DNA of 64,000 nt from Dawidia soli (GTDB taxonomy: Bacteria; Bacteroidota; Bacteroidia; Cytophagales; Cyclobacteriaceae), in the NCBI RefSeq assembly GCF_018598185.1, contig NZ_JAHESC010000004.1, forward strand, positions 1 through 64,000, given 5' to 3'. Below the pieces are notes generated by a model. The model saw nothing but the letters and a program-made list of their open reading frames with translations. It was not told the origin of the DNA and searched no databases. Of the stretch, positions 1 to 64,000 are shown piece after piece. The position numbers and the translations under genes were made by a program. Numbering within the stretch: position 1 is the stretch's first letter; every line of letters starts with the position of its first letter.

Positions 1-654
1 GCTGTAGTCCATGGCAATTTGTTTGCCGGGCGCGGATACGGAAATCGTGAGGCCGTTGTTCGTCTTGCTGTTCCAAAATTCGGAAGTGCTGCTGCGCACA
101 CCGTAGGTATCGCGCTTTTTGTTAAACAGGTAAAACCAGGCGAGTCCGCCGTAATCCTGGTAGGCGCCCTCCCAGGTGTTGATGCGGTCGAAGGTAAATA
201 CGGGCGAACCGATGTCTTCGGCCGTTACGGGCTTTGATGTTGTTCGGTCGATATCGAACCGGATATTGTCGTGGGTCACGGTGAACTTCCAGGTTTCCTG
301 GATGGACAGGTCTTTGTCACCGTAGGCGATTCCATTCACGGTAACGGTATTGCCGGTCGTCGCCACGGAAGGTTCTGACGACAGTGACAACGTTGTGTAC
401 TGTGCGTTCCTTGTCCGAAGCATGGAGTAGACGCCGGCATTGTGCTGTATTACATGTTGCCCGTTGACGGTGAGCTGCGTCACAGTTGCCTTTTTATCAT
501 AGTCCAGCGTAAGGGAGAGTCTCCCGTTGCCAAACGTGACCTTCTTTGCAGCCGCGTCGTTCTTGATCGTGGGCTGTGCCAACACTGTACCACACACACC
601 GATGCAGAACATCAACAGGATAAAACAACGCATCATCAAATTCCATTTTTTCAT
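1..654 (-). CDS. Secreted protein, N-terminal part (cut by window edge)
   Basis: The frame is open from ATG at 654 (or 660, two codons earlier) to base 1, giving 218 residues with the C-terminus outside the window. Residues 1 to about 26 form a signal peptide: a basic start MKKWN, a hydrophobic core, and cleavage after a VLAQ-like site. The rest is beta-rich (alternating V/T/L with many Gly and Asn) and resembles the N-terminal beta-sandwich of secreted carbohydrate-active enzymes. I cannot assign a family from this part. It is the last visible gene on the glycan-locus strand, but the repeat cluster at 672-890 separates it from the isomerase, so membership in that operon is uncertain. It could equally be a non-enzymatic surface protein. 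Confidence 0.6.
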   Translation of the reverse strand, partial: MKKWNLMMRCFILLMFCIGVCGTVLAQPTIKNDAAAKKVTFGNGRLSLTLDYDKKATVTQLTVNGQHVIQHNAGVYSMLRTRNAQYTTLSLSSEPSVATTGNTVTVNGIAYGDKDLSIQETWKFTVTHDNIRFDIDRTTSKPVTAEDIGSPVFTFDRINTWEGAYQDYGGLAWFYLFNKKRDTYGVRSSTSEFWNSKTNNGLTISVSAPGKQIAMDYS

Positions 655-673
655 ATACATATCCGATTTGTTA

Positions 674-880
674 CGCCCTTACAGGGCCTGCCTTCATTTT
701 ATACTACGGAACCCAGGCCTCCAGCCTGGGCTATTATATTACGCCCCATCAGGGCTATTCTGCATCTGGCGCGAGTCTCAGCCCCGCCTCGGGGCGAAGA
801 CTTGTGCCTATCACCGCGCCGGTCTCCAGACCGGCATATCACCCCAACCGATAACGCATGCACTACCCTACGGCTATACC
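674..880. repeat. REP-like palindromic repeat cluster, copy 1
   Basis: This intergenic stretch is a chain of short hairpins. Two simple ones come first: GCCCT/AGGGC near 675-687 and a CCCAGGC/GCCTGGG pair near 712-731. The main element is 768-808: arm GGCGCGAGTCT, an inner CCCCG/CGGGG hairpin, then arm AGACTTGTGCC. The last palindrome is GCCGGTCTCCAGACCGGC at 818-835. The same order recurs near 12.7, 21.6 and 40.6 kb. Seen: the sequence match. Inferred: a dispersed REP/REPIN-type element of the sort spread by RAYT transposases. No transposase gene lies in this window. Confidence 0.7.
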
Positions 881-896
881 ATCCGCCATCCACACG

Positions 897-2336
897 CTAA
901 CAAACCTGGTTCACCTCAATATTGAGCAACGCCCCCAGCTTCTTTATTTTAGAGGCGATGTGCCCCACCCCCACCGCGCAATGATGCGCGGGACCATAAT
1001 TATTCCAATCTTCCACAAACCTCCGGGCACCGATGGAAAATCGATAGCGACTATTGGTGTTGCCGATCTCCAAGATAGGACCCGGCACGGACTCCCCTTC
1101 TGCGCATAGCAGCATAAGGGTGCCGTCGGGTTTTTCCACCACCGACAGCAACGTAACCGCCCCGTGCTTTACCGACATCTCCACCGACAGGCCCTTGCCC
1201 ACTTTGCCGTGGTATACATACAACGGTCGCACCTTGGTTTTACCCTCGGCGATCTGGATGTGACCGGGACCGTCATGGCCCATTAACACAATATCGTCGC
1301 GATAGTCCACGGCGTAATATTCCGTAAACGATCCGCCGACGTTAAACGAATCCATGATCTTCATGGCCTGCGCATTTTTCACTTCATACTCGCCGGCCAC
1401 GGGAATGCCCCGCGCCGTAAGCAACGAATTGCCGAGAATGACCGAGCTCATGGTATCTTCGTTCGCGCCGTTGCCCGTGCCTTTGTGGTAATAGGCCATC
1501 GACCCGAGCTTATGTTTATCCACGAGTATATCCAGCGCAAGCGACGTCTTCGCGGCCCGCGCTAATTCTTCACCGGCACAATCGGCTTGCACGTCAAACG
1601 CTTCTTCAAAATACCGTACTCGTTCCGCAATCTGCGCGGCCGGCACATGCTCGCGTAGCGACGAAAGCTCATCTACCTCGATGATCTCGATGTGCCCGCC
1701 AAAGGTGGCGCAGTGCAGCGTCAGGTTGGAGTATATATCGAGCATACCACCATAATAATTTCCCATCAGCCCCAGGCGGTTATGGCTCATGATGTGTACC
1801 ACGCGCGCGGCGTCTATCCAGTCGCCGATCTCGTTCCAGGCATGCGGATCGTCGTGCAGCATGCCGGTGACCTGGAAGAATAATATATCGGATCGCCGGA
1901 ATACACTGGCAAGCTCCGGCACGGGACATGCCGAACAGTACGCCAGCCATTCGCCCGTCATCTTCGTCCGGTCTTTCAGGCCATTGAAGTGCTTGTAGTC
2001 GATCGATGCCTCCGGCGACAGGTTCAACACGATCACGGGCACTTTGGCCCGCTGCATGACCGGCAACACGGTGGACGACAGGGCATAGGTAGTGACGTAT
2101 AAAAATATCACGTCGACATCTTCCCGCCTGAACCGGTGACCACAGGCTACAGCCTTCTCGGGCGTATCGACCAGGCCCAGGTTTACCACCTGCGCGCCAT
2201 AGCCGGCCAGTTTGTTCTTTACAACGTCTACATAACCTTCCAGTCGCTCGCGCAGCCCCGGAAACTGGGACCAATAGGCTTCAAGCCCGATACCAAACAA
2301 TCCCACTTTAAAGGGGTATTCCGTTTCTTCTATCAT
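897..2336 (-). CDS. L-fucose/L-arabinose isomerase family sugar isomerase
   Basis: The 479-residue cytoplasmic protein has no signal peptide, starts at ATG 2336 and stops 15 bp before the rhamnosidase-like gene ends, so it is the distal gene of the glycan operon. Its fold class is suggested by the early KVGLFGIGLEAYW segment and by a C-terminal part with GEYEVKNAQAM and MGHDGPGH. These are positions where the AraA/FucI superfamily carries metal-binding Glu and His. Members interconvert aldoses and ketoses with Mn2+ or similar. The sequence is divergent from classical AraA and FucI, so the substrate is open. With a GH106-like rhamnosidase next door, L-rhamnose, L-fucose or L-arabinose are the natural candidates. 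Confidence 0.7.
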   Translation of the reverse strand: MIEETEYPFKVGLFGIGLEAYWSQFPGLRERLEGYVDVVKNKLAGYGAQVVNLGLVDTPEKAVACGHRFRREDVDVIFLYVTTYALSSTVLPVMQRAKVPVIVLNLSPEASIDYKHFNGLKDRTKMTGEWLAYCSACPVPELASVFRRSDILFFQVTGMLHDDPHAWNEIGDWIDAARVVHIMSHNRLGLMGNYYGGMLDIYSNLTLHCATFGGHIEIIEVDELSSLREHVPAAQIAERVRYFEEAFDVQADCAGEELARAAKTSLALDILVDKHKLGSMAYYHKGTGNGANEDTMSSVILGNSLLTARGIPVAGEYEVKNAQAMKIMDSFNVGGSFTEYYAVDYRDDIVLMGHDGPGHIQIAEGKTKVRPLYVYHGKVGKGLSVEMSVKHGAVTLLSVVEKPDGTLMLLCAEGESVPGPILEIGNTNSRYRFSIGARRFVEDWNNYGPAHHCAVGVGHIASKIKKLGALLNIEVNQVC

Positions 2337-2350
2337 CTCAGCTTCAACTA

Positions 2351-5300
2351 TTAAAAATGGTTTTGTTCCACCGTAACAGGCCCCAGCAGTCCGGACGTAA
2401 AAAGCGGGTCGTCTTTGCTATAATGCCTGAACGTACTGAAGGTATAGCGCCCGCTTGTCCTGTTCGTTTTGTTTACCAGCCACGCAGGCCATTGATCGTG
2501 CTGTATGCCATCGTCCGGCAGCTGCTCATCGCCGATCAGCCGGTTGGGCCACAGGTTCACGACGTCTATCGCCAGCGTGTTGCGTCCGTTTCGCACAACA
2601 TCGCTGATGTCAACTTTCCACGGGGTTGTCCACACAGTCCCTACTTCCTTGCCATTCAGCCGAACCCGGGCCATGACGTGCACCTCCCCTAAGTTCAGAA
2701 ACAATTTAGGGTCTTTATTCCATTTTGTGTTGACCGGCAGATCAAATGTTTTGGTATACACCGCAAGGCCTGAATAATACTTCACCCCCTTCTCCGGTCG
2801 CTGTGTCCAGTCCACCAACCGATCGAACTGCACCGCACCCGGCCCGCCCCACACCGTATCAAAGGAAACATGCCAGGGGCCTGAAAGCGTCGTGACAGCT
2901 GTTACCGTCGGAAAGTTCTTGCCCTTCGACACGCGTGTCGTGCTTCGCTTATCAAACACTATAAAATAACTCTGATAGGGTTCGAATTGCACCGGAACAA
3001 GGGTCTGATGTTCTTTTCGGGTATACTCCGGCAGGTCATAGGTCTTGCCGGTTACAGGATCCCACAAGGATGGCACACCGCTGTCTGTTCTGAACACAGC
3101 ATCGGTCTGCACCCGTTTGTCGGTGCGGTTTGACACGAAGTAAATATCCCACGCTTCTGACGTACGGTGTGTATACCGTACGGCGTCGCCAGCGTTGAAA
3201 TCCTCCGGTATACCCATCGCGTCTACGATCCGCGCGGTCACGTCATAGCGGGGGTACAGGTTGTCTGTTTCAGCATGTACGTTGCCACCCCAGACGATCT
3301 TTCCGTTGCCGTACCGGCGCTCGGTTTGTGTAGCGGGTATGGTGGTCGCGCCCCAAAGCTCCACCGCCAGGGATCTTACCGTGGCATCGCACTGCGGATA
3401 GCCCGATAACCCCGGCGCCCGGCGTGGCGGAGTTCCTACCACCGTCGCACCGGCTTCCACCAATGCCTTGATCTTTTGTAGCAACGCCGGGGTCATGGTT
3501 TCCCAGGCAGGAAGTACCAGCACGCGATAAGACGCGCCCCCGGGGAATATAACCTGATGATCTTTTACAACCGCACTGTAGAGTTGACCCGGCGAGCAGG
3601 CATCGAAATTATACCCCTTCCGATCGGGCATGAACGCATCGCCCGACAACGCCGACGCTGGCGCACGAAATACATGCGGTGCATTTTCGGGGGTGAGGTA
3701 TAAAATATCTGCCACGGTCCTACCCTGCCGTAACATGTGCTGACAACGCGCCACGTACGTGTGATAGGCGTCGGCCAGTGGCCACCACGTTTGGTTCCGG
3801 TTCCACTGCACACCATATGGACCCATGGTCATGCCGGGCTTTAAGGTCTCCGCCAGGGGTTGGTGCTGAAAGGTATGGTAGTAGTATTTGTTGATGCCGG
3901 CAGCAAATGCCCAGTCGCCCTGGTTTTTCATGGACGCCGGATGTTGCCGCCAGCCATCCACCGCGGTAAAGGCTTCCGCCGCCACTACAGCCTGTCCGTT
4001 GACATGCGCCAGCGAGGCTGCCTGCAGGCAACTGAAGGCGGCGTTGTAGCCACCGGGACTCCAGAACTCGCACATGGGCACGTCCGCCACCGCGCCGAGC
4101 TCCAGGTCGGCTGTAGGATTCATATCATACGGCTCGATCGACAACCCCAGACCATGCCGGTGGCTATAGTGCTTCAGATGCTTCGCATGGTTCTCTACGA
4201 TCAATTCCTGCGACGTTTGCCGCAGGTCCCACAAAAAGCGCTCGCTCACCTCCAGGCTCCCGACCACCTTGCCGGCATACACCGGGTAATATAACAACGG
4301 GTCATATCCGCGGCGTTTCTGAAACTCCGCCCGGAACCTGTCGCTCCAGTTCTGCGCGCCCATCTCCCAGCTGTCCATGTGCAGCATGGTCAATCCACCA
4401 CGCGTGGACTTGCTTCGCGCACCGATCTTCTGCAGAAGCGCGCCGGTAAATGCCTGCAGGTGTTCATGGAGCGCCGTCGTGTCGAACTTGTCACACTCAA
4501 AGCCCAGCCCCGGCAAGGGTGCCGGGCGCGTAGCCGAGCCGTTATTGCGCCGGCCAAACCGCATCACCAGCCACTTGCCAGGCGGCGGCGTCCACGACAG
4601 TGTGCCGTCGGCCGCCATCTTGCCGGTAAGGTCTATGATCTGGCGCGTATCGATCGCCACACCGGCCGGCAGCATCGGGTACGTTGCCGGGGAGGACAGG
4701 TACTGTTTGACTCCTGCCTGCGAGGTATAGGGCGCACGATAATACAGAGCCTTTTCATCTACGTCTGCCAGCGTGTAGGCCGCCGGCGCCGGGAAGGCCA
4801 GCACGGCGACATCTTCATAAAAGTCCCGCCATTGCTTTTTCAATTCCGGTGTGAACACGTCTTCACCAAAAAACGGTCGCTTGGGCAGAGGTACCGGCAG
4901 TATGATCGGCTTCTTTGCGCTGCCGTCAACTTCCATGCTGCTGCTCACCAGGTGCTGCATAGACTGCGCTGGCGTTACCCAGGGCCCGCCACTGCCCGTC
5001 CAACCCGGACCGACACCCAACGTCATCTCGATGCCCAGGCGTTCGCATTCGTGCACCGCATGCGCAAACAAGGTCTTCCACTCCTCACTCAGAAAGTCGA
5101 CCTTACCTCGCGGCACACCTACATTTACTTCCAGAAACAACACACTGCCGATGCCCTCCTGCTTCATCGACTCGAGGTCCGCCGTCATACCTTCTTTCGA
5201 CAGGCTGCCGTCCATAAAATACCAGTATACACCCGGACGGGCATCGTCAGGCGGATGAAGGAACTGCGCACGCAACGTCTGTAGTGTTGTGGCCTGCTCC

Positions 5301-5389
5301 CGTGCATGAAACCCGAGCAGCAACACAACAAAAATAACAACAACGCCACCGGACAGGTAAAGCGACTTTTTATACGATGGTCGAATCAT
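2351..5389 (-). CDS. GH106-like alpha-L-rhamnosidase
   Basis: The 1012-residue protein has an N-terminal hydrophobic segment (about residues 10-27, signal peptide or anchor), pointing to export. The opening DDARPGVYWYFMDGSLSKEGMT and the following LEVNVGVPRG and GPGWTGSGGPW segments are typical of the large GH106 glycosidases, which remove L-rhamnose from pectic or other plant glycans. The C-terminal part around residues 870-990 is a jelly-roll galactose-binding-like module (RVRLNGKEVGTVW ... NTLAIDVVNLWPNRL). It lies 17 bp downstream of the clan GH-A glycosidase gene in the same direction. The family call rests on remembered motifs; activity on another deoxy sugar is possible. Confidence 0.8.
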   Translation of the reverse strand: MIRPSYKKSLYLSGGVVVIFVVLLLGFHAREQATTLQTLRAQFLHPPDDARPGVYWYFMDGSLSKEGMTADLESMKQEGIGSVLFLEVNVGVPRGKVDFLSEEWKTLFAHAVHECERLGIEMTLGVGPGWTGSGGPWVTPAQSMQHLVSSSMEVDGSAKKPIILPVPLPKRPFFGEDVFTPELKKQWRDFYEDVAVLAFPAPAAYTLADVDEKALYYRAPYTSQAGVKQYLSSPATYPMLPAGVAIDTRQIIDLTGKMAADGTLSWTPPPGKWLVMRFGRRNNGSATRPAPLPGLGFECDKFDTTALHEHLQAFTGALLQKIGARSKSTRGGLTMLHMDSWEMGAQNWSDRFRAEFQKRRGYDPLLYYPVYAGKVVGSLEVSERFLWDLRQTSQELIVENHAKHLKHYSHRHGLGLSIEPYDMNPTADLELGAVADVPMCEFWSPGGYNAAFSCLQAASLAHVNGQAVVAAEAFTAVDGWRQHPASMKNQGDWAFAAGINKYYYHTFQHQPLAETLKPGMTMGPYGVQWNRNQTWWPLADAYHTYVARCQHMLRQGRTVADILYLTPENAPHVFRAPASALSGDAFMPDRKGYNFDACSPGQLYSAVVKDHQVIFPGGASYRVLVLPAWETMTPALLQKIKALVEAGATVVGTPPRRAPGLSGYPQCDATVRSLAVELWGATTIPATQTERRYGNGKIVWGGNVHAETDNLYPRYDVTARIVDAMGIPEDFNAGDAVRYTHRTSEAWDIYFVSNRTDKRVQTDAVFRTDSGVPSLWDPVTGKTYDLPEYTRKEHQTLVPVQFEPYQSYFIVFDKRSTTRVSKGKNFPTVTAVTTLSGPWHVSFDTVWGGPGAVQFDRLVDWTQRPEKGVKYYSGLAVYTKTFDLPVNTKWNKDPKLFLNLGEVHVMARVRLNGKEVGTVWTTPWKVDISDVVRNGRNTLAIDVVNLWPNRLIGDEQLPDDGIQHDQWPAWLVNKTNRTSGRYTFSTFRHYSKDDPLFTSGLLGPVTVEQNHF

Positions 5390-5406
5390 AGGTATACAGA
5401 CACTGC

Positions 5407-6876
5407 TTACAATTCAACAACAGCCACTGAAAACGGCTCGAGTACAATTTTTCCACCTGTCACCTTCGCGCTGCCGGGGGGATTTTCGCCGGTGGTCACA
5501 TCTACATAGCGGATCGTCGTCGCCGCCGTTGCTTGCGGCAGCGACATCTCCACACGCGTATTCTTCTTGTTGATCAGCAGCAAGCGTTTGCCATTTACAC
5601 CGACGAACCCCTGTGCAGCAACACCCGGTACGTTTGAGTTCGTTTGCACCAGTTTGTCGCCCTTGTGGAAATGATCGATCAGCAGCTTTAATACCCAATA
5701 CCGGGCATTCCCATTTCCATTTTCCCAGTTTACCATGCTCACATCCGGAAATTGCGTGGGATACCCCACCAACTGCGACTCGCCCACCACGTCGATGCCC
5801 ATTTTTGTCAACTCCAGAAAAAGATGCGCATACAAGGCGCCGGCCAGGTTCCAGTAATGATTGTCGATCGGCCCCGACACTTCGGGACTACGCAAGATCA
5901 CCCCCAGCTCGTTTATCATTGTAAAACACTGCGGCGCCAGCCGCTTGCGGATATTCTCAATATATCGCACACGGTCTAAAAAAGCATCTGCCTTTTCAAA
6001 GAATGTATACTGACACGCCTCCAGTGTTTGACCCTCGAACGAAGGCGACGAATAATGATGGTACGAGATTCCCTCTACGGTAACCCCGCGCGTATGGTTC
6101 CTGGCGTTCAGAAAATATTCAAAGTAAGCCGGGTTGCTGGTAGACGCCACCGATATACCGACAAACTTCGTTTCCGGAGAGATCTTTTTCAGCTCCGACA
6201 CGATGGCATCGTACATGGCCGTATACAGCGGTGGCGGGATGTTGTGCTCCAGGTCCGGTTCGTTGAGCACCTCCCAGTACGGAATCTTGTAGTGATGTCC
6301 TGACCTGTGAACCTTTCCCAGCTCATCGGTAAACCCACCCTGGGTGTACCAGCGAAAAACCCGGCTATAGTAGTCCGTTAGTTCCTTCATGGAAGGGTCC
6401 CGAAGTTTTGTTCCCTGGTTGTAACGCCAGGTGGGCTTATAGGCATCTTGCGGATACGCTACTGGCTTATCGGTCTCCCACATCCAGGCGGGCGTTGTGC
6501 TGAAATTAATAACGACAGGATGCCCCTGGGTCGCCTCCATAACAGCATGCATCGTGCTGTCCAGGTACGTAAAGTCCCAGAACGTTTGTGTCTTCGTGGG
6601 CGGAGCCAGTTCGGCGACCGCCATTTTAGGATACGGAAACCACGGCACATACCGCAGGTAGTCAGCCTGCAAGTCTTTCAAGAGCGCAAATACTTGTTTG
6701 TGGATCGGCGAACCGGGCCGCACCATGGGGTTCTCCACCAGCTGTAGCGTGGGCGTCGTGTTGGACGTGAGCACGGTTTTGTCCCACGCGACGGTGACCG
6801 TAGGTTGTGCCTGGCTCACCACAGGCAGCAAAGCAATTGCCAGCAGTACCGGCAGCATAACGTTGTATGTTCTCAT
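5407..6876 (-). CDS. Secreted clan GH-A glycoside hydrolase (GH39-like)
   Basis: An ATG exists at 7065, but the start at 6876 is preferred. It opens directly with MRTYNVMLPVLLAIALL and a cleavage site after SQAQ, and it does not overlap SusD, which stops at 6902. The mature protein is about 470 residues. The segment IPYWEVLNEPDLE carries the Asn-Glu pair of clan GH-A, with Glu as acid/base. MINELGVI further on supplies the probable nucleophile Glu. GH39 members are beta-xylosidases or iduronidases, and related subfamilies act on other sugars. The position between SusD and the rhamnosidase-like gene indicates a role in periplasmic breakdown of the imported oligosaccharide. Confidence 0.75.
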   Translation of the reverse strand: MRTYNVMLPVLLAIALLPVVSQAQPTVTVAWDKTVLTSNTTPTLQLVENPMVRPGSPIHKQVFALLKDLQADYLRYVPWFPYPKMAVAELAPPTKTQTFWDFTYLDSTMHAVMEATQGHPVVINFSTTPAWMWETDKPVAYPQDAYKPTWRYNQGTKLRDPSMKELTDYYSRVFRWYTQGGFTDELGKVHRSGHHYKIPYWEVLNEPDLEHNIPPPLYTAMYDAIVSELKKISPETKFVGISVASTSNPAYFEYFLNARNHTRGVTVEGISYHHYSSPSFEGQTLEACQYTFFEKADAFLDRVRYIENIRKRLAPQCFTMINELGVILRSPEVSGPIDNHYWNLAGALYAHLFLELTKMGIDVVGESQLVGYPTQFPDVSMVNWENGNGNARYWVLKLLIDHFHKGDKLVQTNSNVPGVAAQGFVGVNGKRLLLINKKNTRVEMSLPQATAATTIRYVDVTTGENPPGSAKVTGGKIVLEPFSVAVVEL

Positions 6877-6901
6877 AACTTTTGGATTGATACCATGGGT
6901 A

Positions 6902-8401
6902 CTAATTATAACCGGTATTTTGCGACAGCTTGGTATTAATCCGCCGCTCGTTGGCGGGAATCGGAAACAATACTTCGTAAGGACTAAACTGATAGTCGCC
7001 GGGTGTATAAGGTATACCTCCCCGATCCGTCGTGGGATTGCTTTTCTCAACCGCCGCATAGGCATTCAGAAACTCCGCCAGCGCCTCGGGCGTCTTCGTT
7101 CTTTTCAGGTCGAACCACCGGTGGTTTTCAAACGCAAGCTCTACCCGCCGCTCGTGCAGCACCGCCGCCCGGAACGACACTTCATCCAGCCCGCTCAGGT
7201 CGTCCAGGCCCGCGCGGTCGCGCACGGCGTTCAGGTAATCGTATGCCTCCTGCGTGGGGCCTTTTGCATCTTCGTTGATGGCTTCCGCCAGCATCAGCAG
7301 CACATCCGCGTAGCGCAACACAGGCCAGTTATCGTTCGTAACACCGCGAATGGTGTGCGGGTGATTGTATTTGTTGATAAACGGCACGGGTACCCATACG
7401 TCAGATTGATTATAGTATCCTTCTTTCAACGACGCATCTTTGCGTAGGTCGTCGGGCTCGTACGCCGCAATCATATCGCGCGACGGTATATTCCACCCGC
7501 CACCGTTTTGCCCGGGAAAATGGATGACCGATCCGTCCGAATACAACGGTGCAAACGTATAGATGAAATTGCTTCCCTCGCCTTGTGTATTGTCGCCCTG
7601 AAATTGTATCTCCCAGATCGACTCGGCATGGTTCTTATGTTGAGGATCAAAGACGTCAGCATAGTCCGTCAACAGTGAATAACCCAACGTCGTAACCCGG
7701 CGCAGCGTGGTAATCGCCGCACTGTACTCCTTGCGCGTCAGTTGTACCTTGCCCAGCAACGTCAGCGCCGCACCCTGGGTTGCCCGGCCTGCGCTGGCTG
7801 CATCATATGTCGCAGGCAGCGCGTCAATGGCAAAGCCGAGATCGCCGAGAACCAGCTCGTACACCTGATCGACCGGTTGCCGCTCGTATGCGTACGCTTC
7901 CGAAGGCGTCACCAACGGTTCGGTAATAATAATGACCTCGCCGAAATACTGCACCAGCAGAAAATAATAGTACGCGCGAATAAACCGCAGCTCGCCTTCG
8001 TATTGCTTTTTAAGCGCCGCATCAAAGGTTGCCGCCGGAAGCTTGGACAGTGTGGTATTGATATTTACCAGCGACAGGTAAATGCTGCTGTACAGGGTAG
8101 CGATGTTGAGTGTACCCGAGTTGACCTGCCAGAACTCCAGCGCCTCGGTATCGGGCCCCTGGCCGCGGTCGCCGGTATTAAAATGCAGCGTGGTGTTGTC
8201 CGTAATAAATTCGTTGTACAGCCACTGGCTGGAAATAATGCCCTGCAGCTGTCCGTAAACACCGTTTACGGCTTGCCGCGCCTGGGGTTCGGTTTTATAA
8301 AACCCTGACGCCACCAGCGTGGCCGGATCAGTCTTATTGAGAAAGTCGTCGCCGCATGCTACCAGGCAAAGCGTGACCACGATTACCACTATATTTTTCA
8401 T
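6902..8401 (-). CDS. SusD/RagB family glycan-binding lipoprotein
   Basis: The 499-residue protein starts with a lipoprotein signal. The lipobox LVAC has its Cys at residue 16, followed by GDDFLNKTDP, a typical SusD mature start. The family's TPR-like region and the C-terminal stretch with RLAEAINE-like, YLNAVRDRAGL and ERRVELAFENHRWFDLKR motifs are present, so the gene looks complete. SusD proteins sit on the cell surface as the lid of the SusC transporter and bind oligosaccharide. The gene follows susC with an 18 bp gap, as usual for the pair. Confidence 0.95.
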   Translation of the reverse strand: MKNIVVIVVTLCLVACGDDFLNKTDPATLVASGFYKTEPQARQAVNGVYGQLQGIISSQWLYNEFITDNTTLHFNTGDRGQGPDTEALEFWQVNSGTLNIATLYSSIYLSLVNINTTLSKLPAATFDAALKKQYEGELRFIRAYYYFLLVQYFGEVIIITEPLVTPSEAYAYERQPVDQVYELVLGDLGFAIDALPATYDAASAGRATQGAALTLLGKVQLTRKEYSAAITTLRRVTTLGYSLLTDYADVFDPQHKNHAESIWEIQFQGDNTQGEGSNFIYTFAPLYSDGSVIHFPGQNGGGWNIPSRDMIAAYEPDDLRKDASLKEGYYNQSDVWVPVPFINKYNHPHTIRGVTNDNWPVLRYADVLLMLAEAINEDAKGPTQEAYDYLNAVRDRAGLDDLSGLDEVSFRAAVLHERRVELAFENHRWFDLKRTKTPEALAEFLNAYAAVEKSNPTTDRGGIPYTPGDYQFSPYEVLFPIPANERRINTKLSQNTGYN

Positions 8402-8419
8402 ATCGCTGAGATGGTTAGG

Positions 8420-11400
8420 TCATTGGAATTTGATGCTGGCCCCCACGGACAGCGTACGGGGCAAGGGATAGGCTTCTTCGTCAAACCCGGGTTGTGTACC
8501 TTCACGAATGTTTACCTCGGGGTTGCCACCGGGATAGTCGGAAATCAGGAACAGGTTGTCGGCATTCACAAACACGCGGATGCTGCTGAACACCGGGACT
8601 TTCGGAAGGGTATACCCGATGCTGACGCTCCGCACCCACAGGTGGCTGGCATCATGCACATAGCGTGAATTCGACTCACGCTCCCACTTCCAGGTGTTGG
8701 ACGTGGGGCCGACTCCGTCGCCACGGTCGGTGTTGGAACGCCACCGGTTTACACCGGACTGCAGCACGTTAAACACACCGTCCATGTTCATGGTCGTGGA
8801 CTCGATGTTGCGATACAGGTCGTAGTTTTGCGCGCCGGTAAAAAGGATGTTGACGTCAAAACCTTTGTAGTCGCCGCCCAGCGTCAGCCCCCAGGTGAAG
8901 TCCGGATTGGGGTTGCCGATCTCCACCATGTCGCGATCGTCCGATGCATAGGAGATCACCCCATCGTTATCCTTATCCAGGTACCGGTATACCCCGGGAA
9001 TGGCACCATCTTGTGTCGGCGCCGCGGCAATCTCTTCTTCGGTATTAAAGATGCCCAGTACTTTATAGCCGGTAATGATACCAATCGGCCGCCCTACACG
9101 CGACACGCTGTGGCCATCGTAAAACCCTCCCTGCCAGATCGCATCGTTACCTCCGCGAATAGCGAGAACCTTATTCCGGTTAAACGAGATATTAAAACTG
9201 CCGCGCAGGTTGATTTCATTCACACGGGTCCGATAATCCAGTCCCAGCTCCAGGCCCTTATTTTCTACTTTACCAATGTTGGAGAATGCGTTGTTGAACC
9301 CGGCAATGGCAGGTATCTGCACCGACAACAGCATGTTGTCGGTGGTGCGATGGTAAAACTCGGCCAGCAACGTCAGCTTATTGTCAAATAACGACAGGTC
9401 CATGCCCACGTCGGTTTGCCGCGACTGCTCCCACCCCAGGTCGGCATTGGCAAACGACCCCAGTATCTTTCCGTTCGCCAGCGCATTGCCCAACACATAG
9501 TTGGAAGACACCATCGCGGCCAGGCTGGGGTAATTGCCGATGTTGTTGTTACCCGTCACACCAAAGCTTGCACGCAGCTTCAGGTCGGTAAGCCACGATA
9601 GCTTCGGCATAAACGATTCTTCGCTCACACGCCAGCCCACCGAAGCCGCCGGAAAGCTGCCCCACTTGCTGTTGATGCCAAAGCGCGAGCTGCCCTCACG
9701 ACGAAAGGAACCCGAGAACAGATACTTGTCTTTATAGGAATAGTTCACCCGACCGAAGTACGCCAGCAAGCTCCAGCTGGCTTCGTCAGACGCTACGTCG
9801 CGTGTTTTGGCGGCATCGAGTATACGCACGATGTCGTCGGCAAAGGTATTGCCCGTACCTAGGATCGACTTCTCGGTATACTCCTGTGCGGTATACCCCG
9901 CCAGCACTTCCACAGAATGATCGCCCACGCGATGGGAATACGTCAACAGCTGGTCGGCCGCTACGTTGTTGGACTTGAAGTAGTCCTCCACCTTCGTGGC
10001 AGGCTGCGGCGGTGGCTGACTGAACCCGCCCCCTGCGAGCGTGGACGGCCTGAACTCCATGCGCTCGTTGTTGACAAGCGTGGCACTGACCGATGTCCTG
10101 AATTTAAAATGTTTCAGGAATGACAACTGCACATAGCCGTTCGTCAGGAGGTTGGTCTGTGTCAGGTGCCGGTCCATTTCATATAGCTCTTGCACCGGGT
10201 TGGCCGTGCCGAACACACCATTGGAGCCGCCGATATAGGCATTGAACGATCCGTCATCATTATATACCGGGTAGCGTGGGTCGGCCCACAATGCCCGGCC
10301 TACCAAGCCGTCGCGGTAGTTGGTGCTGGCATAACGCTCGGTAAAATTGGCGCCTGCAATGTTCCACCCCACGGAAATAAAGTCGTTGACGTTGCCTTCC
10401 ATGTTGGCCCGCACGTTGTAACGCTTCAGGCCGGTCTTCAGAATAAGCCCTTCCTGGTTCAAATACCCCGCCGAGAGATAGGACCGGAACTTAGCCCCAC
10501 CCACGGAAGCACCCATGGTATAGTTTTGAAACAGGGCGTTCTGGTTGGTAATCTCTTTCAGCCAGTTGGTAGAATACCGGGTCTGCTCGGGGTAGCGAAA
10601 CGCTTCCGGAATTTCGGAGATATCGGGCTCGCGGTTCTCGTTGTAGCGGATCCGGTCGATAAAACTCTCCTTCTTGAATTGCGCGAACTCCACGCCGTTC
10701 ATCATCTTGGTGCTGCGCGAGGCCGGCAGCGACTGGATGCCGGTGTTGATATCGAAGGTCAGGCTTACCTGGCCGGTCTTGGGCGACTTGGTGGTGATCA
10801 ACACCACACCGTTCGAGCCACGGGCACCGTAGATGGCCGTAGACGCGGCGTCTTTCAGCACCGTAATACTTTCAATGTCGGAGGGATTGAGGCTTTGGCC
10901 GATGGCCGTGCCGACCGGAAAGCCATCGACCACATAAAGCGGCGCACTGCCGGCCCCCAGCGAGCCGACACCGCGAACGGTCACCTCCATTTCGGCACCC
11001 GGCCGCCCCTGCGTTTGCCGCACTTGTACACCGGGCGCCTGGCCCATCAGCAAACGTCCGGCATTGGCCGCCGGAGGATTGCCGAGTGTGCGCATGTCGA
11101 TAACCGACACAGCCGACGTGATCTCTGCTTTGCGCGCGGTACCATACCCCACCACGACAACCTCTGTGAGCGTCTTCTCGTCTACCGGCAGACTAACGTC
11201 CAATACCGTTCTGCCGCCCACACGTACTTCGCGTGTAGCATAGCCGATGGCCGAAAAGACCAGCACGCTGTTGGCGTCTGGCACTTCAATCGCGTATTTG
11301 CCGTCGCTGTCGGTGGTGGCGCCGGCGGTAGTTCCTTTGATAATGATGTTGACACCGGGCATCGTCACAGCCGCGGTGGAGTCGCTCACGGTGCCGGTAA

Positions 11401-11503
11401 CAATTACCTGCGCCTGGGCGGCAAACGGCAAATACAGCATCGCCGCCAGCATGAACGGCACACGGTGCTTCCATAGAATAGTCGGTAGAATTCTTATGTT
11501 CAT
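8420..11503 (-). CDS. SusC/RagA family TonB-dependent outer membrane transporter
   Basis: The 1027-residue protein has a signal peptide ending near AAQAQ (about residue 31) and a carboxypeptidase-regulatory-like domain (residues about 33-115: GTVSD ... PGVNIIIKGT ... SAIGYATREV). A TonB-box-like EVVVVGYGT follows, then a plug domain with the SusC signature YVVDGFPV and SIYG-type AIYGARGSNGVVLITTK, and a long beta-barrel ending in an aromatic residue-poor SIKFQ. It imports the glycan fragments handed over by SusD. It is the first gene of the locus and is divergent from the AraC regulator across a 254 bp gap. Confidence 0.95.
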   Translation of the reverse strand: MNIRILPTILWKHRVPFMLAAMLYLPFAAQAQVIVTGTVSDSTAAVTMPGVNIIIKGTTAGATTDSDGKYAIEVPDANSVLVFSAIGYATREVRVGGRTVLDVSLPVDEKTLTEVVVVGYGTARKAEITSAVSVIDMRTLGNPPAANAGRLLMGQAPGVQVRQTQGRPGAEMEVTVRGVGSLGAGSAPLYVVDGFPVGTAIGQSLNPSDIESITVLKDAASTAIYGARGSNGVVLITTKSPKTGQVSLTFDINTGIQSLPASRSTKMMNGVEFAQFKKESFIDRIRYNENREPDISEIPEAFRYPEQTRYSTNWLKEITNQNALFQNYTMGASVGGAKFRSYLSAGYLNQEGLILKTGLKRYNVRANMEGNVNDFISVGWNIAGANFTERYASTNYRDGLVGRALWADPRYPVYNDDGSFNAYIGGSNGVFGTANPVQELYEMDRHLTQTNLLTNGYVQLSFLKHFKFRTSVSATLVNNERMEFRPSTLAGGGFSQPPPQPATKVEDYFKSNNVAADQLLTYSHRVGDHSVEVLAGYTAQEYTEKSILGTGNTFADDIVRILDAAKTRDVASDEASWSLLAYFGRVNYSYKDKYLFSGSFRREGSSRFGINSKWGSFPAASVGWRVSEESFMPKLSWLTDLKLRASFGVTGNNNIGNYPSLAAMVSSNYVLGNALANGKILGSFANADLGWEQSRQTDVGMDLSLFDNKLTLLAEFYHRTTDNMLLSVQIPAIAGFNNAFSNIGKVENKGLELGLDYRTRVNEINLRGSFNISFNRNKVLAIRGGNDAIWQGGFYDGHSVSRVGRPIGIITGYKVLGIFNTEEEIAAAPTQDGAIPGVYRYLDKDNDGVISYASDDRDMVEIGNPNPDFTWGLTLGGDYKGFDVNILFTGAQNYDLYRNIESTTMNMDGVFNVLQSGVNRWRSNTDRGDGVGPTSNTWKWERESNSRYVHDASHLWVRSVSIGYTLPKVPVFSSIRVFVNADNLFLISDYPGGNPEVNIREGTQPGFDEEAYPLPRTLSVGASIKFQ

Positions 11504-11581
11504 AGGTAGATGGGTTTGTCCTTTTTGATTCCGACAATGCCGCTTTCGCCGGGCAGCGAAAAAGCATTACCGAAGCCGTTG

Positions 11582-11673
11582 CTACGAACGCCTTTTAGCA
11601 TGCCGGATAATAAACATGCGGATGCTATGGTTTCAATCGTTATAAGTCTATAGCTTCATGCAATCGTTCGTAG
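11582..11673. promoter_or_regulatory. Repeats in the susC/araC intergenic region (possible operator)
   Basis: Within the 254 bp divergent gap, CTACGAACG at 11582-11590 and CGTTCGTAG at 11665-11673 form a 9 bp inverted repeat. CAATCGTT occurs twice in direct orientation (11634-11641 and 11661-11668), 27 bp apart. AraC-family activators usually bind direct half-sites near the promoter they control, so the direct pair is the better operator candidate. I found no convincing TAnnTTTG promoter in either direction here. Confidence 0.3.
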
Positions 11674-11757
11674 TTTCACCTGTGTAAAGTGAGCGTAAAG
11701 CCGCCTTACAAAACATGAATATTTTGATTATCCATTTATCCTTTTTGCTTAACAGCC

Positions 11758-12669
11758 ATGCCGGAGATTTACCGCAAATACCTGAACGACCCGGAAAACG
11801 GAACGGAAGACCAAAGCGATTGGGGCATTTCCGTGCTGACCGTGGGACACAACATTCACAAGGCTAATACACACTATCCCGACAAATCGCATCCGAATGC
11901 GTACTACTTCAATTGGGAGGAAGGTAGAACATTGAAAGAGTTTCAGCTGGTATATATCTCCAACGGGAATGGCGTTTTTGAATCGGCCTTGTCAGGCACA
12001 ACCGTGGTGGAAGCCGGCACAGCCTTTCTCTTATTTCCGGGCGTATGGCATCGCTTTAAACCATCGGAAGAAACCGGGTGGGAAGAATTCTGGGTGGGCT
12101 ACCGGGGCAGCTACGTGGACTATCTCATGGCACAACCGTGCTTCAAGCCCGCAGCCCCCTTCATTCAAATCGGCATGAGCGCTGAGCTGATGAGCGTATT
12201 CATCAAGCTCATCGAAACCGTAAAATACGAAGGCGTGGCCTACCGGCAGTTCTCATCGTGCCTCATCAGCCAGCTGCTCGCCATTGTATATGCATCGGCC
12301 ATCAACAGCGACGCGCAACGCCAAAACCAAAACAAGATCATACACCAGGCACGCTTCCGGATACATGAAAACGTAGATAAGAATATCAACCTCGAACAGC
12401 TCGCCAAAGAGCTCGGCGTCAGCTATCCGTGGTTTAGACGGGTCTTCAAAGAAATCATGGGCGTATCGCCAGGCCAATACCACATCAACCTGCGCGTAGA
12501 GAAAGCCTGCACGCTTTTACTGGAAACGGATCTCACCGCCGCCGAAATCGCCTTCCACCTCGGCTTCGAATCGGAGTTTTATTTCTCCCGGATCTTCAAA
12601 AAGAAAGTCGGGCTCCCGCCCAAAAAGTATAAACTCAAATCAACAACACAAACACCCCCCAAGCCCTGA
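11758..12669 (+). CDS. AraC-family transcriptional regulator
   Basis: The 303-residue protein has an N-terminal cupin-like sensor half (about residues 40-130, with LVYISNGNGVFE and GTAFLLFPGVWHRFKP). The C-terminal AraC double helix-turn-helix (about 195-295) includes LAKELGVSYPWFRRVFKEIMGVSPGQY and a second helix pair ending EIAFHLGFESEFYFSRIFKKKVGLPPKKYK. It is divergent from susC and probably activates the glycan locus in response to a released sugar. This is a smaller cytosolic regulator, unlike the hybrid two-component systems common for Bacteroidota loci. Its 3' end runs straight into repeat cluster 2. Confidence 0.93.
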   Translation: MPEIYRKYLNDPENGTEDQSDWGISVLTVGHNIHKANTHYPDKSHPNAYYFNWEEGRTLKEFQLVYISNGNGVFESALSGTTVVEAGTAFLLFPGVWHRFKPSEETGWEEFWVGYRGSYVDYLMAQPCFKPAAPFIQIGMSAELMSVFIKLIETVKYEGVAYRQFSSCLISQLLAIVYASAINSDAQRQNQNKIIHQARFRIHENVDKNINLEQLAKELGVSYPWFRRVFKEIMGVSPGQYHINLRVEKACTLLLETDLTAAEIAFHLGFESEFYFSRIFKKKVGLPPKKYKLKSTTQTPPKP

Positions 12670-12835
12670 AAGGGCGCAACAAATCAGCCCAGGCTGAAGC
12701 GCCAGCGAAGGCCTGGGTAAACAACACAAACACCGCATCTGGCGCGAGTCTTCCGACCGAAGGGAGGGCGACTTGTGCCTACCACCGCGTCTGCCCCCTG
12801 GCGGATTACGCCGGTCTCCAGACCGGCATATCACC
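12663..12835. repeat. REP-like palindromic repeat cluster, copy 2
   Basis: The cluster lies between the AraC gene and the end of the trp operon. It holds GCCCT/AGGGC (12663-12675), a CCCAGGC/GCCTGGG pair (about 12688-12716), the main stem GGCGCGAGTC/GACTTGTGCC (12741-12779) and the palindrome GCCGGTCTCCAGACCGGC (12810-12827). The order and several words match copy 1 exactly, while the inner loop differs. It may also serve as a transcription end for the convergent genes, but no U-run terminator was seen. Confidence 0.7.
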
Positions 12836-12877
12836 CCCACCCATGCTGAATGTCAAGCCCTTCGGCTATACTTGCCA

Positions 12878-13888
12878 CTAAAACTCCCGCAACAACGCAT
12901 GCGCCCTGCGCAGCTGTCCGATCAACCGTGCCGACTCTTCAAAGTCGAGTGTCTGCTGGCCGTCAGAAGCTGCCTTCTCGGGCTCCTGATGCGTTTCGTA
13001 GATCACACCATCCGCACCGGCCATAACCGTGGCCAACGCCACCGGTGCCACAAACTCGCGTATACCGATGCCGTGCGATGGGTCTGCCACCACGGGCAAA
13101 TGTGTCTTTTCTTTCAGGATCGGAATAGCATTGATATCCATGGTATTTCGGCTCGCCTTCTCATACGTACGAATACCCCGCTCGCACAGGATCAGCTTCT
13201 CGTTACCGGCAGCAAATACATACTCAGCCGAATAGAGCAGCTCCTCAATAGTGCCCGATATACCGCGCTTGATCATGACGGCTTTGTCTACCTTACCCAA
13301 CTCGTCCAACAAATTGAAGTTTTGGGTGTTGCGCGCACCGACCTGAAATACGTCTACATAGTCGTGCATCTCGGCAATCTGGCTTACCTGCATTACTTCG
13401 CTGATGATCTTGATGCCGGCCTTGCGCGCCTGCGCATACCACATCTTAAGCCCGTCTATACCCAGCCCCCGGAAAGCATACGGCGAGCTGCGCGGTTTAA
13501 ATACACCACCGCGCATAATGCGCACACCGTTGCCGACCAGGTGCTCAATGACACCTTGCACTTGCGCTTCGTTTTCGATCGAGCATGGTCCGGCCATCAC
13601 GGCAAGTGAACCGTCGCCGATCACTACGCCATCGCCCAGGTCGACGACCGTCTTCCCGACTTTCCACTTGCGTGACACGAGCTTATAGTCGTCGGACACG
13701 CGGTGGATGTCGGCAATGCCTTTCAGGTGGCCCAACCGACGGATGTCAAATTCGGCTTTTCCGATGCCAATGATATAGTGACCCCGTTGGGTGGTAACTT
13801 CAGTGTGTTTATAGCCCAGGTCCTTTACCTGCTGCAGAATGGTTTCCTTTTCGGGCGTGGTGACGGTGGATGTCAGTTGGATGATCAT
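12878..13888 (-). CDS. aroF: 3-deoxy-7-phosphoheptulonate (DAHP) synthase, last gene of the trp operon
   Basis: The enzyme condenses phosphoenolpyruvate and erythrose 4-phosphate, the first step of the shikimate pathway. At 336 residues it is the type I-beta form. An N-terminal ferredoxin-like regulatory domain (about residues 1-75) precedes the barrel, which shows MAGPCSIENEAQ, RGGVFKPRSSPYAFRGLG, MIKRGISGT and PVVADPSHGIG. Its ATG overlaps the trpA stop (ATGA at 13888-13885), so translation is coupled and expression should follow tryptophan control. The gene symbol is generic; other aro names are used for this class. Confidence 0.93.
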   Translation of the reverse strand: MIIQLTSTVTTPEKETILQQVKDLGYKHTEVTTQRGHYIIGIGKAEFDIRRLGHLKGIADIHRVSDDYKLVSRKWKVGKTVVDLGDGVVIGDGSLAVMAGPCSIENEAQVQGVIEHLVGNGVRIMRGGVFKPRSSPYAFRGLGIDGLKMWYAQARKAGIKIISEVMQVSQIAEMHDYVDVFQVGARNTQNFNLLDELGKVDKAVMIKRGISGTIEELLYSAEYVFAAGNEKLILCERGIRTYEKASRNTMDINAIPILKEKTHLPVVADPSHGIGIREFVAPVALATVMAGADGVIYETHQEPEKAASDGQQTLDFEESARLIGQLRRAHALLREF

Positions 13889-14676
13889 ACGCGTGAGGGT
13901 TGTTTGATGCCTTCGATAAACTGGCGAATATCGGCTTGCAGGTTGGTTGACGACTTGAGCAAATTGATAAAGGCGCTGCCGATGATGGCCCCCGCGCCGT
14001 GCGCCGCCGCGCGGCTGAAGGTATCGCGGTTGGAAATACCAAAGCCGATCAGGAACGGATTGCTCAGCTTCATCTTATTGAGCTTATCGAAATAGGCCAG
14101 TTGATCGCTGGTAAAGTCGCTCTTAGCCCCGGTGGTGCTGGACGCCGCCACGGCATAGATAAAGCCTTCGGTAACAGCATCGATGCGGCGAATGCGCTCG
14201 TCGGACGTTGTAGGCGAAATAAGGAACGTGTTGCAAAGATTGTTCTGCTCGAACAGCGCTTTGTACTCCTCCTCATATTCATATACAGGCATGTCGGGCA
14301 GAATGAGTCCGTCGACACCCGCCTGGGCGGCATCGACGATAAACTTCTCGACACCGTATTGCATAACCGGGTTGAGATAGCCCATCAGGATAATGGGAAT
14401 ATTGACTCCCTTCCGGCGGATGGTCGCCACCTGCTCCAGCAGCAGCTTTACGTTCATGCCGTTGTCGAGCGCTACTTTGTTGCTTTGCTGGATCGTCGGC
14501 CCATCGGCTACCGGGTCGGAGAACGGTATACCGATCTCGATAATGTCGGTGCCGGCGGCAGCCAACGCTTCGGCAATGGGTACCGTGTCGTGCAGCGCCG
14601 GAAAGCCGGCGGTATAAAATACGTTGAGTATATCTTTTTTCGTGGTGGCGAACAGGGAGGTGATGCGGTTTTTCAT
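13885..14676 (-). CDS. trpA: Tryptophan synthase alpha chain
   Basis: The alpha subunit cleaves indole-3-glycerol phosphate to indole and glyceraldehyde 3-phosphate. The start at 14676 (MKNRITSLFATTKK) gives 263 residues, the usual length. An upstream in-frame ATG at 14775 would add 33 unrelated residues inside trpB. Seen motifs are ADIIEIGIPFSDPVADGPTIQ-like (IIEIGIPFSDPVADGP, with the catalytic Glu and Asp region), ILMGYLNPVMQYG and GFGISNRDTF. It overlaps the 3' end of nothing upstream: trpB ends at 14732. It is coupled to the DAHP synthase gene downstream. Confidence 0.96.
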   Translation of the reverse strand: MKNRITSLFATTKKDILNVFYTAGFPALHDTVPIAEALAAAGTDIIEIGIPFSDPVADGPTIQQSNKVALDNGMNVKLLLEQVATIRRKGVNIPIILMGYLNPVMQYGVEKFIVDAAQAGVDGLILPDMPVYEYEEEYKALFEQNNLCNTFLISPTTSDERIRRIDAVTEGFIYAVAASSTTGAKSDFTSDQLAYFDKLNKMKLSNPFLIGFGISNRDTFSRAAAHGAGAIIGSAFINLLKSSTNLQADIRQFIEGIKQPSRV

Positions 14677-14731
14677 GGTAGTGGTTGTGGTTGCGTTGGA
14701 TGGAAGTGAAACATGGAGTGTACAGCGGGCA

Positions 14732-15913
14732 CTAGTACTTACCCCATCGGATATAGGTCTCCAGATCTTTATCACCCCGTCCCGATAGGTTCACCACCAC
14801 AACATCGTCGGAAGCAAACTCAAACTGCTTCAGGGCCGCCAGCGCGTGCGCCGACTCGATGGCCGGAATGATACCCTCCAGGCGGCCCAGCTCGATGCCG
14901 GCCTTCATCGCTTCGTCATCGGTCGCGCTGACAAACTTCACGCGGCCCACGTCAAACAAATGCGCATGCATAGGGCCGATGCCGGGATAGTCCAGACCGG
15001 CAGAGATGGAATACGGCTCGATAACCTGGCCGTCTTCGGTCTGCATCAGCAAGGTCTTGCTGCCATGCAATACACCGGGTTTGCCCAGCGCGGTCGTGGC
15101 CGCGGACTCACCGGAATGAATACCATGGCCCGCGGCCTCTACCGCCACCAGGTTTACATGCTCGTCGTTCAGGTAATGATAGAACGCCCCGGCGGCGTTA
15201 GAGCCACCGCCGACACAGGCGAACACATAGTCCGGAAATGGATTGCCCACAGCTTCCTCCAGCTGCTTGCGCATCTCTTCGCTGATGACGGACTGGAACC
15301 GGGCCACCATGTCCGGATACGGGTGCGGGCCTACCACCGAGCCGATGATATAGTGTGTGTCCGTGGGGTTATTGATCCAGTGACGCATGGCCTCGTTGGT
15401 GGCATCTTTCAACGTCTTGCTACCGCTGGTAGCAGGCACCACGGTGGCACCGAGAATACGCATGCGCTCTACGTTCGGACGCTGGCGTGCCATGTCCACC
15501 TCGCCCATGTATACAATACACTCCATGCCCATCAGGGCACATACCGTAGCGGTAGCCACACCGTGCTGACCGGCGCCGGTCTCGGCTATGATCTTTTGTT
15601 TGCCCAGGTGTTTCGCGACCAGGATCTGCCCGATAGTATTGTTTACCTTGTGCGCACCGGTGTGGCACAGGTCTTCGCGTTTGAGGTACACATGCGCGTT
15701 GCACGCTTCCGACAAGCGCTTGGCGTGGTAGAGCGGCGTGGGACGGCCCACGTAATTGCGCAGCAGGTCGTCGAACTCGCGGCGGAAGTCCTCCTGCTGC
15801 AGAATGTCCAGGTACCGGGTGCGCAGTTCCTCTACGTTGGGATAAAGCATTTCCGGAATATAGGCTCCGCCGAAGCGGCCGTAGTAACCGCGGTTGTCTA
15901 CTGCATATTTCAT
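14732..15913 (-). CDS. trpB: Tryptophan synthase beta chain
   Basis: The beta subunit joins indole and serine using pyridoxal phosphate. At 393 residues it is a standard-length TrpB1. Seen are [33 protein letters not shown] (with the PLP lysine in HTGAHKVNN), [12 protein letters not shown], and the phosphate-binding GGGSNAAG. Its ATG overlaps the trpF stop (ATGA at 15913-15910). Confidence 0.97.
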
Positions 15914-16539
15914 AATCTGCTGTTTTTTTTCAGTTCTTGTATCAATCCAATATCCTTTTGGCCGGGCGCTGTTTCCACCCCGCTGTTTACATCCAGTGCA
16001 TACAGGTTCAGGCCTTCCAGCGCCAGGGCCGCGCCCACATTCGCCGGCGTCAGACCACCGCTGAGAAAGAACGGCACCTGTTGATCATAGCGGCGCAGCA
16101 CCGACCAGTCAAACGTCTGCGCGTTGCCACCGTATAGTTTCCCCTTCGTGTCGAAGAGGAAATAGTCGGCTGCCTCCCGGTAAGGACCGGTGCTGGTGAA
16201 ATCAAAGTCGTCGCCGACGGAAAACACTTTGATCACTTCCAGGCCCGCGGCCCGCACTTGCCGGCATACCTCCACCGACTCGTGCCCATGCAGTTGCAGC
16301 GCATTCAACCCCACCCGCGCGGCAGTTGCCAGCATCGTCTCGGCAGTGGCATTCACAAACACGCCTACCTTCTTAATCTCCGCCGGAAAACCCGCGGGTA
16401 ATACAAACCCCTCTCCGACAAAGCGCGGCGACTTCTCGTAAAAGATAAACCCCATGTAGGCTGGGCAAAGGGCCGCCACCTGCAGGATGTTATCGGCATC
16501 GCGCATGCCACATACCTTGAGTTGTGTGGTCGGGCTCAT
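15910..16539 (-). CDS. trpF: Phosphoribosylanthranilate isomerase
   Basis: This is the Amadori rearrangement step of tryptophan synthesis. The 209-residue barrel starts LKVCGMRD, with the catalytic Cys in KVCGM. It continues with ALQLHGHES and [12 protein letters not shown] and ends with [16 protein letters not shown], all family landmarks. It lies 5 bp after trpC and overlaps trpB by 4 bp. Confidence 0.96.
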
Positions 16540-16544
16540 GGTGT

Positions 16545-17348
16545 TCAGGCGCGGGCCGTTAATTGTTCTATAAATTCCAGCGCCGCCTTTTCGGGCCGGC
16601 TGTGTTTCATAAAGTTCTCGCCCATCAGAAAGCCTTCATACCCCACTTCCCGCAGAATGCTGATCGTCTCCGGCGAGGAGATGCCACTCTCCGACACCTT
16701 CACCACCGACGAGGGGATCATCGGCGCCAGGCGCCGGGAGACTTCAATACTTACCTCGAACGTTTTGAGGTTACGGTTGTTGACACCGATCATGTCTGCG
16801 CCTACCTCCAGGTTTTGCTGCAGCTCGGCCTCGTCGTGCACTTCCAGCAACACCTCCAGGCCCAGCGAGTGGGCCAGGTCTGCGAATGCTTTCGACTGCA
16901 ACGGCGTCAGCACGGCGGCGATGAGCAGAATAGCATCGGCTCCGATCGACTTGGCTTCGAGGATCTGATACTCGTCTATCGTAAAGTCTTTGCGGATGAT
17001 GGGACAGAAGTTAAACCGACGGGCCAGCGTCAGGTCTTCGTTCGCCCCACCGAAGAAGGGTTTATCGGTCAACACCGACAACGCCGAGGCTCCCGCCTGC
17101 ATATAACCGATCGTAGTACGCTCTACCGGTGCATGGGCATTGATAACGCCCTTGGACGGCGACTTGCGTTTAAACTCGGCAATGATGCCCGACAGGTCGG
17201 GACGCTGTATATACTTGCGCATCGACACCGGCGTAGAACCAAAGTACAGGCTCTTTTCCAACAGCCGCACGGGATACAGCTCCTTACGCTCGGCTACTTC
17301 GAGTCGCTTTTCGGCGATGATCTTATCGAGAATATTCGGGGTACTCAT
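16545..17348 (-). CDS. trpC: Indole-3-glycerol phosphate synthase
   Basis: This is the ring-closing step to indole-3-glycerol phosphate. The 267-residue protein has IIAEFKRKSPSKG (catalytic Glu/Lys/Ser region), LSVLTDKPFFGG, IIRKDFTIDEYQI, GVNNRNLKTF and VSESGISSPE. It is separate from trpF, not fused as in enterobacteria. It is 14 bp downstream of trpD. Confidence 0.97.
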   Translation of the reverse strand: MSTPNILDKIIAEKRLEVAERKELYPVRLLEKSLYFGSTPVSMRKYIQRPDLSGIIAEFKRKSPSKGVINAHAPVERTTIGYMQAGASALSVLTDKPFFGGANEDLTLARRFNFCPIIRKDFTIDEYQILEAKSIGADAILLIAAVLTPLQSKAFADLAHSLGLEVLLEVHDEAELQQNLEVGADMIGVNNRNLKTFEVSIEVSRRLAPMIPSSVVKVSESGISSPETISILREVGYEGFLMGENFMKHSRPEKAALEFIEQLTARA

Positions 17349-17362
17349 AGTATTCGCGGTCG

Positions 17363-18349
17363 TTACGGGGTTACTAATTTTTTAAAAGACGCCAGGGCTT
17401 TGCCCGACTTCAACGCTTCGGCTGCACGGTCCAGTGCTGCGGGCAGACCTGCTGCCTGGTTCGCGGCATAGAGTGCCATGCCGGCGTTGGCCGTCACCAC
17501 CGCATGCTGCGCAGCGGTGCCCTTGCCTTCCAGCACACGCATAAATACCTGCGCGGCTTCTTCTACCGTGTCGCCCCCTTTCAGGTCGGCAACCGTTAAG
17601 CGTGGCAAACCTAAGTCCGCCGGCGACCCTACACGCTCGCCACGGTTGGAGAAGTATTTGAAGTCGCCGGTAAGCGAGATCTCATCATACCCATCCAGCG
17701 AATGCAGGATCACAAACTGCTTGTCGGTGTTCTGATACAGGTACCCATACTGGCGTGCCAGCTCGAGACTAAACACACCCACCAGCTGACGCGTCGGGAA
17801 CGCCGGGTTGACCATCGGGCCGAGCATATTGAAGAAGGTCTTCACGCCAAGCTCCTTGCGTATGGGCGCCACGTTCTTCATGGCCGGGTGGAACAGCGGC
17901 GCGTGCATGAAGCAGATATTGGCGCGGTCCAGGCTTTGTTTGAGTGTATCGATGTCGTTGGTGAACTTGTAACCGAAGTACTCCAGCAGGTTCGATGAAC
18001 CGCTGACCGACGACACGCCGTAGTTGCCGTGCTTGGCCACGGGCTGCCCCGCCGCCGCGACCACAAACGACGACAGGGTCGAGATATTAAAGGTGTTCTT
18101 GCTATCGCCGCCGGTGCCGCAGACGTCGATCACCGGTGCGTCGAATTTCACCGGCAGGCAAAGCTCCAGCATGGCGTCGCGAAAACCCTGCAGCTCGTCT
18201 ACGGTAATGTTGCGCATCATATATACCGTCATAAAGGCAGCGATCTGGCTGAGGTTATACTGGCCCGACGTCAGGTCTATCAGCACCTGGTGGGCGGTTT
18301 CCCGGGTAAGCGACCGGTGGTCGATCAGTTCGGTAAGGATATGTTTCAT
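17363..18349 (-). CDS. trpD: Anthranilate phosphoribosyltransferase
   Basis: The enzyme transfers phosphoribosyl from PRPP to anthranilate. The chosen start at 18349 (MKHILTELID) gives 328 residues, matching the family, and leaves 11 bp after trpG. The longer frame to 18697 would run through trpG. Seen motifs are DVCGTGGDSKNTFNIST (PRPP/anthranilate site), AKHGNYGVSSVSGSSNLLE, and GPMVNPAFPTRQLVGV. Confidence 0.96.
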   Translation of the reverse strand: MKHILTELIDHRSLTRETAHQVLIDLTSGQYNLSQIAAFMTVYMMRNITVDELQGFRDAMLELCLPVKFDAPVIDVCGTGGDSKNTFNISTLSSFVVAAAGQPVAKHGNYGVSSVSGSSNLLEYFGYKFTNDIDTLKQSLDRANICFMHAPLFHPAMKNVAPIRKELGVKTFFNMLGPMVNPAFPTRQLVGVFSLELARQYGYLYQNTDKQFVILHSLDGYDEISLTGDFKYFSNRGERVGSPADLGLPRLTVADLKGGDTVEEAAQVFMRVLEGKGTAAQHAVVTANAGMALYAANQAAGLPAALDRAAEALKSGKALASFKKLVTP

Positions 18350-18360
18350 CGCTGTCGGGA

Positions 18361-18927
18361 TTAATGTTTTAACCAGTTTTCGATCATCTTCGGTCCCTCC
18401 GGGGTCATGATCGACTCGGGGTGGAATTGTACCCCGCGCACGTCGTAGCGCGCGTGGCGCAACGCCATGACCAGGCCTTCGTTGTTCACGGCGGTGATCT
18501 TCAGGTCGGGCGTAAAGCTTTCGGGCATGACCGCCCACGAGTGATAGTGCGTGGCCTGGAAGACCGGCGACACACCGCGGAACATATACTCGTCCGTTTC
18601 CTTCACTTCCACCTGCGAGGTGACGCCGTGCAGTACGCGGGGTATGTTGTACAGGTGGGCGCCATAGACTTCGCCGATGCCCTGGTGGCCGAGGCATACG
18701 CCCAGGATACTTTTCGAACGGCCGTATTCGCGGATGACATCTTTCATAATGCCGGCTTCGTCGGGTATACCCGGACCGGGCGACAACAGGATCTTGTCAT
18801 ACTGTTTGACCGCCTCTACCGAGATCTTGTCATTGCGTACGATGTCGACCGCATACTTCAGCTCGCGAATGATGTGTACGAGGTTGTACGTGAACGAGTC
18901 GTAATTATCGAGTACCAGTAATTTCAT
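18361..18927 (-). CDS. trpG: Anthranilate synthase component II (glutamine amidotransferase)
   Basis: The 188-residue class I amidotransferase supplies ammonia to TrpE. Seen are DNYDSFTYNLVH at the start, LLSPGPGIPDEAG, the nucleophile Cys in ILGVCLGHQ, and the His/Glu pair in VQFHPESIMT. It is not fused to trpD. The gap to trpE is 25 bp. Confidence 0.96.
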   Translation of the reverse strand: MKLLVLDNYDSFTYNLVHIIRELKYAVDIVRNDKISVEAVKQYDKILLSPGPGIPDEAGIMKDVIREYGRSKSILGVCLGHQGIGEVYGAHLYNIPRVLHGVTSQVEVKETDEYMFRGVSPVFQATHYHSWAVMPESFTPDLKITAVNNEGLVMALRHARYDVRGVQFHPESIMTPEGPKMIENWLKH

Positions 18928-18952
18928 TTCCGTAATTTCTTAGCGTGTTACA

Positions 18953-20350
18953 TCATATCTTTTCAGCCATCAGCACAGCTTTGCGCAGGGCCGTCAGTTT
19001 ATTGTTTACCTCTTGTAATTCGCTTTCCGCCTGCGACTTCGACACCACACCGGCGCCAGCCTGGTAGATCAGGTTGTTGTCCTGGCTCAGGAACGTGCGG
19101 ATCATGATGGCGTGGTTGAACGAACCGTCAAAGCCCATAAAACCAATGGCCCCGCCGTAATAGCCGCGGTTGCCGTGCTCATATTGGTTGATCAGCGACA
19201 TGGCCATGTGCTTGGGCGCTCCCGACAGGGTACCGGCCGGAAAGGTGTCCGCCGCCATACGGATGATCGACGCGCCGGGCGCCAGCGTACCCGTTACTTT
19301 CGACACCAGGTGTATGACGTGCGAGTAATATTGGATCTCTTTGAACACCTCCACCGTTACCTGCGAAGCGTTGCGGCTCATGTCGTTGCGGGCCAGGTCA
19401 ACGAGCATGACGTGCTCGGCATTTTCTTTTTCGTCGGCCGCCAGGCGCTCGGCAATGGCCGCATCTTCCTGGTCGTTGCCCGAACGGCGGAAGGTACCGG
19501 CGATGGGGTATATATGGGCTTTGCCCGACTTTACCTGCAGCTGCGCCTCGGGCGATGAGCCCATCAGCTTAAAGTTGCCGTAGTCGAAGTAAAACAGGTA
19601 CGGCGACGGGTTGATGGAACGCAGCGCGCGGTATACGTTAAACTCATCGCCTTTAAACCCGCACTGGAAGCGGCGCGACAGCACGATCTGGAATACATCG
19701 CCGCGGTAGCAGTGCTCCTTTCCCTTCTCCACTACTTTCAGGAATTCTTCATCGGTGAAGTTGGATTCCTCCCCGTTGACCAGCGAGAACTTATAGGTAG
19801 AGAAGCGGCTGCTGAAGATGATCTGCTCGATGCGGTCAAGCGTCGAGCTGGGTTGCTGATACGCGTGCTCGAAGAGGCTGAGCTCGTTGGAGAAGTGATC
19901 GACGACGATGATATACCGGTAGAATTTATACAGGATATCCGGAATCGTACGGGCTTCGTCGCGGCCTACGTGGATGTCTTCATAGAATCGCACGGCATCG
20001 TATGCCATATACCCGAAGAGGCCCGCGTTGGGATACTTGGTGCTGACAGACGGGTCTACATCGAAGGTGTTGCGGAATTCCTCCAGCTGTTGAATGACAT
20101 TGTCGCGGCCGGCATCGTGTTGTTTGACGGTGCCGTCCGGGTATTGCACCTGGATGCGGCCCTGGTGTACCTGGAAGGAAGCGATGGGGTCGCAGCAGAT
20201 GAACGATAGGCTGTTCTCGTGCCCGTGGTAATCGGAGCTTTCGAGCAGGATGCTGCCGGCGAACACATCGCGCAGCTTGAGGTAAATGTTTACCGGCGTG
20301 AGCGTGTCGGCCAGTAATTTCTTTGCGTACGTAGTGAGGTTATATTTCAT
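18953..20350 (-). CDS. trpE: Anthranilate synthase component I
   Basis: The 465-residue enzyme makes anthranilate from chorismate. The N-terminal segment LLESSDYHGHENS carries the LLES word that forms the tryptophan feedback-inhibition site in known TrpE. The C-terminal chorismate domain has YRGDVFQIVLSRRF, NPSPYLFYFD, GSSPE, PIAGTFRRSG and TFPAGTLSGAPKH. It is the first structural gene of the operon. Its ATG is only 10 bp past the U-run of the attenuator, so control is by both end-product inhibition (inferred from the motif) and attenuation. Confidence 0.96.
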   Translation of the reverse strand: MKYNLTTYAKKLLADTLTPVNIYLKLRDVFAGSILLESSDYHGHENSLSFICCDPIASFQVHQGRIQVQYPDGTVKQHDAGRDNVIQQLEEFRNTFDVDPSVSTKYPNAGLFGYMAYDAVRFYEDIHVGRDEARTIPDILYKFYRYIIVVDHFSNELSLFEHAYQQPSSTLDRIEQIIFSSRFSTYKFSLVNGEESNFTDEEFLKVVEKGKEHCYRGDVFQIVLSRRFQCGFKGDEFNVYRALRSINPSPYLFYFDYGNFKLMGSSPEAQLQVKSGKAHIYPIAGTFRRSGNDQEDAAIAERLAADEKENAEHVMLVDLARNDMSRNASQVTVEVFKEIQYYSHVIHLVSKVTGTLAPGASIIRMAADTFPAGTLSGAPKHMAMSLINQYEHGNRGYYGGAIGFMGFDGSFNHAIMIRTFLSQDNNLIYQAGAGVVSKSQAESELQEVNNKLTALRKAVLMAEKI

Positions 20351-20359
20351 AATCGGCAG

Positions 20360-20397
20360 AAAAAAAAGAAGGCCTGCTGTGTGAACAGCAGGCCTTC
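20360..20397 (-). terminator. trp attenuator terminator
   Basis: Read on the minus strand, a 13 bp perfect stem (5' arm GAAGGCCTGCTGT, loop TCAC, 3' arm ACAGCAGGCCTTC) spans 20397-20368. It is followed by eight U's (20367-20360) just before trpE. The alternative partner for the 5' arm and loop is GTGAGCAGCC at 20431-20422, around the leader stop codon. It can pair GTGA with TCAC, GCAG with CTGC, and CC with GG. That is the expected antiterminator. Confidence 0.92.
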
Positions 20398-20427
20398 GGC
20401 GTTATGGTATCTACATAGTTTGGCTGC

Positions 20428-20484
20428 TCACATATCGTGTTTAGATATATGCCACCACCAAGCTATGTTGTTAAATTTCTTCAT
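20428..20484 (-). CDS. trpL: trp leader peptide with three consecutive Trp codons
   Basis: The short frame encodes MKKFNNIAWWWHISKHDM (18 residues), with TGG TGG TGG at 20460-20452 and TGA at 20430-20428. Under low tryptophan a ribosome stalls at these codons and leaves 20431-20422 free to form the antiterminator. With ample tryptophan the ribosome reaches the stop, masks that segment, and the terminator at 20397-20360 forms. The peptide sequence, the stop-codon position and both RNA structures all fit classical ribosome-mediated attenuation. It starts 18 bp after the stop codon of the THX gene, leaving little room for a separate promoter. Confidence 0.9.
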   Translation of the reverse strand: MKKFNNIAWWWHISKHDM

Positions 20485-20502
20485 GTTATTCTATAGGCAA
20501 TC

Positions 20503-20685
20503 CTATTCCGCTTTTTTCTTGGCGGCAGTTCTTTTAGGTTTTGCAGCAGCGTCAGACGCCACAGCGGCCGATTTTTTAGAAGCGACTCTTTTGATACGCG
20601 CTTTGATGGCTTCCTTGTTTCTGGAAACACCAAAGGAACCCTTTGTACGTTTACCTTTTGCAGTTTTTTTATCTCCTCTTCCCAT
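20503..20685 (-). CDS. 30S ribosomal protein THX
   Basis: The start at 20685 gives 60 residues beginning MGRGDKKTAKGKRTKGSFGVSR, the Thx signature (small basic 30S protein first seen in Thermus and widespread in Bacteroidota). The C-terminal half is a Lys/Ala-rich tail longer than in Thermus. A longer frame to 20790 is not supported. It lies directly upstream of the trp leader on the same strand, so the trp operon may be read from the THX promoter. Confidence 0.85.
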   Translation of the reverse strand: MGRGDKKTAKGKRTKGSFGVSRNKEAIKARIKRVASKKSAAVASDAAAKPKRTAAKKKAE

Positions 20686-20767
20686 TATTGTGAGCTTGTT
20701 TGGCTTATTTGGTCGGCAATGATAATAAAGTCCGACAGGATTCCAAAATGGAAGAAGGATTTTTGAA

Positions 20768-21151
20768 TTATTCTTTGTCCTCGTCCTCAATTTTGAGGAG
20801 GGAATCGATCAGGCGGTTCACCGAGTCCTGGAAGTCATTCACACCGGTCTCGGGCACCTTGTTCGCAGGGCCGCCTTTTTCGGGTGCCCGCTCGATCATC
20901 CGGTCGATCTGTGCCTCCGGCACCGACATGACCGTCGCCCCCGGATAGAAGTTCCGGAGCCGCACCAGGATCTCAAACCCCTTGATCTCGGCCTCCGAAA
21001 AGATGATCAGGTCGGGCTGGTCATCGGTCAGAGAGAACTCTTCCGTATGAAAGCCGCGCACTACATAACCCTCCATTTCCAGGTTACTTTTGATATCCTG
21101 GTTCTGAAGTTTTTTGCCCACTAACCAAACCGTTTTTGTTACCGTTTCCAT
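20768..21151 (-). CDS. Hypothetical protein, receiver-like
   Basis: The start METVTKTVWLVG at 21151 gives 127 residues. The pattern VWLVGKKLQNQDIKSNLEMEGYVV ... PDLIIFSE ... GFEILVRLRNFYPGATVMSV alternates strands and helices as in a response-regulator receiver. However, the acidic pocket and the conserved Lys are not clear, so it may be a pseudo-receiver. The C-terminus is acidic (KIEDEDKE). It lies 82 bp upstream of THX on the same strand. No function is assigned. Confidence 0.6.
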   Translation of the reverse strand: METVTKTVWLVGKKLQNQDIKSNLEMEGYVVRGFHTEEFSLTDDQPDLIIFSEAEIKGFEILVRLRNFYPGATVMSVPEAQIDRMIERAPEKGGPANKVPETGVNDFQDSVNRLIDSLLKIEDEDKE

Positions 21152-21380
21152 GTGCTTTATTCTTTGAACTACCGGCATATACGGCAAACGACATGCCACC
21201 GGTTTTGAAATCTCTTGACTTTTAACTAAATGCCTCTTTACGGATTAAAAAAACGATTGTTGGGCCTTAGCCATTTTAAGATGTTTTTAAGGTCGTGTGT
21301 CCGCAAACGGGGGTGCAAATGCATATTTACGGATGGATCAGCGTCCGGGCTTCGGGCTAAAAGAGGGCTTTCAGGGGGAT

Positions 21381-21442
21381 TACCCGTATCATACCCGTAT
21401 CAAAGCCCTACATTACCCGTATCAAAGCCCTATCAAAGCCGT
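21381..21442. repeat. Short tandem repeats
   Basis: The word TACCCGTATCA occurs three times (21381, 21392, 21414) and TATCAAAGCC three times within about 60 bp. This lies in the 597 bp gap between the receiver-like gene start (21151) and the phosphoesterase gene end (21749). The rest of that gap holds repeat copy 3 and no credible gene; the ORFs in it are built from repeat sequence. Confidence 0.6.
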
Positions 21443-21567
21443 ACCGAAGCTGTGCTTAAGTGTTGAAAACGCTATTTTGGAAGGGGATTTCCACTTCCCG
21501 ATTTGAGAAAACTTCCCTTTAAAGCACGACAGTCTTAGAGCGCATTTGTTGATGCTGGGCTGGTTCT

Positions 21568-21634
21568 GGCGCCGGTCTTTAGCCCGCTTCGGGCGGAGAC
21601 CGGTGCCACGTATGGTGCCGGTCTCCTGACCGGC
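21568..21634. repeat. REP-like palindromic repeat, copy 3
   Basis: The main stem is GGCGCCGGTCT (21568-21578) with AGACCGGTGCC (21597-21607) around an inner GCCCG/CGGGC hairpin. The second palindrome GCCGGTCTCCTGACCGGC is at 21617-21634. Compared with copies 1 and 2, the two middle stem pairs differ on both arms and still pair, which argues that the structure is what is conserved. Confidence 0.65.
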
Positions 21635-21748
21635 GGGCCAGGTGCGGGCACTATCTATGCTTCGCAACTTTTTCAATAAGGTATCCCTGGCTTTGCTATA
21701 AGGATGGATATATATGCCTATAAGTACGTTATCGCTTTGGGATAAAGT

Positions 21749-24700
21749 TTAAAATAAGAACCCCAACCGCAGATACACCATATTCCCATCCTTGCTGAAC
21801 GCCATCTCCGTAGACAACACCGCCAGGTTGAACGGCGTGAACCAGATCCCGCCGCCGGCGCCCTTATGCCATACAGACGAAGTGCCGTCGGTCGTGCTGG
21901 GATCCTTGCCGGTGGAATCTTTATACCACACGCGGCCGATGTCGTAGAAGCCGTTGATCCCGAACGACGCGGGGAACAGGTAGGAACGGAAGCTGGCCAG
22001 CTTCAGGCGCACCTCGTTGTTACTGTAAAAGTCGCGATCGCCGTAGAAACGGGTCTTGCGATAACCGCGCAGCTCCGTGCGACCGTCAAGGATCTGCGCC
22101 TGGTAGATCTCGTAGTTGCCGGTGTTGATCCCCCCTCCTACACGCAACGCGAACGTAACACGGGCCGGGATGCGGAAGGACTGATAGAACGACAGCGTAG
22201 CATTGTGCGACGTGAAGTTGTGCGCGTTCGCTTCGATGCCTTTCATAAACACCGACGACTCCGTCAGCAATACACCCCGCGTAGTCACCACCGGGTTGTC
22301 GCGTTTATCGATGCCCCACTGCACACGCCCGCCGACAAACTGCTTATCTACTTCAAACAGCGGCTCGTCCAGTGTCTTGGCATATTCGCTGATAAAACGC
22401 GGAGTCTGTTTGGGGGCTTCGATCTCCGTACGCTGATACGCCGGGCCGATGCGAAAGTAGCCGATCGATCCCAACGGCCGCGTGAGCAGGGCCTGGAGCT
22501 CGACTTGCTGCAAGCGGAGGCGATAAAAATCGATCGGGTTGTTCAGATCCTGATCCGCCACGATGGGGTTGTCGTCGATGTCGTCGTCGTAAACGGACTC
22601 GTTACCCCAGCCAAAGAAGTTGTTGACAAAGTTCGGGGCCTTCACGTCAAAGTCCAGCGCGATACCCCACTTGCCGAACACTTGCTGAAAACGCCCGTCA
22701 TACCGGAAGTTATAGGAGCCCGTAAGGGGCGCATAGCTCGCCAGGAAGATGTGCTGGCTGGCATACGGCAGCTTGCGGAAGCCATGCGTGGTGAACAGGA
22801 AACCACCCCCGATAAACAACCCGTCGTCATAGTTATAGTTACCCGTCACAAGCGGCGCCAGGCGCGGATAACGAAAAGCCTTACGATCATACAGGTTCAC
22901 GGCCGGGTTATACGACCGCGCATCGTCCAGGTCCTTACGCGCGCCAAAGGTCATGCCCGACACCAGGTCGTAGGCCTTGTGTGCTTTCAGCAACCCGCCG
23001 ACCGAAGCGGTGCTCGTCACAGAGTCCTGACCGTCGCCGCCGATGATCCGGACCAGTATACCGCCCTTGCCCTCGCCGCGCAGGTCGAACACATCGTCGC
23101 CGCCCTGACCAAAGAGCCTTACTTCCTTGGTCTCGCCCCGCAGGAAGAGGCGGTCGTAGAGTTTATCCGTACGCTCGCCATCCTTGTTGATCTTATACAC
23201 GTTCACCTGCACGTCGCCGTCGGGCCGGTGCTCCACATCAAAGTACTCGCGCTTGTCGGAGCCGGCCACGTCTACTTCCTTCGCCAGGAATTTATAGTGC
23301 GCCAGCGCATACTCCGGCAAGCGATCGCGACGCGCCTTCATCTTGCGCGCGATCTCCACGCCGTGCAGTGCATAGATCGAGGGCGGGAATTGTTTCACCG
23401 CTGAGTCGATCACCGCGTCGGTCAGCTGCTGCTGCAGCTTCCGGGCTTCCGCGATCCACTCGGCCGAAGTAGTCTCATTCAAAAAGCTCCGGTCGAAATA
23501 GCGGCCGTTGAACATAAAGCCCGGCACCCAGTTTACTTCTTCGCGGAAGCCTTCAAATTTCGGCAACGCCCAGCGGCGGCTCCAGACCTTCGCCAGCGCA
23601 CCGTCGCTGGCAAAGAAAGCCTGGTCGCGGTCGCGGGGTATAGGGCGGTAGATCTCCGCCTTCTTCTCCTTGAACTGCGCCCAGCGCCATTGGTCGTCGT
23701 GACGGTCCCAGTCGCCGATGACAAGGTCGAACAGACGCGAGTGCATCACAAATTCCTGGTCCACCACGTTGTCGTTGTCTTTGGCCAGGCGGCCCAACAG
23801 CTTGTCGTAGCTGATGATCTTATCGGCGTTACCGAAATGTGGCTTGTCTTTAGCCTCTCCTTCCGGGCGTTCTTCAAACAGTGCCAGCGTGTTGGCGAAT
23901 TCCTTGCGGTATATCCCCAGGCGAGGGTCGTCGGGTATATAGACCAGCTCGGGATGGGTATGGTATACGCCGGCGGCCCTGGCCAGCGGTGCAATGATGA
24001 GCGCACCATACGGGTGCGAGGCTGAGATCTGATCTTGTACCAGGTCCTGCGCAAATGTGTTCTGCAGCATTTCGGGCACGGCCTTCGCCGGGAATTTCTC
24101 CACCGAGCGCAATGTATATTGTTCGCCTTTCGAATTCTCCAGGCGCAGGGAAAGCGTTTGCATGCCGCCACCCTTTTGTACGATCGTCAGGCCACCGGCC
24201 TTGGTGCCGATGTCGAACACGGGCACGTCGAGGTCTTGCTTCCATTCGGCACGGTAGTTCTCGCCGAGCATCTTTTTCTTGAACCTGCCGGCCTCGTACT
24301 GATCGCTGGCATGTACCCGTACCGTTTTAGAGAAGTCGGGCAGGTTGCCGGCGTCCGCTGTGAGTGCCGCCGGAGGGGCAGGCACATCGATGTGGTATAC
24401 CGGGGCCTGCTGGCCGGTCTGGTAATAGTCTACCGCGGCCGCGCCGTTGTCGAGGACGTCGACCTTGACAAAGCCCAGGTGGGGAGAGACAAATTGAGCG
24501 TAGCCCTTCTTTTTAACATTAGTAGCCTTGGAGCCGGCACCGCTCACAATATAATGCACGCTGTCTTTCCGGCTATACTGTAAATTGTGGTCGTGGCCGC
24601 TGACATACAGCGTGTTCGGATACTTTTCCAGCAACGCCGACAGCAGGCGGACGTAGCGTTTGTAATAGGGGTGCGCAGTGTCCTGGATGTTGCCGAACAC

Positions 24701-25462
24701 CTTGCGGTACAGCGGGTACAACGATCCCACCACCGGCATAGGTATATACAGGCTGTGGTTCAGATCGTACAGGGGAAACAGGTGGTCTTTCCAGGTAAAG
24801 ACACCGCCGTGCTCGCCATAGGTATACAACGGGTGGTGCGCTGCTACTAGGATACGTTTGTGCTGGTTTCGTAAAAATATGTCTTCCAGGCTGACCAGTA
24901 CCTCTTCCGGGCGTTTGGCGGCGCAGGGACTGTCGTCGCCGGAAGGCTTATCCCAGGGGTGGAGGAACCACTGCGAGTCGATGATGACCAGCGTTACCCG
25001 GTCGTTGATCGCTATTTCCACGGGCCCGGGGCAGCCGTCCTGGGGGACGAAATGCACGGCCGGGTTATGCAGAGAGTCGATCCAGGCTTGCTGGTGCAGG
25101 AGCTGCTCCCAGCCGGCGCTGCGACCGCGCTTCCAGTCGTGGTTGCCGGGTATGAAGTACATCGTCGCGTTGAAACCGTCCAGCAGGCCGATCTGGTCGC
25201 GCAGGATCTTTTCGGCTCTTTCGCGGGCGCCGTCGTTTACATCCGGCATGCCTTTGGGATATACATTGTCGCCCAGGAAAATGGCTGTGGCGGGTACCGA
25301 GGGGTCATGGTGCGTTTGTAGCAGTTCCTGCAGGCCGTTGCCGGAAATGGTCGGCTCGCCGGCATCGCCGATAAGGTAAAAGCTTGCCTTTTTTTGCTGG
25401 GCAAACGCGCCCGGAAGCAAGGAGAGCGATAGAATGGAAAAAAGAAGGAGACGTTTTATCAT
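21749..25462 (-). CDS. Metallophosphoesterase fused to an outer-membrane beta-barrel
   Basis: The 1237-residue protein has a signal peptide (residues 1-21, ending GAFAQ). A calcineurin-type phosphoesterase domain (about 25-330) shows the metal ligands in YLIGDAGEPT, FLGDNVYPKG, FIPGNHDWKRG, AAHHPLYTYGEHGG and YVSGHDHNLQY. A middle region of about 500 residues follows (PIPRDRDQAFF and DGQDSVTS segments). The C-terminal 400 residues look like a BamA/TamA-type barrel (repeated aromatic strands, ending MVYLRLGFLF). It is likely anchored in the outer membrane with the hydrolase in the periplasm or at the surface. The substrate is unknown. Homologous fusions exist in Bacteroidota (recalled, not searched). 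Confidence 0.85.
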   Translation of the reverse strand: MIKRLLLFSILSLSLLPGAFAQQKKASFYLIGDAGEPTISGNGLQELLQTHHDPSVPATAIFLGDNVYPKGMPDVNDGARERAEKILRDQIGLLDGFNATMYFIPGNHDWKRGRSAGWEQLLHQQAWIDSLHNPAVHFVPQDGCPGPVEIAINDRVTLVIIDSQWFLHPWDKPSGDDSPCAAKRPEEVLVSLEDIFLRNQHKRILVAAHHPLYTYGEHGGVFTWKDHLFPLYDLNHSLYIPMPVVGSLYPLYRKVFGNIQDTAHPYYKRYVRLLSALLEKYPNTLYVSGHDHNLQYSRKDSVHYIVSGAGSKATNVKKKGYAQFVSPHLGFVKVDVLDNGAAAVDYYQTGQQAPVYHIDVPAPPAALTADAGNLPDFSKTVRVHASDQYEAGRFKKKMLGENYRAEWKQDLDVPVFDIGTKAGGLTIVQKGGGMQTLSLRLENSKGEQYTLRSVEKFPAKAVPEMLQNTFAQDLVQDQISASHPYGALIIAPLARAAGVYHTHPELVYIPDDPRLGIYRKEFANTLALFEERPEGEAKDKPHFGNADKIISYDKLLGRLAKDNDNVVDQEFVMHSRLFDLVIGDWDRHDDQWRWAQFKEKKAEIYRPIPRDRDQAFFASDGALAKVWSRRWALPKFEGFREEVNWVPGFMFNGRYFDRSFLNETTSAEWIAEARKLQQQLTDAVIDSAVKQFPPSIYALHGVEIARKMKARRDRLPEYALAHYKFLAKEVDVAGSDKREYFDVEHRPDGDVQVNVYKINKDGERTDKLYDRLFLRGETKEVRLFGQGGDDVFDLRGEGKGGILVRIIGGDGQDSVTSTASVGGLLKAHKAYDLVSGMTFGARKDLDDARSYNPAVNLYDRKAFRYPRLAPLVTGNYNYDDGLFIGGGFLFTTHGFRKLPYASQHIFLASYAPLTGSYNFRYDGRFQQVFGKWGIALDFDVKAPNFVNNFFGWGNESVYDDDIDDNPIVADQDLNNPIDFYRLRLQQVELQALLTRPLGSIGYFRIGPAYQRTEIEAPKQTPRFISEYAKTLDEPLFEVDKQFVGGRVQWGIDKRDNPVVTTRGVLLTESSVFMKGIEANAHNFTSHNATLSFYQSFRIPARVTFALRVGGGINTGNYEIYQAQILDGRTELRGYRKTRFYGDRDFYSNNEVRLKLASFRSYLFPASFGINGFYDIGRVWYKDSTGKDPSTTDGTSSVWHKGAGGGIWFTPFNLAVLSTEMAFSKDGNMVYLRLGFLF

Positions 25463-25637
25463 AAACTATACAAATCGTGCGTTGAATTGTACGTGGTATA
25501 CCTGCCGGGTTTCGATTATCATCGCCCTTATCGTGCTGATAATCTGATATTTTTCAGGCATCAAACTAAACACAAATTTTCTTAGTTTTAAGTTTAATCT
25601 ACCGAATTAGTTGTAGGTTTAATGCATTGAAAAGAGC

Positions 25638-26888
25638 ATGGTTGAGACAGAATTGGTACGCAAAGCCCGGGAATATGCGGAGGGAGTGCTCGGTGAAAAG
25701 CTTCCGGCGCACTTCGTGTTCCACAACCTGCGGCACACCCGCGAGGTCGCTGCCGCCGCGTACGAGATCGGGCGGGCTTCCAACCTGACGGACGATCAGC
25801 TCGAAACCGTGCAGGTGGCCGCCTGGATGCACGACATCGGCTACCTGTATGGCTGCGAGCACCACGAACGCGACTCGGCCAGCACGGCCGTCAAATTCCT
25901 GCGCGACTGGGGCGCCTCCGACGAAAAGACCGAAGCCGTACAACGCACCATCCTGGCTACGCGCATGCCCCAAAACCCGCAGGACCTGCTGGGCCAGGTA
26001 CTCTGCGATGCAGACCTGCAGCACCTGGCCAAAGGTGACATCGCCGAGCGCGGCCAGTGCCTGCGCCAGGAGATCGCCATTGTAAAAGACATACACTTCA
26101 ACTCCGACAAACAGTGGCTGGAGTATAATCTCAGCTTCCTGAAAAATCACGAGTATTTTACCGAATACGGCAAGACGGTATTACAACCGCTGAAGAAGAA
26201 GAATATTAAACGCTTGAAAAAGGAATTGCACCCCGAAACCGAAGAAGGAAAAAACAACGACAAGGATAAGGACAAGGACCTGGAACGCGAAATCGCCAAG
26301 CTGCGCAAAAAGCTCGAAAAACGCGAACGTCCCGACCGCGGTATTGAAACGATGTTCCGCACCACGTCGGAAAACCACGTGACGCTGAGCGGCATGGCCG
26401 ACACCAAGGCCAACATCATGATCTCGATCAATACCATCATCCTGTCGATCGTCGTGAGCGTCTTGCTGCGCAAGCTCGAAGACTTCCCCCACCTGCTCGT
26501 GCCCACGCTGATGCTGGTCTTTACCTGTCTCATCACCATTGTACTCGCGATCATCTCCACCCGGCCCAACATCGCCAAAGGCGAGTTCACCCGCGAAGAC
26601 ATCCACAATAAAAAAACCAACCTGCTGTTCTTTGGAAACTTTCACAGCATGTCGCTGCCCGACTACGAGTGGGGTATGCGCGAAATGATGAAAGATTACG
26701 ACTACCTGTATGGCAGCATGATCAAAGATATCTATTTCCTGGGCAAGGTGCTGGCGCGCAAGTATAAGTTCCTGCGCCTGTCGTACACCGTGTTTATGTT
26801 CGGGTTTGTCGCGTCGAACATTACGTTCCTGCTCGCGACGATGCTATACTATCAGCCCTATTCTATCCGCGATCTGCTGACGCCGTAG
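25638..26888 (+). CDS. HD-domain protein fused to a Pycsar-effector-like (DUF5706/PycTM) membrane domain
   Basis: In this 416-residue protein, residues 1-170 are an HD phosphohydrolase with all metal positions: H29/H33 in HNLRHT, H65-D66 in WMHDIGY, H75-H76, and D124 in CDADL. Residues about 185-235 form a highly charged coiled-coil-like linker rich in KD and EK. Residues about 236-416 match the Pycsar effector family: FRTTSENHVTLSGMADTKANIMISINTIILS, membrane spans about 258-278 and 287-307, and a further span about 385-405. In Pycsar phage defence PycTM responds to cyclic pyrimidine nucleotides, but no cyclase gene is adjacent here. It is divergent from the phosphoesterase gene. The 3' end overlaps the GNAT gene by 26 bp, tail to tail. 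Whether the HD part is an enzyme or a nucleotide sensor is not known. Confidence 0.85.
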   Translation: MVETELVRKAREYAEGVLGEKLPAHFVFHNLRHTREVAAAAYEIGRASNLTDDQLETVQVAAWMHDIGYLYGCEHHERDSASTAVKFLRDWGASDEKTEAVQRTILATRMPQNPQDLLGQVLCDADLQHLAKGDIAERGQCLRQEIAIVKDIHFNSDKQWLEYNLSFLKNHEYFTEYGKTVLQPLKKKNIKRLKKELHPETEEGKNNDKDKDKDLEREIAKLRKKLEKRERPDRGIETMFRTTSENHVTLSGMADTKANIMISINTIILSIVVSVLLRKLEDFPHLLVPTLMLVFTCLITIVLAIISTRPNIAKGEFTREDIHNKKTNLLFFGNFHSMSLPDYEWGMREMMKDYDYLYGSMIKDIYFLGKVLARKYKFLRLSYTVFMFGFVASNITFLLATMLYYQPYSIRDLLTP

Positions 26889-27426
26889 GCATAAACACAA
26901 AAGCCACACAGTCCTTGGGTTTGTTACCCTGGTTGGGAAACCGCATCCATTGCCGCAGTACCCCCTCCTCTTTCAGACCCGCCTTGCGCAGCACCTGCAA
27001 CGATGCGCCGTTCTCCGTATCGACATAGGTGCCGAGGCGGAACACACCGGGTTGGGCAGAGAGCCGGGGCATCATCTCGCGGCAAACTTCCGTGGCGTAG
27101 CCCTGGTTCCAGTAATGCGCGCTGAAGATATAACCGAACTGCAGCTTGCCGTCGTCGTTCATCGCCCCAAAGCTGCCGATCAGTCTATGATCCGAGCGCA
27201 GGCGAATGGAATACGAATAGTCGATGCCTTCATACCAGCCCGACACCGCGTACCGCAGAAAGGCCCGCGTATCTTCCACCGATTGATGCGTGGGCCACGA
27301 CATATATTTGGTCACGTCGGGTTTGCTGGCGTAGGTATAGAATATTTCTTCCGCATCTTCGTACCTTAGCCGTTGCAGGACAAGCCGGCTGGTAAGGATA
27401 CGTTCGGGCAAGTCCAGTCGAATCAT
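26863..27426 (-). CDS. GNAT family N-acetyltransferase (RimJ/RimL type)
   Basis: The 187-residue protein begins LPERILTSRLVLQRLRYEDAEEIFYTYASKPDVTKYMSW, typical of the RimJ/RimL branch. It has the acetyl-CoA region IGSFGAMNDDGKLQFGYIFSAHYWNQGYATEVCREMM and the closing NGASLQVLRKAGLKEEGVLRQWM. Members acetylate protein N-termini, amino sugars or small amines; the substrate is not predictable. It starts 18 bp from the divergent 78-residue gene. Confidence 0.9.
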   Translation of the reverse strand: MIRLDLPERILTSRLVLQRLRYEDAEEIFYTYASKPDVTKYMSWPTHQSVEDTRAFLRYAVSGWYEGIDYSYSIRLRSDHRLIGSFGAMNDDGKLQFGYIFSAHYWNQGYATEVCREMMPRLSAQPGVFRLGTYVDTENGASLQVLRKAGLKEEGVLRQWMRFPNQGNKPKDCVAFVFMPTASADRG

Positions 27427-27444
27427 AGCTCAAAGAAAAACAGA

Positions 27445-27681
27445 ATGGCCAAAGGCAGCAATATCGTACACCAGTATTTCCGGAAAGAAATGGAGGGCCT
27501 CACGATCCTCGTGCGCGTGAACCCGATCCAATATACGGGCACGGAAATCACGATCCAGGAAGGGGGAAACGAAATGCGCGAGCTGGAATTTGACGAAGAG
27601 ATCTTCGAAGACCTGAAAGCCGACGGGTTTACGGCGTCCAGCGCACTGGAGTTCAACTTATACCTGAACGGACTGGTATAG
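27445..27681 (+). CDS. Small conserved-looking hypothetical protein
   Basis: The start MAKGSNIVHQYFRKEMEGL at 27445 gives 78 residues. An ATG at 27373 would overlap the divergent GNAT gene. The protein is acidic with alternating beta strands (LTILVRVNPIQYTGTEITI) and no membrane segment or cysteine. It is not recognised. It ends 19 bp before the convergent HIT gene; the GATCCGTC/GGCGGATC hairpin at 27681-27700 may act as a shared transcript end. Confidence 0.55.
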   Translation: MAKGSNIVHQYFRKEMEGLTILVRVNPIQYTGTEITIQEGGNEMRELEFDEEIFEDLKADGFTASSALEFNLYLNGLV

Positions 27682-27700
27682 ATCCGTCAGTTGGCGGATC

Positions 27701-28099
27701 CTAGCCGGCATAAGCCGTGCGGATGCGCTCCGCCACCTCGGCCAGTTGCTCCTGGGTAGGCTTCAGTTTTTCGCGTGAGAAATTAACATCGCCCATGGTG
27801 TTCATGGGGATGAGGTGTACGTGGGTATGCGGCACTTCCAGGCCCACCACGGCTATGCCGATGCGCAGGCACGGCACCGCACGCTCGATGGCAGCGGCAA
27901 CCTTTTTGGAAAAGAGGTGCAGCCCGGTAAAGGTCTTGTCGTCGAGCTCGAAGATATAGTCCACTTCCTTCTTCGGCACCACCAGCGTATGGCCCATGAC
28001 CAACGGGTTGATGTCGAGGAACGCGATATAACCGTCGTCCTCAGCCACAATGTGGCCGGGTATCTCACGGTTGATGATGCGGGTAAAGATGGATGCCAT
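27701..28099 (-). CDS. HIT family nucleotide-binding hydrolase
   Basis: The 132-residue protein has the histidine triad HTHVHLIP and the leading SIFTRIINREIPGHIVAEDDGYIAFLDINPL typical of the HINT/PKCI branch, which hydrolyses nucleoside phosphoramidates. It follows greA by 15 bp in the same direction, an arrangement repeated in other Bacteroidota. Confidence 0.95.
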   Translation of the reverse strand: MASIFTRIINREIPGHIVAEDDGYIAFLDINPLVMGHTLVVPKKEVDYIFELDDKTFTGLHLFSKKVAAAIERAVPCLRIGIAVVGLEVPHTHVHLIPMNTMGDVNFSREKLKPTQEQLAEVAERIRTAYAG

Positions 28100-28114
28100 G
28101 CGCGACGACCGTTG

Positions 28115-28591
28115 TTATGCGGAAATGTCAGTCACTTCAAACTCGATCTCGCCGGCGGGCGTCTTGATCTTGGCAGTCTCGCCTTTCTTCTTTCCCAGCA
28201 GACCTTTACCGATGGGTGACATCGTCGAGATCTTACCGGCTTTCAGGTCAGCTTCTTCTTCGGATACCAATGTATAGGTCACGGTCGCACCGTTCTTGCG
28301 GTTCTTGATCGTTACCTTCGACAGGATCGACACCTTGGATGTATCGATATTATTTTCATCGAGCAGGCGCGCATTGCCTACAAGGTCTTCCATCTGGGCG
28401 ATCTTCGCCTCCAGGTGGCCTTGTGCATCTTTCGCGGCGTCGTACTCGGCGTTTTCACTCAAGTCTCCTTTGTCCCGGGCTTCGGCGATCTGACGGGCTA
28501 TATCCGCCCGGCCTTTCGACTTCAGCTCGCTCAGCTCATTCCTCAACTTGTCGAGGCCCTCTTTCGTGTAGTAGGAAATTTTCTTGCTCAT
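28115..28591 (-). CDS. greA: Transcription elongation factor GreA
   Basis: The start MSKKISYYTKEGLDKLRNEL at 28591 gives 158 residues, the family length. A longer frame to 28693 would run through the promoter and hairpin described separately. The N-terminal coiled coil contains SENAEYDAAKDAQGHLEAKI. The tip acidic residues that rescue backtracked RNA polymerase lie in DKGDLSENAEYD. The C-terminal domain is FKBP-like and includes SPIGKGLLGKKKGE. Confidence 0.95.
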   Translation of the reverse strand: MSKKISYYTKEGLDKLRNELSELKSKGRADIARQIAEARDKGDLSENAEYDAAKDAQGHLEAKIAQMEDLVGNARLLDENNIDTSKVSILSKVTIKNRKNGATVTYTLVSEEEADLKAGKISTMSPIGKGLLGKKKGETAKIKTPAGEIEFEVTDISA

Positions 28592-28613
28592 GGCATGAAA
28601 TAATTCGTGGTCA

Positions 28614-28657
28614 CTATAGAAAAAAAGAAAACAACGACCCCGTCTCCGGGACCGTTG
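28614..28657 (-). terminator. Hairpin plus U-run upstream of greA
   Basis: On the minus strand CAACGGTCCCG pairs with CGGGGTCGTTG (28657-28632, two G-U pairs, loop GAGA), followed by a U-rich run to 28614. It may end the pentapeptide-repeat gene (stop at 28707). It also lies immediately after the greA promoter candidate, so greA transcripts would begin with it. Confidence 0.75.
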
Positions 28658-28663
28658 CTGATG

Positions 28664-28694
28664 CAAAGGTAATACTTTATTGTTGGTATCCAAC
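28664..28694 (-). promoter_or_regulatory. Bacteroidota-type promoter for greA
   Basis: On the minus strand GTTG (28694-28691), a 19 bp spacer and TACCTTTG (28671-28664) match the TTTG-N19-TAnnTTTG consensus except for one base. The predicted start is about 28660, directly at the base of the hairpin. Confidence 0.6.
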
Positions 28695-28706
28695 TATCCG
28701 TTTGGA

Positions 28707-29552
28707 TCAGGCTCCGACCAATTGCGGAAGATTTACTTTGATTTGCTCTAAAATGTCGTCGTCAAACTTGGCCAGGTACAGGGTTTTGGCCTTGGATAAT
28801 TGCTCGAGCGTAAGCCCCTTGGCCCCGCGCAGATCGGCTTTATAAAGACTGGCGTTCTCAAAGTCCGCGCCCATCACATAACAATTCTTCAGGTCCGCCT
28901 CCATTAAGAAGGCATTGTTAAAATTCGCCTTGATCAGAAAGGCATTTTCAAAGTGCGCCTTGATCAGGAAGGCATCTTTAAAATTCGCACCGCTGGCATA
29001 CGCTCCGCGCAGAATGGCCTGGTTGAGGTTGGAGTTCTCAAAGTTCGTTTGATTCAACCGCGCGTTCTCCAGGTTCGACTCGATCAACGATGATTGCGAT
29101 ATATTCGCCGAGTTCATGTTCGACGAAGCCAGGTTTACATAGTTCAGGTTGGTGCGCGGCAGGTAACAGTTCACCAGGTTGATCTCGTGTATCTTGTGGC
29201 GGTTGAGACGCTTGATATTACCCACCGTTCGGAACGCCGCTTCTTCCGACTCCCACAAACGAAAGTCGTCGATCTCGTCTTTATAGGTGCGGATGCGCTG
29301 GCGGATCTCGCCGTTCTGGTTCAACCAGAAGATCAGGATACCGATCACCGCGATGTCGAAGATCATACCGTGTGCTTCGGCAAGCACTTGCTGAATAAAG
29401 GTGTCGAAGTCGCGGATATAGTATTGAAGACTGAGGCTGATCACGATGATCGTCACAGATACGAGTACGAGCGCAGAGGTCAGCAACGGCTTTTCAATAA
29501 TGGAATTGAAAAACTCGCTCAACTTCTTCGTTCTTTTCTCCAGAAAACGCAT
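28707..29552 (-). CDS. Membrane-anchored pentapeptide-repeat protein
   Basis: The 281-residue protein has two hydrophobic segments (about 22-48 and 62-80), then a charged linker. From about residue 110 there is a right-handed pentapeptide helix: repeats such as ANISQ SSLIE SNLEN ARLNQ TNFEN, with three related FLIKA-type coils. The last 30 residues (LEQLSKAKTLYLAKFDDDILEQIK) cap the helix. Many pentapeptide proteins are of unknown role; the membrane anchor makes a gyrase-protection role unlikely. Confidence 0.85.
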   Translation of the reverse strand: MRFLEKRTKKLSEFFNSIIEKPLLTSALVLVSVTIIVISLSLQYYIRDFDTFIQQVLAEAHGMIFDIAVIGILIFWLNQNGEIRQRIRTYKDEIDDFRLWESEEAAFRTVGNIKRLNRHKIHEINLVNCYLPRTNLNYVNLASSNMNSANISQSSLIESNLENARLNQTNFENSNLNQAILRGAYASGANFKDAFLIKAHFENAFLIKANFNNAFLMEADLKNCYVMGADFENASLYKADLRGAKGLTLEQLSKAKTLYLAKFDDDILEQIKVNLPQLVGA

Positions 29553-29593
29553 CGAGAGTGGCTCTAGTAAGAATTTAAAATAGCGATTAAAAA

Positions 29594-30544
29594 TTAATGC
29601 GCCAATTTCAGCGCCGCTATTTTCTGTACCAAAGCTACGTTAATTTTTACGTGCGACTCATACGTCCAGCCTGCAATGTGGGGGGTGAATATTACATTCG
29701 TTTTTCCTATAAGTGTATCGAACGCCTGTTGCTGGGTGGGTGTGAGCGTGGAGAGCTTTTCGTTCTCCAGCACATCGAGCACCGCACCGCGCACCTTTCC
29801 TGTTTCCAGGGATGTGACCAGGTCTGTAAGCGATACGATTTCGCCGCGGGCTGCATTTACCAGGATGATCTTCTTTTTAAAACGGTCGATATAGGCGCGC
29901 GACACCAGGCCCTTTGTCTCACGCGTCAGCGGTATGTGCAAGCTCAGGATGTCGGCCTCGTCCACAATCGCTTGCTCCGTAACTTCCTGGCAAACGGCGT
30001 CGGAAAATCCTGTTTTATACTTATCGTACGCCAAAACATTACATCCGAAGCCGGCCAGCCGGCGCGCAAACGCCTGGCCCATGTTGCCGTAGCCGATGAT
30101 GCCCACCGTCTTGCCCATGATCTCTTCGCCTCGATTGCCTTCGCGGTCCCACACCTTGTTCCGCACCTGCTGGTCGGCCCGCGGAATGTTGCGCATCAGC
30201 GCCAGCAAAGCACCGACAGTATATTCGCCTACGGCATCGCGATTTCCTTCTGATGCATGCAGGATATGTATACCTTTTTCCGTAAGGTAGTCCACATCGA
30301 GGTTATCGATGCCCGCACCCGCGCGGCCGATGAAACGGATACTGGGGTTTTCCCCTAAAAGATCGCGATCGATCGTCGTTTTGCTGCGTACGATCAGTCC
30401 GTCGTAACCTCCCTGTTTCAGTTTCAGGTTGATCTCGTCGCGTGTGATCGCGGGTTGGTAGTCTATGTCCCAGCCGATTTCCGCCAGCATCGGAAACAGG
30501 CTTTCATGCATAGAATCTACGACAAGGCATGTAGGAGCGGCCAT
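29594..30544 (-). CDS. D-isomer-specific 2-hydroxyacid dehydrogenase (SerA-like)
   Basis: The 316-residue protein has the NAD-binding GKTVGIIGYGNMGQAFARRL and the catalytic Arg/Glu/His set in VNAARGEIV, LDVLENEK and FTPHIAGWTYESH. Substrate-domain segments such as FIGRAGAGIDNLDVDYL are like 3-phosphoglycerate dehydrogenase, but the ACT domain of full SerA is absent. Its ATG overlaps the mgtE stop by 1 bp (TAATG). 3-Phosphoglycerate or a related 2-hydroxyacid is the likely substrate. Confidence 0.88.
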   Translation of the reverse strand: MAAPTCLVVDSMHESLFPMLAEIGWDIDYQPAITRDEINLKLKQGGYDGLIVRSKTTIDRDLLGENPSIRFIGRAGAGIDNLDVDYLTEKGIHILHASEGNRDAVGEYTVGALLALMRNIPRADQQVRNKVWDREGNRGEEIMGKTVGIIGYGNMGQAFARRLAGFGCNVLAYDKYKTGFSDAVCQEVTEQAIVDEADILSLHIPLTRETKGLVSRAYIDRFKKKIILVNAARGEIVSLTDLVTSLETGKVRGAVLDVLENEKLSTLTPTQQQAFDTLIGKTNVIFTPHIAGWTYESHVKINVALVQKIAALKLAH

Positions 30545-31902
30545 TAGAGCATGAGGTGTACCGTAAAGAAATAAACTGTTAATCCCAGCAGGTCGTTGGT
30601 AGTCGTGATAAAAGGGCCCGCCGCCAATGCCGGGTTGAATCCAAAGCGATTTAATATCAGGGGTGTAACGGTACCGATAAACGACGCAAAAAGCACCACG
30701 CTGAAGAGCGCAATCGACACCACGGTGGAAAGTCTGTATTCACCAAAGAGCAGCACGTTGGCGCCGAGTACCAACAACGACAGGACTACCCCGTTGAGCA
30801 GGGCCACAAAGAACATTTTGATGAGACGCTTCCACAATCCTTCGTCCACAAAGTCGGGGTTGGCAAGGCTTTGCACCACCAGCGACGAGGACTGGATGCC
30901 CACGTTACCGCCCGTGGCCTGGATCAGCGGCGTAAAGAATGCAATGGCCGTGACGCGCGACAGCTCGGCTTCGAAGAGTCCCATGAACTTGGCATTCATC
31001 AACCCGCCAAAGATCCCGATGAGCAACCACGGCAAACGCGCCCGCGTATTGCGCCAGATGCTGTCGTCCTCTTCAACGTACTCGCTGATACCCGACATGA
31101 TCTGACGTTCCTCTTCCGCCTGTTCGGTAATAACGTCCACTACGTCGTCGATCGTGATGCGCCCGACGAGGTGGCCTTGTACGTTGACCACCGGTACCGA
31201 TTCGAGATCATACTTCTTCATCACCTCCGCTACTTCCCAGTCTTCCATGTAGGTTTCGACCGAGATGATATCTTCCTCGTAGATGTCGGCGACAAGCTTG
31301 CGCGCGTCCGAGATGATCAGATCTTGTAACGCTACTTTACCCAGCAGCTTTTCGTGATCGTCCACCACATAGACGGCATAGAACCGCGATACGTTTTCGG
31401 CCTGTTTCCGGATCTCGTCCACGCATTGCACAACCGTCCAGTTGACATACGCACGGATCAGCTCTTTCGCCATGAGGCCCCCGGCGACGTTCTCTTCATA
31501 CCGCAGCAGGTCGGTTACCTGCATGCGCAGCTCGGCGTCGAGGAACGTGATGACTTCTTCGCGCTCTTTTACCGGCAGCTCGTGCAGAATGTCGGCCGTG
31601 TCGTCGGACAGCAGTTGGTTGAGGAAGACGGCCAGCTCTTTGGGCTGGTATACCTTGAGATATTGCTTGCGGATGTCGGGGTCGAGTCCGCGGATGATCT
31701 CCGCCTGCAGGTCGATGGAGACCAGGTCGATGATGTATTTGGAATCTTCGGGCTGGAATTCGTACAGCAGGGCCGTTATGTCTTCGGCCTTCACACCGTC
31801 CAGCACTTTGCGGATAAAGGGGTCGTCGTGTTCATCCAGCGCCAGCTGCACGCGATCACGAAACTCCTTTGTCAGCTCAAATTCCAGTACTTGCTGCTCC
31901 AC
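30544..31902 (-). CDS. mgtE: Magnesium transporter MgtE
   Basis: The 452-residue protein has an N-terminal superhelical domain, paired CBS domains (about 135-255, including VVQCVDEIRKQAE and VVNVQGHLVGRITIDDVVDVI) and five membrane spans. The pore segment has IQATGGNVGIQSSSLVVQSLA and the family end NDLLGLTVYF. It starts with GTG at 31902, inside rsmA (26 bp overlap), so it is probably translationally coupled to rsmA. Confidence 0.95.
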   Translation of the reverse strand: MEQQVLEFELTKEFRDRVQLALDEHDDPFIRKVLDGVKAEDITALLYEFQPEDSKYIIDLVSIDLQAEIIRGLDPDIRKQYLKVYQPKELAVFLNQLLSDDTADILHELPVKEREEVITFLDAELRMQVTDLLRYEENVAGGLMAKELIRAYVNWTVVQCVDEIRKQAENVSRFYAVYVVDDHEKLLGKVALQDLIISDARKLVADIYEEDIISVETYMEDWEVAEVMKKYDLESVPVVNVQGHLVGRITIDDVVDVITEQAEEERQIMSGISEYVEEDDSIWRNTRARLPWLLIGIFGGLMNAKFMGLFEAELSRVTAIAFFTPLIQATGGNVGIQSSSLVVQSLANPDFVDEGLWKRLIKMFFVALLNGVVLSLLVLGANVLLFGEYRLSTVVSIALFSVVLFASFIGTVTPLILNRFGFNPALAAGPFITTTNDLLGLTVYFFTVHLML

Positions 31903-32689
31903 GGCTTTGCCCGATTAATTGAGTGAGATGTACAAACTCTTCCACGGAGAGTTGTTCGGCGCGTTTGTCGAGTATCTCCAGGGCCGAAATTTCGGCAGGC
32001 AAAGCTAGAGGTTTTAGGGCGTTGCGCAAGGTCTTGCGGCGGTTATTGAACCCCTGCTTGACCACCTGCACAAACAGCTTTTCATCACACGCCAACGCCT
32101 GTGTCTGGTTTCGCTCCAGCCGTATCACGGCCGACATCACTTTCGGCGGCGGCGTAAAAACCCCGGGTGGAACTTTGAACAGGTAGGTGATGGTATAATA
32201 CGCTTGCAGCAGCACGCTGAGGATGCCATAGGTCTTACTGCCGGGCTTCTCGGCAATGCGGTCGGCCACTTCCTTTTGCAACATGCACACTACCTGCCGC
32301 ACGCGTTGCCGCTCGGCAAGCACACGAAAGAAGATCTGCGACGAGATGTTATAGGGAAAGTTACCGATGATCGAGAACGACCCCGGAAAGATGGTGCGCA
32401 GATCGGTCTCCAGAAAATCGCCCGACACAATACGGCCGCGTAACGACGGGTAATGCTCGCCCAGGTATTGCACCGAGTCGCGGTCGATCTCGATCACCTT
32501 TAAGTCGATCGCGGCATTCTCCTGCAGGTATTGGGTCAGCACCCCCATGCCCGGCCCGATCTCCAGAACGGCCTCGCCCGGGGTGGTCTGTAAAGCGTCA
32601 ACAATGCGTTTGGCAATGCCCTGGTCGTGTAAAAAATGCTGGCCCAGGAACTTCTTCGGCCGGACCTTATTCGTCGGTGTACGTTGCAT
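31877..32689 (-). CDS. rsmA: 16S rRNA dimethyladenosine transferase
   Basis: The start MQRTPTNKVRPKKFLGQHFLHD at 32689 gives 270 residues. The upstream ATG at 32797 would overlap pdxA. Motifs are VLEIGPGMGVLTQYL (SAM site), VIEIDRD, and the catalytic NFPYNISSQIFF. It dimethylates two adjacent adenines near the 3' end of 16S rRNA. It is divergent from pdxA with 93 bp between. Confidence 0.96.
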   Translation of the reverse strand: MQRTPTNKVRPKKFLGQHFLHDQGIAKRIVDALQTTPGEAVLEIGPGMGVLTQYLQENAAIDLKVIEIDRDSVQYLGEHYPSLRGRIVSGDFLETDLRTIFPGSFSIIGNFPYNISSQIFFRVLAERQRVRQVVCMLQKEVADRIAEKPGSKTYGILSVLLQAYYTITYLFKVPPGVFTPPPKVMSAVIRLERNQTQALACDEKLFVQVVKQGFNNRRKTLRNALKPLALPAEISALEILDKRAEQLSVEEFVHLTQLIGQSRGAASTGI

Positions 32690-32782
32690 GCAGGGGTAAA
32701 GGTACGGGGTTACCGCGGCTTGGCCGGTTAGCGGATAACGGATTTTTTTCATTAAATCGCAAAGAATTGATTTTTTTACTGC

Positions 32783-33802
32783 ATGAGTACAGCGCAAAAA
32801 CCCCGTATCGGAATTACCCTGGGCGACCTGAACGGTATCGGCCCGGAGGTCGTGATCAAAGCTTTAGGTGACAACCGGCTGCTGAACCTGGTCACGCCCG
32901 TGATCTACGGCTCGGCCCGGGTCATTACCTTTTACAAGAAGCTGCTGAACATCGAGGAATTCAACTATACGCAGGTGCGCAACAAGGGGCAATTTGCCCC
33001 CAAAAGTATCAACGTGGTGAACTGCTGGGAGGACACGATAGAAGTCAACCCCGGCAAGGCCACTCCCGAAACGGGCAAGGCATCGCTCACGGCCTTACAG
33101 CAAGCCTGCGAGGAGCTGAAGGAAGGGCTGATCGATGCGCTGGTCACCGCGCCCATCGACAAACACTCCGTACACAGCGAAGCCTTTCCCTTTAAGGGCC
33201 ATACCGAATATTTGACCCAGTTCTTTGGCGCGCAGGAAAGCCTCATGTTTATGGTGAGCGACAGCCTGCGTGTAGGGCTGGTGACCGAGCATATCCCGGT
33301 AAAGGACGTAGCCGCGGCCATCACCAAAGAGCGGATCGAAGCCAAGCTGCGGCTGATGGAGCAGTCGCTGCGCAAGGACTTTGGCATTACCAAGCCGCGC
33401 ATTGCCGTGCTCGGCCTCAACCCGCACGCCGGCGACGGCGGCCTGCTGGGGCAGGAAGAAGAGAAGATCATCAAGCCGGTAGTGACCGAGCAAAAGAATA
33501 AAGGCAAGCTGGTGTACGGCCCCTACCCCGCCGACGGTTTCTTTGCCGCCGGCAGCCACAGCAAGTACGACGCAGTGCTGGCCATGTACCACGACCAGGG
33601 CCTGGTACCGTTCAAAACCCTCGCCTTTGAGCAGGGCGTCAACTTTACCGCAGGATTATCAATTGTCCGCACGTCGCCCGATCATGGCACGGCATACGCC
33701 CTGGCCGGTAAAAATCACGCCGACGAAAGCTCCCTGCGGCATGCCATTTACCAGGCCCACGATATTTTTAAACACCGAAATGAACCGTCCACAGAAAAAT
33801 AA
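32783..33802 (+). CDS. pdxA: 4-hydroxythreonine-4-phosphate dehydrogenase
   Basis: The 339-residue enzyme makes the amino-ketone precursor of pyridoxal phosphate. Motifs seen are ITLGDLNGIGPEVVIKAL, DALVTAPIDKHSV, FKGHTEYLTQFFG, NPHAGDGGLLGQEE and MYHDQGLVPFKTLAF (metal His/Asp). Confidence 0.96.
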   Translation: MSTAQKPRIGITLGDLNGIGPEVVIKALGDNRLLNLVTPVIYGSARVITFYKKLLNIEEFNYTQVRNKGQFAPKSINVVNCWEDTIEVNPGKATPETGKASLTALQQACEELKEGLIDALVTAPIDKHSVHSEAFPFKGHTEYLTQFFGAQESLMFMVSDSLRVGLVTEHIPVKDVAAAITKERIEAKLRLMEQSLRKDFGITKPRIAVLGLNPHAGDGGLLGQEEEKIIKPVVTEQKNKGKLVYGPYPADGFFAAGSHSKYDAVLAMYHDQGLVPFKTLAFEQGVNFTAGLSIVRTSPDHGTAYALAGKNHADESSLRHAIYQAHDIFKHRNEPSTEK

Positions 33803-33893
33803 GATTACTCGAGTCGGCGTTTCAAACATTTGACCGACCGGCCCGGCATTATTTTTAATATTAACTATATTTGATCTTCAAGTATTAGTTGAG

Positions 33894-34283
33894 ATGGATA
33901 TTGTCACTAAAAAGCAACTGAACATACTTATTCAACTGGCTGAGGCCGACAAGCATTTCGCCAAAATTGAACGGGAACTGATCTTCAAGATCGCCCGGGA
34001 ACGCAAATTCCCCGAAGAGGTCGTGCTGGAGCTGATCCGCAACCCGGAGCCCATCGACTCCCTGGGGGCGTTGTCCATGGAGCAAAAATTCGACTATCTC
34101 ATGTCGGCGGTACAACTGGTCTTTGTGGACCAGAACGTATTTGAAAGCGAGATCATTTTCAGCAAAAACATCGCCATCAAGCTGGGCTTTAAGAAAGGCG
34201 TCATCGACTACTTCATCGAGCATTACGATACCAAGACACGCGAAGAGTTTCGCGAGATTGCGATCCGCGACTTCCTGAGCTAA
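33894..34283 (+). CDS. TerB-like small helical protein
   Basis: The 129-residue protein is all-helical and acidic: LNILIQLAEADKHFAKIERELIFKIA ... FDYLMSAVQLVFVDQNVFESEIIFSKNIAIKLGF. The repeated helix-acidic-turn-helix pattern (AEADKHF.KIE, VFVDQNVFESE) resembles TerB-fold proteins, but the match is by pattern only. A TATATTTG (TAnnTTTG) at 33866-33873 is a possible -7 element 20 bp upstream. Confidence 0.55.
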   Translation: MDIVTKKQLNILIQLAEADKHFAKIERELIFKIARERKFPEEVVLELIRNPEPIDSLGALSMEQKFDYLMSAVQLVFVDQNVFESEIIFSKNIAIKLGFKKGVIDYFIEHYDTKTREEFREIAIRDFLS

Positions 34284-34430
34284 CCTTTTTTGTGCCCAAA
34301 TACCGCCCTGACGGCCTCAAAACCGCCCTTTCTGCACCTTTTCTGAAATTGTCTACCCCCTGCGGTGCAGATTATAATTAATTATCCTAAATTTGCCGAC
34401 TAATTTTTAAAACGCCATTTAGGCCTTGTT

Positions 34431-34982
34431 TTGGGAATTTACAGTGTCAATATCATTGGCCTGAGTAACACAAAACACCTTTTCGAATACGAGATCGGTG
34501 ATGCGTTCTTCAGGGAATACGGAACAGAGCAGGTTTCGCAGGGACATTTCCATGCGGAAGTGACACTGGACAAACACGAGACGTTCATCGCCGCGGAGTT
34601 TGTTTTGAAAGGTGCGGCCAACCTGGTGTGCGACCGCAGCCTCGAGCCCTTTGAGTTTCCAATTGAAAGCCGTCAGTCGATCGTTTTCAAGTTGGGGGAC
34701 CGCGACGAGGAGATGAGCGATGAGATCATGATGATCCACCGGGATACGGCAACACTCGAGTTGGGCCAGTACCTGTACGAGTTTATCGCCCTGGCGATAC
34801 CGATGAAAAAGCTCCACCCGAAGTTTCAACAGGAAGAAGCGACGGACGAGGATGAAGATGAAGCGGAAGGAAAGATCGTCTATACGTCAGAGACCAAAAG
34901 CGATGACGACGAGACCGACAACGACAATAACGACGGCGATGCCATCGACCCCCGCTGGGACATATTAAAGAAATTAAAATAA
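34431..34982 (+). CDS. DUF177 (YceD-like) protein
   Basis: The frame has no ATG near its beginning. TTG at 34431 (giving MGIYSVNIIGLSNTKH) is the best start because the conserved N-terminal part would otherwise be lost; an in-frame stop lies at 34401. The 183 residues contain the YceD-type core (VTLDKHETFIAAEFVLKGAANLVCDRSLEPFEFPI) and end in a very acidic tail (DDDETDNDNNDGD). Together with rpmF 13 bp downstream this is the standard DUF177-rpmF pair, linked to 23S rRNA accumulation. Confidence 0.85.
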   Translation: MGIYSVNIIGLSNTKHLFEYEIGDAFFREYGTEQVSQGHFHAEVTLDKHETFIAAEFVLKGAANLVCDRSLEPFEFPIESRQSIVFKLGDRDEEMSDEIMMIHRDTATLELGQYLYEFIALAIPMKKLHPKFQQEEATDEDEDEAEGKIVYTSETKSDDDETDNDNNDGDAIDPRWDILKKLK

Positions 34983-34995
34983 ACTGTTTTAGACT

Positions 34996-35187
34996 ATGCC
35001 GAATCCGAAGCGAAAAACCTCGAAAACCCGCCGGGATAAGAGAAGAACACATTATAAGGCTACTGCCAAGCAGTTGGCCGTGTGTCCTACCACGGGAGAA
35101 AATCACCTTCCTCACCGTGCTTACTGGCACGAAGGCAAGCTTTACTACAACGGTAGAGTGGTGATGGAAAAAGAAGTTCTGGCGTAA
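34996..35187 (+). CDS. rpmF: 50S ribosomal protein L32
   Basis: The 63-residue basic protein starts [20 protein letters not shown] and has the [16 protein letters not shown] core. Only one Cys is present, so this is the zinc-free form of L32. Confidence 0.96.
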
Positions 35188-35357
35188 TTGCATGAACGGG
35201 CCGATACTCGGAAAACATCCGTTCGTCCACCTTCGGGCGACGTGTGTCATGCCGGGTAAGGGTCTGTGCTATGCACCCTTCTCAGGAGATTACTAACGAA
35301 TATAATCCAATGCTCGATGCCCCCGGCACCGGGCTTTTTCTTTTTTAACGTATTTCT

Positions 35358-36353
35358 ATGACAAGAATAAGAGCAGCGATCACCGGCGTAGGCGGATATG
35401 TTCCCGAATATATCCTCACCAACCAGGAACTGGAAACCATGGTCGACACCAGCGACGAGTGGATCACCACCCGCACCGGTATTAAAGAGCGGCGCATCTT
35501 GAAAGGCGAAAACCAGGGCGTTTCGGTACTCGGCATTGCCGCTGTGAAAGACATGCTGGCAAAAACAGGAACAGACCCCAAGGAGATCGACTGCGTCATC
35601 TTTGCAACCGTAACCGCGGACATGACGTTCCCCGCGACGGCCAACATCGTGGCCTCGGCGGTCGGTGCGACAAATGCTTTTAGCTTTGACATGGGCGCTG
35701 CCTGCTCCGGCTTTCTCTACGGCCTCTCGGCAGGCGCAAGCTATATCCAATCGGGTATGTATAAGAAAGTCGTGGTGATCGGCGGCGACAAGATGTCGGC
35801 CATCATGGACTACTCCGACCGTACCACCTGTATCATCTTCGGCGACGGCGCAGGGTGCGTACTGCTCGAGCCTACTACCGAAGAGGTAGGTGTCATGGAC
35901 TCGATCCTCAAAAGCGACGGCGCCGGCGAAGCATACCTCCACATGAAAGCCGGAGGTAGCCGCATGCCCGCGTCACACGAGACGGTAGACAAGCGTCAGC
36001 ACTTTGTATACCAGGAAGGCTCGGCGGTATTTAAGTTTGCCGTGACCAACATGGCCGATGTCTCCGCACAACTGGCCACCCGCAACAACCTCAACGCCGA
36101 CAATATCAATTGGCTGGTGCCGCACCAGGCCAACAAACGCATCATCGACGCCACCGCGCAGCGTGTAGGCATTACGGAAGACAAGGTGATGATGAACATC
36201 GAACGTTATGGCAACACCACGGCCGGCACGATCCCGCTGCTGCTGTGGGACTACGAAAAGCAACTCAAAAAAGGTGACAACCTGTTGCTGGCAGCCTTCG
36301 GCGGAGGCTTTACGTGGGGCGCCGTCTATGTAAAATGGGCCTATAACAGCTAA
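35358..36353 (+). CDS. fabH: 3-oxoacyl-ACP synthase III
   Basis: FabH condenses acetyl-CoA with malonyl-ACP to begin fatty-acid synthesis. The catalytic triad is visible: Cys116 in [13 protein letters not shown], His in [11 protein letters not shown], and Asn in [12 protein letters not shown]. At 331 residues it has normal length. The usual plsX between rpmF and fabH is absent; the 170 bp gap holds only a weak GC hairpin with a T-run near 35320-35347. Confidence 0.96.
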
Positions 36354-36359
36354 AACACT

Positions 36360-36419
36360 TGCAGGCTGCAACACGCGGCGTACTCCCGCTCCGGCGGGCG
36401 CCGCGTGTCGCAACTTGCA
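36360..36419 (+). other. Long hairpin between fabH and efp
   Basis: TGCA/TGCA at the base, a partly paired segment, then ACACGCGGCG with CGCCGCGTGT and an inner CCCGC/GCGGG make an approximately 60 nt hairpin. No U-run follows directly, so it is not a clear intrinsic terminator. It could be an mRNA processing or protection element. Confidence 0.5.
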
Positions 36420-36461
36420 TTTACTCAATGTATTTGTAACTTAACGACCTAATTTTTTTTT

Positions 36462-37028
36462 ATGGCAACTGTATCAGACCTGAGCAAAGGAAATTTCATG
36501 CGCTATAATGGCGAAGTGGTGCAGGTGGAAGAGCTCCAACACCGCACGCCAGGCAACCTCCGCGCATTTTACCAGATCAAGATGCGCAACGTGCGCAATG
36601 GTAAAGTGGCAGAGAACCGTTTCCGCCCGGGCGACGAGGTAGAGATCCTGCGGGTCGAGACCAAAGAATATCAATACCTGTATGCCGACGGCGAAAGCCT
36701 GGTATGCATGGATAAAGAAACGTTCGATCAGATCTACCTGGATAAAGCGCTGCTGGGCGACTCAGTAAAATTCATCAAAGAAGAAGTGACTTTGCTGATC
36801 GCGTTTGAGAACGGCGAGACGGCTATTACCGCCGAAGCCCCCGCACACGTGGTGATGGAAGTTCAATATACCGAACCCGGTATGCAAGGTGATACCGCCA
36901 CGCGCACGCTGAAACCTGCCACATTGGAAAACGGCGCAGAGATCCGTGTTCCGCTTTTTGTAAACACTGGTGACAAGATCAAGATCGAGACTGCCACTGG
37001 TGCCTATGTAGAACGAGTAAAAGAATAA
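36462..37028 (+). CDS. efp: Translation elongation factor P
   Basis: The 188-residue, three-domain protein relieves ribosome stalling at polyproline. Domain I has [37 protein letters not shown]. The tip loop reads PGNLRAF where Lys-modified EF-Ps have PGKGxAF, so Asn32 replaces the modifiable Lys. Domains II and III ([32 protein letters not shown]) are typical. It lies 8 bp before accB. Confidence 0.95.
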
Positions 37029-37036
37029 TTGGAGCC

Positions 37037-37621
37037 ATGAGCAAAACCCGTGCAACCAAAACCCCTGCAAAGTCAGCCGCTAAACCCCAGCCTGTGCGTG
37101 CAGAATCCGGTTCATCGAACCAAACCATGCAGACATCTGAGATCCGGGACCTGATCGACTTTATATCTAAGACAGGCCTCAACGAAGTCAACATCGAAAC
37201 CAAAGAGCTGAAGCTCCACGTAAAACGTGAGCCCGATCAGAAGGTATTTAAATCTACCCCGGTGATCGCTCCTACGGTAGCGGCAGCGCCCGCTACGGCG
37301 CCGGTTTCACAGCCCGCGGTGGCCCCCGTATCGGCGCCGCGCGCAGAGAAGGCAGAAGCCCCTGCCGCCAGCGGCAAAAACACCATCGACATCAAGTCGC
37401 CAATGATCGGTACGTTCTACCGCTCGTCCAACCCGGAAACACCTCCTTTTGTTTCGGTCGGCGACAAAGTATCAAAAGGACAGACCGTCTGCATCATCGA
37501 AGCGATGAAGCTGTTCAACGAGATCGAGTCCGAAGTATCCGGTACCATTGTAAAAGTGATGGTGGAAAACTCCTCGCCGGTAGAATACGACCAGGTTCTC
37601 TTCGTAGTAGAGCCGGATTAA
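37037..37621 (+). CDS. accB: Acetyl-CoA carboxylase biotin carboxyl carrier protein
   Basis: The 194-residue protein has an N-terminal helical region ([31 protein letters not shown]), an Ala/Pro-rich linker (about 75-112), and the biotinyl domain with [19 protein letters not shown] and the biotin site [10 protein letters not shown] (Lys158). The residue after the biotin Lys is Leu rather than the common Met. A shorter start at residue 31 is possible. Confidence 0.94.
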
Positions 37622-37636
37622 TTCAGTTGACTGAAT

Positions 37637-37692
37637 CAAGGTTCAAAGCCAACGCCACACTTCTTGTGCCGTGCGTGACGCTTTGAACCTTG
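37637..37692 (+). other. Perfect inverted repeat between accB and accC
   Basis: CAAGGTTCAAAGC (37637-37649) and GCTTTGAACCTTG (37680-37692) are perfectly complementary over 13 bp around a loop of about 30 nt that itself has GCACA-type pairing. CATTTTTAACC follows. A 16 bp palindrome ATTCAGT-TG-ACTGAAT precedes it at 37621-37636. It may be a leaky terminator that sets the accB:accC ratio. Confidence 0.5.
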
Positions 37693-37722
37693 CATTTTTA
37701 ACCTAGAACGCAGTAGAATACT

Positions 37723-39072
37723 ATGTTTAAAAAAATTCTGATAGCAAACCGCGGCGAGATTGCCCTGCGCGTTATCCGTACCTGCAAGGAAATGGGTATC
37801 AAAACGGTGGCGGTATACTCTACGGCCGACCGTGAAAGCCTCCACGTTCGCTTTGCCGACGAAGCGGTTTGTATAGGTGATGCCCCCAGCAAAGATTCAT
37901 ACCTCAACATACCGCGGATCATTTCCGCTGCCGAGATCACCAACGCCGACGCGATCCACCCGGGCTACGGCTTCCTGTCGGAGCGCGCCGAGTTCTCGGC
38001 CATCTGCCACGAATACGGCATCAAGTTCATCGGCCCCACGCCGGCCATGATCAACGCCATGGGCGATAAGTCTACGGCAAAAGATACGATGAAGCGTGCA
38101 GGGGTACCGACCATTCCCGGTTCGGACGGTCTGCTGGAGTCCGTCGAAGAAGGGATGCGCCTCTCGAAAGAGATGGGCTACCCGGTCATCGTCAAGGCTA
38201 CTGCCGGTGGCGGTGGCAAAGGTATGCGGATCATCAACAACGAGTCGGAATTCCAGAAGGCCTGGGACGACGCGAAACGCGAAGCCGCCGCCTCCTTTGG
38301 CAACGACGGCCTGTACCTCGAGAAATTTGTAGAAGAACCCCGTCACATCGAGATCCAGGTGATGGGCGACCAATACGGTAAAGTATGCCACTTGTCCGAA
38401 CGCGACTGCTCGGTACAACGCCGTCACCAGAAGCTCGTGGAAGAAACTCCTTCGCCCATTATCAGCCAGGAGCTGCGCGAGCGCATGGGGGAAGCCGCCA
38501 TCCGCGGCGCCAAGGCCATCAACTACGAAGGTGCCGGTACGATCGAGTTCCTCGTGGACAAGCACGGTAACTTCTACTTCATGGAAATGAACACGCGGAT
38601 CCAGGTAGAGCACCCGATCACCGAAGAAGTGACCGACTACGACCTGATCAAAGAACAGATCAAGTCCGCGGCAGGTGTGCCGATCTCGGGTACGAACTAC
38701 TACCCAAACCTGTTTGCAATGGAGTGCCGCATCAACGCCGAAGATCCGGCCAACGGCTTCCGTCCTTCACCAGGCAAGATTACCAACCTGCATATACCGG
38801 GTGGCCACGGCATTCGCGTGGACAGCCACGTGTACGCTGGCTATACCATTCCGCCCAACTACGACTCGATGATCGCCAAGCTGATCGTGAGCGGCCAGTC
38901 ACGCGAGGATGTGATCACCCGCATGAAACGCGCCTTGAGCGAGTTCGTGATCGAGGGCGTTAAAACCACGATCCCCTTCCACCTGGCGCTGATGGACAAC
39001 CCTACCTTCCGGTCGGGCAAGTTCACCACCAAATTCCTGGAAACATCGTTTGATTTCTCTGTGCTGAAGTAA
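37723..39072 (+). CDS. accC: Acetyl-CoA carboxylase biotin carboxylase subunit
   Basis: The 449-residue ATP-grasp enzyme has [19 protein letters not shown], the glycine-rich ATP loop [31 protein letters not shown], and the active-site [19 protein letters not shown] with the following ECRINAEDP. It carboxylates the biotin on AccB. Confidence 0.97.
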
Positions 39073-39092
39073 CCGTCAGCATCCTTTGAAAT

Positions 39093-39140
39093 AATGCCCG
39101 GAAGACGGCCACACGCTGTTTTCCGGGCATATTTTTTTTA
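39093..39140 (+). terminator. Terminator of the fabH-accC gene group
   Basis: ATGCCCGGAA (39093-39102) pairs with TTCCGGGCAT (39121-39130), followed by a run of T's from about 39132. It lies 21 bp after the accC stop. Confidence 0.8.
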
Positions 39141-39242
39141 TCCTCCCTCCCTCACAGTATTCACCAATCCCTGTATCCCTGCAGGATCACATTCCGTTAA
39201 CGTCCGGGAACAGCGGCGAATCGGATTAATCCGTATTTTTAC

Positions 39243-40613
39243 ATGTCTATAGTTCGTTTTACCATGCAATCCTCAGAAGAAACCCTCTCCGGCTGGGGCA
39301 ACATCCCGCACGTTGCCAGCCAGGTATTTTACCCCCAAACCGCGCGCGACATCCGTACGGCCCTGGATGCCGGCAAGATCCTGCCGCGGGGCCTCGGCCG
39401 CAGCTATGCCGACCAGGCCACCAACCGCGCGCATCACATCCTGAAAATGGAGAAGATGAACCACTTCCTCGCCTTCGACGCCGAAAAGGGCGTGCTGCAA
39501 TGCGAAGCCGGCGTAAGCCTGGAAGAGATCATCGACCATTTCGCCCCACGCGGCTGGTTCCCCCTCATTACACCGGGCACCAAGTTCATCACGATCGGCG
39601 GCGCCATCGCCAACGACGTACACGGCAAGGCGCACCACGCCGACGGCTCGTTCGTAAACTGTGTGTATGACTTCACGATCCTGCTGGCCAACGGGGAGAT
39701 CGTACGCGCCAGCCGCGACGAAAACGCCGACCTGTTCTGGGCCAACTTCGGCGGCCTGGGCCTGCTCGGCACGATCCTGACGGCCACCCTCCAGCTGCGC
39801 AAGATCGAAACCACCTACTTCGTACAAAAGGCCGTCGCCGCCCGCAACCTCGACGAGATGCTGGCCGCCATCGACGTGAGCGAGCAAACCTATACGTCAT
39901 CCGTCGCCTGGATCGACTCCATGGCCAAAGGCAAAAACCTCGGTCGCGGCGTCTTAACCATGGGCAACCACGCCCTGCTCAAAGACCTGCCGCCCAAGCT
40001 GCGCACCAACCCCCTGAAGCTCGGCAAGAAAGCCAAGCTCTCGGTGCCTTTCTACCTGCCCAGCTTTACCTTGAACACACTCACGGTAAAGATCCTGAAC
40101 ACCGCCCTCTACATCATGCAGAAGAACGGCGCGCCGATCGCGCACTATGACAAATTCTTCTACCCGCTGGATATGATCAACAACTGGAACCGTGGCTACG
40201 GCAAGCGCGGGTTTATTCAATACCAGTTTGTATTACCGATGGAGCGTGGCCCCGAAAACATCCGGAAGATCCTGACCGAGATCACACAAAGCGGCTGCGT
40301 ACCCTTCCTGAACGTGCTGAAGAAGTTCGGCAAAGGCCAGGGTGGCTTGCTGTCGTTTCCGTTTGAAGGCTACACATTTGCCATCGACTTCCCCATTACA
40401 AAACAGCTAAAGCCATTCACCCAAAAGATGGACAAAATGGTGCTGGACATGGGCGGACGGATTTACCTGGGCAAAGATGCCTACCTGGACGAACCTACGT
40501 TCAAGGCCATGTATCCACAACACAAAGACTGGCTGGACATCAAAAAGAAATACGACCCTCGGGATGTGTTCAGCTCGGATTTATCGCGAAGGCTGGGCCT
40601 GGCGCAAGTCTGA
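39243..40613 (+). CDS. FAD-binding oxidoreductase, DprE1-like
   Basis: The 456-residue protein has a PCMH-type FAD domain: ILPRGLGRSYADQA, then ITPGTKFITIGGAIANDVHGKAHHADGSF and FWANFGGLGLLGTI. This matches the decaprenylphosphoryl-ribose oxidase family more than simple alditol oxidases. The late GGRIYLGKDAYLDE holds the Lys equivalent to the conserved DprE1 active-site Lys. DprE1 works with the SDR enzyme DprE2, which is not nearby. The last residues (GLAQV) and the stop codon are encoded by repeat copy 4, so the native C-terminus may have been changed by repeat insertion. Confidence 0.85.
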   Translation: MSIVRFTMQSSEETLSGWGNIPHVASQVFYPQTARDIRTALDAGKILPRGLGRSYADQATNRAHHILKMEKMNHFLAFDAEKGVLQCEAGVSLEEIIDHFAPRGWFPLITPGTKFITIGGAIANDVHGKAHHADGSFVNCVYDFTILLANGEIVRASRDENADLFWANFGGLGLLGTILTATLQLRKIETTYFVQKAVAARNLDEMLAAIDVSEQTYTSSVAWIDSMAKGKNLGRGVLTMGNHALLKDLPPKLRTNPLKLGKKAKLSVPFYLPSFTLNTLTVKILNTALYIMQKNGAPIAHYDKFFYPLDMINNWNRGYGKRGFIQYQFVLPMERGPENIRKILTEITQSGCVPFLNVLKKFGKGQGGLLSFPFEGYTFAIDFPITKQLKPFTQKMDKMVLDMGGRIYLGKDAYLDEPTFKAMYPQHKDWLDIKKKYDPRDVFSSDLSRRLGLAQV

Positions 40614-40985
40614 GCGAAGCGGTGACTTGTGCCTAAACGGCAGGCAGTTTGCAACTGCCGGGGGGAGATAAAGGCAGGTTGTCATAGACTTATCATAGTG
40701 ATATCATAGACTTGTCATAGTGATGACATAGTACTAAAGACTGGAATATGACCCTGTCGGTGCTTGCTTTAGACCCGGCAAAAGCAGGATCACCAGAACT
40801 ACTGCTAGCGACGGTCTCACGACCGTCTTCGCCCGCAGGGCGTATTCAGCCCCATGCTACCAAAGACTAACCATTACATTTGATAAAACCAGTATGGATG
40901 TGTAAAGTAAAAGACGGTCGGCAGACCGTCACCATACACAGCACCGGTGATACGCCTGCGCTCCGCAGGGCGCAACACCAGCCCC
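40598..40985. repeat. REP-like repeat cluster, copy 4, with other short repeats
   Basis: This 408 bp gap has no gene. The main stem GGCGCAAGTC/GACTTGTGCC is at 40601-40633 and contains the TGA of the upstream gene. Then come GGCAGTT/AACTGCC (about 40643-40659), a two-copy 22 bp tandem repeat built from TCATAG words (40682-40730), and two GACGGTC/GACCGTC hairpins (about 40813-40830 and 40913-40930). GCCCGCAGGGC and CCTGCGCTCCGCAGG-type hairpins are also present. Confidence 0.65.
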
Positions 40986-40991
40986 AGCAAT

Positions 40992-41020
40992 GCAAAAAGC
41001 CCGACAACGTCGGGCCTTTT
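40992..41020 (-). terminator. Bidirectional intrinsic terminator
   Basis: GCCCGAC-AAC-GTCGGGC is flanked by A-rich and T-rich runs on its two sides, so it can terminate the DUF3109 gene (minus strand, stop at 41022) and anything reading through the repeat region. Confidence 0.75.
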
Positions 41021-41021
41021 A

Positions 41022-41612
41022 TTATTTCTTAGCCTTCTTCTCTTCCTTCGGCCGCTCCTCCACCGCCTGCTCCAGTTCACTATACCACTGCTCGCCGTAC
41101 TTCCGGATCAGCGGCGCTTTCAAAAATTTATACACGGGAACTTGCAGCTCTTTGCCCAGCGCGCAGGCCGGCGAGCAGATATGCCACTTATGATAATTCA
41201 GCGCCTCGAAGTTCTTCTTCGCCGTAATGCGAATAGGATACAGGTGACACGAGATCGGCTTCTTCCACGAGATCTTCCCATCCAGGTAAGCCTGCTCGAT
41301 GCCGCATTTCAAAATTCCCTGCTTATCGTAGATCGCATAAACGCACTCGCGGCCGTCAATTACGGGCGTACACAAGTCACCGTCGTCGTCGGTGGTGTGT
41401 GTGCCCAGCTTTTCAATGACGCGGATGGCGTCTTTGGTCAGGTAGGGTTTCACGACGGGGTAGATCTCTTCCAGGATCGGAAGCTCATCGGCATCCAGGG
41501 GGGCGCCGAAGTCGCCCTCCACGCAGCACGCACCTTTGCATTTGTCCAGGTTGCAGACAAACTCTTTTTCCACGACATCGTCGGAAACCAATACTTCGCC
41601 AATCTTGATCAT
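41022..41612 (-). CDS. DUF3109 family cysteine-rich protein
   Basis: The 196-residue protein has Cys clusters [11 protein letters not shown] (near residue 20), [37 protein letters not shown] and [12 protein letters not shown]. These are the pattern of DUF3109, possibly metal or iron-sulfur binding. The C-terminus is charged ([12 protein letters not shown]). A TATCTTTG -7 candidate at 41624-41617 ends only 5 bp before the ATG, which would make the mRNA almost leaderless. Function is unknown. Confidence 0.85.
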
Positions 41613-41661
41613 GACGCAAAGATACTGAAAATCAGTTTACCTGCCGAAGGCAGGCCAGCCA

Positions 41662-42492
41662 CTAAAACAGCTCGGTCTGGTCGCTGCTGTACACGCTGTG
41701 CTGGATCACTTTCGTGGAATACTTGCGGGAAAAGAACCCGACGTAGTACGCCGGCACCTGCATCAGCAGCGAGCCTTGCCTGCCGTCAGGCAGGCCGACC
41801 GGGTGTGCGGACAGGGCCGTGTTGAGGCCGAGCATCAGCATGTTGGTCTGGTACAGGCGCACAATGTGTTTGTAGAACTGGGCGTTGCTGCTAGTGGTGG
41901 CCAATCGGTGCAGGTCGCCTACGCCGAGAAATCGTTTGAGGGTGGCGGCGTGCTCGTCGTTGTAGTAGGAATAATTCATACGATCGTTCAGCGGCCAGAT
42001 GAAGGGCATGATGAAACTAAAATTCAGCGCGGCGAGTTTATCTATTGTCGCAAACGGTACACGGAACGAAAACGGATCGACCAGGCACACGACAGCCACT
42101 TTGCCCCCACGGATATTTTTCGGAAGCACCGCCTGCAGGGCCTCCACCGCCTCGGTGGGGTCGCAGTCCAGCACGGTTGTGTTCCGGTCGCGGAAGCGGC
42201 CCGCCAGGCGGCTGCGCAGCGCATGCGCCTGTGTGGGGTCCGGTTCACAGAAGATCCATTGCGAGATAGGCCATTGTTCGGCCATCAACGTAAAGGCAGC
42301 GCCGGGAAAAACCTCTTTCTGATGGCCGTGCGAGTACAGGCCGCTGCCCGCACACAGGTCGACGACGATGATCTCGCCGGCGCGGCCGGCAACATGCCCG
42401 ATGAATGATTGGACGTAACGTGTGATAACCTGAACCTTTACTTTAAACCAAGGCTCGGCAGCGGTGATACTCAATCCGTCTTTATACTCCAC
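41662..42492 (-). CDS. TcmP-like (three-Cys-motif partner) protein
   Basis: The 276-residue protein starts with GTG at 42492. WFKVKVQVITRYVQSFIGHV followed by IIVVDLCAGSGLYSHG looks like the SAM-binding motif I of TcmP proteins, and WIFCEPDPTQAHAL and VCLVDPFSFRVPF fit the same methyltransferase-like fold. TcmP is normally found beside a three-Cys-motif protein (DUF5131), which is not present here. A TTTT-N19-TATTTTTG promoter candidate is at 42540-42510. A short palindromic repeat (41778-41795) is read in frame as GLPDGRQG. The assignment is by motif pattern only. Confidence 0.7.
   Translation of the reverse strand: MEYKDGLSITAAEPWFKVKVQVITRYVQSFIGHVAGRAGEIIVVDLCAGSGLYSHGHQKEVFPGAAFTLMAEQWPISQWIFCEPDPTQAHALRSRLAGRFRDRNTTVLDCDPTEAVEALQAVLPKNIRGGKVAVVCLVDPFSFRVPFATIDKLAALNFSFIMPFIWPLNDRMNYSYYNDEHAATLKRFLGVGDLHRLATTSSNAQFYKHIVRLYQTNMLMLGLNTALSAHPVGLPDGRQGSLLMQVPAYYVGFFSRKYSTKVIQHSVYSSDQTELF
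41778..41795. repeat. Short palindrome inside a coding region
   Basis: GCCTGCC-GTCA-GGCAGGC lies within the TcmP-like gene. Close relatives are CCTGCC-GAA-GGCAGG at 41640-41654 and GCCTACC-GCA-GGTAGGC at 44849-44865, both intergenic. Confidence 0.55.
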
Positions 42493-42579
42493 ACATTGCG
42501 TGTTTTTTTCAAAAATACAGAAGGACGAATTTCCTTAAAAGGATGTCCGTCTTTAATGTTTAATTTGCGCTTTGAAATT

Positions 42580-44841
42580 ATGAACGAATACCTAGATACC
42601 CTCAACGAACCTCAACGCGAAGGCGTGCTCACCACCGAAGGCCCCGTCATGCTCATTGCCGGCGCCGGCTCCGGCAAGACCCGGGTGCTGACCTTTCGCA
42701 TCGCATACCTCATTCAGGAAAAAAATGTTGATCCGTTCAGCATCATGGCGTTGACCTTTACCAACAAGGCTGCGAAAGAAATGCGCGAGCGTATTGAAAA
42801 GGTCGTCGGCAGCGATGCCCGCAGCCTCATGATGGGTACCTTTCACTCGGTGTTCTCGCGCATTCTTCGCGCAGAGGCACACCACCTGGGGTATCCCAAC
42901 AACTTTACGATCTACGATACCGACGATGCCAAGCAATTGCTGCGCACTATCATCAAGGAAAAAGGCCTGGACGATGCGATCTATAAAGTCAACACCGTGT
43001 TGAGCCGCATCTCGGCGGCCAAGAACCGGTTGATCAGCGCGGAAGAGTACCTGCGAAATGCAGAGCTGATGGGGGATGACGCAGCCAACATGCGGCCCGA
43101 GATCGGCGCCATCTACAAAATATATACCATGCGGCTCTTCAAATCGGGCGCCATGGACTTTGACGACCTGTTGTTCAACACCGACAAGCTTTTCAAAGAA
43201 CACCTTGACGTGCTGAACAAATACCAGCAACGCATTCAATATCTGATGGTGGACGAGTTTCAGGATACTAACCTCTGCCAGTATTATATCATTCGTAAAC
43301 TCGCCGCCGTGCGGGAGAACGTTTGCGTGGTGGGCGACGATGCGCAAAGTATCTACGCCTTCCGCGGAGCCGACATTACCAACATCCTGAACTTCGAACG
43401 CGACTACTCCGACCTGAAGGTGATCAAACTGGAGCAGAATTACCGCTCGACCAGCAATATTGTACAGGCCGCCAACTCGGTCATTAAGCGCAACCGCGCG
43501 CAGCTGCCCAAGAATGTGTGGACCGCCAACGAAGAGGGCAAGCTCATCGAGCTGATCAAAGCCGTATCCGACAACGAAGAAGGCCGTCTCGTGGCGACGT
43601 CGATCTTCCAGGAGCGCATGCAGCACCAGATGAAGTACAGCGATTTTGCGATCTTATACCGCACCAACAGCCAGTCGCGCGCCCTGGAAGAATCGCTGCG
43701 GCGCATGAACATCCCCTACCGCATGGTGGGCGGCCTGTCGTTCTACCAGCGCAAAGAGATCAAAGACCTGCTGGCCTACCTGCGTTTCACCATGAACCAG
43801 CAGGACGAGGCTTCGTTCCGACGCATCATCAACCTGCCCAAGCGCGGTATTGGTGACGCCACGGTCGATAAGATCGTGGTGGCCGCCAACGACCACGGCG
43901 CGCCCCTGTGGGACATCGTGCAGAACGTTACGCCCTTTGTGGGCGGGCGTGTGGCCGGGCCGATCGACGACTTTGTGGCCATGATCAAACGCTTCGCGCT
44001 GGAGATCGAACGCAAGGATGCATACGATGCTGCCTTCGAGATTGCGAAGGGCTCGGGCCTGTTGCGCGAACTGTACGAAGACAAGACCGTAGAGGGCCTG
44101 AGCCGCTACGAGAACGTGCAGGAATTGCTGAACGCCATCAAGGAATTTACCGACGACCCGGAGCGCCAGGACAAGAGCCTGGGCGCCTTCCTACAAGAAG
44201 TATCGTTGCTGACGGGACAGGACGAAGAGAAGGATAAGGATCCGGACAAGGTCACGCTCATGACCATCCACATGGCCAAGGGGTTGGAGTTTAAATATGT
44301 CTACATGGTGGGCATGGAAGAAGACCTCTTCCCCTCGCAGATGATGATCAACAGCCGCGCCGACCTGGAAGAAGAGCGCCGCCTGTTCTACGTGGCCATT
44401 ACGCGGGCGGAGAAACGCCTGTTCCTCTCGTATGCGCTGTCGCGCTACCGCTTTGGCCGCCTGAAGAACTCCGAGCCCAGCCGCTTCCTGGACGACATCG
44501 ACCCGGCCTTTATCAAGGTCAGCAGCAAGTTCAGCAGCGTGGTGGAGTCTACCCCACCCCCCAGCCAGTATGCCAAAAAGCTGGTGTCGGGCATTAGGAA
44601 AACCGTCACATCCGCGCCGCCGACGCGCCCGGTGACCTACAAGCCACCGGCAGACTTTGTACCCGGCGATACGTCTAAGCTGCAGGTAGGCATGCGGGTG
44701 GAACACCCCAAATTCGGCCTTGGCACGGTTTTACAAATGGATACCTCCGGCGCAGACCGCAAAGCCAGGATCGGCTTTAAGGACATCGGCGAGAAGACCC
44801 TGCTGCTGAGCTTTGCCAAGCTGCGCATTATCGAGAATTAG
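42580..44841 (+). CDS. ATP-dependent DNA helicase, UvrD/PcrA/Rep family
   Basis: The start MNEYLDTLNEPQREGV at 42580 gives 753 residues, the family length. The longer frame to 42409 would run across the TcmP-like gene start. Superfamily 1A motifs are complete: Walker A GAGSGKT (28-34), MALTFTNKAAKEM, MVDEFQDTN, GDDAQSIYAFRGA, LEQNYRST, LMTIHMAKGLEF and VAITRAEKRL. The C-terminal tail (VGMRVEHPKFGLGTVLQMD) is the PcrA/UvrD Tudor-like RNA-polymerase-contact domain. It acts in repair and replication-fork clearing. Confidence 0.95.
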   Translation: MNEYLDTLNEPQREGVLTTEGPVMLIAGAGSGKTRVLTFRIAYLIQEKNVDPFSIMALTFTNKAAKEMRERIEKVVGSDARSLMMGTFHSVFSRILRAEAHHLGYPNNFTIYDTDDAKQLLRTIIKEKGLDDAIYKVNTVLSRISAAKNRLISAEEYLRNAELMGDDAANMRPEIGAIYKIYTMRLFKSGAMDFDDLLFNTDKLFKEHLDVLNKYQQRIQYLMVDEFQDTNLCQYYIIRKLAAVRENVCVVGDDAQSIYAFRGADITNILNFERDYSDLKVIKLEQNYRSTSNIVQAANSVIKRNRAQLPKNVWTANEEGKLIELIKAVSDNEEGRLVATSIFQERMQHQMKYSDFAILYRTNSQSRALEESLRRMNIPYRMVGGLSFYQRKEIKDLLAYLRFTMNQQDEASFRRIINLPKRGIGDATVDKIVVAANDHGAPLWDIVQNVTPFVGGRVAGPIDDFVAMIKRFALEIERKDAYDAAFEIAKGSGLLRELYEDKTVEGLSRYENVQELLNAIKEFTDDPERQDKSLGAFLQEVSLLTGQDEEKDKDPDKVTLMTIHMAKGLEFKYVYMVGMEEDLFPSQMMINSRADLEEERRLFYVAITRAEKRLFLSYALSRYRFGRLKNSEPSRFLDDIDPAFIKVSSKFSSVVESTPPPSQYAKKLVSGIRKTVTSAPPTRPVTYKPPADFVPGDTSKLQVGMRVEHPKFGLGTVLQMDTSGADRKARIGFKDIGEKTLLLSFAKLRIIEN

Positions 44842-45070
44842 CCGGCAAGCCTACCGCAGGTAGGCCCTGGAAAGAGCCCAGGCCCAGGTATTTTACTTTT
44901 GTGAAATATCCGTTACCTTGCGGTTAAAATATAATTTACCTGAAGGGACCGGATCCATTGCCATTTAACTTTTACCGGACACCCTGAGCAATCGGCGCCT
45001 GATCTCATTAATTAAATTTTGGTAACCCCGCCCGGCCCCTGCCGGCGGAAGCATAGATAAAAAAAACTGT

Positions 45071-45793
45071 ATGATAGGAGAATATAACACTTCCCGTCCC
45101 CACATCATTTTGAAAGAATACGGCCGCAACGTACAAAAGCTTGTGGAGTACATCCGCCGTCAACCCGATAAGCAAAAACGTACCGAGCTTTCGTATACCC
45201 TGATCGAGCTCATCAAACAACTCACGCCCTCCATCAAGGAGCAGGGCGAAGATCCGCAGCGTATGTGGGACGACCTCTATATCATCGCCGACTTCGATCT
45301 CGACGTAAACAACCCATACCCGGTGCCTGACCGCGAGACGGTGTTCAAGAAGCCGCTGCGTGTAGAGTATCCGAAGAACAACGTGCGGTTCAAGCACTAT
45401 GGCTCCAACATCGAGAAGCTGGTAAAAGAAGCCCTGAAGAAAGAAGACCCGCAGGAACGCGAAGACGCGATCATCTACCTGGGCAAGCTCATGAAGACCT
45501 TCTATGCCAACTGGAACAAAGAACCCCTGGATGACTCGGTGATCCTGCGCGACATCCAGATGATGTCGGGCGGTGCGTTGAACATGACCATCGACAAAGT
45601 ACGCGAAGACAACCTCTTCGAGAAACTATACAAGGAACGCAAAAAGGTTCGCCCGCAGGGTGGCAGCAGTGGTAACCAGAACCACCCGGGCCATCAAAGC
45701 CATAACCGTCAGGGTGGCGGCGGTCACAACCGTCCCTTCAACAAGAACCGTGGCAATAACAACAACAATTTCAAGCGCAGAAGAGACCAATAG
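45071..45793 (+). CDS. DUF4290 family protein
   Basis: The 240-residue protein opens YNTSRPHIILKEYGRNVQKLVEYI, the DUF4290 signature found in Bacteroidota. It has a helical core to about residue 195 and a basic low-complexity tail (HNRQGGGGHNRPFNKNRGNNNNNFKRRRD) typical of RNA-binding extensions. It is 22 bp upstream of murA, a common arrangement in the phylum. A TACTTTTG -7 candidate at 44894-44901 would give a leader of about 165 nt. Function is unknown. Confidence 0.85.
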   Translation: MIGEYNTSRPHIILKEYGRNVQKLVEYIRRQPDKQKRTELSYTLIELIKQLTPSIKEQGEDPQRMWDDLYIIADFDLDVNNPYPVPDRETVFKKPLRVEYPKNNVRFKHYGSNIEKLVKEALKKEDPQEREDAIIYLGKLMKTFYANWNKEPLDDSVILRDIQMMSGGALNMTIDKVREDNLFEKLYKERKKVRPQGGSSGNQNHPGHQSHNRQGGGGHNRPFNKNRGNNNNNFKRRRDQ

Positions 45794-45815
45794 CCAATAG
45801 ACCAGAGCGTATTCC

Positions 45816-47129
45816 ATGAGCATTTTCAAGATACGGGGTGGAAAAAAACTGAAAGGTGAGATCACTCCCCAGGGTGCTAAAAACGAAGCACTGCAGATCC
45901 TGAGCGCCGTCCTCCTGTCGCCGGAGCCTATCACGATCCACAACATTCCTGATATTGTCGATGTTAACAAGCTGATCGAACTGATCGGCGACCTCGGCTG
46001 CAAGGTCGAACGCCTCGGCAACGGCTCCTGCCGCTTTACTTCCAATAACATCAACACGGCTTTTTTAGAGACCGACGAATACCGCAAAAAGGCGGCCGCC
46101 CTGCGCGGGTCCGTCATGCTGCTCGGCCCGATCCTGGCCCGCTTTGGCAAGGCCAGCCTGCCCAAACCGGGCGGCGATAAGATCGGCCGTCGCCGCCTCG
46201 ATACGCACTTCCTGGGCTTCCAGAAACTGGGCGCCAAGTTCAACTTCGACGCCAGCGAGCACCTCTTCCACATCGACGCCAGCGAGCTCCGCGGCTGCTA
46301 CATGCTGCTGGACGAAGCCTCTGTCACCGGCACGGCCAACATCGTGATGGCAGCAGTACTGGCCAAAGGCACCACCACGATCTACAACGCGGCATGCGAA
46401 CCCTACCTGCAACAGCTTTGCCTCATGCTCAACCGCATGGGCGCGAAGATCGGCGGTGTAGGCTCTAACCTGCTGACCATTGAAGGTGTCGGCAAGCTCG
46501 GAGGCACCGAACATACCATGCTGCCCGACATGATCGAGATCGGCAGCTTTATCGGCCTGGCGGCCATGACCCAATCGGAGATCACCATCAAGAATTGCCG
46601 CATCGACATGCTCGGCATCATCCCGGACATTTTCCGGCGCCTGGGCATCAAGCTCGAATTCCGCGGAGACGATATCTATATCCCTTCCCAGGAGCGCTAC
46701 GAGATCGAGACGTTCATCGACGGCTCTATCCTGACCGTAGCCGACTCGCCGTGGCCGGGCTTTACGCCCGACCTGATCAGCATCGTGCTGGTGGTTGCCA
46801 CGCAAGCCAAAGGCACCGTGCTCATTCACCAGAAGATGTTTGAAAGCCGCCTGTTCTTTGTCGACAAGCTGATCGACATGGGCGCCCAGATCATCCTCTG
46901 CGATCCGCACCGCGCCAACGTCATCGGCCTGGATCGTAAGCAGGCGCTTAAGGGCATCAAGATGTCGTCGCCCGATATCCGTGCCGGTGTGGCCCTGCTC
47001 ATCGCCGCGCTGTCGGCGCCGGGTACGAGCGAGATCTCGAACATCGAGCAGATCGACCGGGGCTACCAAAACATCGAAGGCCGCCTGCGCGCCATCGGCG
47101 CGGACATCGAGCGTGTCGGCGGTAACTAA
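45816..47129 (+). CDS. murA: UDP-N-acetylglucosamine 1-carboxyvinyltransferase
   Basis: The 437-residue enzyme makes the first committed peptidoglycan precursor by adding enolpyruvate to UDP-GlcNAc. Seen are GGKKLKGEITPQGAKNEALQIL, LRGSVMLLGPILARFGKASLPKPGGDKIGRR, and GIKMSSPDIRAGVALLIAAL. In the flexible active-site loop the usual Cys (LPGGC) is Asp121 (codon 46176-46178). Asp in this place is known in naturally fosfomycin-insensitive MurA enzymes such as those of mycobacteria and chlamydiae, so intrinsic insensitivity is inferred. Confidence 0.95.
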   Translation: MSIFKIRGGKKLKGEITPQGAKNEALQILSAVLLSPEPITIHNIPDIVDVNKLIELIGDLGCKVERLGNGSCRFTSNNINTAFLETDEYRKKAAALRGSVMLLGPILARFGKASLPKPGGDKIGRRRLDTHFLGFQKLGAKFNFDASEHLFHIDASELRGCYMLLDEASVTGTANIVMAAVLAKGTTTIYNAACEPYLQQLCLMLNRMGAKIGGVGSNLLTIEGVGKLGGTEHTMLPDMIEIGSFIGLAAMTQSEITIKNCRIDMLGIIPDIFRRLGIKLEFRGDDIYIPSQERYEIETFIDGSILTVADSPWPGFTPDLISIVLVVATQAKGTVLIHQKMFESRLFFVDKLIDMGAQIILCDPHRANVIGLDRKQALKGIKMSSPDIRAGVALLIAALSAPGTSEISNIEQIDRGYQNIEGRLRAIGADIERVGGN

Positions 47130-47150
47130 GAAGTCTTATTTTTCGCGGCA

Positions 47151-47921
47151 TTATAAGTCTATGCGGATGCCTACCGGGCAGTGGTCCGAGCCCAGATATT
47201 CATTGTAGATGGCGGCTTCCTTGACCTTGTCCATCAGCGACTCGGCTACCAGGAAGTAGTCGATGCGCCAGCCCACGTTTTTCTCGCGGGCCTTGGTTAC
47301 ATAATCCCAATAGGTATACTTCACCTGCTCGGGGTAGAACCGGCGAAAGGTATCGACAAACCCGGCTTCCAGCAGGCGGGTGAAGCCGTCTATTTCGCGC
47401 TGGGTATAGCCCGCAGACTTGTTGTAATTCTCCTTTGCCCGGGCAATATCGATCGCCTGGTGCGCCACATTCAGGTCACCGCAGACAATGACGGGCTTGC
47501 GGCGGCTGAGCCACTGTAAATATTCGGTAAACTCTTTATCCCAACGCTCGCGGTAGTCCAGGCGGGCCAGTCCTTCGCCGGAGTTGGGCGTATAGACCGT
47601 CACGACAAAATAGGTGGCAAACTCCGCCGCGATCACGCGGCCCTCCTGGTCGTGCTCTTCCAACCCCATATCGTAGGACACCTGCATCGGCTCTTCCTTC
47701 GTCAGGATGGCGGTGCCCGAGTAGCCCTTGCGGGCTTTGGATGAATTGACGTAGACGTGATACCCGGGCAGCAACTCCAGCGCTGAGCGCACTTCTTCCA
47801 CAGCGGCTTTGGTCTCTTGGAAGCAAAGAATGTCCGGATCCATCTGCTGGACATCTTTCAAAAAGTCCTTTTTGATGATCGAGCGGATGCCGTTTACGTT
47901 CCAGTTGACAAAATGCTTCAT
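47151..47921 (-). CDS. xth: Exodeoxyribonuclease III
   Basis: The 256-residue AP endonuclease/3' exonuclease of base-excision repair has NWNVNGIRSIIKKDF, CFQETKA (metal Glu), GDLNVAHQAIDIARAK (catalytic Asp/Asn), WRIDYFLVAESL and GSDHCPVGI (catalytic His). It is convergent with murA, 21 bp apart. Confidence 0.93.
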   Translation of the reverse strand: MKHFVNWNVNGIRSIIKKDFLKDVQQMDPDILCFQETKAAVEEVRSALELLPGYHVYVNSSKARKGYSGTAILTKEEPMQVSYDMGLEEHDQEGRVIAAEFATYFVVTVYTPNSGEGLARLDYRERWDKEFTEYLQWLSRRKPVIVCGDLNVAHQAIDIARAKENYNKSAGYTQREIDGFTRLLEAGFVDTFRRFYPEQVKYTYWDYVTKAREKNVGWRIDYFLVAESLMDKVKEAAIYNEYLGSDHCPVGIRIDL

Positions 47922-48137
47922 GCGGATTGGTTTTCGGCCTCAATGTTAAGAAAGTTCACCGGGAAGTTTCAACGAAAACGGAGAAAGTGCCGGGGATGAC
48001 CAGTCAAGGCAGATTAGAATGAAAGGTTTTCGATAAACCAAACGATAACGTTCGTCAATAAGCACACTAAATATTAACCAAAAACCTGATCATCAGTAAG
48101 TTGACATTATTTTATAATAATATTCGATTACTTTTTA

Positions 48138-48356
48138 GTGTTTTTTATTAAATTTGGAAACTATGAACAATCAAAAAGATGTTCTAGAACCGTGAAAGCA
48201 AGTAACTCACATATCATTAAATCCTCCACCGGTAAAAAGTCGATGGGCTCAATCCTCATGAAATTGGTTGAGGATAAGAAAGATATTGAGAAAAAAATTC
48301 TTGCTGGTGATTACTCTGGCTTAAAAAAGCAGCATAAGCTTGTCCAGCCAATATGA
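48138..48356 (+). CDS. Small ORF, possible antitoxin-like partner
   Basis: This is an unrecognised small basic protein. The longest ATG frame gives 72 residues. A -7-like TAAATTTG at 48149-48156 suggests the transcript begins near 48160, which would rule out the ATG at 48138. GTG at 48192 (VKASNSHIIKSSTG, 54 residues) or ATG at 48243 are then more likely. ATG at 48163 opens a short frame (MNNQKDVLEP) that stops at 48193, so a frameshift joining it to the GTG frame is also possible. Its 3' end overlaps the next gene by 17 bp, an arrangement common in toxin-antitoxin operons. Confidence 0.4.
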   Translation: MFFIKFGNYEQSKRCSRTVKASNSHIIKSSTGKKSMGSILMKLVEDKKDIEKKILAGDYSGLKKQHKLVQPI

Positions 48357-48804
48357 GGTTTCTCTTTTCGAAGGAACTTATCAATTCATAACAAAGAATG
48401 GCATCCAATACGTCTGCACCTTTAAGGACGTAACTGAGAATTTTGACGACTTTGATATAAAGCATTGTCGTATTCATATGTTTAATTTGACAAACATATC
48501 CATAGGCGCCCTTCCGCCGTTGGACAGTCGTGTGGGCGTGACCGTGACGTGGATTCTTTCAGAGTTTTTTAAAGGCAATGATGATGTAGTAATATATGTT
48601 GCCGACACAAAGGACGGCAGACATGAGAAACGTCGTCAACGATTTGACAGATGGTTGCGCGACTATCCTATTGCAGGCGTGGTGATCGATAATTACACAT
48701 ACCAAAATCTTTTAGCCGGGATTATTAGGAAGGAAACCGAACTGCACAAATTGATTTCGGATGAGCTTAGGATGAGATTTGATAAAATGAAAGAGGGATA
48801 TTAG
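48340..48804 (+). CDS. DUF6169-like protein
   Basis: The 154-residue protein contains YQFITKNGIQYVCTFKDVTENFD, then a central VGVTVTWILSEFFKGNDDVVIYVADTKDGRHEKRRQRFDRWLRDY. From memory the DxxD.R...R...F.RW pattern fits the DUF6169 family of Bacteroidota; this needs a search. It has no signal peptide. It and its small upstream partner form an AT-rich two-gene unit unlike the neighbours, suggesting horizontal acquisition. Possible roles are toxin-antitoxin or a phage-related function; nothing is demonstrated. Confidence 0.6.
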   Translation: MSSQYEVSLFEGTYQFITKNGIQYVCTFKDVTENFDDFDIKHCRIHMFNLTNISIGALPPLDSRVGVTVTWILSEFFKGNDDVVIYVADTKDGRHEKRRQRFDRWLRDYPIAGVVIDNYTYQNLLAGIIRKETELHKLISDELRMRFDKMKEGY

Positions 48805-48928
48805 GGGAGTTAATTTGCCTCCTAAACGGAGGGATAACGGCCCTTCACTATTACAAATTCTGACAGCCCCCAGGAGTGTACGAAATCGGAAAGGAAAAGA
48901 AACTAGTGCATGCAACGAGGTAAAAACA

Positions 48929-48960
48929 GAAAGCCCTGTGCGGTGGCACAAGGCTTTTCT
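48929..48960. terminator. Intrinsic terminator between convergent genes
   Basis: AAAGCC-C-TGTGC-GGTG-GCACA-A-GGCTTTT forms a hairpin with one internal mismatch, followed by TTTTCTAT on the plus strand and TTTCTG on the minus strand. It can end both the DUF6169-like gene and the 52-residue gene. Confidence 0.65.
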
Positions 48961-48984
48961 ATATCGTAAAAGGTCAGGGTCTGC

Positions 48985-49143
48985 TTATTTCTTAGCAGCC
49001 TTTGCTTTGAACTCTTCTTTGATCGCTTCGATGTCAACGTTCTTGATCACCGGCTTGGCGTTCTGGATCTTCAGCGACTGGCGACGCACAGCCGATTTAG
49101 CCTTATCTTTGCGGTTTTTTCTCTTAAGTCTGGTTACTGCCAT
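48985..49143 (-). CDS. Conserved-looking 52-residue basic protein
   Basis: The frame MAVTRLKRKNRKDKAKSAVR... ends ...IKNVDIEAIKEEFKAKAAKK with TAA at 48987-48985. It is strongly basic at the N-terminus, and the second half (PVIKNVDIEAIKEEF) is a phrase I recall from small uncharacterised Bacteroidota proteins. GC content and codon use match the chromosome, not the adjacent AT-rich cassette. It resembles a small ribosome- or RNA-associated protein, but that is only a guess. Confidence 0.65.
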   Translation of the reverse strand: MAVTRLKRKNRKDKAKSAVRRQSLKIQNAKPVIKNVDIEAIKEEFKAKAAKK

Positions 49144-49269
49144 GGCACTTATTCTTTAAAAGGAGCGCAAAAATAATCCTCTTTTCCATTCCAACCAAGA
49201 AATAATCGTAATTATCCTGGCACACCCCGTATTGGCAGCCCGGGGTCTTCCGTTCCTGAAAATCCTGGT

Positions 49270-49277
49270 TAGCTTTG
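49270..49277 (+). promoter_or_regulatory. Candidate -7 element for hisS
   Basis: TAGCTTTG fits TAnnTTTG and lies 14 bp before the hisS ATG, giving a very short leader. No good TTTG lies 19 bp upstream. Confidence 0.4.
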
Positions 49278-49291
49278 CGGCTTAGAATTTT

Positions 49292-50659
49292 ATGGAAAAA
49301 CCCACATTACCTAAAGGAACACGCGATTTCGGTCCGGCCGTGATGGCCAAGCGGCAGTTTATATTTAACACCATCCGCCAGGTATTCCAAACGTACGGCT
49401 TTATGCCCCTGGAGACCCCCGCCATGGAAAATTTGTCGACACTGACCGGCAAATACGGTGAGGAAGGCGATCAACTGCTGTTCCGGATCCTAAATTCGGG
49501 TGACTACCTCAAAAAAGTGGACGAATCCGCTCTCTCCAGCCGCGAGCTACGCAAAATAACACCGGCCATTTCCGAAAAAGGCCTCCGCTACGACCTGACG
49601 GTGCCTTTTGCCCGCCACGTCGTCATGAACCGCAACGACATCGCCTTTCCTTTTAAACGCTATCAAATGCAGCCCGTATGGCGCGGCGACGCACCCCAGC
49701 TCGGCCGTTACCGCGAGTTTTACCAGTGCGACGCCGACGTGGTGGGTACCAACTCCCTGCTCTGCGAAGCCGAGATTATTCTCATGATCAAAGAGGTGTT
49801 TAAGGGTCTTGGCATTACCGATTACAGTATCAAGATCAACCACCGTGGCGTACTGTCAGGCATCGCCGAGGCAATTGGCGCACAAGACCGCGAGACGGCC
49901 TTGTTTGTGGCCATCGACAAGCTGGACAAGATCGGTGTTGATAAGGTCAAAGAAGAACTGCGTCCGAAGGGCTTTTCGGAAGAAAGCCTGACGACGTTAT
50001 TTGAATTGCTGGAAGTAAAAGGCTCTACGACGAACAAGATCGCATTTCTGTACGACCGTTTTGACGGTAACGAAACGGGCCAAAGGGGTTTACGCGATCT
50101 GCGCGAAGTATTGAATCTGCTGCAAAGCTATAACGCCGACGATACACACGTGGAGTTCGACATTGCCCTCGCCCGCGGCCTGAGCTACTATACCGGCTGC
50201 ATCTTTGAAGTAAAGATTCACAATGTCGGTATCGGCAGTGTGAGCGGCGGTGGACGTTACGACAATCTGACCAAGGCCTTTGGAGATAAAGAAAATCTGT
50301 CCGGCGTAGGCTTTTCCTTTGGCGTGGACCGCATCTACGATGCCATGGAAAAACTCCAACTGTTTCCCAAAAATACCATCGTATCGTCTAAAGTACTGAT
50401 ATGTCATTTTGACGATGCCTCGCTGCAGCATGGGCTCGGTGTATTGGCGAAGTTGCGTGCTGCCGGCATCGCATCCGAGATATACCCTGACCAGAAGAAG
50501 ATCAACAAGCAGCTGGACTACGCAAACAAAAAAATGATACCCTTCACGTTGGTGATCGGCTCGGAGGAGATGACCAGCGGCCAGCTGGCCTTTAAGGATA
50601 TGGAGAAAGGCGAGCAAGTGAAAGCCACCGTCGACGAGGTCATCGCCAGGCTGCGCTAA
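49292..50659 (+). CDS. hisS: Histidyl-tRNA synthetase
   Basis: The 455-residue class II synthetase starts LPKGTRDFGP. It has RYDLTVPFARHVVMN, motif 2 KRYQMQPVWRGDAPQLGRYREFYQCDADVVG, the histidine-specific LARGLSYYTGCIFEV and SGGGRYDNL, and a C-terminal anticodon-binding domain. It is followed after 32 bp by histidine ammonia-lyase. Confidence 0.97.
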   Translation: MEKPTLPKGTRDFGPAVMAKRQFIFNTIRQVFQTYGFMPLETPAMENLSTLTGKYGEEGDQLLFRILNSGDYLKKVDESALSSRELRKITPAISEKGLRYDLTVPFARHVVMNRNDIAFPFKRYQMQPVWRGDAPQLGRYREFYQCDADVVGTNSLLCEAEIILMIKEVFKGLGITDYSIKINHRGVLSGIAEAIGAQDRETALFVAIDKLDKIGVDKVKEELRPKGFSEESLTTLFELLEVKGSTTNKIAFLYDRFDGNETGQRGLRDLREVLNLLQSYNADDTHVEFDIALARGLSYYTGCIFEVKIHNVGIGSVSGGGRYDNLTKAFGDKENLSGVGFSFGVDRIYDAMEKLQLFPKNTIVSSKVLICHFDDASLQHGLGVLAKLRAAGIASEIYPDQKKINKQLDYANKKMIPFTLVIGSEEMTSGQLAFKDMEKGEQVKATVDEVIARLR

Positions 50660-50691
50660 CGCCACCCCTACGCCCATCAACCAACCAACCC

Positions 50692-52191
50692 ATGTCCGTT
50701 CATTCCTTATCCGATAAACCCCTCACGCTCGACGATCTCACAGCAGTACTTCATGGCCGTGTGACCGTCGAGCTGCCGGCGCACACCCGCGAAAAGATCG
50801 CCCGCTGCCGCGCATACCTCGATCAAAAACTGGCAGGCTCGCAGCAGGCGATCTACGGTATCAATACCGGCTTTGGCTCGCTGTATAACAAAAACATCTC
50901 GCACGACCAGTTAGAGAAGCTACAGGAGAATCTCGTGAAGTCGCACGCCTGCGGCACCGGCCCCGAAGTGCCGGAAGAGATCGTCACCCTCATGCTCTTC
51001 CTCAAGGCGCAGTCGCTGGCCTATGGTTACTCGGGCGTACAGGTCATTACCGTCGAGCGTATTATAGCGATGTATAACGAGCGTGTACTGCCCGTGATCT
51101 ATGAGATGGGCTCCCTCGGCGCATCGGGCGACCTGGCGCCCCTCGCGCACTTGTCATTACCACTCTTGGGCCTCGGCGAAGTACAACACAATCATACCCG
51201 TTTATCGGGCGAGGCCGTGAACAAGCTCTTCCGGTGGCAGCCCATTGCTTTTGCTGCAAAAGAGGGGTTGGCGCTGCTCAACGGTACACAGTTCATGAGC
51301 GCCTATGGCACCTGGTGTGTGCTGCAGGGGCAACGTTTGTTGCACCTCGCCAACCTGATCGGCGCATTGTCGCTCGACGCTTTCGACGGACGCATCGAGC
51401 CGTTCCTGCCCTCCGTACACGCCATCCGCCCGCATGCGGGACAGCAGTCTGTCGCGGCGGCAATACGGGCTTTGCTCACCGGTAGTGACCTGATCGCGCA
51501 GACAAAAAAACACGTACAAGACCCGTACTCCTTCCGCTGCATGCCGCAGGTACACGGCGCCAGCGCCGACGCGCTCGCGTATGTCACGCAGGTGATCCTG
51601 ACGGAAGTCAACAGCGTTACTGATAATCCGAATGTCTTTCCCGACGACGATGCCATCATCTCGGCGGGTAACTTCCACGGCCAGCCGCTGGCCCTGGCGC
51701 TCGACTTCCTGGGCATCGCCCTGGCCGAGCTCGGCAACATCTCCGAGCGACGTACCTACCAGTTGATCGCCGGACTGCGCGACCTGCCCAATTACCTGGT
51801 GGCCAACCCTGGTATCAACTCCGGACTCATGATCCCTCAATATACCGCGGCCTCGCTCGTCAGCCAGAACAAACAGCTTTGCACACCGGCCTCGGTAGAC
51901 TCCATCGTGTCGTCCAACGGGCAGGAAGACCATGTCAGCATGGGGGCGAACGCGGCCACGAAAGCGTACCGCATCGTCAACAACCTGTATTCCATTCTGG
52001 CCATCGAGCTCATCACCGCAGCCCAGGCGCTGACCTTCCGCCGGCCACTCAAAACTTCGCCGGCGCTGGAAGAATTCGTTCATACTTTCCGCGCGGTAGT
52101 GCCGTTTATAGAAGATGATCGCATATTGCATGACGATATTAAAAAAGCGGAGGGTTTCCTCCGGGATCTGCCGCTGAAAACGAACGCATGA
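50692..52191 (+). CDS. hutH: Histidine ammonia-lyase
   Basis: HutH deaminates histidine to urocanate. The 499-residue protein has the autocatalytic MIO triad Ala144-Ser145-Gly146 in GSLGASGDLAPLAHLSLPLLG, the N-terminal YGINTGFGSL, and QEDHVSMG. No hutU or hutI lies nearby. The related tyrosine/phenylalanine lyases share the motif, so histidine specificity is inferred from overall resemblance and from the neighbouring hisS. The stop overlaps the next start (ATGA). Confidence 0.9.
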   Translation: MSVHSLSDKPLTLDDLTAVLHGRVTVELPAHTREKIARCRAYLDQKLAGSQQAIYGINTGFGSLYNKNISHDQLEKLQENLVKSHACGTGPEVPEEIVTLMLFLKAQSLAYGYSGVQVITVERIIAMYNERVLPVIYEMGSLGASGDLAPLAHLSLPLLGLGEVQHNHTRLSGEAVNKLFRWQPIAFAAKEGLALLNGTQFMSAYGTWCVLQGQRLLHLANLIGALSLDAFDGRIEPFLPSVHAIRPHAGQQSVAAAIRALLTGSDLIAQTKKHVQDPYSFRCMPQVHGASADALAYVTQVILTEVNSVTDNPNVFPDDDAIISAGNFHGQPLALALDFLGIALAELGNISERRTYQLIAGLRDLPNYLVANPGINSGLMIPQYTAASLVSQNKQLCTPASVDSIVSSNGQEDHVSMGANAATKAYRIVNNLYSILAIELITAAQALTFRRPLKTSPALEEFVHTFRAVVPFIEDDRILHDDIKKAEGFLRDLPLKTNA

Positions 52192-54149
52192 AGGCACCGT
52201 CGCTCATCTTTACCGCACTGCTCGCACTCCTGGTCACACACGTAGCCGTGGCCCAGGTGCCCAGTGACAATGGTAAATTTACGGCCGACGCCGCGAAAGG
52301 ATGTGCCAACCTGGTCGTCCGGGTCACGAACGCCTACTGTGTCACGGAATCATGCTCGTACCAGAAGATCAAGAACGGCGTCGTGGTGCAAACCGGTGAG
52401 TTTGACAATGCCAAGGCCGGCTTCGATACCGTGCACTTTCCCTCCTCCGGCACCTATATGTTGTCCATTGTCGTCGGCACGACGGGCGTAAACAACGACG
52501 AGATCCGCATAGACGTATCGCCCAACACGCCACCCGACCTGGAAGCATATTCCTGCAACGGCGGCAACGTATTTGTGCGGGTGCTCACCTCCACCTATCC
52601 GTTCTATGTCTTCGACTATGCCGACGGCCCGCCGGTCACAAAGCCGGCGATCAGCGCCTTCGACATTCACACCTATGTACCGGCCCCCGCTACGCCCACA
52701 CCGCGCACGGTAAAGGTGACCGGCAGCAACGGCCCCGGCGCCAACGACGCAAGTTGCCTTGCCAAAACTGCTACCGTAACCGTTGCCAATACCCTGCCCG
52801 CGGCCGATATCCGGCGGGTGGAAGTGCTGGATCCCGGCTCGTCCGTGAAAGTAGATTTTGATACCGATCCTTCCATTCAATACCGGTTTATGGTGGCGAC
52901 TAACAACGCCACGGGCTTTCAGCAATACGCGCAATTGTATAGCGACCAGGCCACCACCATGACCCAAACACTGGCCAACGTTCCGGCCCAGGTGAATTAC
53001 TACTGTTTCCGGGTCAATACCTATAATCCGTGCGACAACGTCGTGGCGGCCAGCTCACCGGTCGTGTGCAGCCTCAACCTGACGGCTACTGCCCAAAACA
53101 ACGAGAACGACCTTACCTGGTCGACCGCCGTGGCCAGCGCCGGTCACCCGCTGACCGGCATCACCATCACCAGGAACGACGCGGCGCTGCCTAACGTAGC
53201 CCCTACCCCTGCGGCATATGCCGATACCGACGTCACCTGCCGGGAGCCATACACCTACCGGCTCACCGGCCACTATACTGGTGGCGCACAAAGCCTCTCG
53301 CTCCCGAAAAGTGTCACGGCATTCTCGAACAACATTCCCCCGGCCATTGCCGACATCAGCGCGCAGGTAGACGGCACCAGCGTCACGCTCACCTGGCCCG
53401 AAGTAGCGGTACCGGCGTCGGCATTTTCCCTGGTGAAGACCGTGAACGGCGTACCCGGCGCGGAGGAGGAGTTTACGACGCTTCCGTTTATAGACCCGGC
53501 CTATGCTGCGGCGACGCCTACGTGCTATCGCGTGACCTATACCGATCGGTGTGGTAACACCAGTCTGCCCAGCCCCGATGCCTGCCCGGTGCAGCTCACC
53601 GGCAGCCTGCGGCCCGATAATACCGTCGACCTGGCATGGTTGGCCTATAACGGCTGGACGTCGCCCGTTAGCACCTATATCGTGAACCTCTACGACGACC
53701 AGGGCAACCTGGTGGAGAGCACCGACGCGGGCAACGTCACCACGTTTACGGAGCCTCACACGCAGAATCCCGACATCCAGGTCTGCACCTATGTCATTAC
53801 CGCCCGGGCCGCCGACGGCACCCTGGATCCCTCGGTTTCCAATATCATTACCCTGATCAAAGCCCCGAACCTCTATTATCCGACCGGCTTTACACCCAAC
53901 CGCGACGGCACCAACGACACCTTCCGTGTGTTCGGGCAGCGCTACGTGGTGAGCTTTGAAATGAAGGTCTTTAACCGCTGGGGCGAGATGATGTATAGTA
54001 CCGGCGACAAAGATGATGCCGGCTGGGACGGCACCTACAAGGGCAATCTGCAGCCAGAGGGTACGTATGTCTTTACCGCGACGGTCGTAGACCGGGCCGG
54101 GCGTACGTTCGAGAGATCCGGCGCCTTCTATCTGCTGCGAAAGAAGTAG
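52188..54149 (+). CDS. Secreted multi-domain protein with T9SS type B C-terminal domain
   Basis: In this 653-residue protein, residues 1-23 are a signal peptide ending VAVAQ. Several fibronectin/Ig-like beta-sandwich modules follow (segments such as VSLTW-like TLTWPEVAVP and DLAWLAYNGW). The last 90 residues form the gliding-motility/CHU_C-type domain: YYPTGFTPNRDGTNDTFRVFG ... FNRWGEMMYSTGD ... GWDGTYKGNLQPEGTYVFTATVVDRAGR. The protein is expected to pass the outer membrane through the type IX system. It starts inside the hutH stop codon, suggesting translational coupling, though the two functions appear unrelated. Confidence 0.88.
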   Translation: MKAPSLIFTALLALLVTHVAVAQVPSDNGKFTADAAKGCANLVVRVTNAYCVTESCSYQKIKNGVVVQTGEFDNAKAGFDTVHFPSSGTYMLSIVVGTTGVNNDEIRIDVSPNTPPDLEAYSCNGGNVFVRVLTSTYPFYVFDYADGPPVTKPAISAFDIHTYVPAPATPTPRTVKVTGSNGPGANDASCLAKTATVTVANTLPAADIRRVEVLDPGSSVKVDFDTDPSIQYRFMVATNNATGFQQYAQLYSDQATTMTQTLANVPAQVNYYCFRVNTYNPCDNVVAASSPVVCSLNLTATAQNNENDLTWSTAVASAGHPLTGITITRNDAALPNVAPTPAAYADTDVTCREPYTYRLTGHYTGGAQSLSLPKSVTAFSNNIPPAIADISAQVDGTSVTLTWPEVAVPASAFSLVKTVNGVPGAEEEFTTLPFIDPAYAAATPTCYRVTYTDRCGNTSLPSPDACPVQLTGSLRPDNTVDLAWLAYNGWTSPVSTYIVNLYDDQGNLVESTDAGNVTTFTEPHTQNPDIQVCTYVITARAADGTLDPSVSNIITLIKAPNLYYPTGFTPNRDGTNDTFRVFGQRYVVSFEMKVFNRWGEMMYSTGDKDDAGWDGTYKGNLQPEGTYVFTATVVDRAGRTFERSGAFYLLRKK

Positions 54150-54168
54150 GCTATCGTCAATCAATTCA

Positions 54169-54176
54169 TACCTTTG
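54169..54176 (+). promoter_or_regulatory. Candidate -7 element for the YbaB gene
   Basis: TACCTTTG fits TAnnTTTG, 32 bp before the YbaB ATG; the upstream TTTG element is not evident. Confidence 0.35.
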
Positions 54177-54208
54177 CCGCCAGATAACAACCCGTAATCC
54201 ATACAGCT

Positions 54209-54544
54209 ATGTTTGACATGATGAAAATGATGGGCAAGATGAAGGAAGTTCAGGCCCGTATGAAAGAAGCCCAGGATAACCTCGTCAATGTACGTGCCGA
54301 AGGCGATGCCGGCGCCGGCATGGTGAAGGCCACTGTCAATGGTAAAAAACAGCTCGTGGCGCTGGAGATCGACCCTTCCCTGCTGAAAGCCGATGACCGT
54401 ATCATTTTGCAAGACCTGATCATCGCCGCCGTCAACAAGGCTGCCGGCGAAGCCGAAGTAAAGGCCAAGGAAGAGCTGCGCAAGAGCACCGAAGGGCTGC
54501 TGCCGAATATACCGGGTGTCGACCTTAGCAGCCTGATGGGATGA
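54209..54544 (+). CDS. YbaB/EbfC family nucleoid-associated protein
   Basis: The 111-residue DNA-binding protein starts MFDMMKMMGKMKEVQARMKEAQDNL and has GMVKATVNGKKQLVALEIDPSLL, DLIIAAVNKA and the ending PNIPGVDLSSLMG. Its stop overlaps the glycosyltransferase ATG (ATGA at 54541-54544). Confidence 0.93.
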   Translation: MFDMMKMMGKMKEVQARMKEAQDNLVNVRAEGDAGAGMVKATVNGKKQLVALEIDPSLLKADDRIILQDLIIAAVNKAAGEAEVKAKEELRKSTEGLLPNIPGVDLSSLMG

Positions 54545-55548
54545 GCCGGACTGCCGTTGTCATTCTGAACTATAACGGGGCCGCCTACCTGCGTAAGTTC
54601 CTGCCCGCTGTCGTGGCGTGTTCGCCCGAAGCCGAGGTTATTGTTGCCGACAACGGCTCTACCGACAATTCCATTGAAGTATTAAAGCGCGAGTTTCCCG
54701 GTGTCAGGCTGATCCTGTTCGACCAGAATTATGGCTTTTGCGGCGGCTATAACCGGGCGTTACGACAAGTGACCGACGCCGATTACTACGTGCTGCTCAA
54801 CTCCGACATCGAAGTTACACCAGGGTGGCTGCCGCCGCTCATCCGCTTACTCGATACCAACGCCGGTATAGCGGCGGTACATCCCAAGATCCTTTCCTAT
54901 CATCAGCCCAGCCTGTTCGAGTATGCCGGCGCCGCCGGCGGGTATATCGACGCCCTGGGGTATCCCTTCTGCCGCGGCCGGATGTTCCAGGAGGTGGAGA
55001 CGGACAGCGGCCAGTATAATGATCAGCGCCCGGTGTTCTGGGCGACCGGCGCATGCCTGGTGATCCGGGCGGAATTATACCATCAATTTGGGGGCTTGGA
55101 TGAGGACTTCTTTGCACATATGGAAGAGATCGATCTCTGCTGGAAACTGCAGCGCTCCAACCACCAGGTGTACTACTGCGGGCTGAGCACTATCTATCAC
55201 GTTGGCGCCGGCACGTTGGGCTATGACCATCCGCGTAAGACGTACCTGAACTTTCGAAACGGGCTGTCGCTTATCCTGAAGCACTTCGACACGACCGAGT
55301 TAGTGTATAAATTCCCTGTGCGTCTGGCCCTTGACTGGCTGGCGGCGGTGGTGTTCCTGGCCCGGCGCAAGCCTGCTAACGCAGGGGCCGTGCTGCGGGC
55401 GCATGTACATTTTCTGCGCCGGTTCGGTCGCGACTGGCGCAAGCGCAAGGCCCTGCGCGGCGCCTACCCGTCGTATCCCCGCACGGCGGTATATCCGGGA
55501 TCCATCGTTTTCGACCATTATATCCGCCGAAAGTCTCCCCGGGTATAG
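54541..55548 (+). CDS. Glycosyltransferase family 2
   Basis: The 335-residue GT-A enzyme has VVILNYNGAAYLRKFLPAV, VIVADNGSTDNSIEVL, YYVLLNSDIEVTPGWL (DxD-like NSDIE), and FFAHMEEIDLCWKLQ with the catalytic Glu-Asp region, as in rhamnosyl- and other WbbL-like transferases. The last third has a hydrophobic stretch (LALDWLAAVVFLA). It probably adds a sugar in cell-surface polysaccharide synthesis. Confidence 0.9.
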   Translation: MSRTAVVILNYNGAAYLRKFLPAVVACSPEAEVIVADNGSTDNSIEVLKREFPGVRLILFDQNYGFCGGYNRALRQVTDADYYVLLNSDIEVTPGWLPPLIRLLDTNAGIAAVHPKILSYHQPSLFEYAGAAGGYIDALGYPFCRGRMFQEVETDSGQYNDQRPVFWATGACLVIRAELYHQFGGLDEDFFAHMEEIDLCWKLQRSNHQVYYCGLSTIYHVGAGTLGYDHPRKTYLNFRNGLSLILKHFDTTELVYKFPVRLALDWLAAVVFLARRKPANAGAVLRAHVHFLRRFGRDWRKRKALRGAYPSYPRTAVYPGSIVFDHYIRRKSPRV

Positions 55549-55619
55549 TTATTGCTACCGGTAAAGCTATCGAGGATCGAGGGTATTACCGCTGGTAACG
55601 CTTATTATCCTTTCCTAAC

Positions 55620-55847
55620 TCAATAGTCCCACACAGGCTTGCGCTTACGCAAATGCTTGCGCATGTTCATGATAAAGGCCAGGGAAAGGTAAATGATCAG
55701 CGGTGATCCGAATGTGATAAAGGAAGTGTAAATAAAGAAAAGTCGTATGCTCGAGGTGGCCACACCGATCTTCTCGCCAATGTGCGTACACACGCCAAAG
55801 GCCTGTCGTTCAAAGAAATGCTGGATTTTATCGGTTAATTGCCTCAT
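55620..55847 (-). CDS. PspC domain protein
   Basis: The 75-residue small membrane protein has FGVCTHIGEKIGVATSSIRLFFIYTSF and a second hydrophobic stretch (SPLIIYLSLAFIM), the PspC module, with a basic C-terminus. PspC-type proteins sense envelope stress in other bacteria; here it stands alone. Confidence 0.85.
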   Translation of the reverse strand: MRQLTDKIQHFFERQAFGVCTHIGEKIGVATSSIRLFFIYTSFITFGSPLIIYLSLAFIMNMRKHLRKRKPVWDY

Positions 55848-55970
55848 ATTGCCTTCACTTTTAGAACTTCAACGTGGAAAAAGTTGATTTGTCGAACAAA
55901 AATCCGGCTTACAAATATAACGCGCTGAACGCTTCTTATGATCCATGCCGATCTTATTTTTTTGAGTATA

Positions 55971-56002
55971 ATTGCAAAAAAATACACATAAGTATAGTTT
56001 TG
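55971..56002 (+). promoter_or_regulatory. Promoter for the OmpA/TPR lipoprotein gene
   Basis: ATTG (55971-55974), a 20 bp A-rich spacer and TAGTTTTG (55995-56002) fit the Bacteroidota promoter with one mismatch. The predicted leader is about 33 nt and A/T-rich, suitable for strong translation. Confidence 0.6.
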
Positions 56003-56038
56003 CAACCTGTTTAAAATCAACTAATAAACTAAAATCCA

Positions 56039-57811
56039 ATGAGAAAAGTAGTTTACTCATTTCTGGTCGTCGGTGCCTTTAGCCTCGCGGGCTGCACGCT
56101 GCCCAAGATGGTGAAAATGGCAAAAGAACAACAGCTGACTGTGACCCCTAATCCGCTGGAAGTTCATAAGGATACAGTTGCCTACGAACTGGCAGCAAAC
56201 CTGCCCGTAAAAATGCTGAAGAAGGGTACCACGTACACCGTCAACAGCTTCTACAAGTATGGCGAGCAAGAACTTGCGCTGGATCCTATACCGTTCAAGG
56301 CTGAGGACTACCCGAACGCCGCAAAAGAGCAGCCGCGCGTAACAAAGAGCTTTGCATTCCCTTACCAGCCTGCGATGAAAGTAGGTACGCTCGAAGTAGA
56401 GGGTGTTGCTGCAAAAGGCTCTAAGTCGAAAGCCACTGCACGTATGCCGATCGCTACCGGCGTGATCACTACTTCCAAATTGGTGAAGCCCGTATATTTC
56501 GCTGCATACGCTGGCCACGGTTACAACAACCAGGAAGAACTTGTTCCGGTTGTTATCCCTGACTTCATCTTCGAACAAGGCCGTTCTGTACTCAGAACCT
56601 CTGAGATCAAGAGCCCTAAAGGCAAGCAACTCGATGCCTTCATCGCTTCGAAGAACGCTACCCGTACCGTAACCATCACCGGTACTCACTCGCCTGAAGG
56701 TGCTGAACGTATCAACAGCAAACTGTCTCCGGAACGTGCTGCTGCGATCGAGAAATTCTATCGCGCAGAAATGAAGAAGTACGACTACAAAGGCAAAGCT
56801 GACTCGATCCAGTTCATCCTGAAGCCCGTTATCCAGGACTGGGCTAACTTCAAAGTAGAACTCGAAAAGTACACCGGCATCACCTCGGAAGAGAAAGCAG
56901 AATACCTGAACATCATCAACGGTGGCGGTACTTTCGAAGACCAGGAGAAACAATTCAAGTCGCTGAAGACGTACAAGAAAGTTTTCAAAGACGTATATCC
57001 GAAACTGAGAACAGCCAAGACCGAGATCCTGGTTGTAAAAGAGAAGAAAACAGACGCTGAGATCTCTGTTCTCGCGAAACAGATCGCACAAGGCTCTACC
57101 AGCGCCGATACCCTGTCACAAGAAGAGCTGCTGTACGCCGGTACACTGACTCCTTCCCTGGAAGAGAAAGCCGCTATCTACGAAGCCGCTACCAAAAAAG
57201 GTACCAGCTGGGTAGCCCACAACAACCTGGGTGCTGTATACATCGCACAAGCCATCGAAAACTCGAGCAACGCTGCTGCCCTGGCCGACAAAGCGCAGGC
57301 TCAGCTGGACCTCGCTTCCAAGATCAACGACGCCCCGGAAGTACAAGCCAACCTGGCTTCTGTAGCGGCCCTGAAAGGCAACGCATACGCTGCTTACACG
57401 CACGCTGCTAAAGCTGCCGGTGGTCTGACAGGCGACAACGCTGCCGGTATCAACGGTGTAAAAGGCTACGCTGAGATCGTTAAAGCACAGTACGCTGCCG
57501 CAGTAAGCTCTGAGTCTAACGCTACAGACAACGCTGACAACCTGTTCAACAAAGGCCTGGCGCAAGTCCTGAACAAAGACTATCAGAACGCCCTGACTTC
57601 TTTCAAAGAAGCTACCAACAAAAACAGCAACCTGGCGATCGCGTACTATGGCGCGGCTGTTGCCTCTGCCCGCCTGAACCAGGCTGACGGCGTGGTAAGC
57701 AACCTGACATCTGCTGTTAAAATTGATCCTGCCCTGAAAGAAGCTGCTCTGAGCGACCTCGAATTCACAAAATTCGCGGCCACTGAGCCTTTCAGAAATG
57801 CGTTGAAATAA
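56039..57811 (+). CDS. OmpA-like and TPR-containing lipoprotein
   Basis: The 590-residue protein has a lipobox LAGC (Cys19). Residues about 25-170 are a beta-rich N-terminal region. Residues about 185-275 are OmpA-like (FEQGRSVLRTSEIKSPKGKQLDAFIAS, TITGTHSPEGAERINSKLSPERAAAIEKFY). Residues about 350-590 are helical repeats of TPR type rich in Ala (NNLGAVYIAQAIE, FNKGLAQVLNKDYQNALTSFKEATNK). Codon use is visibly different from the neighbours (many GCT, GAA and AAA, fewer GCC), as expected for a very highly expressed gene. It is likely an outer-membrane-attached, peptidoglycan-facing structural protein. Confidence 0.82.
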   Translation: MRKVVYSFLVVGAFSLAGCTLPKMVKMAKEQQLTVTPNPLEVHKDTVAYELAANLPVKMLKKGTTYTVNSFYKYGEQELALDPIPFKAEDYPNAAKEQPRVTKSFAFPYQPAMKVGTLEVEGVAAKGSKSKATARMPIATGVITTSKLVKPVYFAAYAGHGYNNQEELVPVVIPDFIFEQGRSVLRTSEIKSPKGKQLDAFIASKNATRTVTITGTHSPEGAERINSKLSPERAAAIEKFYRAEMKKYDYKGKADSIQFILKPVIQDWANFKVELEKYTGITSEEKAEYLNIINGGGTFEDQEKQFKSLKTYKKVFKDVYPKLRTAKTEILVVKEKKTDAEISVLAKQIAQGSTSADTLSQEELLYAGTLTPSLEEKAAIYEAATKKGTSWVAHNNLGAVYIAQAIENSSNAAALADKAQAQLDLASKINDAPEVQANLASVAALKGNAYAAYTHAAKAAGGLTGDNAAGINGVKGYAEIVKAQYAAAVSSESNATDNADNLFNKGLAQVLNKDYQNALTSFKEATNKNSNLAIAYYGAAVASARLNQADGVVSNLTSAVKIDPALKEAALSDLEFTKFAATEPFRNALK

Positions 57812-57838
57812 CAGAACTCATTGGAATTTCAATATAAG

Positions 57839-57870
57839 AACCCTCCCGGTACCCGGGAGGGTTTTTTATT
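57839..57870 (+). terminator. Terminator of the lipoprotein gene
   Basis: AACCCTCCCG pairs with CGGGAGGGTT around GTACC, followed by TTTTTTATT. It lies 27 bp after the stop. Confidence 0.92.
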
Positions 57871-57900
57871 TGCCCAATCCACCCCCGGATACTATTTTTA
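57869..57900 (+). promoter_or_regulatory. Promoter candidate for the pyruvate dehydrogenase beta gene
   Basis: TTTG (57869-57872), a 20 bp spacer and TATTTTTA (57893-57900) match the consensus except for the last base. It starts within the U-run of the preceding terminator. The ATG is 23 bp downstream. Confidence 0.5.
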
Positions 57901-57922
57901 CACGCTTTTCAAAAGTAACGTC

Positions 57923-58903
<981 letters not shown>

Positions 58904-58939
58904 TACGCCGCGTCTTTGACGTGACGGAACTGAATACAG

Positions 58940-58974
58940 CAGCCTTCCGCCAACTGGCGGAGGGCTGTTTTTTT
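58940..58974 (+). terminator. Terminator of pdhB
   Basis: CAGCCTTCCGCC-AACT-GGCGGAGGGCTG (12 bp stem, one G-U) followed by TTTTTTT, 36 bp after the stop. Confidence 0.93.
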
Positions 58975-58989
58975 ATGCCCTGTCGGGGA

Positions 58990-60915
58990 TTAGAAGGCGA
59001 TTTCCATGTAGCCCTGCGAGGTAACGGCCTCGTGCCCCCGTACCAGCGCCGGGCGCCAGGGTGGCCCTTCACGCAGCAGGCGGATAGCCTCCTGGTCGCA
59101 GGCCGGGCAGACGCTCTGTAAGATCACAAAGTCGCGAAGCCCGCCCCGGATATCCACGGTAAAAACGACTTTTACCGTACCGCTTCCCGGCCATGCCGCA
59201 CCGGGCGCATGCGTGTGGCGCTCCAGGTACTTTCGATACTTCTCCAGGCCCATAACAGGCAGGGACAGGTCGCTCCACTGATCGTATACATACCGTTTGC
59301 CGTCGGGGGTAAAGGCCATGCCCCGCTCCAGCTTACCGTCGCGGTAGAGCTCCTGGTAGTAGGGTGTACCGTCGGGATGATAGCCTTTCCAGAGACCGTC
59401 CTGCCGGCCGTCCCGGTAGCTGCCCTCGGCTTTTATCTTTCCGTTTTCATACCACTGTGTCTCGCGGCCGTTACCGTCCTTTACCTGCACACGGCCCAGC
59501 GAGTCCCATACGTTGCGCGTATAGGCGCCGTCCTGGTAAACCACTTCGCGCTGCAGCCGGCCGTTGTGGTAGTAGGTCTCCCACTTGCCGGTGGACTCCT
59601 CACGCCGGTACCGGCCGGCCGAGGTATACGTGCCGTGGTCGGAGTAATAGAGGAAAATACCGTCTTTCAGACCGTCTTTATACTCCCCTTTCATCTGCAC
59701 GTCGCCGTTCCGGTAATAGTCTGTTACCCGGCCTTGCCAACGGCCTGCGGAGTCCCGGGCACCTTCGCGATAATAGTAAAAATCGGTTACGCGAAGCGTT
59801 TCCTTCCAGTCCTTGTCGTAGTATACTTTTGTGTAGTTCCATTTTGAAGGCGCGGTTTCCGGTGGTGTTTGCTGCACGGTGTCCGCGGTCAATGCCAGGG
59901 ATGCTTCATAATTCAGGGGGAACTGGATCGTCCCCACCGATCCCAGCTGCTGCTGCACGAGCCCGATGCTGTCGAAGTATACGTACGATTCACGCGCGAT
60001 CATCTTTACCCGGTAGGCTGTTTCCTCCCGGCGCAGCCGGCTGTATTGGCCGACAACGGTCGTGTCATTTTGCAAGGCCCCAGGGATCGCCGGGAGCGCG
60101 CGAAGCTGCGCCACGATGGTGTCCCACTGACCAACGATCACCTCCAGACTGTCCTTCAAGGCTTCGTCCGTTTTTGTTGCACCGTATACCTGCGCCGTGG
60201 CGTCATCCGCCTGAAGCAGATCCTGGTAGATGGCGTAATAGCGTTTCTGCCCCTGCGGAAAGAAGAACAATGCCAACGGCATCACGAGTACCACCACGAG
60301 CAGCTGCACATTCGGAATAAGCCAGCGCAGTTTAAAATGAAATACCGACAGGATCACCCCCGCGATGCAGCCGCCGATGTGACCGGCCAGGTCTACATTC
60401 AGCCGCATCGTAAAGAAGATGTTGATGGCGACAAAGATCACGAAGTTGATAAACACCGTGCGCAGTTGCTGGCGATCGTGAAAGCTACCGATGACTTCGG
60501 CCCCGAGCCGGTAGCCATACAGCCCGAACAAGGCACCCGACGCCCCCGCGCTGATCGTATATACATTAAACAACAGACTTGCAAAACCCGATGCCAGGCC
60601 ACAGCAAAAATATACCAGTAAGAATCGCGGTGTGCCGATAGCAGGCTCCAGTCCCACTCCCAGCGCGTACAGTCCATACATGTTCACCAGCAGATGAATG
60701 ACGCCATAGTGCAGGAACATGGACGTCAGCAAGCGCCAGGGCTGGTCTCCCAGCGTATAGGGATTAAAGTTGCCACCCACGTGCAGTATGGCCAGCGCAT
60801 CGGCGCCGGTGTTCATCATCAGGCTTTGCTGTTGCCACGCCAGCCACAGGAACACCACGAGGTTGATGCCTATCAGCATCGTGGTGGCGATCGATCTACG
60901 GAACAGGTCTCCCAT
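58990..60915 (-). CDS. Rhomboid protease fused to MORN-like repeats and a TonB-type C-terminal domain
   Basis: In this 641-residue protein, residues 1-205 are a rhomboid with six or seven membrane spans, HYGVIHLLVNMYGLYALG, the catalytic Ser126 in SAGASGALFGLYG and His179 in LAGHIGG. Another span is near 205-220. Residues about 385-545 are MORN/YwqK-like repeats (YYRNGDVQMKGEYKDGLKDGIFLYYSDHG, YENGKIKAEGSYRDGRQDGLWKGYHPDGT). The last 80 residues are a TonB C-terminal-like fold (GTVKVVFTVDIRGGLRDFVILQS ... AIRLLREGPPWRPAL). The gene precedes nothing downstream in the same direction; it follows the M48 protease by 3 bp. The two membrane proteases look co-transcribed. Confidence 0.82.
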   Translation of the reverse strand: MGDLFRRSIATTMLIGINLVVFLWLAWQQQSLMMNTGADALAILHVGGNFNPYTLGDQPWRLLTSMFLHYGVIHLLVNMYGLYALGVGLEPAIGTPRFLLVYFCCGLASGFASLLFNVYTISAGASGALFGLYGYRLGAEVIGSFHDRQQLRTVFINFVIFVAINIFFTMRLNVDLAGHIGGCIAGVILSVFHFKLRWLIPNVQLLVVVLVMPLALFFFPQGQKRYYAIYQDLLQADDATAQVYGATKTDEALKDSLEVIVGQWDTIVAQLRALPAIPGALQNDTTVVGQYSRLRREETAYRVKMIARESYVYFDSIGLVQQQLGSVGTIQFPLNYEASLALTADTVQQTPPETAPSKWNYTKVYYDKDWKETLRVTDFYYYREGARDSAGRWQGRVTDYYRNGDVQMKGEYKDGLKDGIFLYYSDHGTYTSAGRYRREESTGKWETYYHNGRLQREVVYQDGAYTRNVWDSLGRVQVKDGNGRETQWYENGKIKAEGSYRDGRQDGLWKGYHPDGTPYYQELYRDGKLERGMAFTPDGKRYVYDQWSDLSLPVMGLEKYRKYLERHTHAPGAAWPGSGTVKVVFTVDIRGGLRDFVILQSVCPACDQEAIRLLREGPPWRPALVRGHEAVTSQGYMEIAF

Positions 60916-60918
60916 GGG

Positions 60919-62151
60919 TTATTTGGCCAGCGCCGCCAGCCGTTGCAGCAACGGCGGATGCGAATAGTGAAAAAATACGTATAGCGGGTGCGGATACAGG
61001 TTGCTGAGGTTCTCTACAGACAGCTTCTTGAGCGCCGCCATCAGCGCGGGGCCGTCGTAGGTCTCACGTGCGTAGGCGTCGGCCTCGAACTCGTTCTTGC
61101 GGCTATAGACGCTCATCAGCATACCTGTCATCGCCGACACAGGCGAGAACAGCGTGGCAAAGGCGATCAGGTTCAGGTGTACGGCCTGCCGGCTTCCCCC
61201 CAGCGCAAGCGACAACGCCTCGCTGGAGATCATCCACGACAACACATACAGTGTAAAAAATATCTGCACTACCGCCAGCACGAGGCTCCACACAATGTGT
61301 TTTTTCTTAAAGTGGCCTACTTCGTGCGCGAGCACCGCCACCAGTTCCTCCTCCGTGTGCTGCTGAATGAGTGTGTCGTACAGCACGATCTTTTTCTTTT
61401 TACCGATGCCCGAGAAAAAGGCGTTGGCCTTGCTGCTGCGTTTCGAGCCGTCGATCACAAAGATGTTATCCAACGGAAAGTCTACTTTATGGGCAAAGGC
61501 TTCGATCGCCGTCTTGAGCGATCCCGCCGGCAGCGGCGTCAACTTGTTGTACAACGGCAGGATGAGCGAAGTATAAAACAGGTTTATGAACAACACATAC
61601 ACCGTGGCCAGCGCGGCGAACCAAAGCCAGAACGACGGCCCCAGGGTTTGCACCAGGTAGATCAGCGCCGCCAGCAACGAACCGCCTACCAGGGCACCGA
61701 GCAAATAGCCCTTGAGCTTGTCGAGAATGAACGTGCGCACGGTCGTTTTGTTAAAACCATACTTTGCCTCGATCACAAAGATGCTATACCATTGGAACGG
61801 AAGTGTCAAAATATCGGACGCCAGCACGATCACACCAAAGAACACCAGCGCCAGTACGATCTCGTTGGAAAAAAACGGCCGGAGCTGTTCGTCTACCCAT
61901 CCAAAGCCTCCGGTAAGCAACATGCCAACGGAAAGCAGAAAGCTCAGCGCATCGGTCAGAAACGAAAAGCGGGTCAGCTCGCGGTGATAGGCCAGCGAGG
62001 TGAGGTATTTCTCCCGGTCGTAGAATGCGGCGATCTCATCCGGCAACGTGGTACGCTGGGCCTTCAGGTTAAGATAGTCCAACAGTTGTCCGAAAACGTA
62101 GGAAATCGTGGTGATGGCCAGAATGATGACAAGAATGGTGTGCGGCTGCAT
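60919..62151 (-). CDS. M48 family metalloprotease (Ste24/CAAX protease-like)
   Basis: With the start MQPHTILVIIL at 62151 (an ATG at 62169 adds six polar residues) the protein has 410 residues. It has several membrane spans, the N-terminal SEc24-type segment LPDEIAAFYDREKYLTSLAYHRELTRFSF, the zinc motif HEVGHFKKKH with the downstream Glu in RKNEFEADAYARE, and IDGSKRSSKANAFFSGIGKKKKIVLYDTLI. Such enzymes cleave membrane-associated or prenyl-like substrates and take part in membrane-protein quality control. Confidence 0.93.
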   Translation of the reverse strand: MQPHTILVIILAITTISYVFGQLLDYLNLKAQRTTLPDEIAAFYDREKYLTSLAYHRELTRFSFLTDALSFLLSVGMLLTGGFGWVDEQLRPFFSNEIVLALVFFGVIVLASDILTLPFQWYSIFVIEAKYGFNKTTVRTFILDKLKGYLLGALVGGSLLAALIYLVQTLGPSFWLWFAALATVYVLFINLFYTSLILPLYNKLTPLPAGSLKTAIEAFAHKVDFPLDNIFVIDGSKRSSKANAFFSGIGKKKKIVLYDTLIQQHTEEELVAVLAHEVGHFKKKHIVWSLVLAVVQIFFTLYVLSWMISSEALSLALGGSRQAVHLNLIAFATLFSPVSAMTGMLMSVYSRKNEFEADAYARETYDGPALMAALKKLSVENLSNLYPHPLYVFFHYSHPPLLQRLAALAK

Positions 62152-62200
62152 AGACTCCGTTTTACGCAAATAAAAGGAGAAGTCGCAAGGTTGTAAAGGG

Positions 62201-62326
62201 TTATCGGAAATACACGTACAGGACGTACAGGATGCGGGCGTAATAGCTGACGCAATAACGTAGCATCACCGAAACCGGGATGAGTATCGGGTACAACAGC
62301 CCGGTTCCGGTGTAATGCCGTAACAT
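62201..62326 (-). CDS. Possible 41-residue hydrophobic peptide
   Basis: The frame from ATG 62326 to TAA 62201 reads MLRHYTGTGLLYPILIPVSV followed by a Tyr/Leu/Val-rich second half. It has the composition of a single-span membrane peptide. It lies in the 191 bp gap between the M48 gene and the acidic protein gene. There is no independent support, and chance is possible. Confidence 0.2.
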   Translation of the reverse strand: MLRHYTGTGLLYPILIPVSVMLRYCVSYYARILYVLYVYFR

Positions 62327-62342
62327 GGTGTAGCGATAACGG

Positions 62343-62855
62343 TTAAGCGCGGTCCTCCTCCAGGTCTTCATGGTTGTCGCCGCCGAGGCTGTAAGAATTG
62401 TTCTCTTCGTCTTCTGTTCCGATCGCCTCAGACGCGTCGTCGAGCTCCGAACCGGGTATGTCGAGGTCTTTGCCGGCGAAGTCTACCGGGGTCACCCGGG
62501 CGCGTAGCTGATCGTCATCGCCTTCGTCGCTGTTCAGGCCGTCGGAGCCCAGCGCGCGGCGATCTTCTTTTGTCAGGTCGCTTTCGGTATTGCCCCGCCG
62601 CTCACGGGCCACCTCTTCGGTCATTTGTTTTTCCGTCATGCGCGACGTGCTCATATCCTCCAGGTCGACGTGGACACGCTCCATGCCATTGCCGGGGTTC
62701 ATGATATCCTCGCTGGGTGGATACTCGCCCGGAAGCTTGTCTTCCTTCTTCGGTGCTTTGGCCTTGGTGTGCGTAGCTTTCGTGGCTTTTGTCGCCTTGT
62801 TCGCCGGCACGTTTTTCTTCGCGGCGGCGGTATTGCTATTTTTTGTCGTTTTCAT
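62343..62855 (-). CDS. Low-complexity hypothetical protein, basic N-terminus and acidic C-terminus
   Basis: In this 170-residue protein, residues 1-43 are Lys/Ala/Thr repeats (NKATKATKATHTKAKAPKK), histone-like in composition. The rest is strongly acidic with many D and E (SDEGDDDQL, TEDEENNSYSLGGDNHEDLEEDR). No domain is recognised, and it is probably disordered. It follows the oxidoreductase gene by 12 bp in the same direction. Confidence 0.6.
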   Translation of the reverse strand: MKTTKNSNTAAAKKNVPANKATKATKATHTKAKAPKKEDKLPGEYPPSEDIMNPGNGMERVHVDLEDMSTSRMTEKQMTEEVARERRGNTESDLTKEDRRALGSDGLNSDEGDDDQLRARVTPVDFAGKDLDIPGSELDDASEAIGTEDEENNSYSLGGDNHEDLEEDRA

Positions 62856-62867
62856 ATAATCGGGTGT

Positions 62868-64000
62868 TTAAAGGTTATTCAATTCGATACGAACACCGGT
62901 CGAAGCAGCTTCGTAGATGGCCATGAGAATGCTGACATCCCGCAGGCCCATCTCGCCCGGCACCTTACTCTTTTTATTCTGACGCACACAGGTAGCGAAG
63001 TCGTCCATCTGCAAAGCCTGCTGGTTCACCTGGGGCAGGTCGAGCTTTCCCTGGCTGCTGCTGCCGGTGATGCCCTTATAGGCATAGGCTGGCTCGAGCG
63101 CGTACCAGCCACGTTCGGCATCGACCCGCAGCATGTTCATGTCCTTGGCGTAGCTCGTTTCGCAATCGGCCAGCACACCGCCGGGGAATTCCAGTTGCCA
63201 CGCGAGCGACTGCTCGACCTGCGAGAACCGCTTCAGGTCGGTCTTTTCGCCTTCGCGCGCCGTTACAGCAATCGGGTTCCTACCCGCGGTATAGATGGCC
63301 GCCTGCACGCAGTAAATGCCGACATCCATCAACGGGCCACCTCCGGCCAGCTTCTTGTCCAGCCGCCATACGTTCGGCTCGATATCCATGCCGTCGCGGG
63401 CCATTATCTTCTGGATCGCTCCGTATACATGATTCTTACCAAACTCCATCATCGTAAGATTGTGCGGCTCGAAGTGCAACCGGTAGCCGATCGATAACAG
63501 GCGGTCGGCCTTTTTACACGCGGCTATCATCTGCTCGCACTCCTTTACCGACACCGCCATGGGCTTTTCACAGATCACGTGTTTGCCGGCTGCGGCCGCG
63601 CGGATCGTAAACTCCGCGTGCATCGAATTTGGCAACACGACATAGACGATGTCGATATCCGGATTATCCTTTATGGCGTCGAAGTTCTGGTAGTTGTAAA
63701 CATTCTTGTTGGGAATACGGTATTTGCGCTTCCACTTCTCGGCTTTGGCGGGTGTACCGGTAACTATGCCGGCCAGGTAGCAATTTTTGGTCTGCTCCAA
63801 CGCCGGTGCCAGCTGATGCGTGCTATAATTGCCGAGCCCCACAAGAGCTATGCCCAGCTTGCGCCCGGGATCCTGAGCAGGGGCCGTAGCACCGGCATCC
63901 TCCTCCGACCCGTGCGGGCTGCGCGACACCCCCCACGCCGGCAGGGAAAAGCTGAGCAACGTACCGCCCACCGTGCCGGACAGCTGACGAAGAAAGGTCC
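62868..64000 (-). CDS. Gfo/Idh/MocA family oxidoreductase (5' end outside window)
   Basis: A GTG at 63971 can be read as a start, but the frame stays open to the window edge and reads TFLRQLSGTVGGTLLSFSLPAWG. That is an export signal resembling a Tat signal, so the true start lies just outside. The Rossmann domain has KLGIALVGLGNYSTHQLAPAL, and the family signature CEKPMAVSVKECEQMI with a catalytic Lys-Pro follows. The C-terminal domain has GGGPLMDVGIYCVQAA. Exported members of this family in Bacteroidota are periplasmic NADP-dependent sugar oxidoreductases of the glucose-fructose oxidoreductase type. Substrate unknown. Confidence 0.9.
   Translation of the reverse strand, partial: TFLRQLSGTVGGTLLSFSLPAWGVSRSPHGSEEDAGATAPAQDPGRKLGIALVGLGNYSTHQLAPALEQTKNCYLAGIVTGTPAKAEKWKRKYRIPNKNVYNYQNFDAIKDNPDIDIVYVVLPNSMHAEFTIRAAAAGKHVICEKPMAVSVKECEQMIAACKKADRLLSIGYRLHFEPHNLTMMEFGKNHVYGAIQKIMARDGMDIEPNVWRLDKKLAGGGPLMDVGIYCVQAAIYTAGRNPIAVTAREGEKTDLKRFSQVEQSLAWQLEFPGGVLADCETSYAKDMNMLRVDAERGWYALEPAYAYKGITGSSSQGKLDLPQVNQQALQMDDFATCVRQNKKSKVPGEMGLRDVSILMAIYEAASTGVRIELNNL

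What the first reader, a model, noticed from the sequence alone, without database searches (positions are those of the whole stretch)
20360..20484. Ribosome-mediated trp attenuator with a WWW leader peptide in a Bacteroidota trp operon
Three elements agree. The leader peptide MKKFNNIAWWWHISKHDM has three adjacent Trp codons. A 13 bp terminator stem with eight U's sits just before trpE. The alternative segment GTGAGCAGCC, at the leader stop codon, pairs with the terminator's 5' arm and loop (GTGA:TCAC, GCAG:CTGC, CC:GG). A ribosome stalled at the Trp codons leaves that segment free; one at the stop covers it. The peptide is too short for routine gene callers and would be missed in annotation.
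Basis: partly seen in the sequence, partly recalled or inferred. Interest (0 to 1): 0.8.

Follow-up and report, generated by a model that had tools for sequence, protein, structure and literature searches.

The report
Trp attenuator behind a ribosomal-protein gene
The bacterium's tryptophan genes are preceded by a tiny gene rich in tryptophan codons and an RNA stop hairpin that together should sense tryptophan, a switch of a known type; the less expected part is that in this group of bacteria it sits directly behind a ribosomal-protein gene whose promoter it seems to share.

Summary
Before trpE (minus strand) lie an 18-codon frame with three adjacent Trp codons (20484-20428), a 13-bp terminator with eight U, and an antiterminator that is better than described: an uninterrupted 9-bp helix, 20431-20423 with 20389-20381. 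A short ATG frame with paired Trp codons precedes trpE in 290 of 303 Bacteroidota regions examined, against 67 of 3030 shuffles.

The kind is known: Rfam RF01692 "Bacteroid-trp". This copy scores 29.2 bits, threshold 49, and RF01692 finds 0 of 118 genomes of the window's family.

Less expected: in one TrpE clade, 40 of 43 rows have the bTHX ribosomal-protein frame ending -1 to 25 nt before the leader ATG, and 0 of 75 outside it. A promoter-like site lies before bTHX in 36 of 39 loci and inside it in 0 of 39. So the window's trp operon is probably read from the bTHX promoter, the attenuator doubling as bTHX terminator. No expression data were available.

The parts
20744..20747 (-). -33 element TTTG of the predicted bTHX promoter
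   Evidence: 19-nt spacer to the -7 element; motif only
20717..20724 (-). -7 element TATCATTG (5 of 6 to TAnnTTTG) of the predicted bTHX promoter
   Evidence: promoter-like site before bTHX in 36 of 39 clade loci
20503..20685 (-). bTHX, 30S ribosomal protein THX, 60 aa; stop 18 nt before the leader ATG
   Evidence: NCBIfam TIGR04560 39.8 bits, cut-off 26; coordinates
20428..20484 (-). trp leader peptide MKKFNNIAWWWHISKHDM
   Evidence: WW/WxW ATG frame in 290 of 303 regions
20452..20460 (-). three adjacent Trp codons (predicted stall site)
20444..20468 (-). segment 1 (5' arm of the 1:2 protector hairpin, holds the Trp codons)
   Evidence: in 25 chosen relatives 86.5% of cells paired; 18 cells changed on both sides (0 of 500 shuffles as high), 6 such pairs (49 of 500 as high)
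20413..20436 (-). segment 2 (3' arm of the 1:2 hairpin, spans the leader stop codon)
20423..20431 (-). antiterminator core in segment 2, GUGAGCAGC, overlapping the stop codon 20430-20428
20381..20389 (-). segment 3 partner of the antiterminator, GCUGUUCAC, in the terminator 5' arm and loop
20368..20397 (-). intrinsic terminator hairpin (3:4), 13 bp
   Evidence: 100% of 299 counted cells paired in 25 chosen relatives, 4 pairs changed on both sides (18 of 500 shuffles as high)
20360..20367 (-). terminator U tract (8 T)
18953..20350 (-). trpE, first regulated gene
   Evidence: Pfam PF00425 and PF04715; best NCBIfam model TIGR00564 is below its cut-off, 410 against 517.7
18361..18927 (-). trpG (glutamine amidotransferase)
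   Evidence: PF00117; trpG by place in the operon
17363..18697 (-). trpD; the listed ORF start is probably too far upstream (domain begins at residue 118)
   Evidence: PF00591, PF02885
16545..17348 (-). trpC
   Evidence: PF00218
15910..16539 (-). trpF
   Evidence: PF00697
14732..15913 (-). trpB by place in the operon (PALP family enzyme)
   Evidence: PF00291
13885..14775 (-). trpA (listed ORF start probably too far upstream; domain begins at residue 46)
   Evidence: PF00290
12878..13888 (-). DAHP synthase, last gene of the probable operon
   Evidence: PF00793, NF006421

Best explanation
It is a ribosome-mediated transcription attenuator of the trpEGDCFBA-DAHP synthase operon with the classical four-segment layout. 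Transcription probably starts upstream of bTHX and runs through bTHX and then the 18-codon leader. If charged Trp-tRNA is scarce, the leading ribosome stalls at the three Trp codons; segment 1 is then occupied, segment 2 pairs with segment 3 as soon as it emerges, the terminator cannot form and the trp genes are read. If Trp is plentiful, the ribosome reaches the stop codon, which lies inside segment 2, and covers it; segment 3 pairs with segment 4 and transcription ends after bTHX and the leader. Without leader translation the 1:2 hairpin also leaves the terminator free. Shown: the sequence elements, their conservation, base-pair changes on both sides in the 1:2 and 3:4 stems, clade-wide bTHX adjacency. 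Inferred: stalling, Trp response, transcription start, read-through from bTHX, and how ribosomes reach the leader start.
For: Leader, terminator and antiterminator at the stated places. Trp frame in 290 of 303 trpE upstreams, 248 of 303 with WWW, against 67 of 3030 shuffles, none of them with WWW. A terminator after the frame in 261 of 303, against 2 frame-plus-terminator cases in 3030 shuffles. The 1:2 and 3:4 stems show changes on both sides in 25 chosen relatives; the 2:3 helix forms in all 204 counted cells. In 108 of 261 leaders the best 2:3 duplex region begins 1-3 nt before the stop codon, the commonest place. The 2:3 hairpin is -14.0 kcal/mol and free when the modelled ribosome edge is at any of the three Trp codons, hidden at the stop. 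bTHX: 40 of 43 rows of one TrpE group (SH-aLRT 100) have it -1 to 25 nt before the leader, 0 of 75 outside; promoter-like site before bTHX in 36 of 39, inside it in 0 of 39. The same genome has His-rich and Phe/Tyr-rich leaders with terminators before hisG and the prephenate dehydratase gene.
Against: No expression, ribosome-profiling or transcription-start data were available. The 2:3 helix is nearly invariant in the clade (one pair varies, to G-U), so it gives no covariation support there. Across the tree GTGA at the stop and TCAC in the hairpin occur together in 55 of 106 rows, but independent pairs give on average 1.5 for and 0.4 against, not significant. 2:3 duplex energies beat all 50 shuffles in only 56 of 261 leaders. 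In the 1:2 stem the count of pairs changed on both sides is reached by 49 of 500 shuffles, and in the terminator stem the number of further pair types is below the shuffled mean (7 against 8.3). The full-length minimum-energy fold always keeps the terminator, so the switch must be kinetic. 13 of 303 upstreams lack the frame, among them all 3 examined rows of one family of the same class, f11.
Confidence: 0.92

Rival explanations
1. The leader has its own weak promoter just upstream (box TAGGATTG, 13 nt before the ATG) and bTHX is only a neighbour; the attenuator itself works as described.
For: The window box scores 5 of 6 to TAnnTTTG. Outside the close-bTHX set 152 of 249 leaders have a perfect box within 32 nt of the ATG.
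Against: No box of 5 or 6 with TTTG at 17-23 nt spacing inside bTHX or the gap in 39 of 39 loci, window included. The sister L033 lacks the box (score 3) and has a gap of only 6 nt. Boxes of 5 or 6 in 4 of 41 close-bTHX leaders (the window is one of the 4) against 188 of 226 without bTHX.
Confidence: 0.2
2. The hairpin is just the constitutive bTHX terminator and the Trp-rich frame is incidental; the trp genes are transcribed from another promoter downstream.
For: A terminator is expected after bTHX; bTHX adjacency is clade-wide.
Against: A Trp frame is found in 290 of 303 regions, 226 of these 290 without any bTHX hit within 500 nt of sequence searched (176 regions hold only 400 nt). The antiterminator overlaps the leader stop. 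trpE begins 9 nt after the U tract, little room for a promoter.
Confidence: 0.04
3. A Trp- or tRNA-binding leader (T-box, TRAP site, riboswitch) rather than ribosome stalling.
For: Such systems control trp genes elsewhere (established knowledge).
Against: No T-box or other sensor RNA family at gathering threshold in the window; in the lax scan of 20300-20800 RF01692 is the only trp-related family. Conservation lies in a frame with Trp codons. TRAP sites were not searched for.
Confidence: 0.02
4. The leader peptide also has a function of its own in trans, as reported for peTrpL of Sinorhizobium meliloti.
For: Precedent only (PMC7298713, start of the abstract seen in the listings).
Against: Peptide sequence outside the Trp run varies strongly between lineages. 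Not tested.
Confidence: 0.03

Closest known systems
Rfam RF01692 Bacteroid-trp (Weinberg et al. 2010, PMC2864571: two passages seen, one of them the Table 1 row)
   Same: Bacteroidota trp leader RNA; the model aligns over its full length 1-131 to 20504-20387 in register with ATG and Trp codons. 2 of 12 relatives scanned pass its threshold: L155 79.0 and L090 (Allomuricauda taeanensis) 61.9 bits.
   Different: 29.2 bits against a gathering score of 49; RF01692 found in 0 of 118 genomes of the window's family (strict filters, 25 candidates scored in each listed genome). The model ends in the terminator 5' arm, so it does not include the full terminator.
Classical enterobacterial trp attenuator (Rfam RF00513 Trp_leader)
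   Same: Leader peptide with adjacent Trp codons, 1:2, 2:3 and 3:4 pairings, stop codon in segment 2, U tract (comparison from established knowledge).
   Different: Three adjacent Trp codons here instead of two (recalled for E. coli); no RF00513 match; bTHX directly upstream.
Leader-peptide attenuation reported in Flavobacterium psychrophilum (PMC9723704; section on 5' cis-regulatory RNAs read; passages)
   Same: Reports strong clues for leader-peptide attenuation upstream of amino-acid biosynthesis operons and names structured 5' elements before pheA and hisG. The window's genome has Phe/Tyr and His leaders before its prephenate dehydratase and hisG genes.
   Different: trp and tryptophan have 0 occurrences in its main text; its supplements were not seen.
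Leaderless leader peptides of actinobacterial attenuators
   Same: Leader frame beginning at or near the transcript 5' end; recalled for mycobacteria and corynebacteria, not read here.
   Different: Predicted here from the -7 box for Bacteroidota relatives, not for the window's own clade.

Membership tests
Ribosome-mediated trp attenuator (general kind) | Short frame with adjacent Trp codons upstream of trp genes | tested here: met
   20484-20428, WWW; such a frame in 290 of 303 regions. That it is translated was not tested.
Ribosome-mediated trp attenuator (general kind) | Intrinsic terminator between leader and first structural gene | tested here: met
   20397-20360; stem kept through changes on both sides
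Ribosome-mediated trp attenuator (general kind) | Mutually exclusive antiterminator, free when the ribosome stalls at Trp and covered at the stop | tested here: met
   By sequence and folding only: 20431-20423 with 20389-20381, stop codon inside; no covariation support for this helix
Ribosome-mediated trp attenuator (general kind) | Read-through responds to Trp or charged Trp-tRNA | not testable with these tools
   No expression data
Rfam RF01692 Bacteroid-trp | Score at or above the gathering threshold (49 bits) | tested here: not met
   29.2 bits, E 0.12 and 0.29
Rfam RF01692 Bacteroid-trp | Full-length alignment in register upstream of trp genes in Bacteroidota | tested here: met
   Model 1-131 to 20504-20387; next gene trpE
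Rfam RF00513 Trp_leader | Covariance-model match | tested here: not met
   No hit at gathering or at E up to 5
T-box leader | Covariance-model match | tested here: not met
   No hit
bTHX (TIGR04560), the upstream gene | NCBIfam score above cut-off | tested here: met
   39.8 bits, cut-off 26

The most novel reading that the evidence does not exclude
In the Chryseolinea/Parachryseolinea clade the trp leader has no promoter of its own and is the second frame of the bTHX transcript: one growth-linked ribosomal-protein promoter feeds the trp operon, the attenuator terminator doubles as the bTHX terminator, the attenuated RNA is simply the bTHX mRNA, and leader translation is coupled to bTHX termination (stop and start overlap or lie 0-25 nt apart). 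In much of the rest of the phylum the leader mRNA is near-leaderless. Trp supply would then be tied to ribosome synthesis, with Trp starvation as the only gate.
Probability: 0.65. Interest if true: 0.6.

Novelty: new member of a known kind. Interest (0 to 1): 0.4.

Why it matters
The core is ordinary: a trp attenuator of a kind with an Rfam entry. It matters in three modest ways. The known model finds none of the 118 genomes searched in the window's family, although a Trp-rich leader frame precedes trpE in 109 of 111 regions from that family, so annotation by that model undercounts it. The bTHX-trp unit, if confirmed, would be an amino-acid operon driven by a ribosomal-protein promoter with attenuation as the only visible gate. 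And near-leaderless leaders (predicted 5' UTR of 0-7 nt in 99 of 152 leaders with a perfect box) would offer a natural reporter for transcription-translation coupling in bacteria described as lacking Shine-Dalgarno sequences (PMC9723704, passage).

Tried and rejected
Own promoter for the window leader: box of 5 of 6 but no -33 partner, and no such box in the sister L033. TGGTGGTGG count as evidence: not enriched in the genome, 211 against 207 control. First bTHX search by a regular expression found 14 of 290 within 120 nt of the leader; replaced by a profile search that found 41 within 25 nt and 23 further off. First upstream scan read the minus-strand loci in the wrong orientation and was redone. 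Independent-pairs test of the antiterminator: not significant. The same test of bTHX adjacency against the -7 box had only 2 supported pairs and says nothing. ilvD and homoserine dehydrogenase genes: no leader-terminator pair found within 900 nt before the domain match at L348-L351.

Literature: the listings showed no report of a bTHX-trp unit or of a trp attenuator in this family; these show only the top rows (8 of 3,579, 6 of 32, and none of those listed held the THX term), and the library holds open-licence PMC papers only. Three papers hold the term Bacteroid-trp; two of them (PMC4977773, PMC6414381) were not opened. PMC4833913 was read in part (1 of 3) and PMC2965389 in passages: the latter, from 2010, knew of no leader-peptide system outside Proteobacteria and Actinobacteria apart from its own Firmicutes finding and ermC. 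Vitreschak et al. 2004 (attenuators predicted also in Bacteroidetes/Chlorobi) is recalled from memory and was not seen.

Limits of counts: of 111 family genomes with trpE, 109 upstreams were fetched (2 partial matches left out), plus 3; one exact duplicate was dropped. Of 322 matching genomes, 6 same-order, 83 same-class and 32 other-class regions were examined; the other-class ones were hand-picked from the listed rows, and the small-genome group f18 was not examined. Only ATG starts were scanned, so some of the 13 misses may use another start (L302 keeps a terminator). Some species occur in both the unnamed and the GTDB sets; only exact duplicates over 150 nt were dropped. The 25 sequences of alignment A1 were chosen as near relatives.

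Full report
What is there. On the minus strand of the window a probable operon trpEGDCFBA plus a DAHP synthase gene runs from 20350 to 12878. Before trpE, the leader frame 20484-20428 reads MKKFNNIAWWWHISKHDM, with Trp codons at 20460-20452; the terminator is 20397-20368 followed by eight T. The nearest named relative by TrpE is Parachryseolinea silvisoli (95%), so the genome is probably Cytophagales of the Chryseolinea group (placement partly recalled); the window's own assembly is unnamed (7.48 Mb, 122 contigs).

Structure. The minimum-energy fold of the 135-nt leader (z -5.7, 0 of 200 shuffles as good) shows a 21-pair hairpin between 20468-20444 (segment 1, holding the Trp codons) and 20436-20413 (segment 2, spanning the stop codon), and the 13-bp terminator. 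The alternative pairing is 20431-20423 with 20389-20381, nine consecutive pairs with one G-U, -14.0 kcal/mol as a hairpin against -23.9 for the terminator. With the ribosome edge set, by assumption, 11 nt after the A-site codon, stalling at any of the three Trp codons leaves this pairing free in a transcript that ends before segment 4 (-16.2); at the stop codon it is covered. The full transcript always prefers the terminator, so the choice must be made while RNA is being made.

Conservation. In 25 chosen near relatives (alignment A1) the terminator stem pairs in 100% of 299 counted cells with four pairs changed on both sides, 18 of 500 shuffles as high, but fewer further pair types than shuffles (7 against 8.3). 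The 1:2 stem pairs in 86.5% of cells with six such pairs and 18 such cells; no shuffle reached the cell count, but 49 of 500 reached the pair count. The 2:3 helix forms in all 204 counted cells but is nearly invariant, which fits and does not prove it. A scan of 303 trpE upstreams (313 held; 8 duplicates and 2 too short dropped) found a short ATG frame with WW or WxW in 290: 109 of 111 own family, 6 of 6 order, 79 of 83 class, 27 of 32 other classes, 69 of 71 GTDB contigs; 248 of 303 have WWW; 261 of 303 have a terminator after it. Dinucleotide shuffles gave 67 of 3030 frames, none with WWW, and 2 with a terminator; the reverse strand gave 1 of 303. Frames with runs of three of another residue, 12 residues tried, occur in at most 14 of 303 regions for any one residue (Ser). 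The 13 misses partly cluster: the three examined genomes of family f11 all lack the frame and have no terminator found (L225, L230, L233).

Antiterminator across lineages. The best segment-2 to segment-3 duplex region begins 1-3 nt before the leader stop in 108 of 261 leaders, by far the commonest place, but its energy beats all 50 shuffles in only 56 of 261. GTGA at the stop goes with TCAC in the hairpin in 92 of 109 leaders, against 26 of 152 without GTGA; on the TrpE tree this is carried by few events and independent pairs are not significant. Some lineages (L010, L054) place the antiterminator inside the peptide, 22 nt before the stop.

Known family. At gathering thresholds Rfam finds nothing at the leader, but a lax scan aligns RF01692 Bacteroid-trp over its full length to 20504-20387 at 29.2 bits, threshold 49; 2 of 12 relatives scanned pass. 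RF01692 is in Table 1 of Weinberg et al. 2010 with RNA y, cis-reg y, switch n, taxon Bacteroidetes (PMC2864571, passage seen). It was found in 0 of 118 genomes of the window's family (strict filters). Transcriptome papers mention leader-peptide attenuation in Flavobacterium psychrophilum (PMC9723704, one section read) and leader-like sORFs in Bacteroides thetaiotaomicron (PMC7366714, passages). So the window's element works like Bacteroid-trp and is very probably its homologue, though it fails the formal threshold.

Promoters and bTHX. In F. psychrophilum the TAnnTTTG box lies at -12 to -5 of the start (PMC9723704, passage). Of 249 leaders without a close bTHX, 152 have a perfect box within 32 nt of the ATG, 93 of these 152 also with TTTG at -33 spacing; by the F. 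psychrophilum rule 99 of the 152 have a predicted 5' UTR of 0-7 nt and none is negative. UTRs under 10 nt are about 3.7% in B. thetaiotaomicron and leaderless mRNAs 5.5% in F. psychrophilum. The other 97 of 249 have no perfect box, and my choice among in-frame ATGs could shift single cases. In the window's clade the picture differs. The 60-aa frame 20685-20503 is bTHX (TIGR04560), 18 nt before the leader. By profile search 41 of 290 leaders have bTHX ending -1 to 25 nt before the ATG; boxes of 5 or 6 are seen in 4 of these 41, the window among them, against 188 of 226 without bTHX and 21 of 23 with bTHX further away. On a TrpE tree of 118 rows, 40 rows with close bTHX fall in one 43-row group (SH-aLRT 100; quick tree, no bootstrap), 0 of 75 outside; the exceptions inside are L060, L057 (36 nt) and L040; the label needs four changes against 33.7 in shuffles. 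Before bTHX, 36 of 39 loci have a -7-like box with TTTG at 17-23 nt spacing; inside bTHX and the gap 0 of 39 do. In the window this is TTTG 20747-20744 and TATCATTG 20724-20717, predicting a start near 20712.

Reading. I take the attenuator as settled on sequence grounds (0.92) and the shared bTHX promoter as likely (about 0.75 within that), both without expression data. How ribosomes reach the leader start, by coupling to bTHX termination or on their own, is open. The genome uses the same device elsewhere: hisG has a leader with five adjacent His codons and the prephenate dehydratase gene one rich in Phe and Tyr, each followed by a terminator.

Noticed in passing
L346 (G000:C34), upstream of hisG: Leader frame MINTITIGFHHHHHVLHTVRGMAY with five adjacent His codons, followed by a terminator: a probable His attenuator in the same genome.
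   Followed up: partly
L347 (G000:C33), upstream of the prephenate dehydratase gene: Leader frame MNTNTFFYFYYYFFRPQTGL rich in Phe and Tyr, followed by a GC-rich hairpin and a run of T: may sense Phe and Tyr together.
   Followed up: partly
window 20503-20685 and 40 of 290 other leaders: bTHX directly before the trp leader in one clade, with the promoter-like site before bTHX.
   Followed up: yes
upstream of leaders in relatives without close bTHX (for example L090, L150, L022): TAnnTTTG box often ends 4-11 nt before the leader ATG, predicting near-leaderless leader mRNAs.
   Followed up: yes
L225, L230, L233 (family f11): All three examined genomes keep trpE but show no Trp-rich ATG frame and no terminator; lineage loss or another control.
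   Followed up: no
window 712-756, + strand: Match to Rfam RF01687 Acido-Lenti-1, 39.1 bits, gathering 37; the 2010 table names only Acidobacteria and Lentisphaerae for it.
   Followed up: no
window 20768-21199, - strand: 143-aa ORF before bTHX with no Pfam or NCBIfam match at E 0.001.
   Followed up: no
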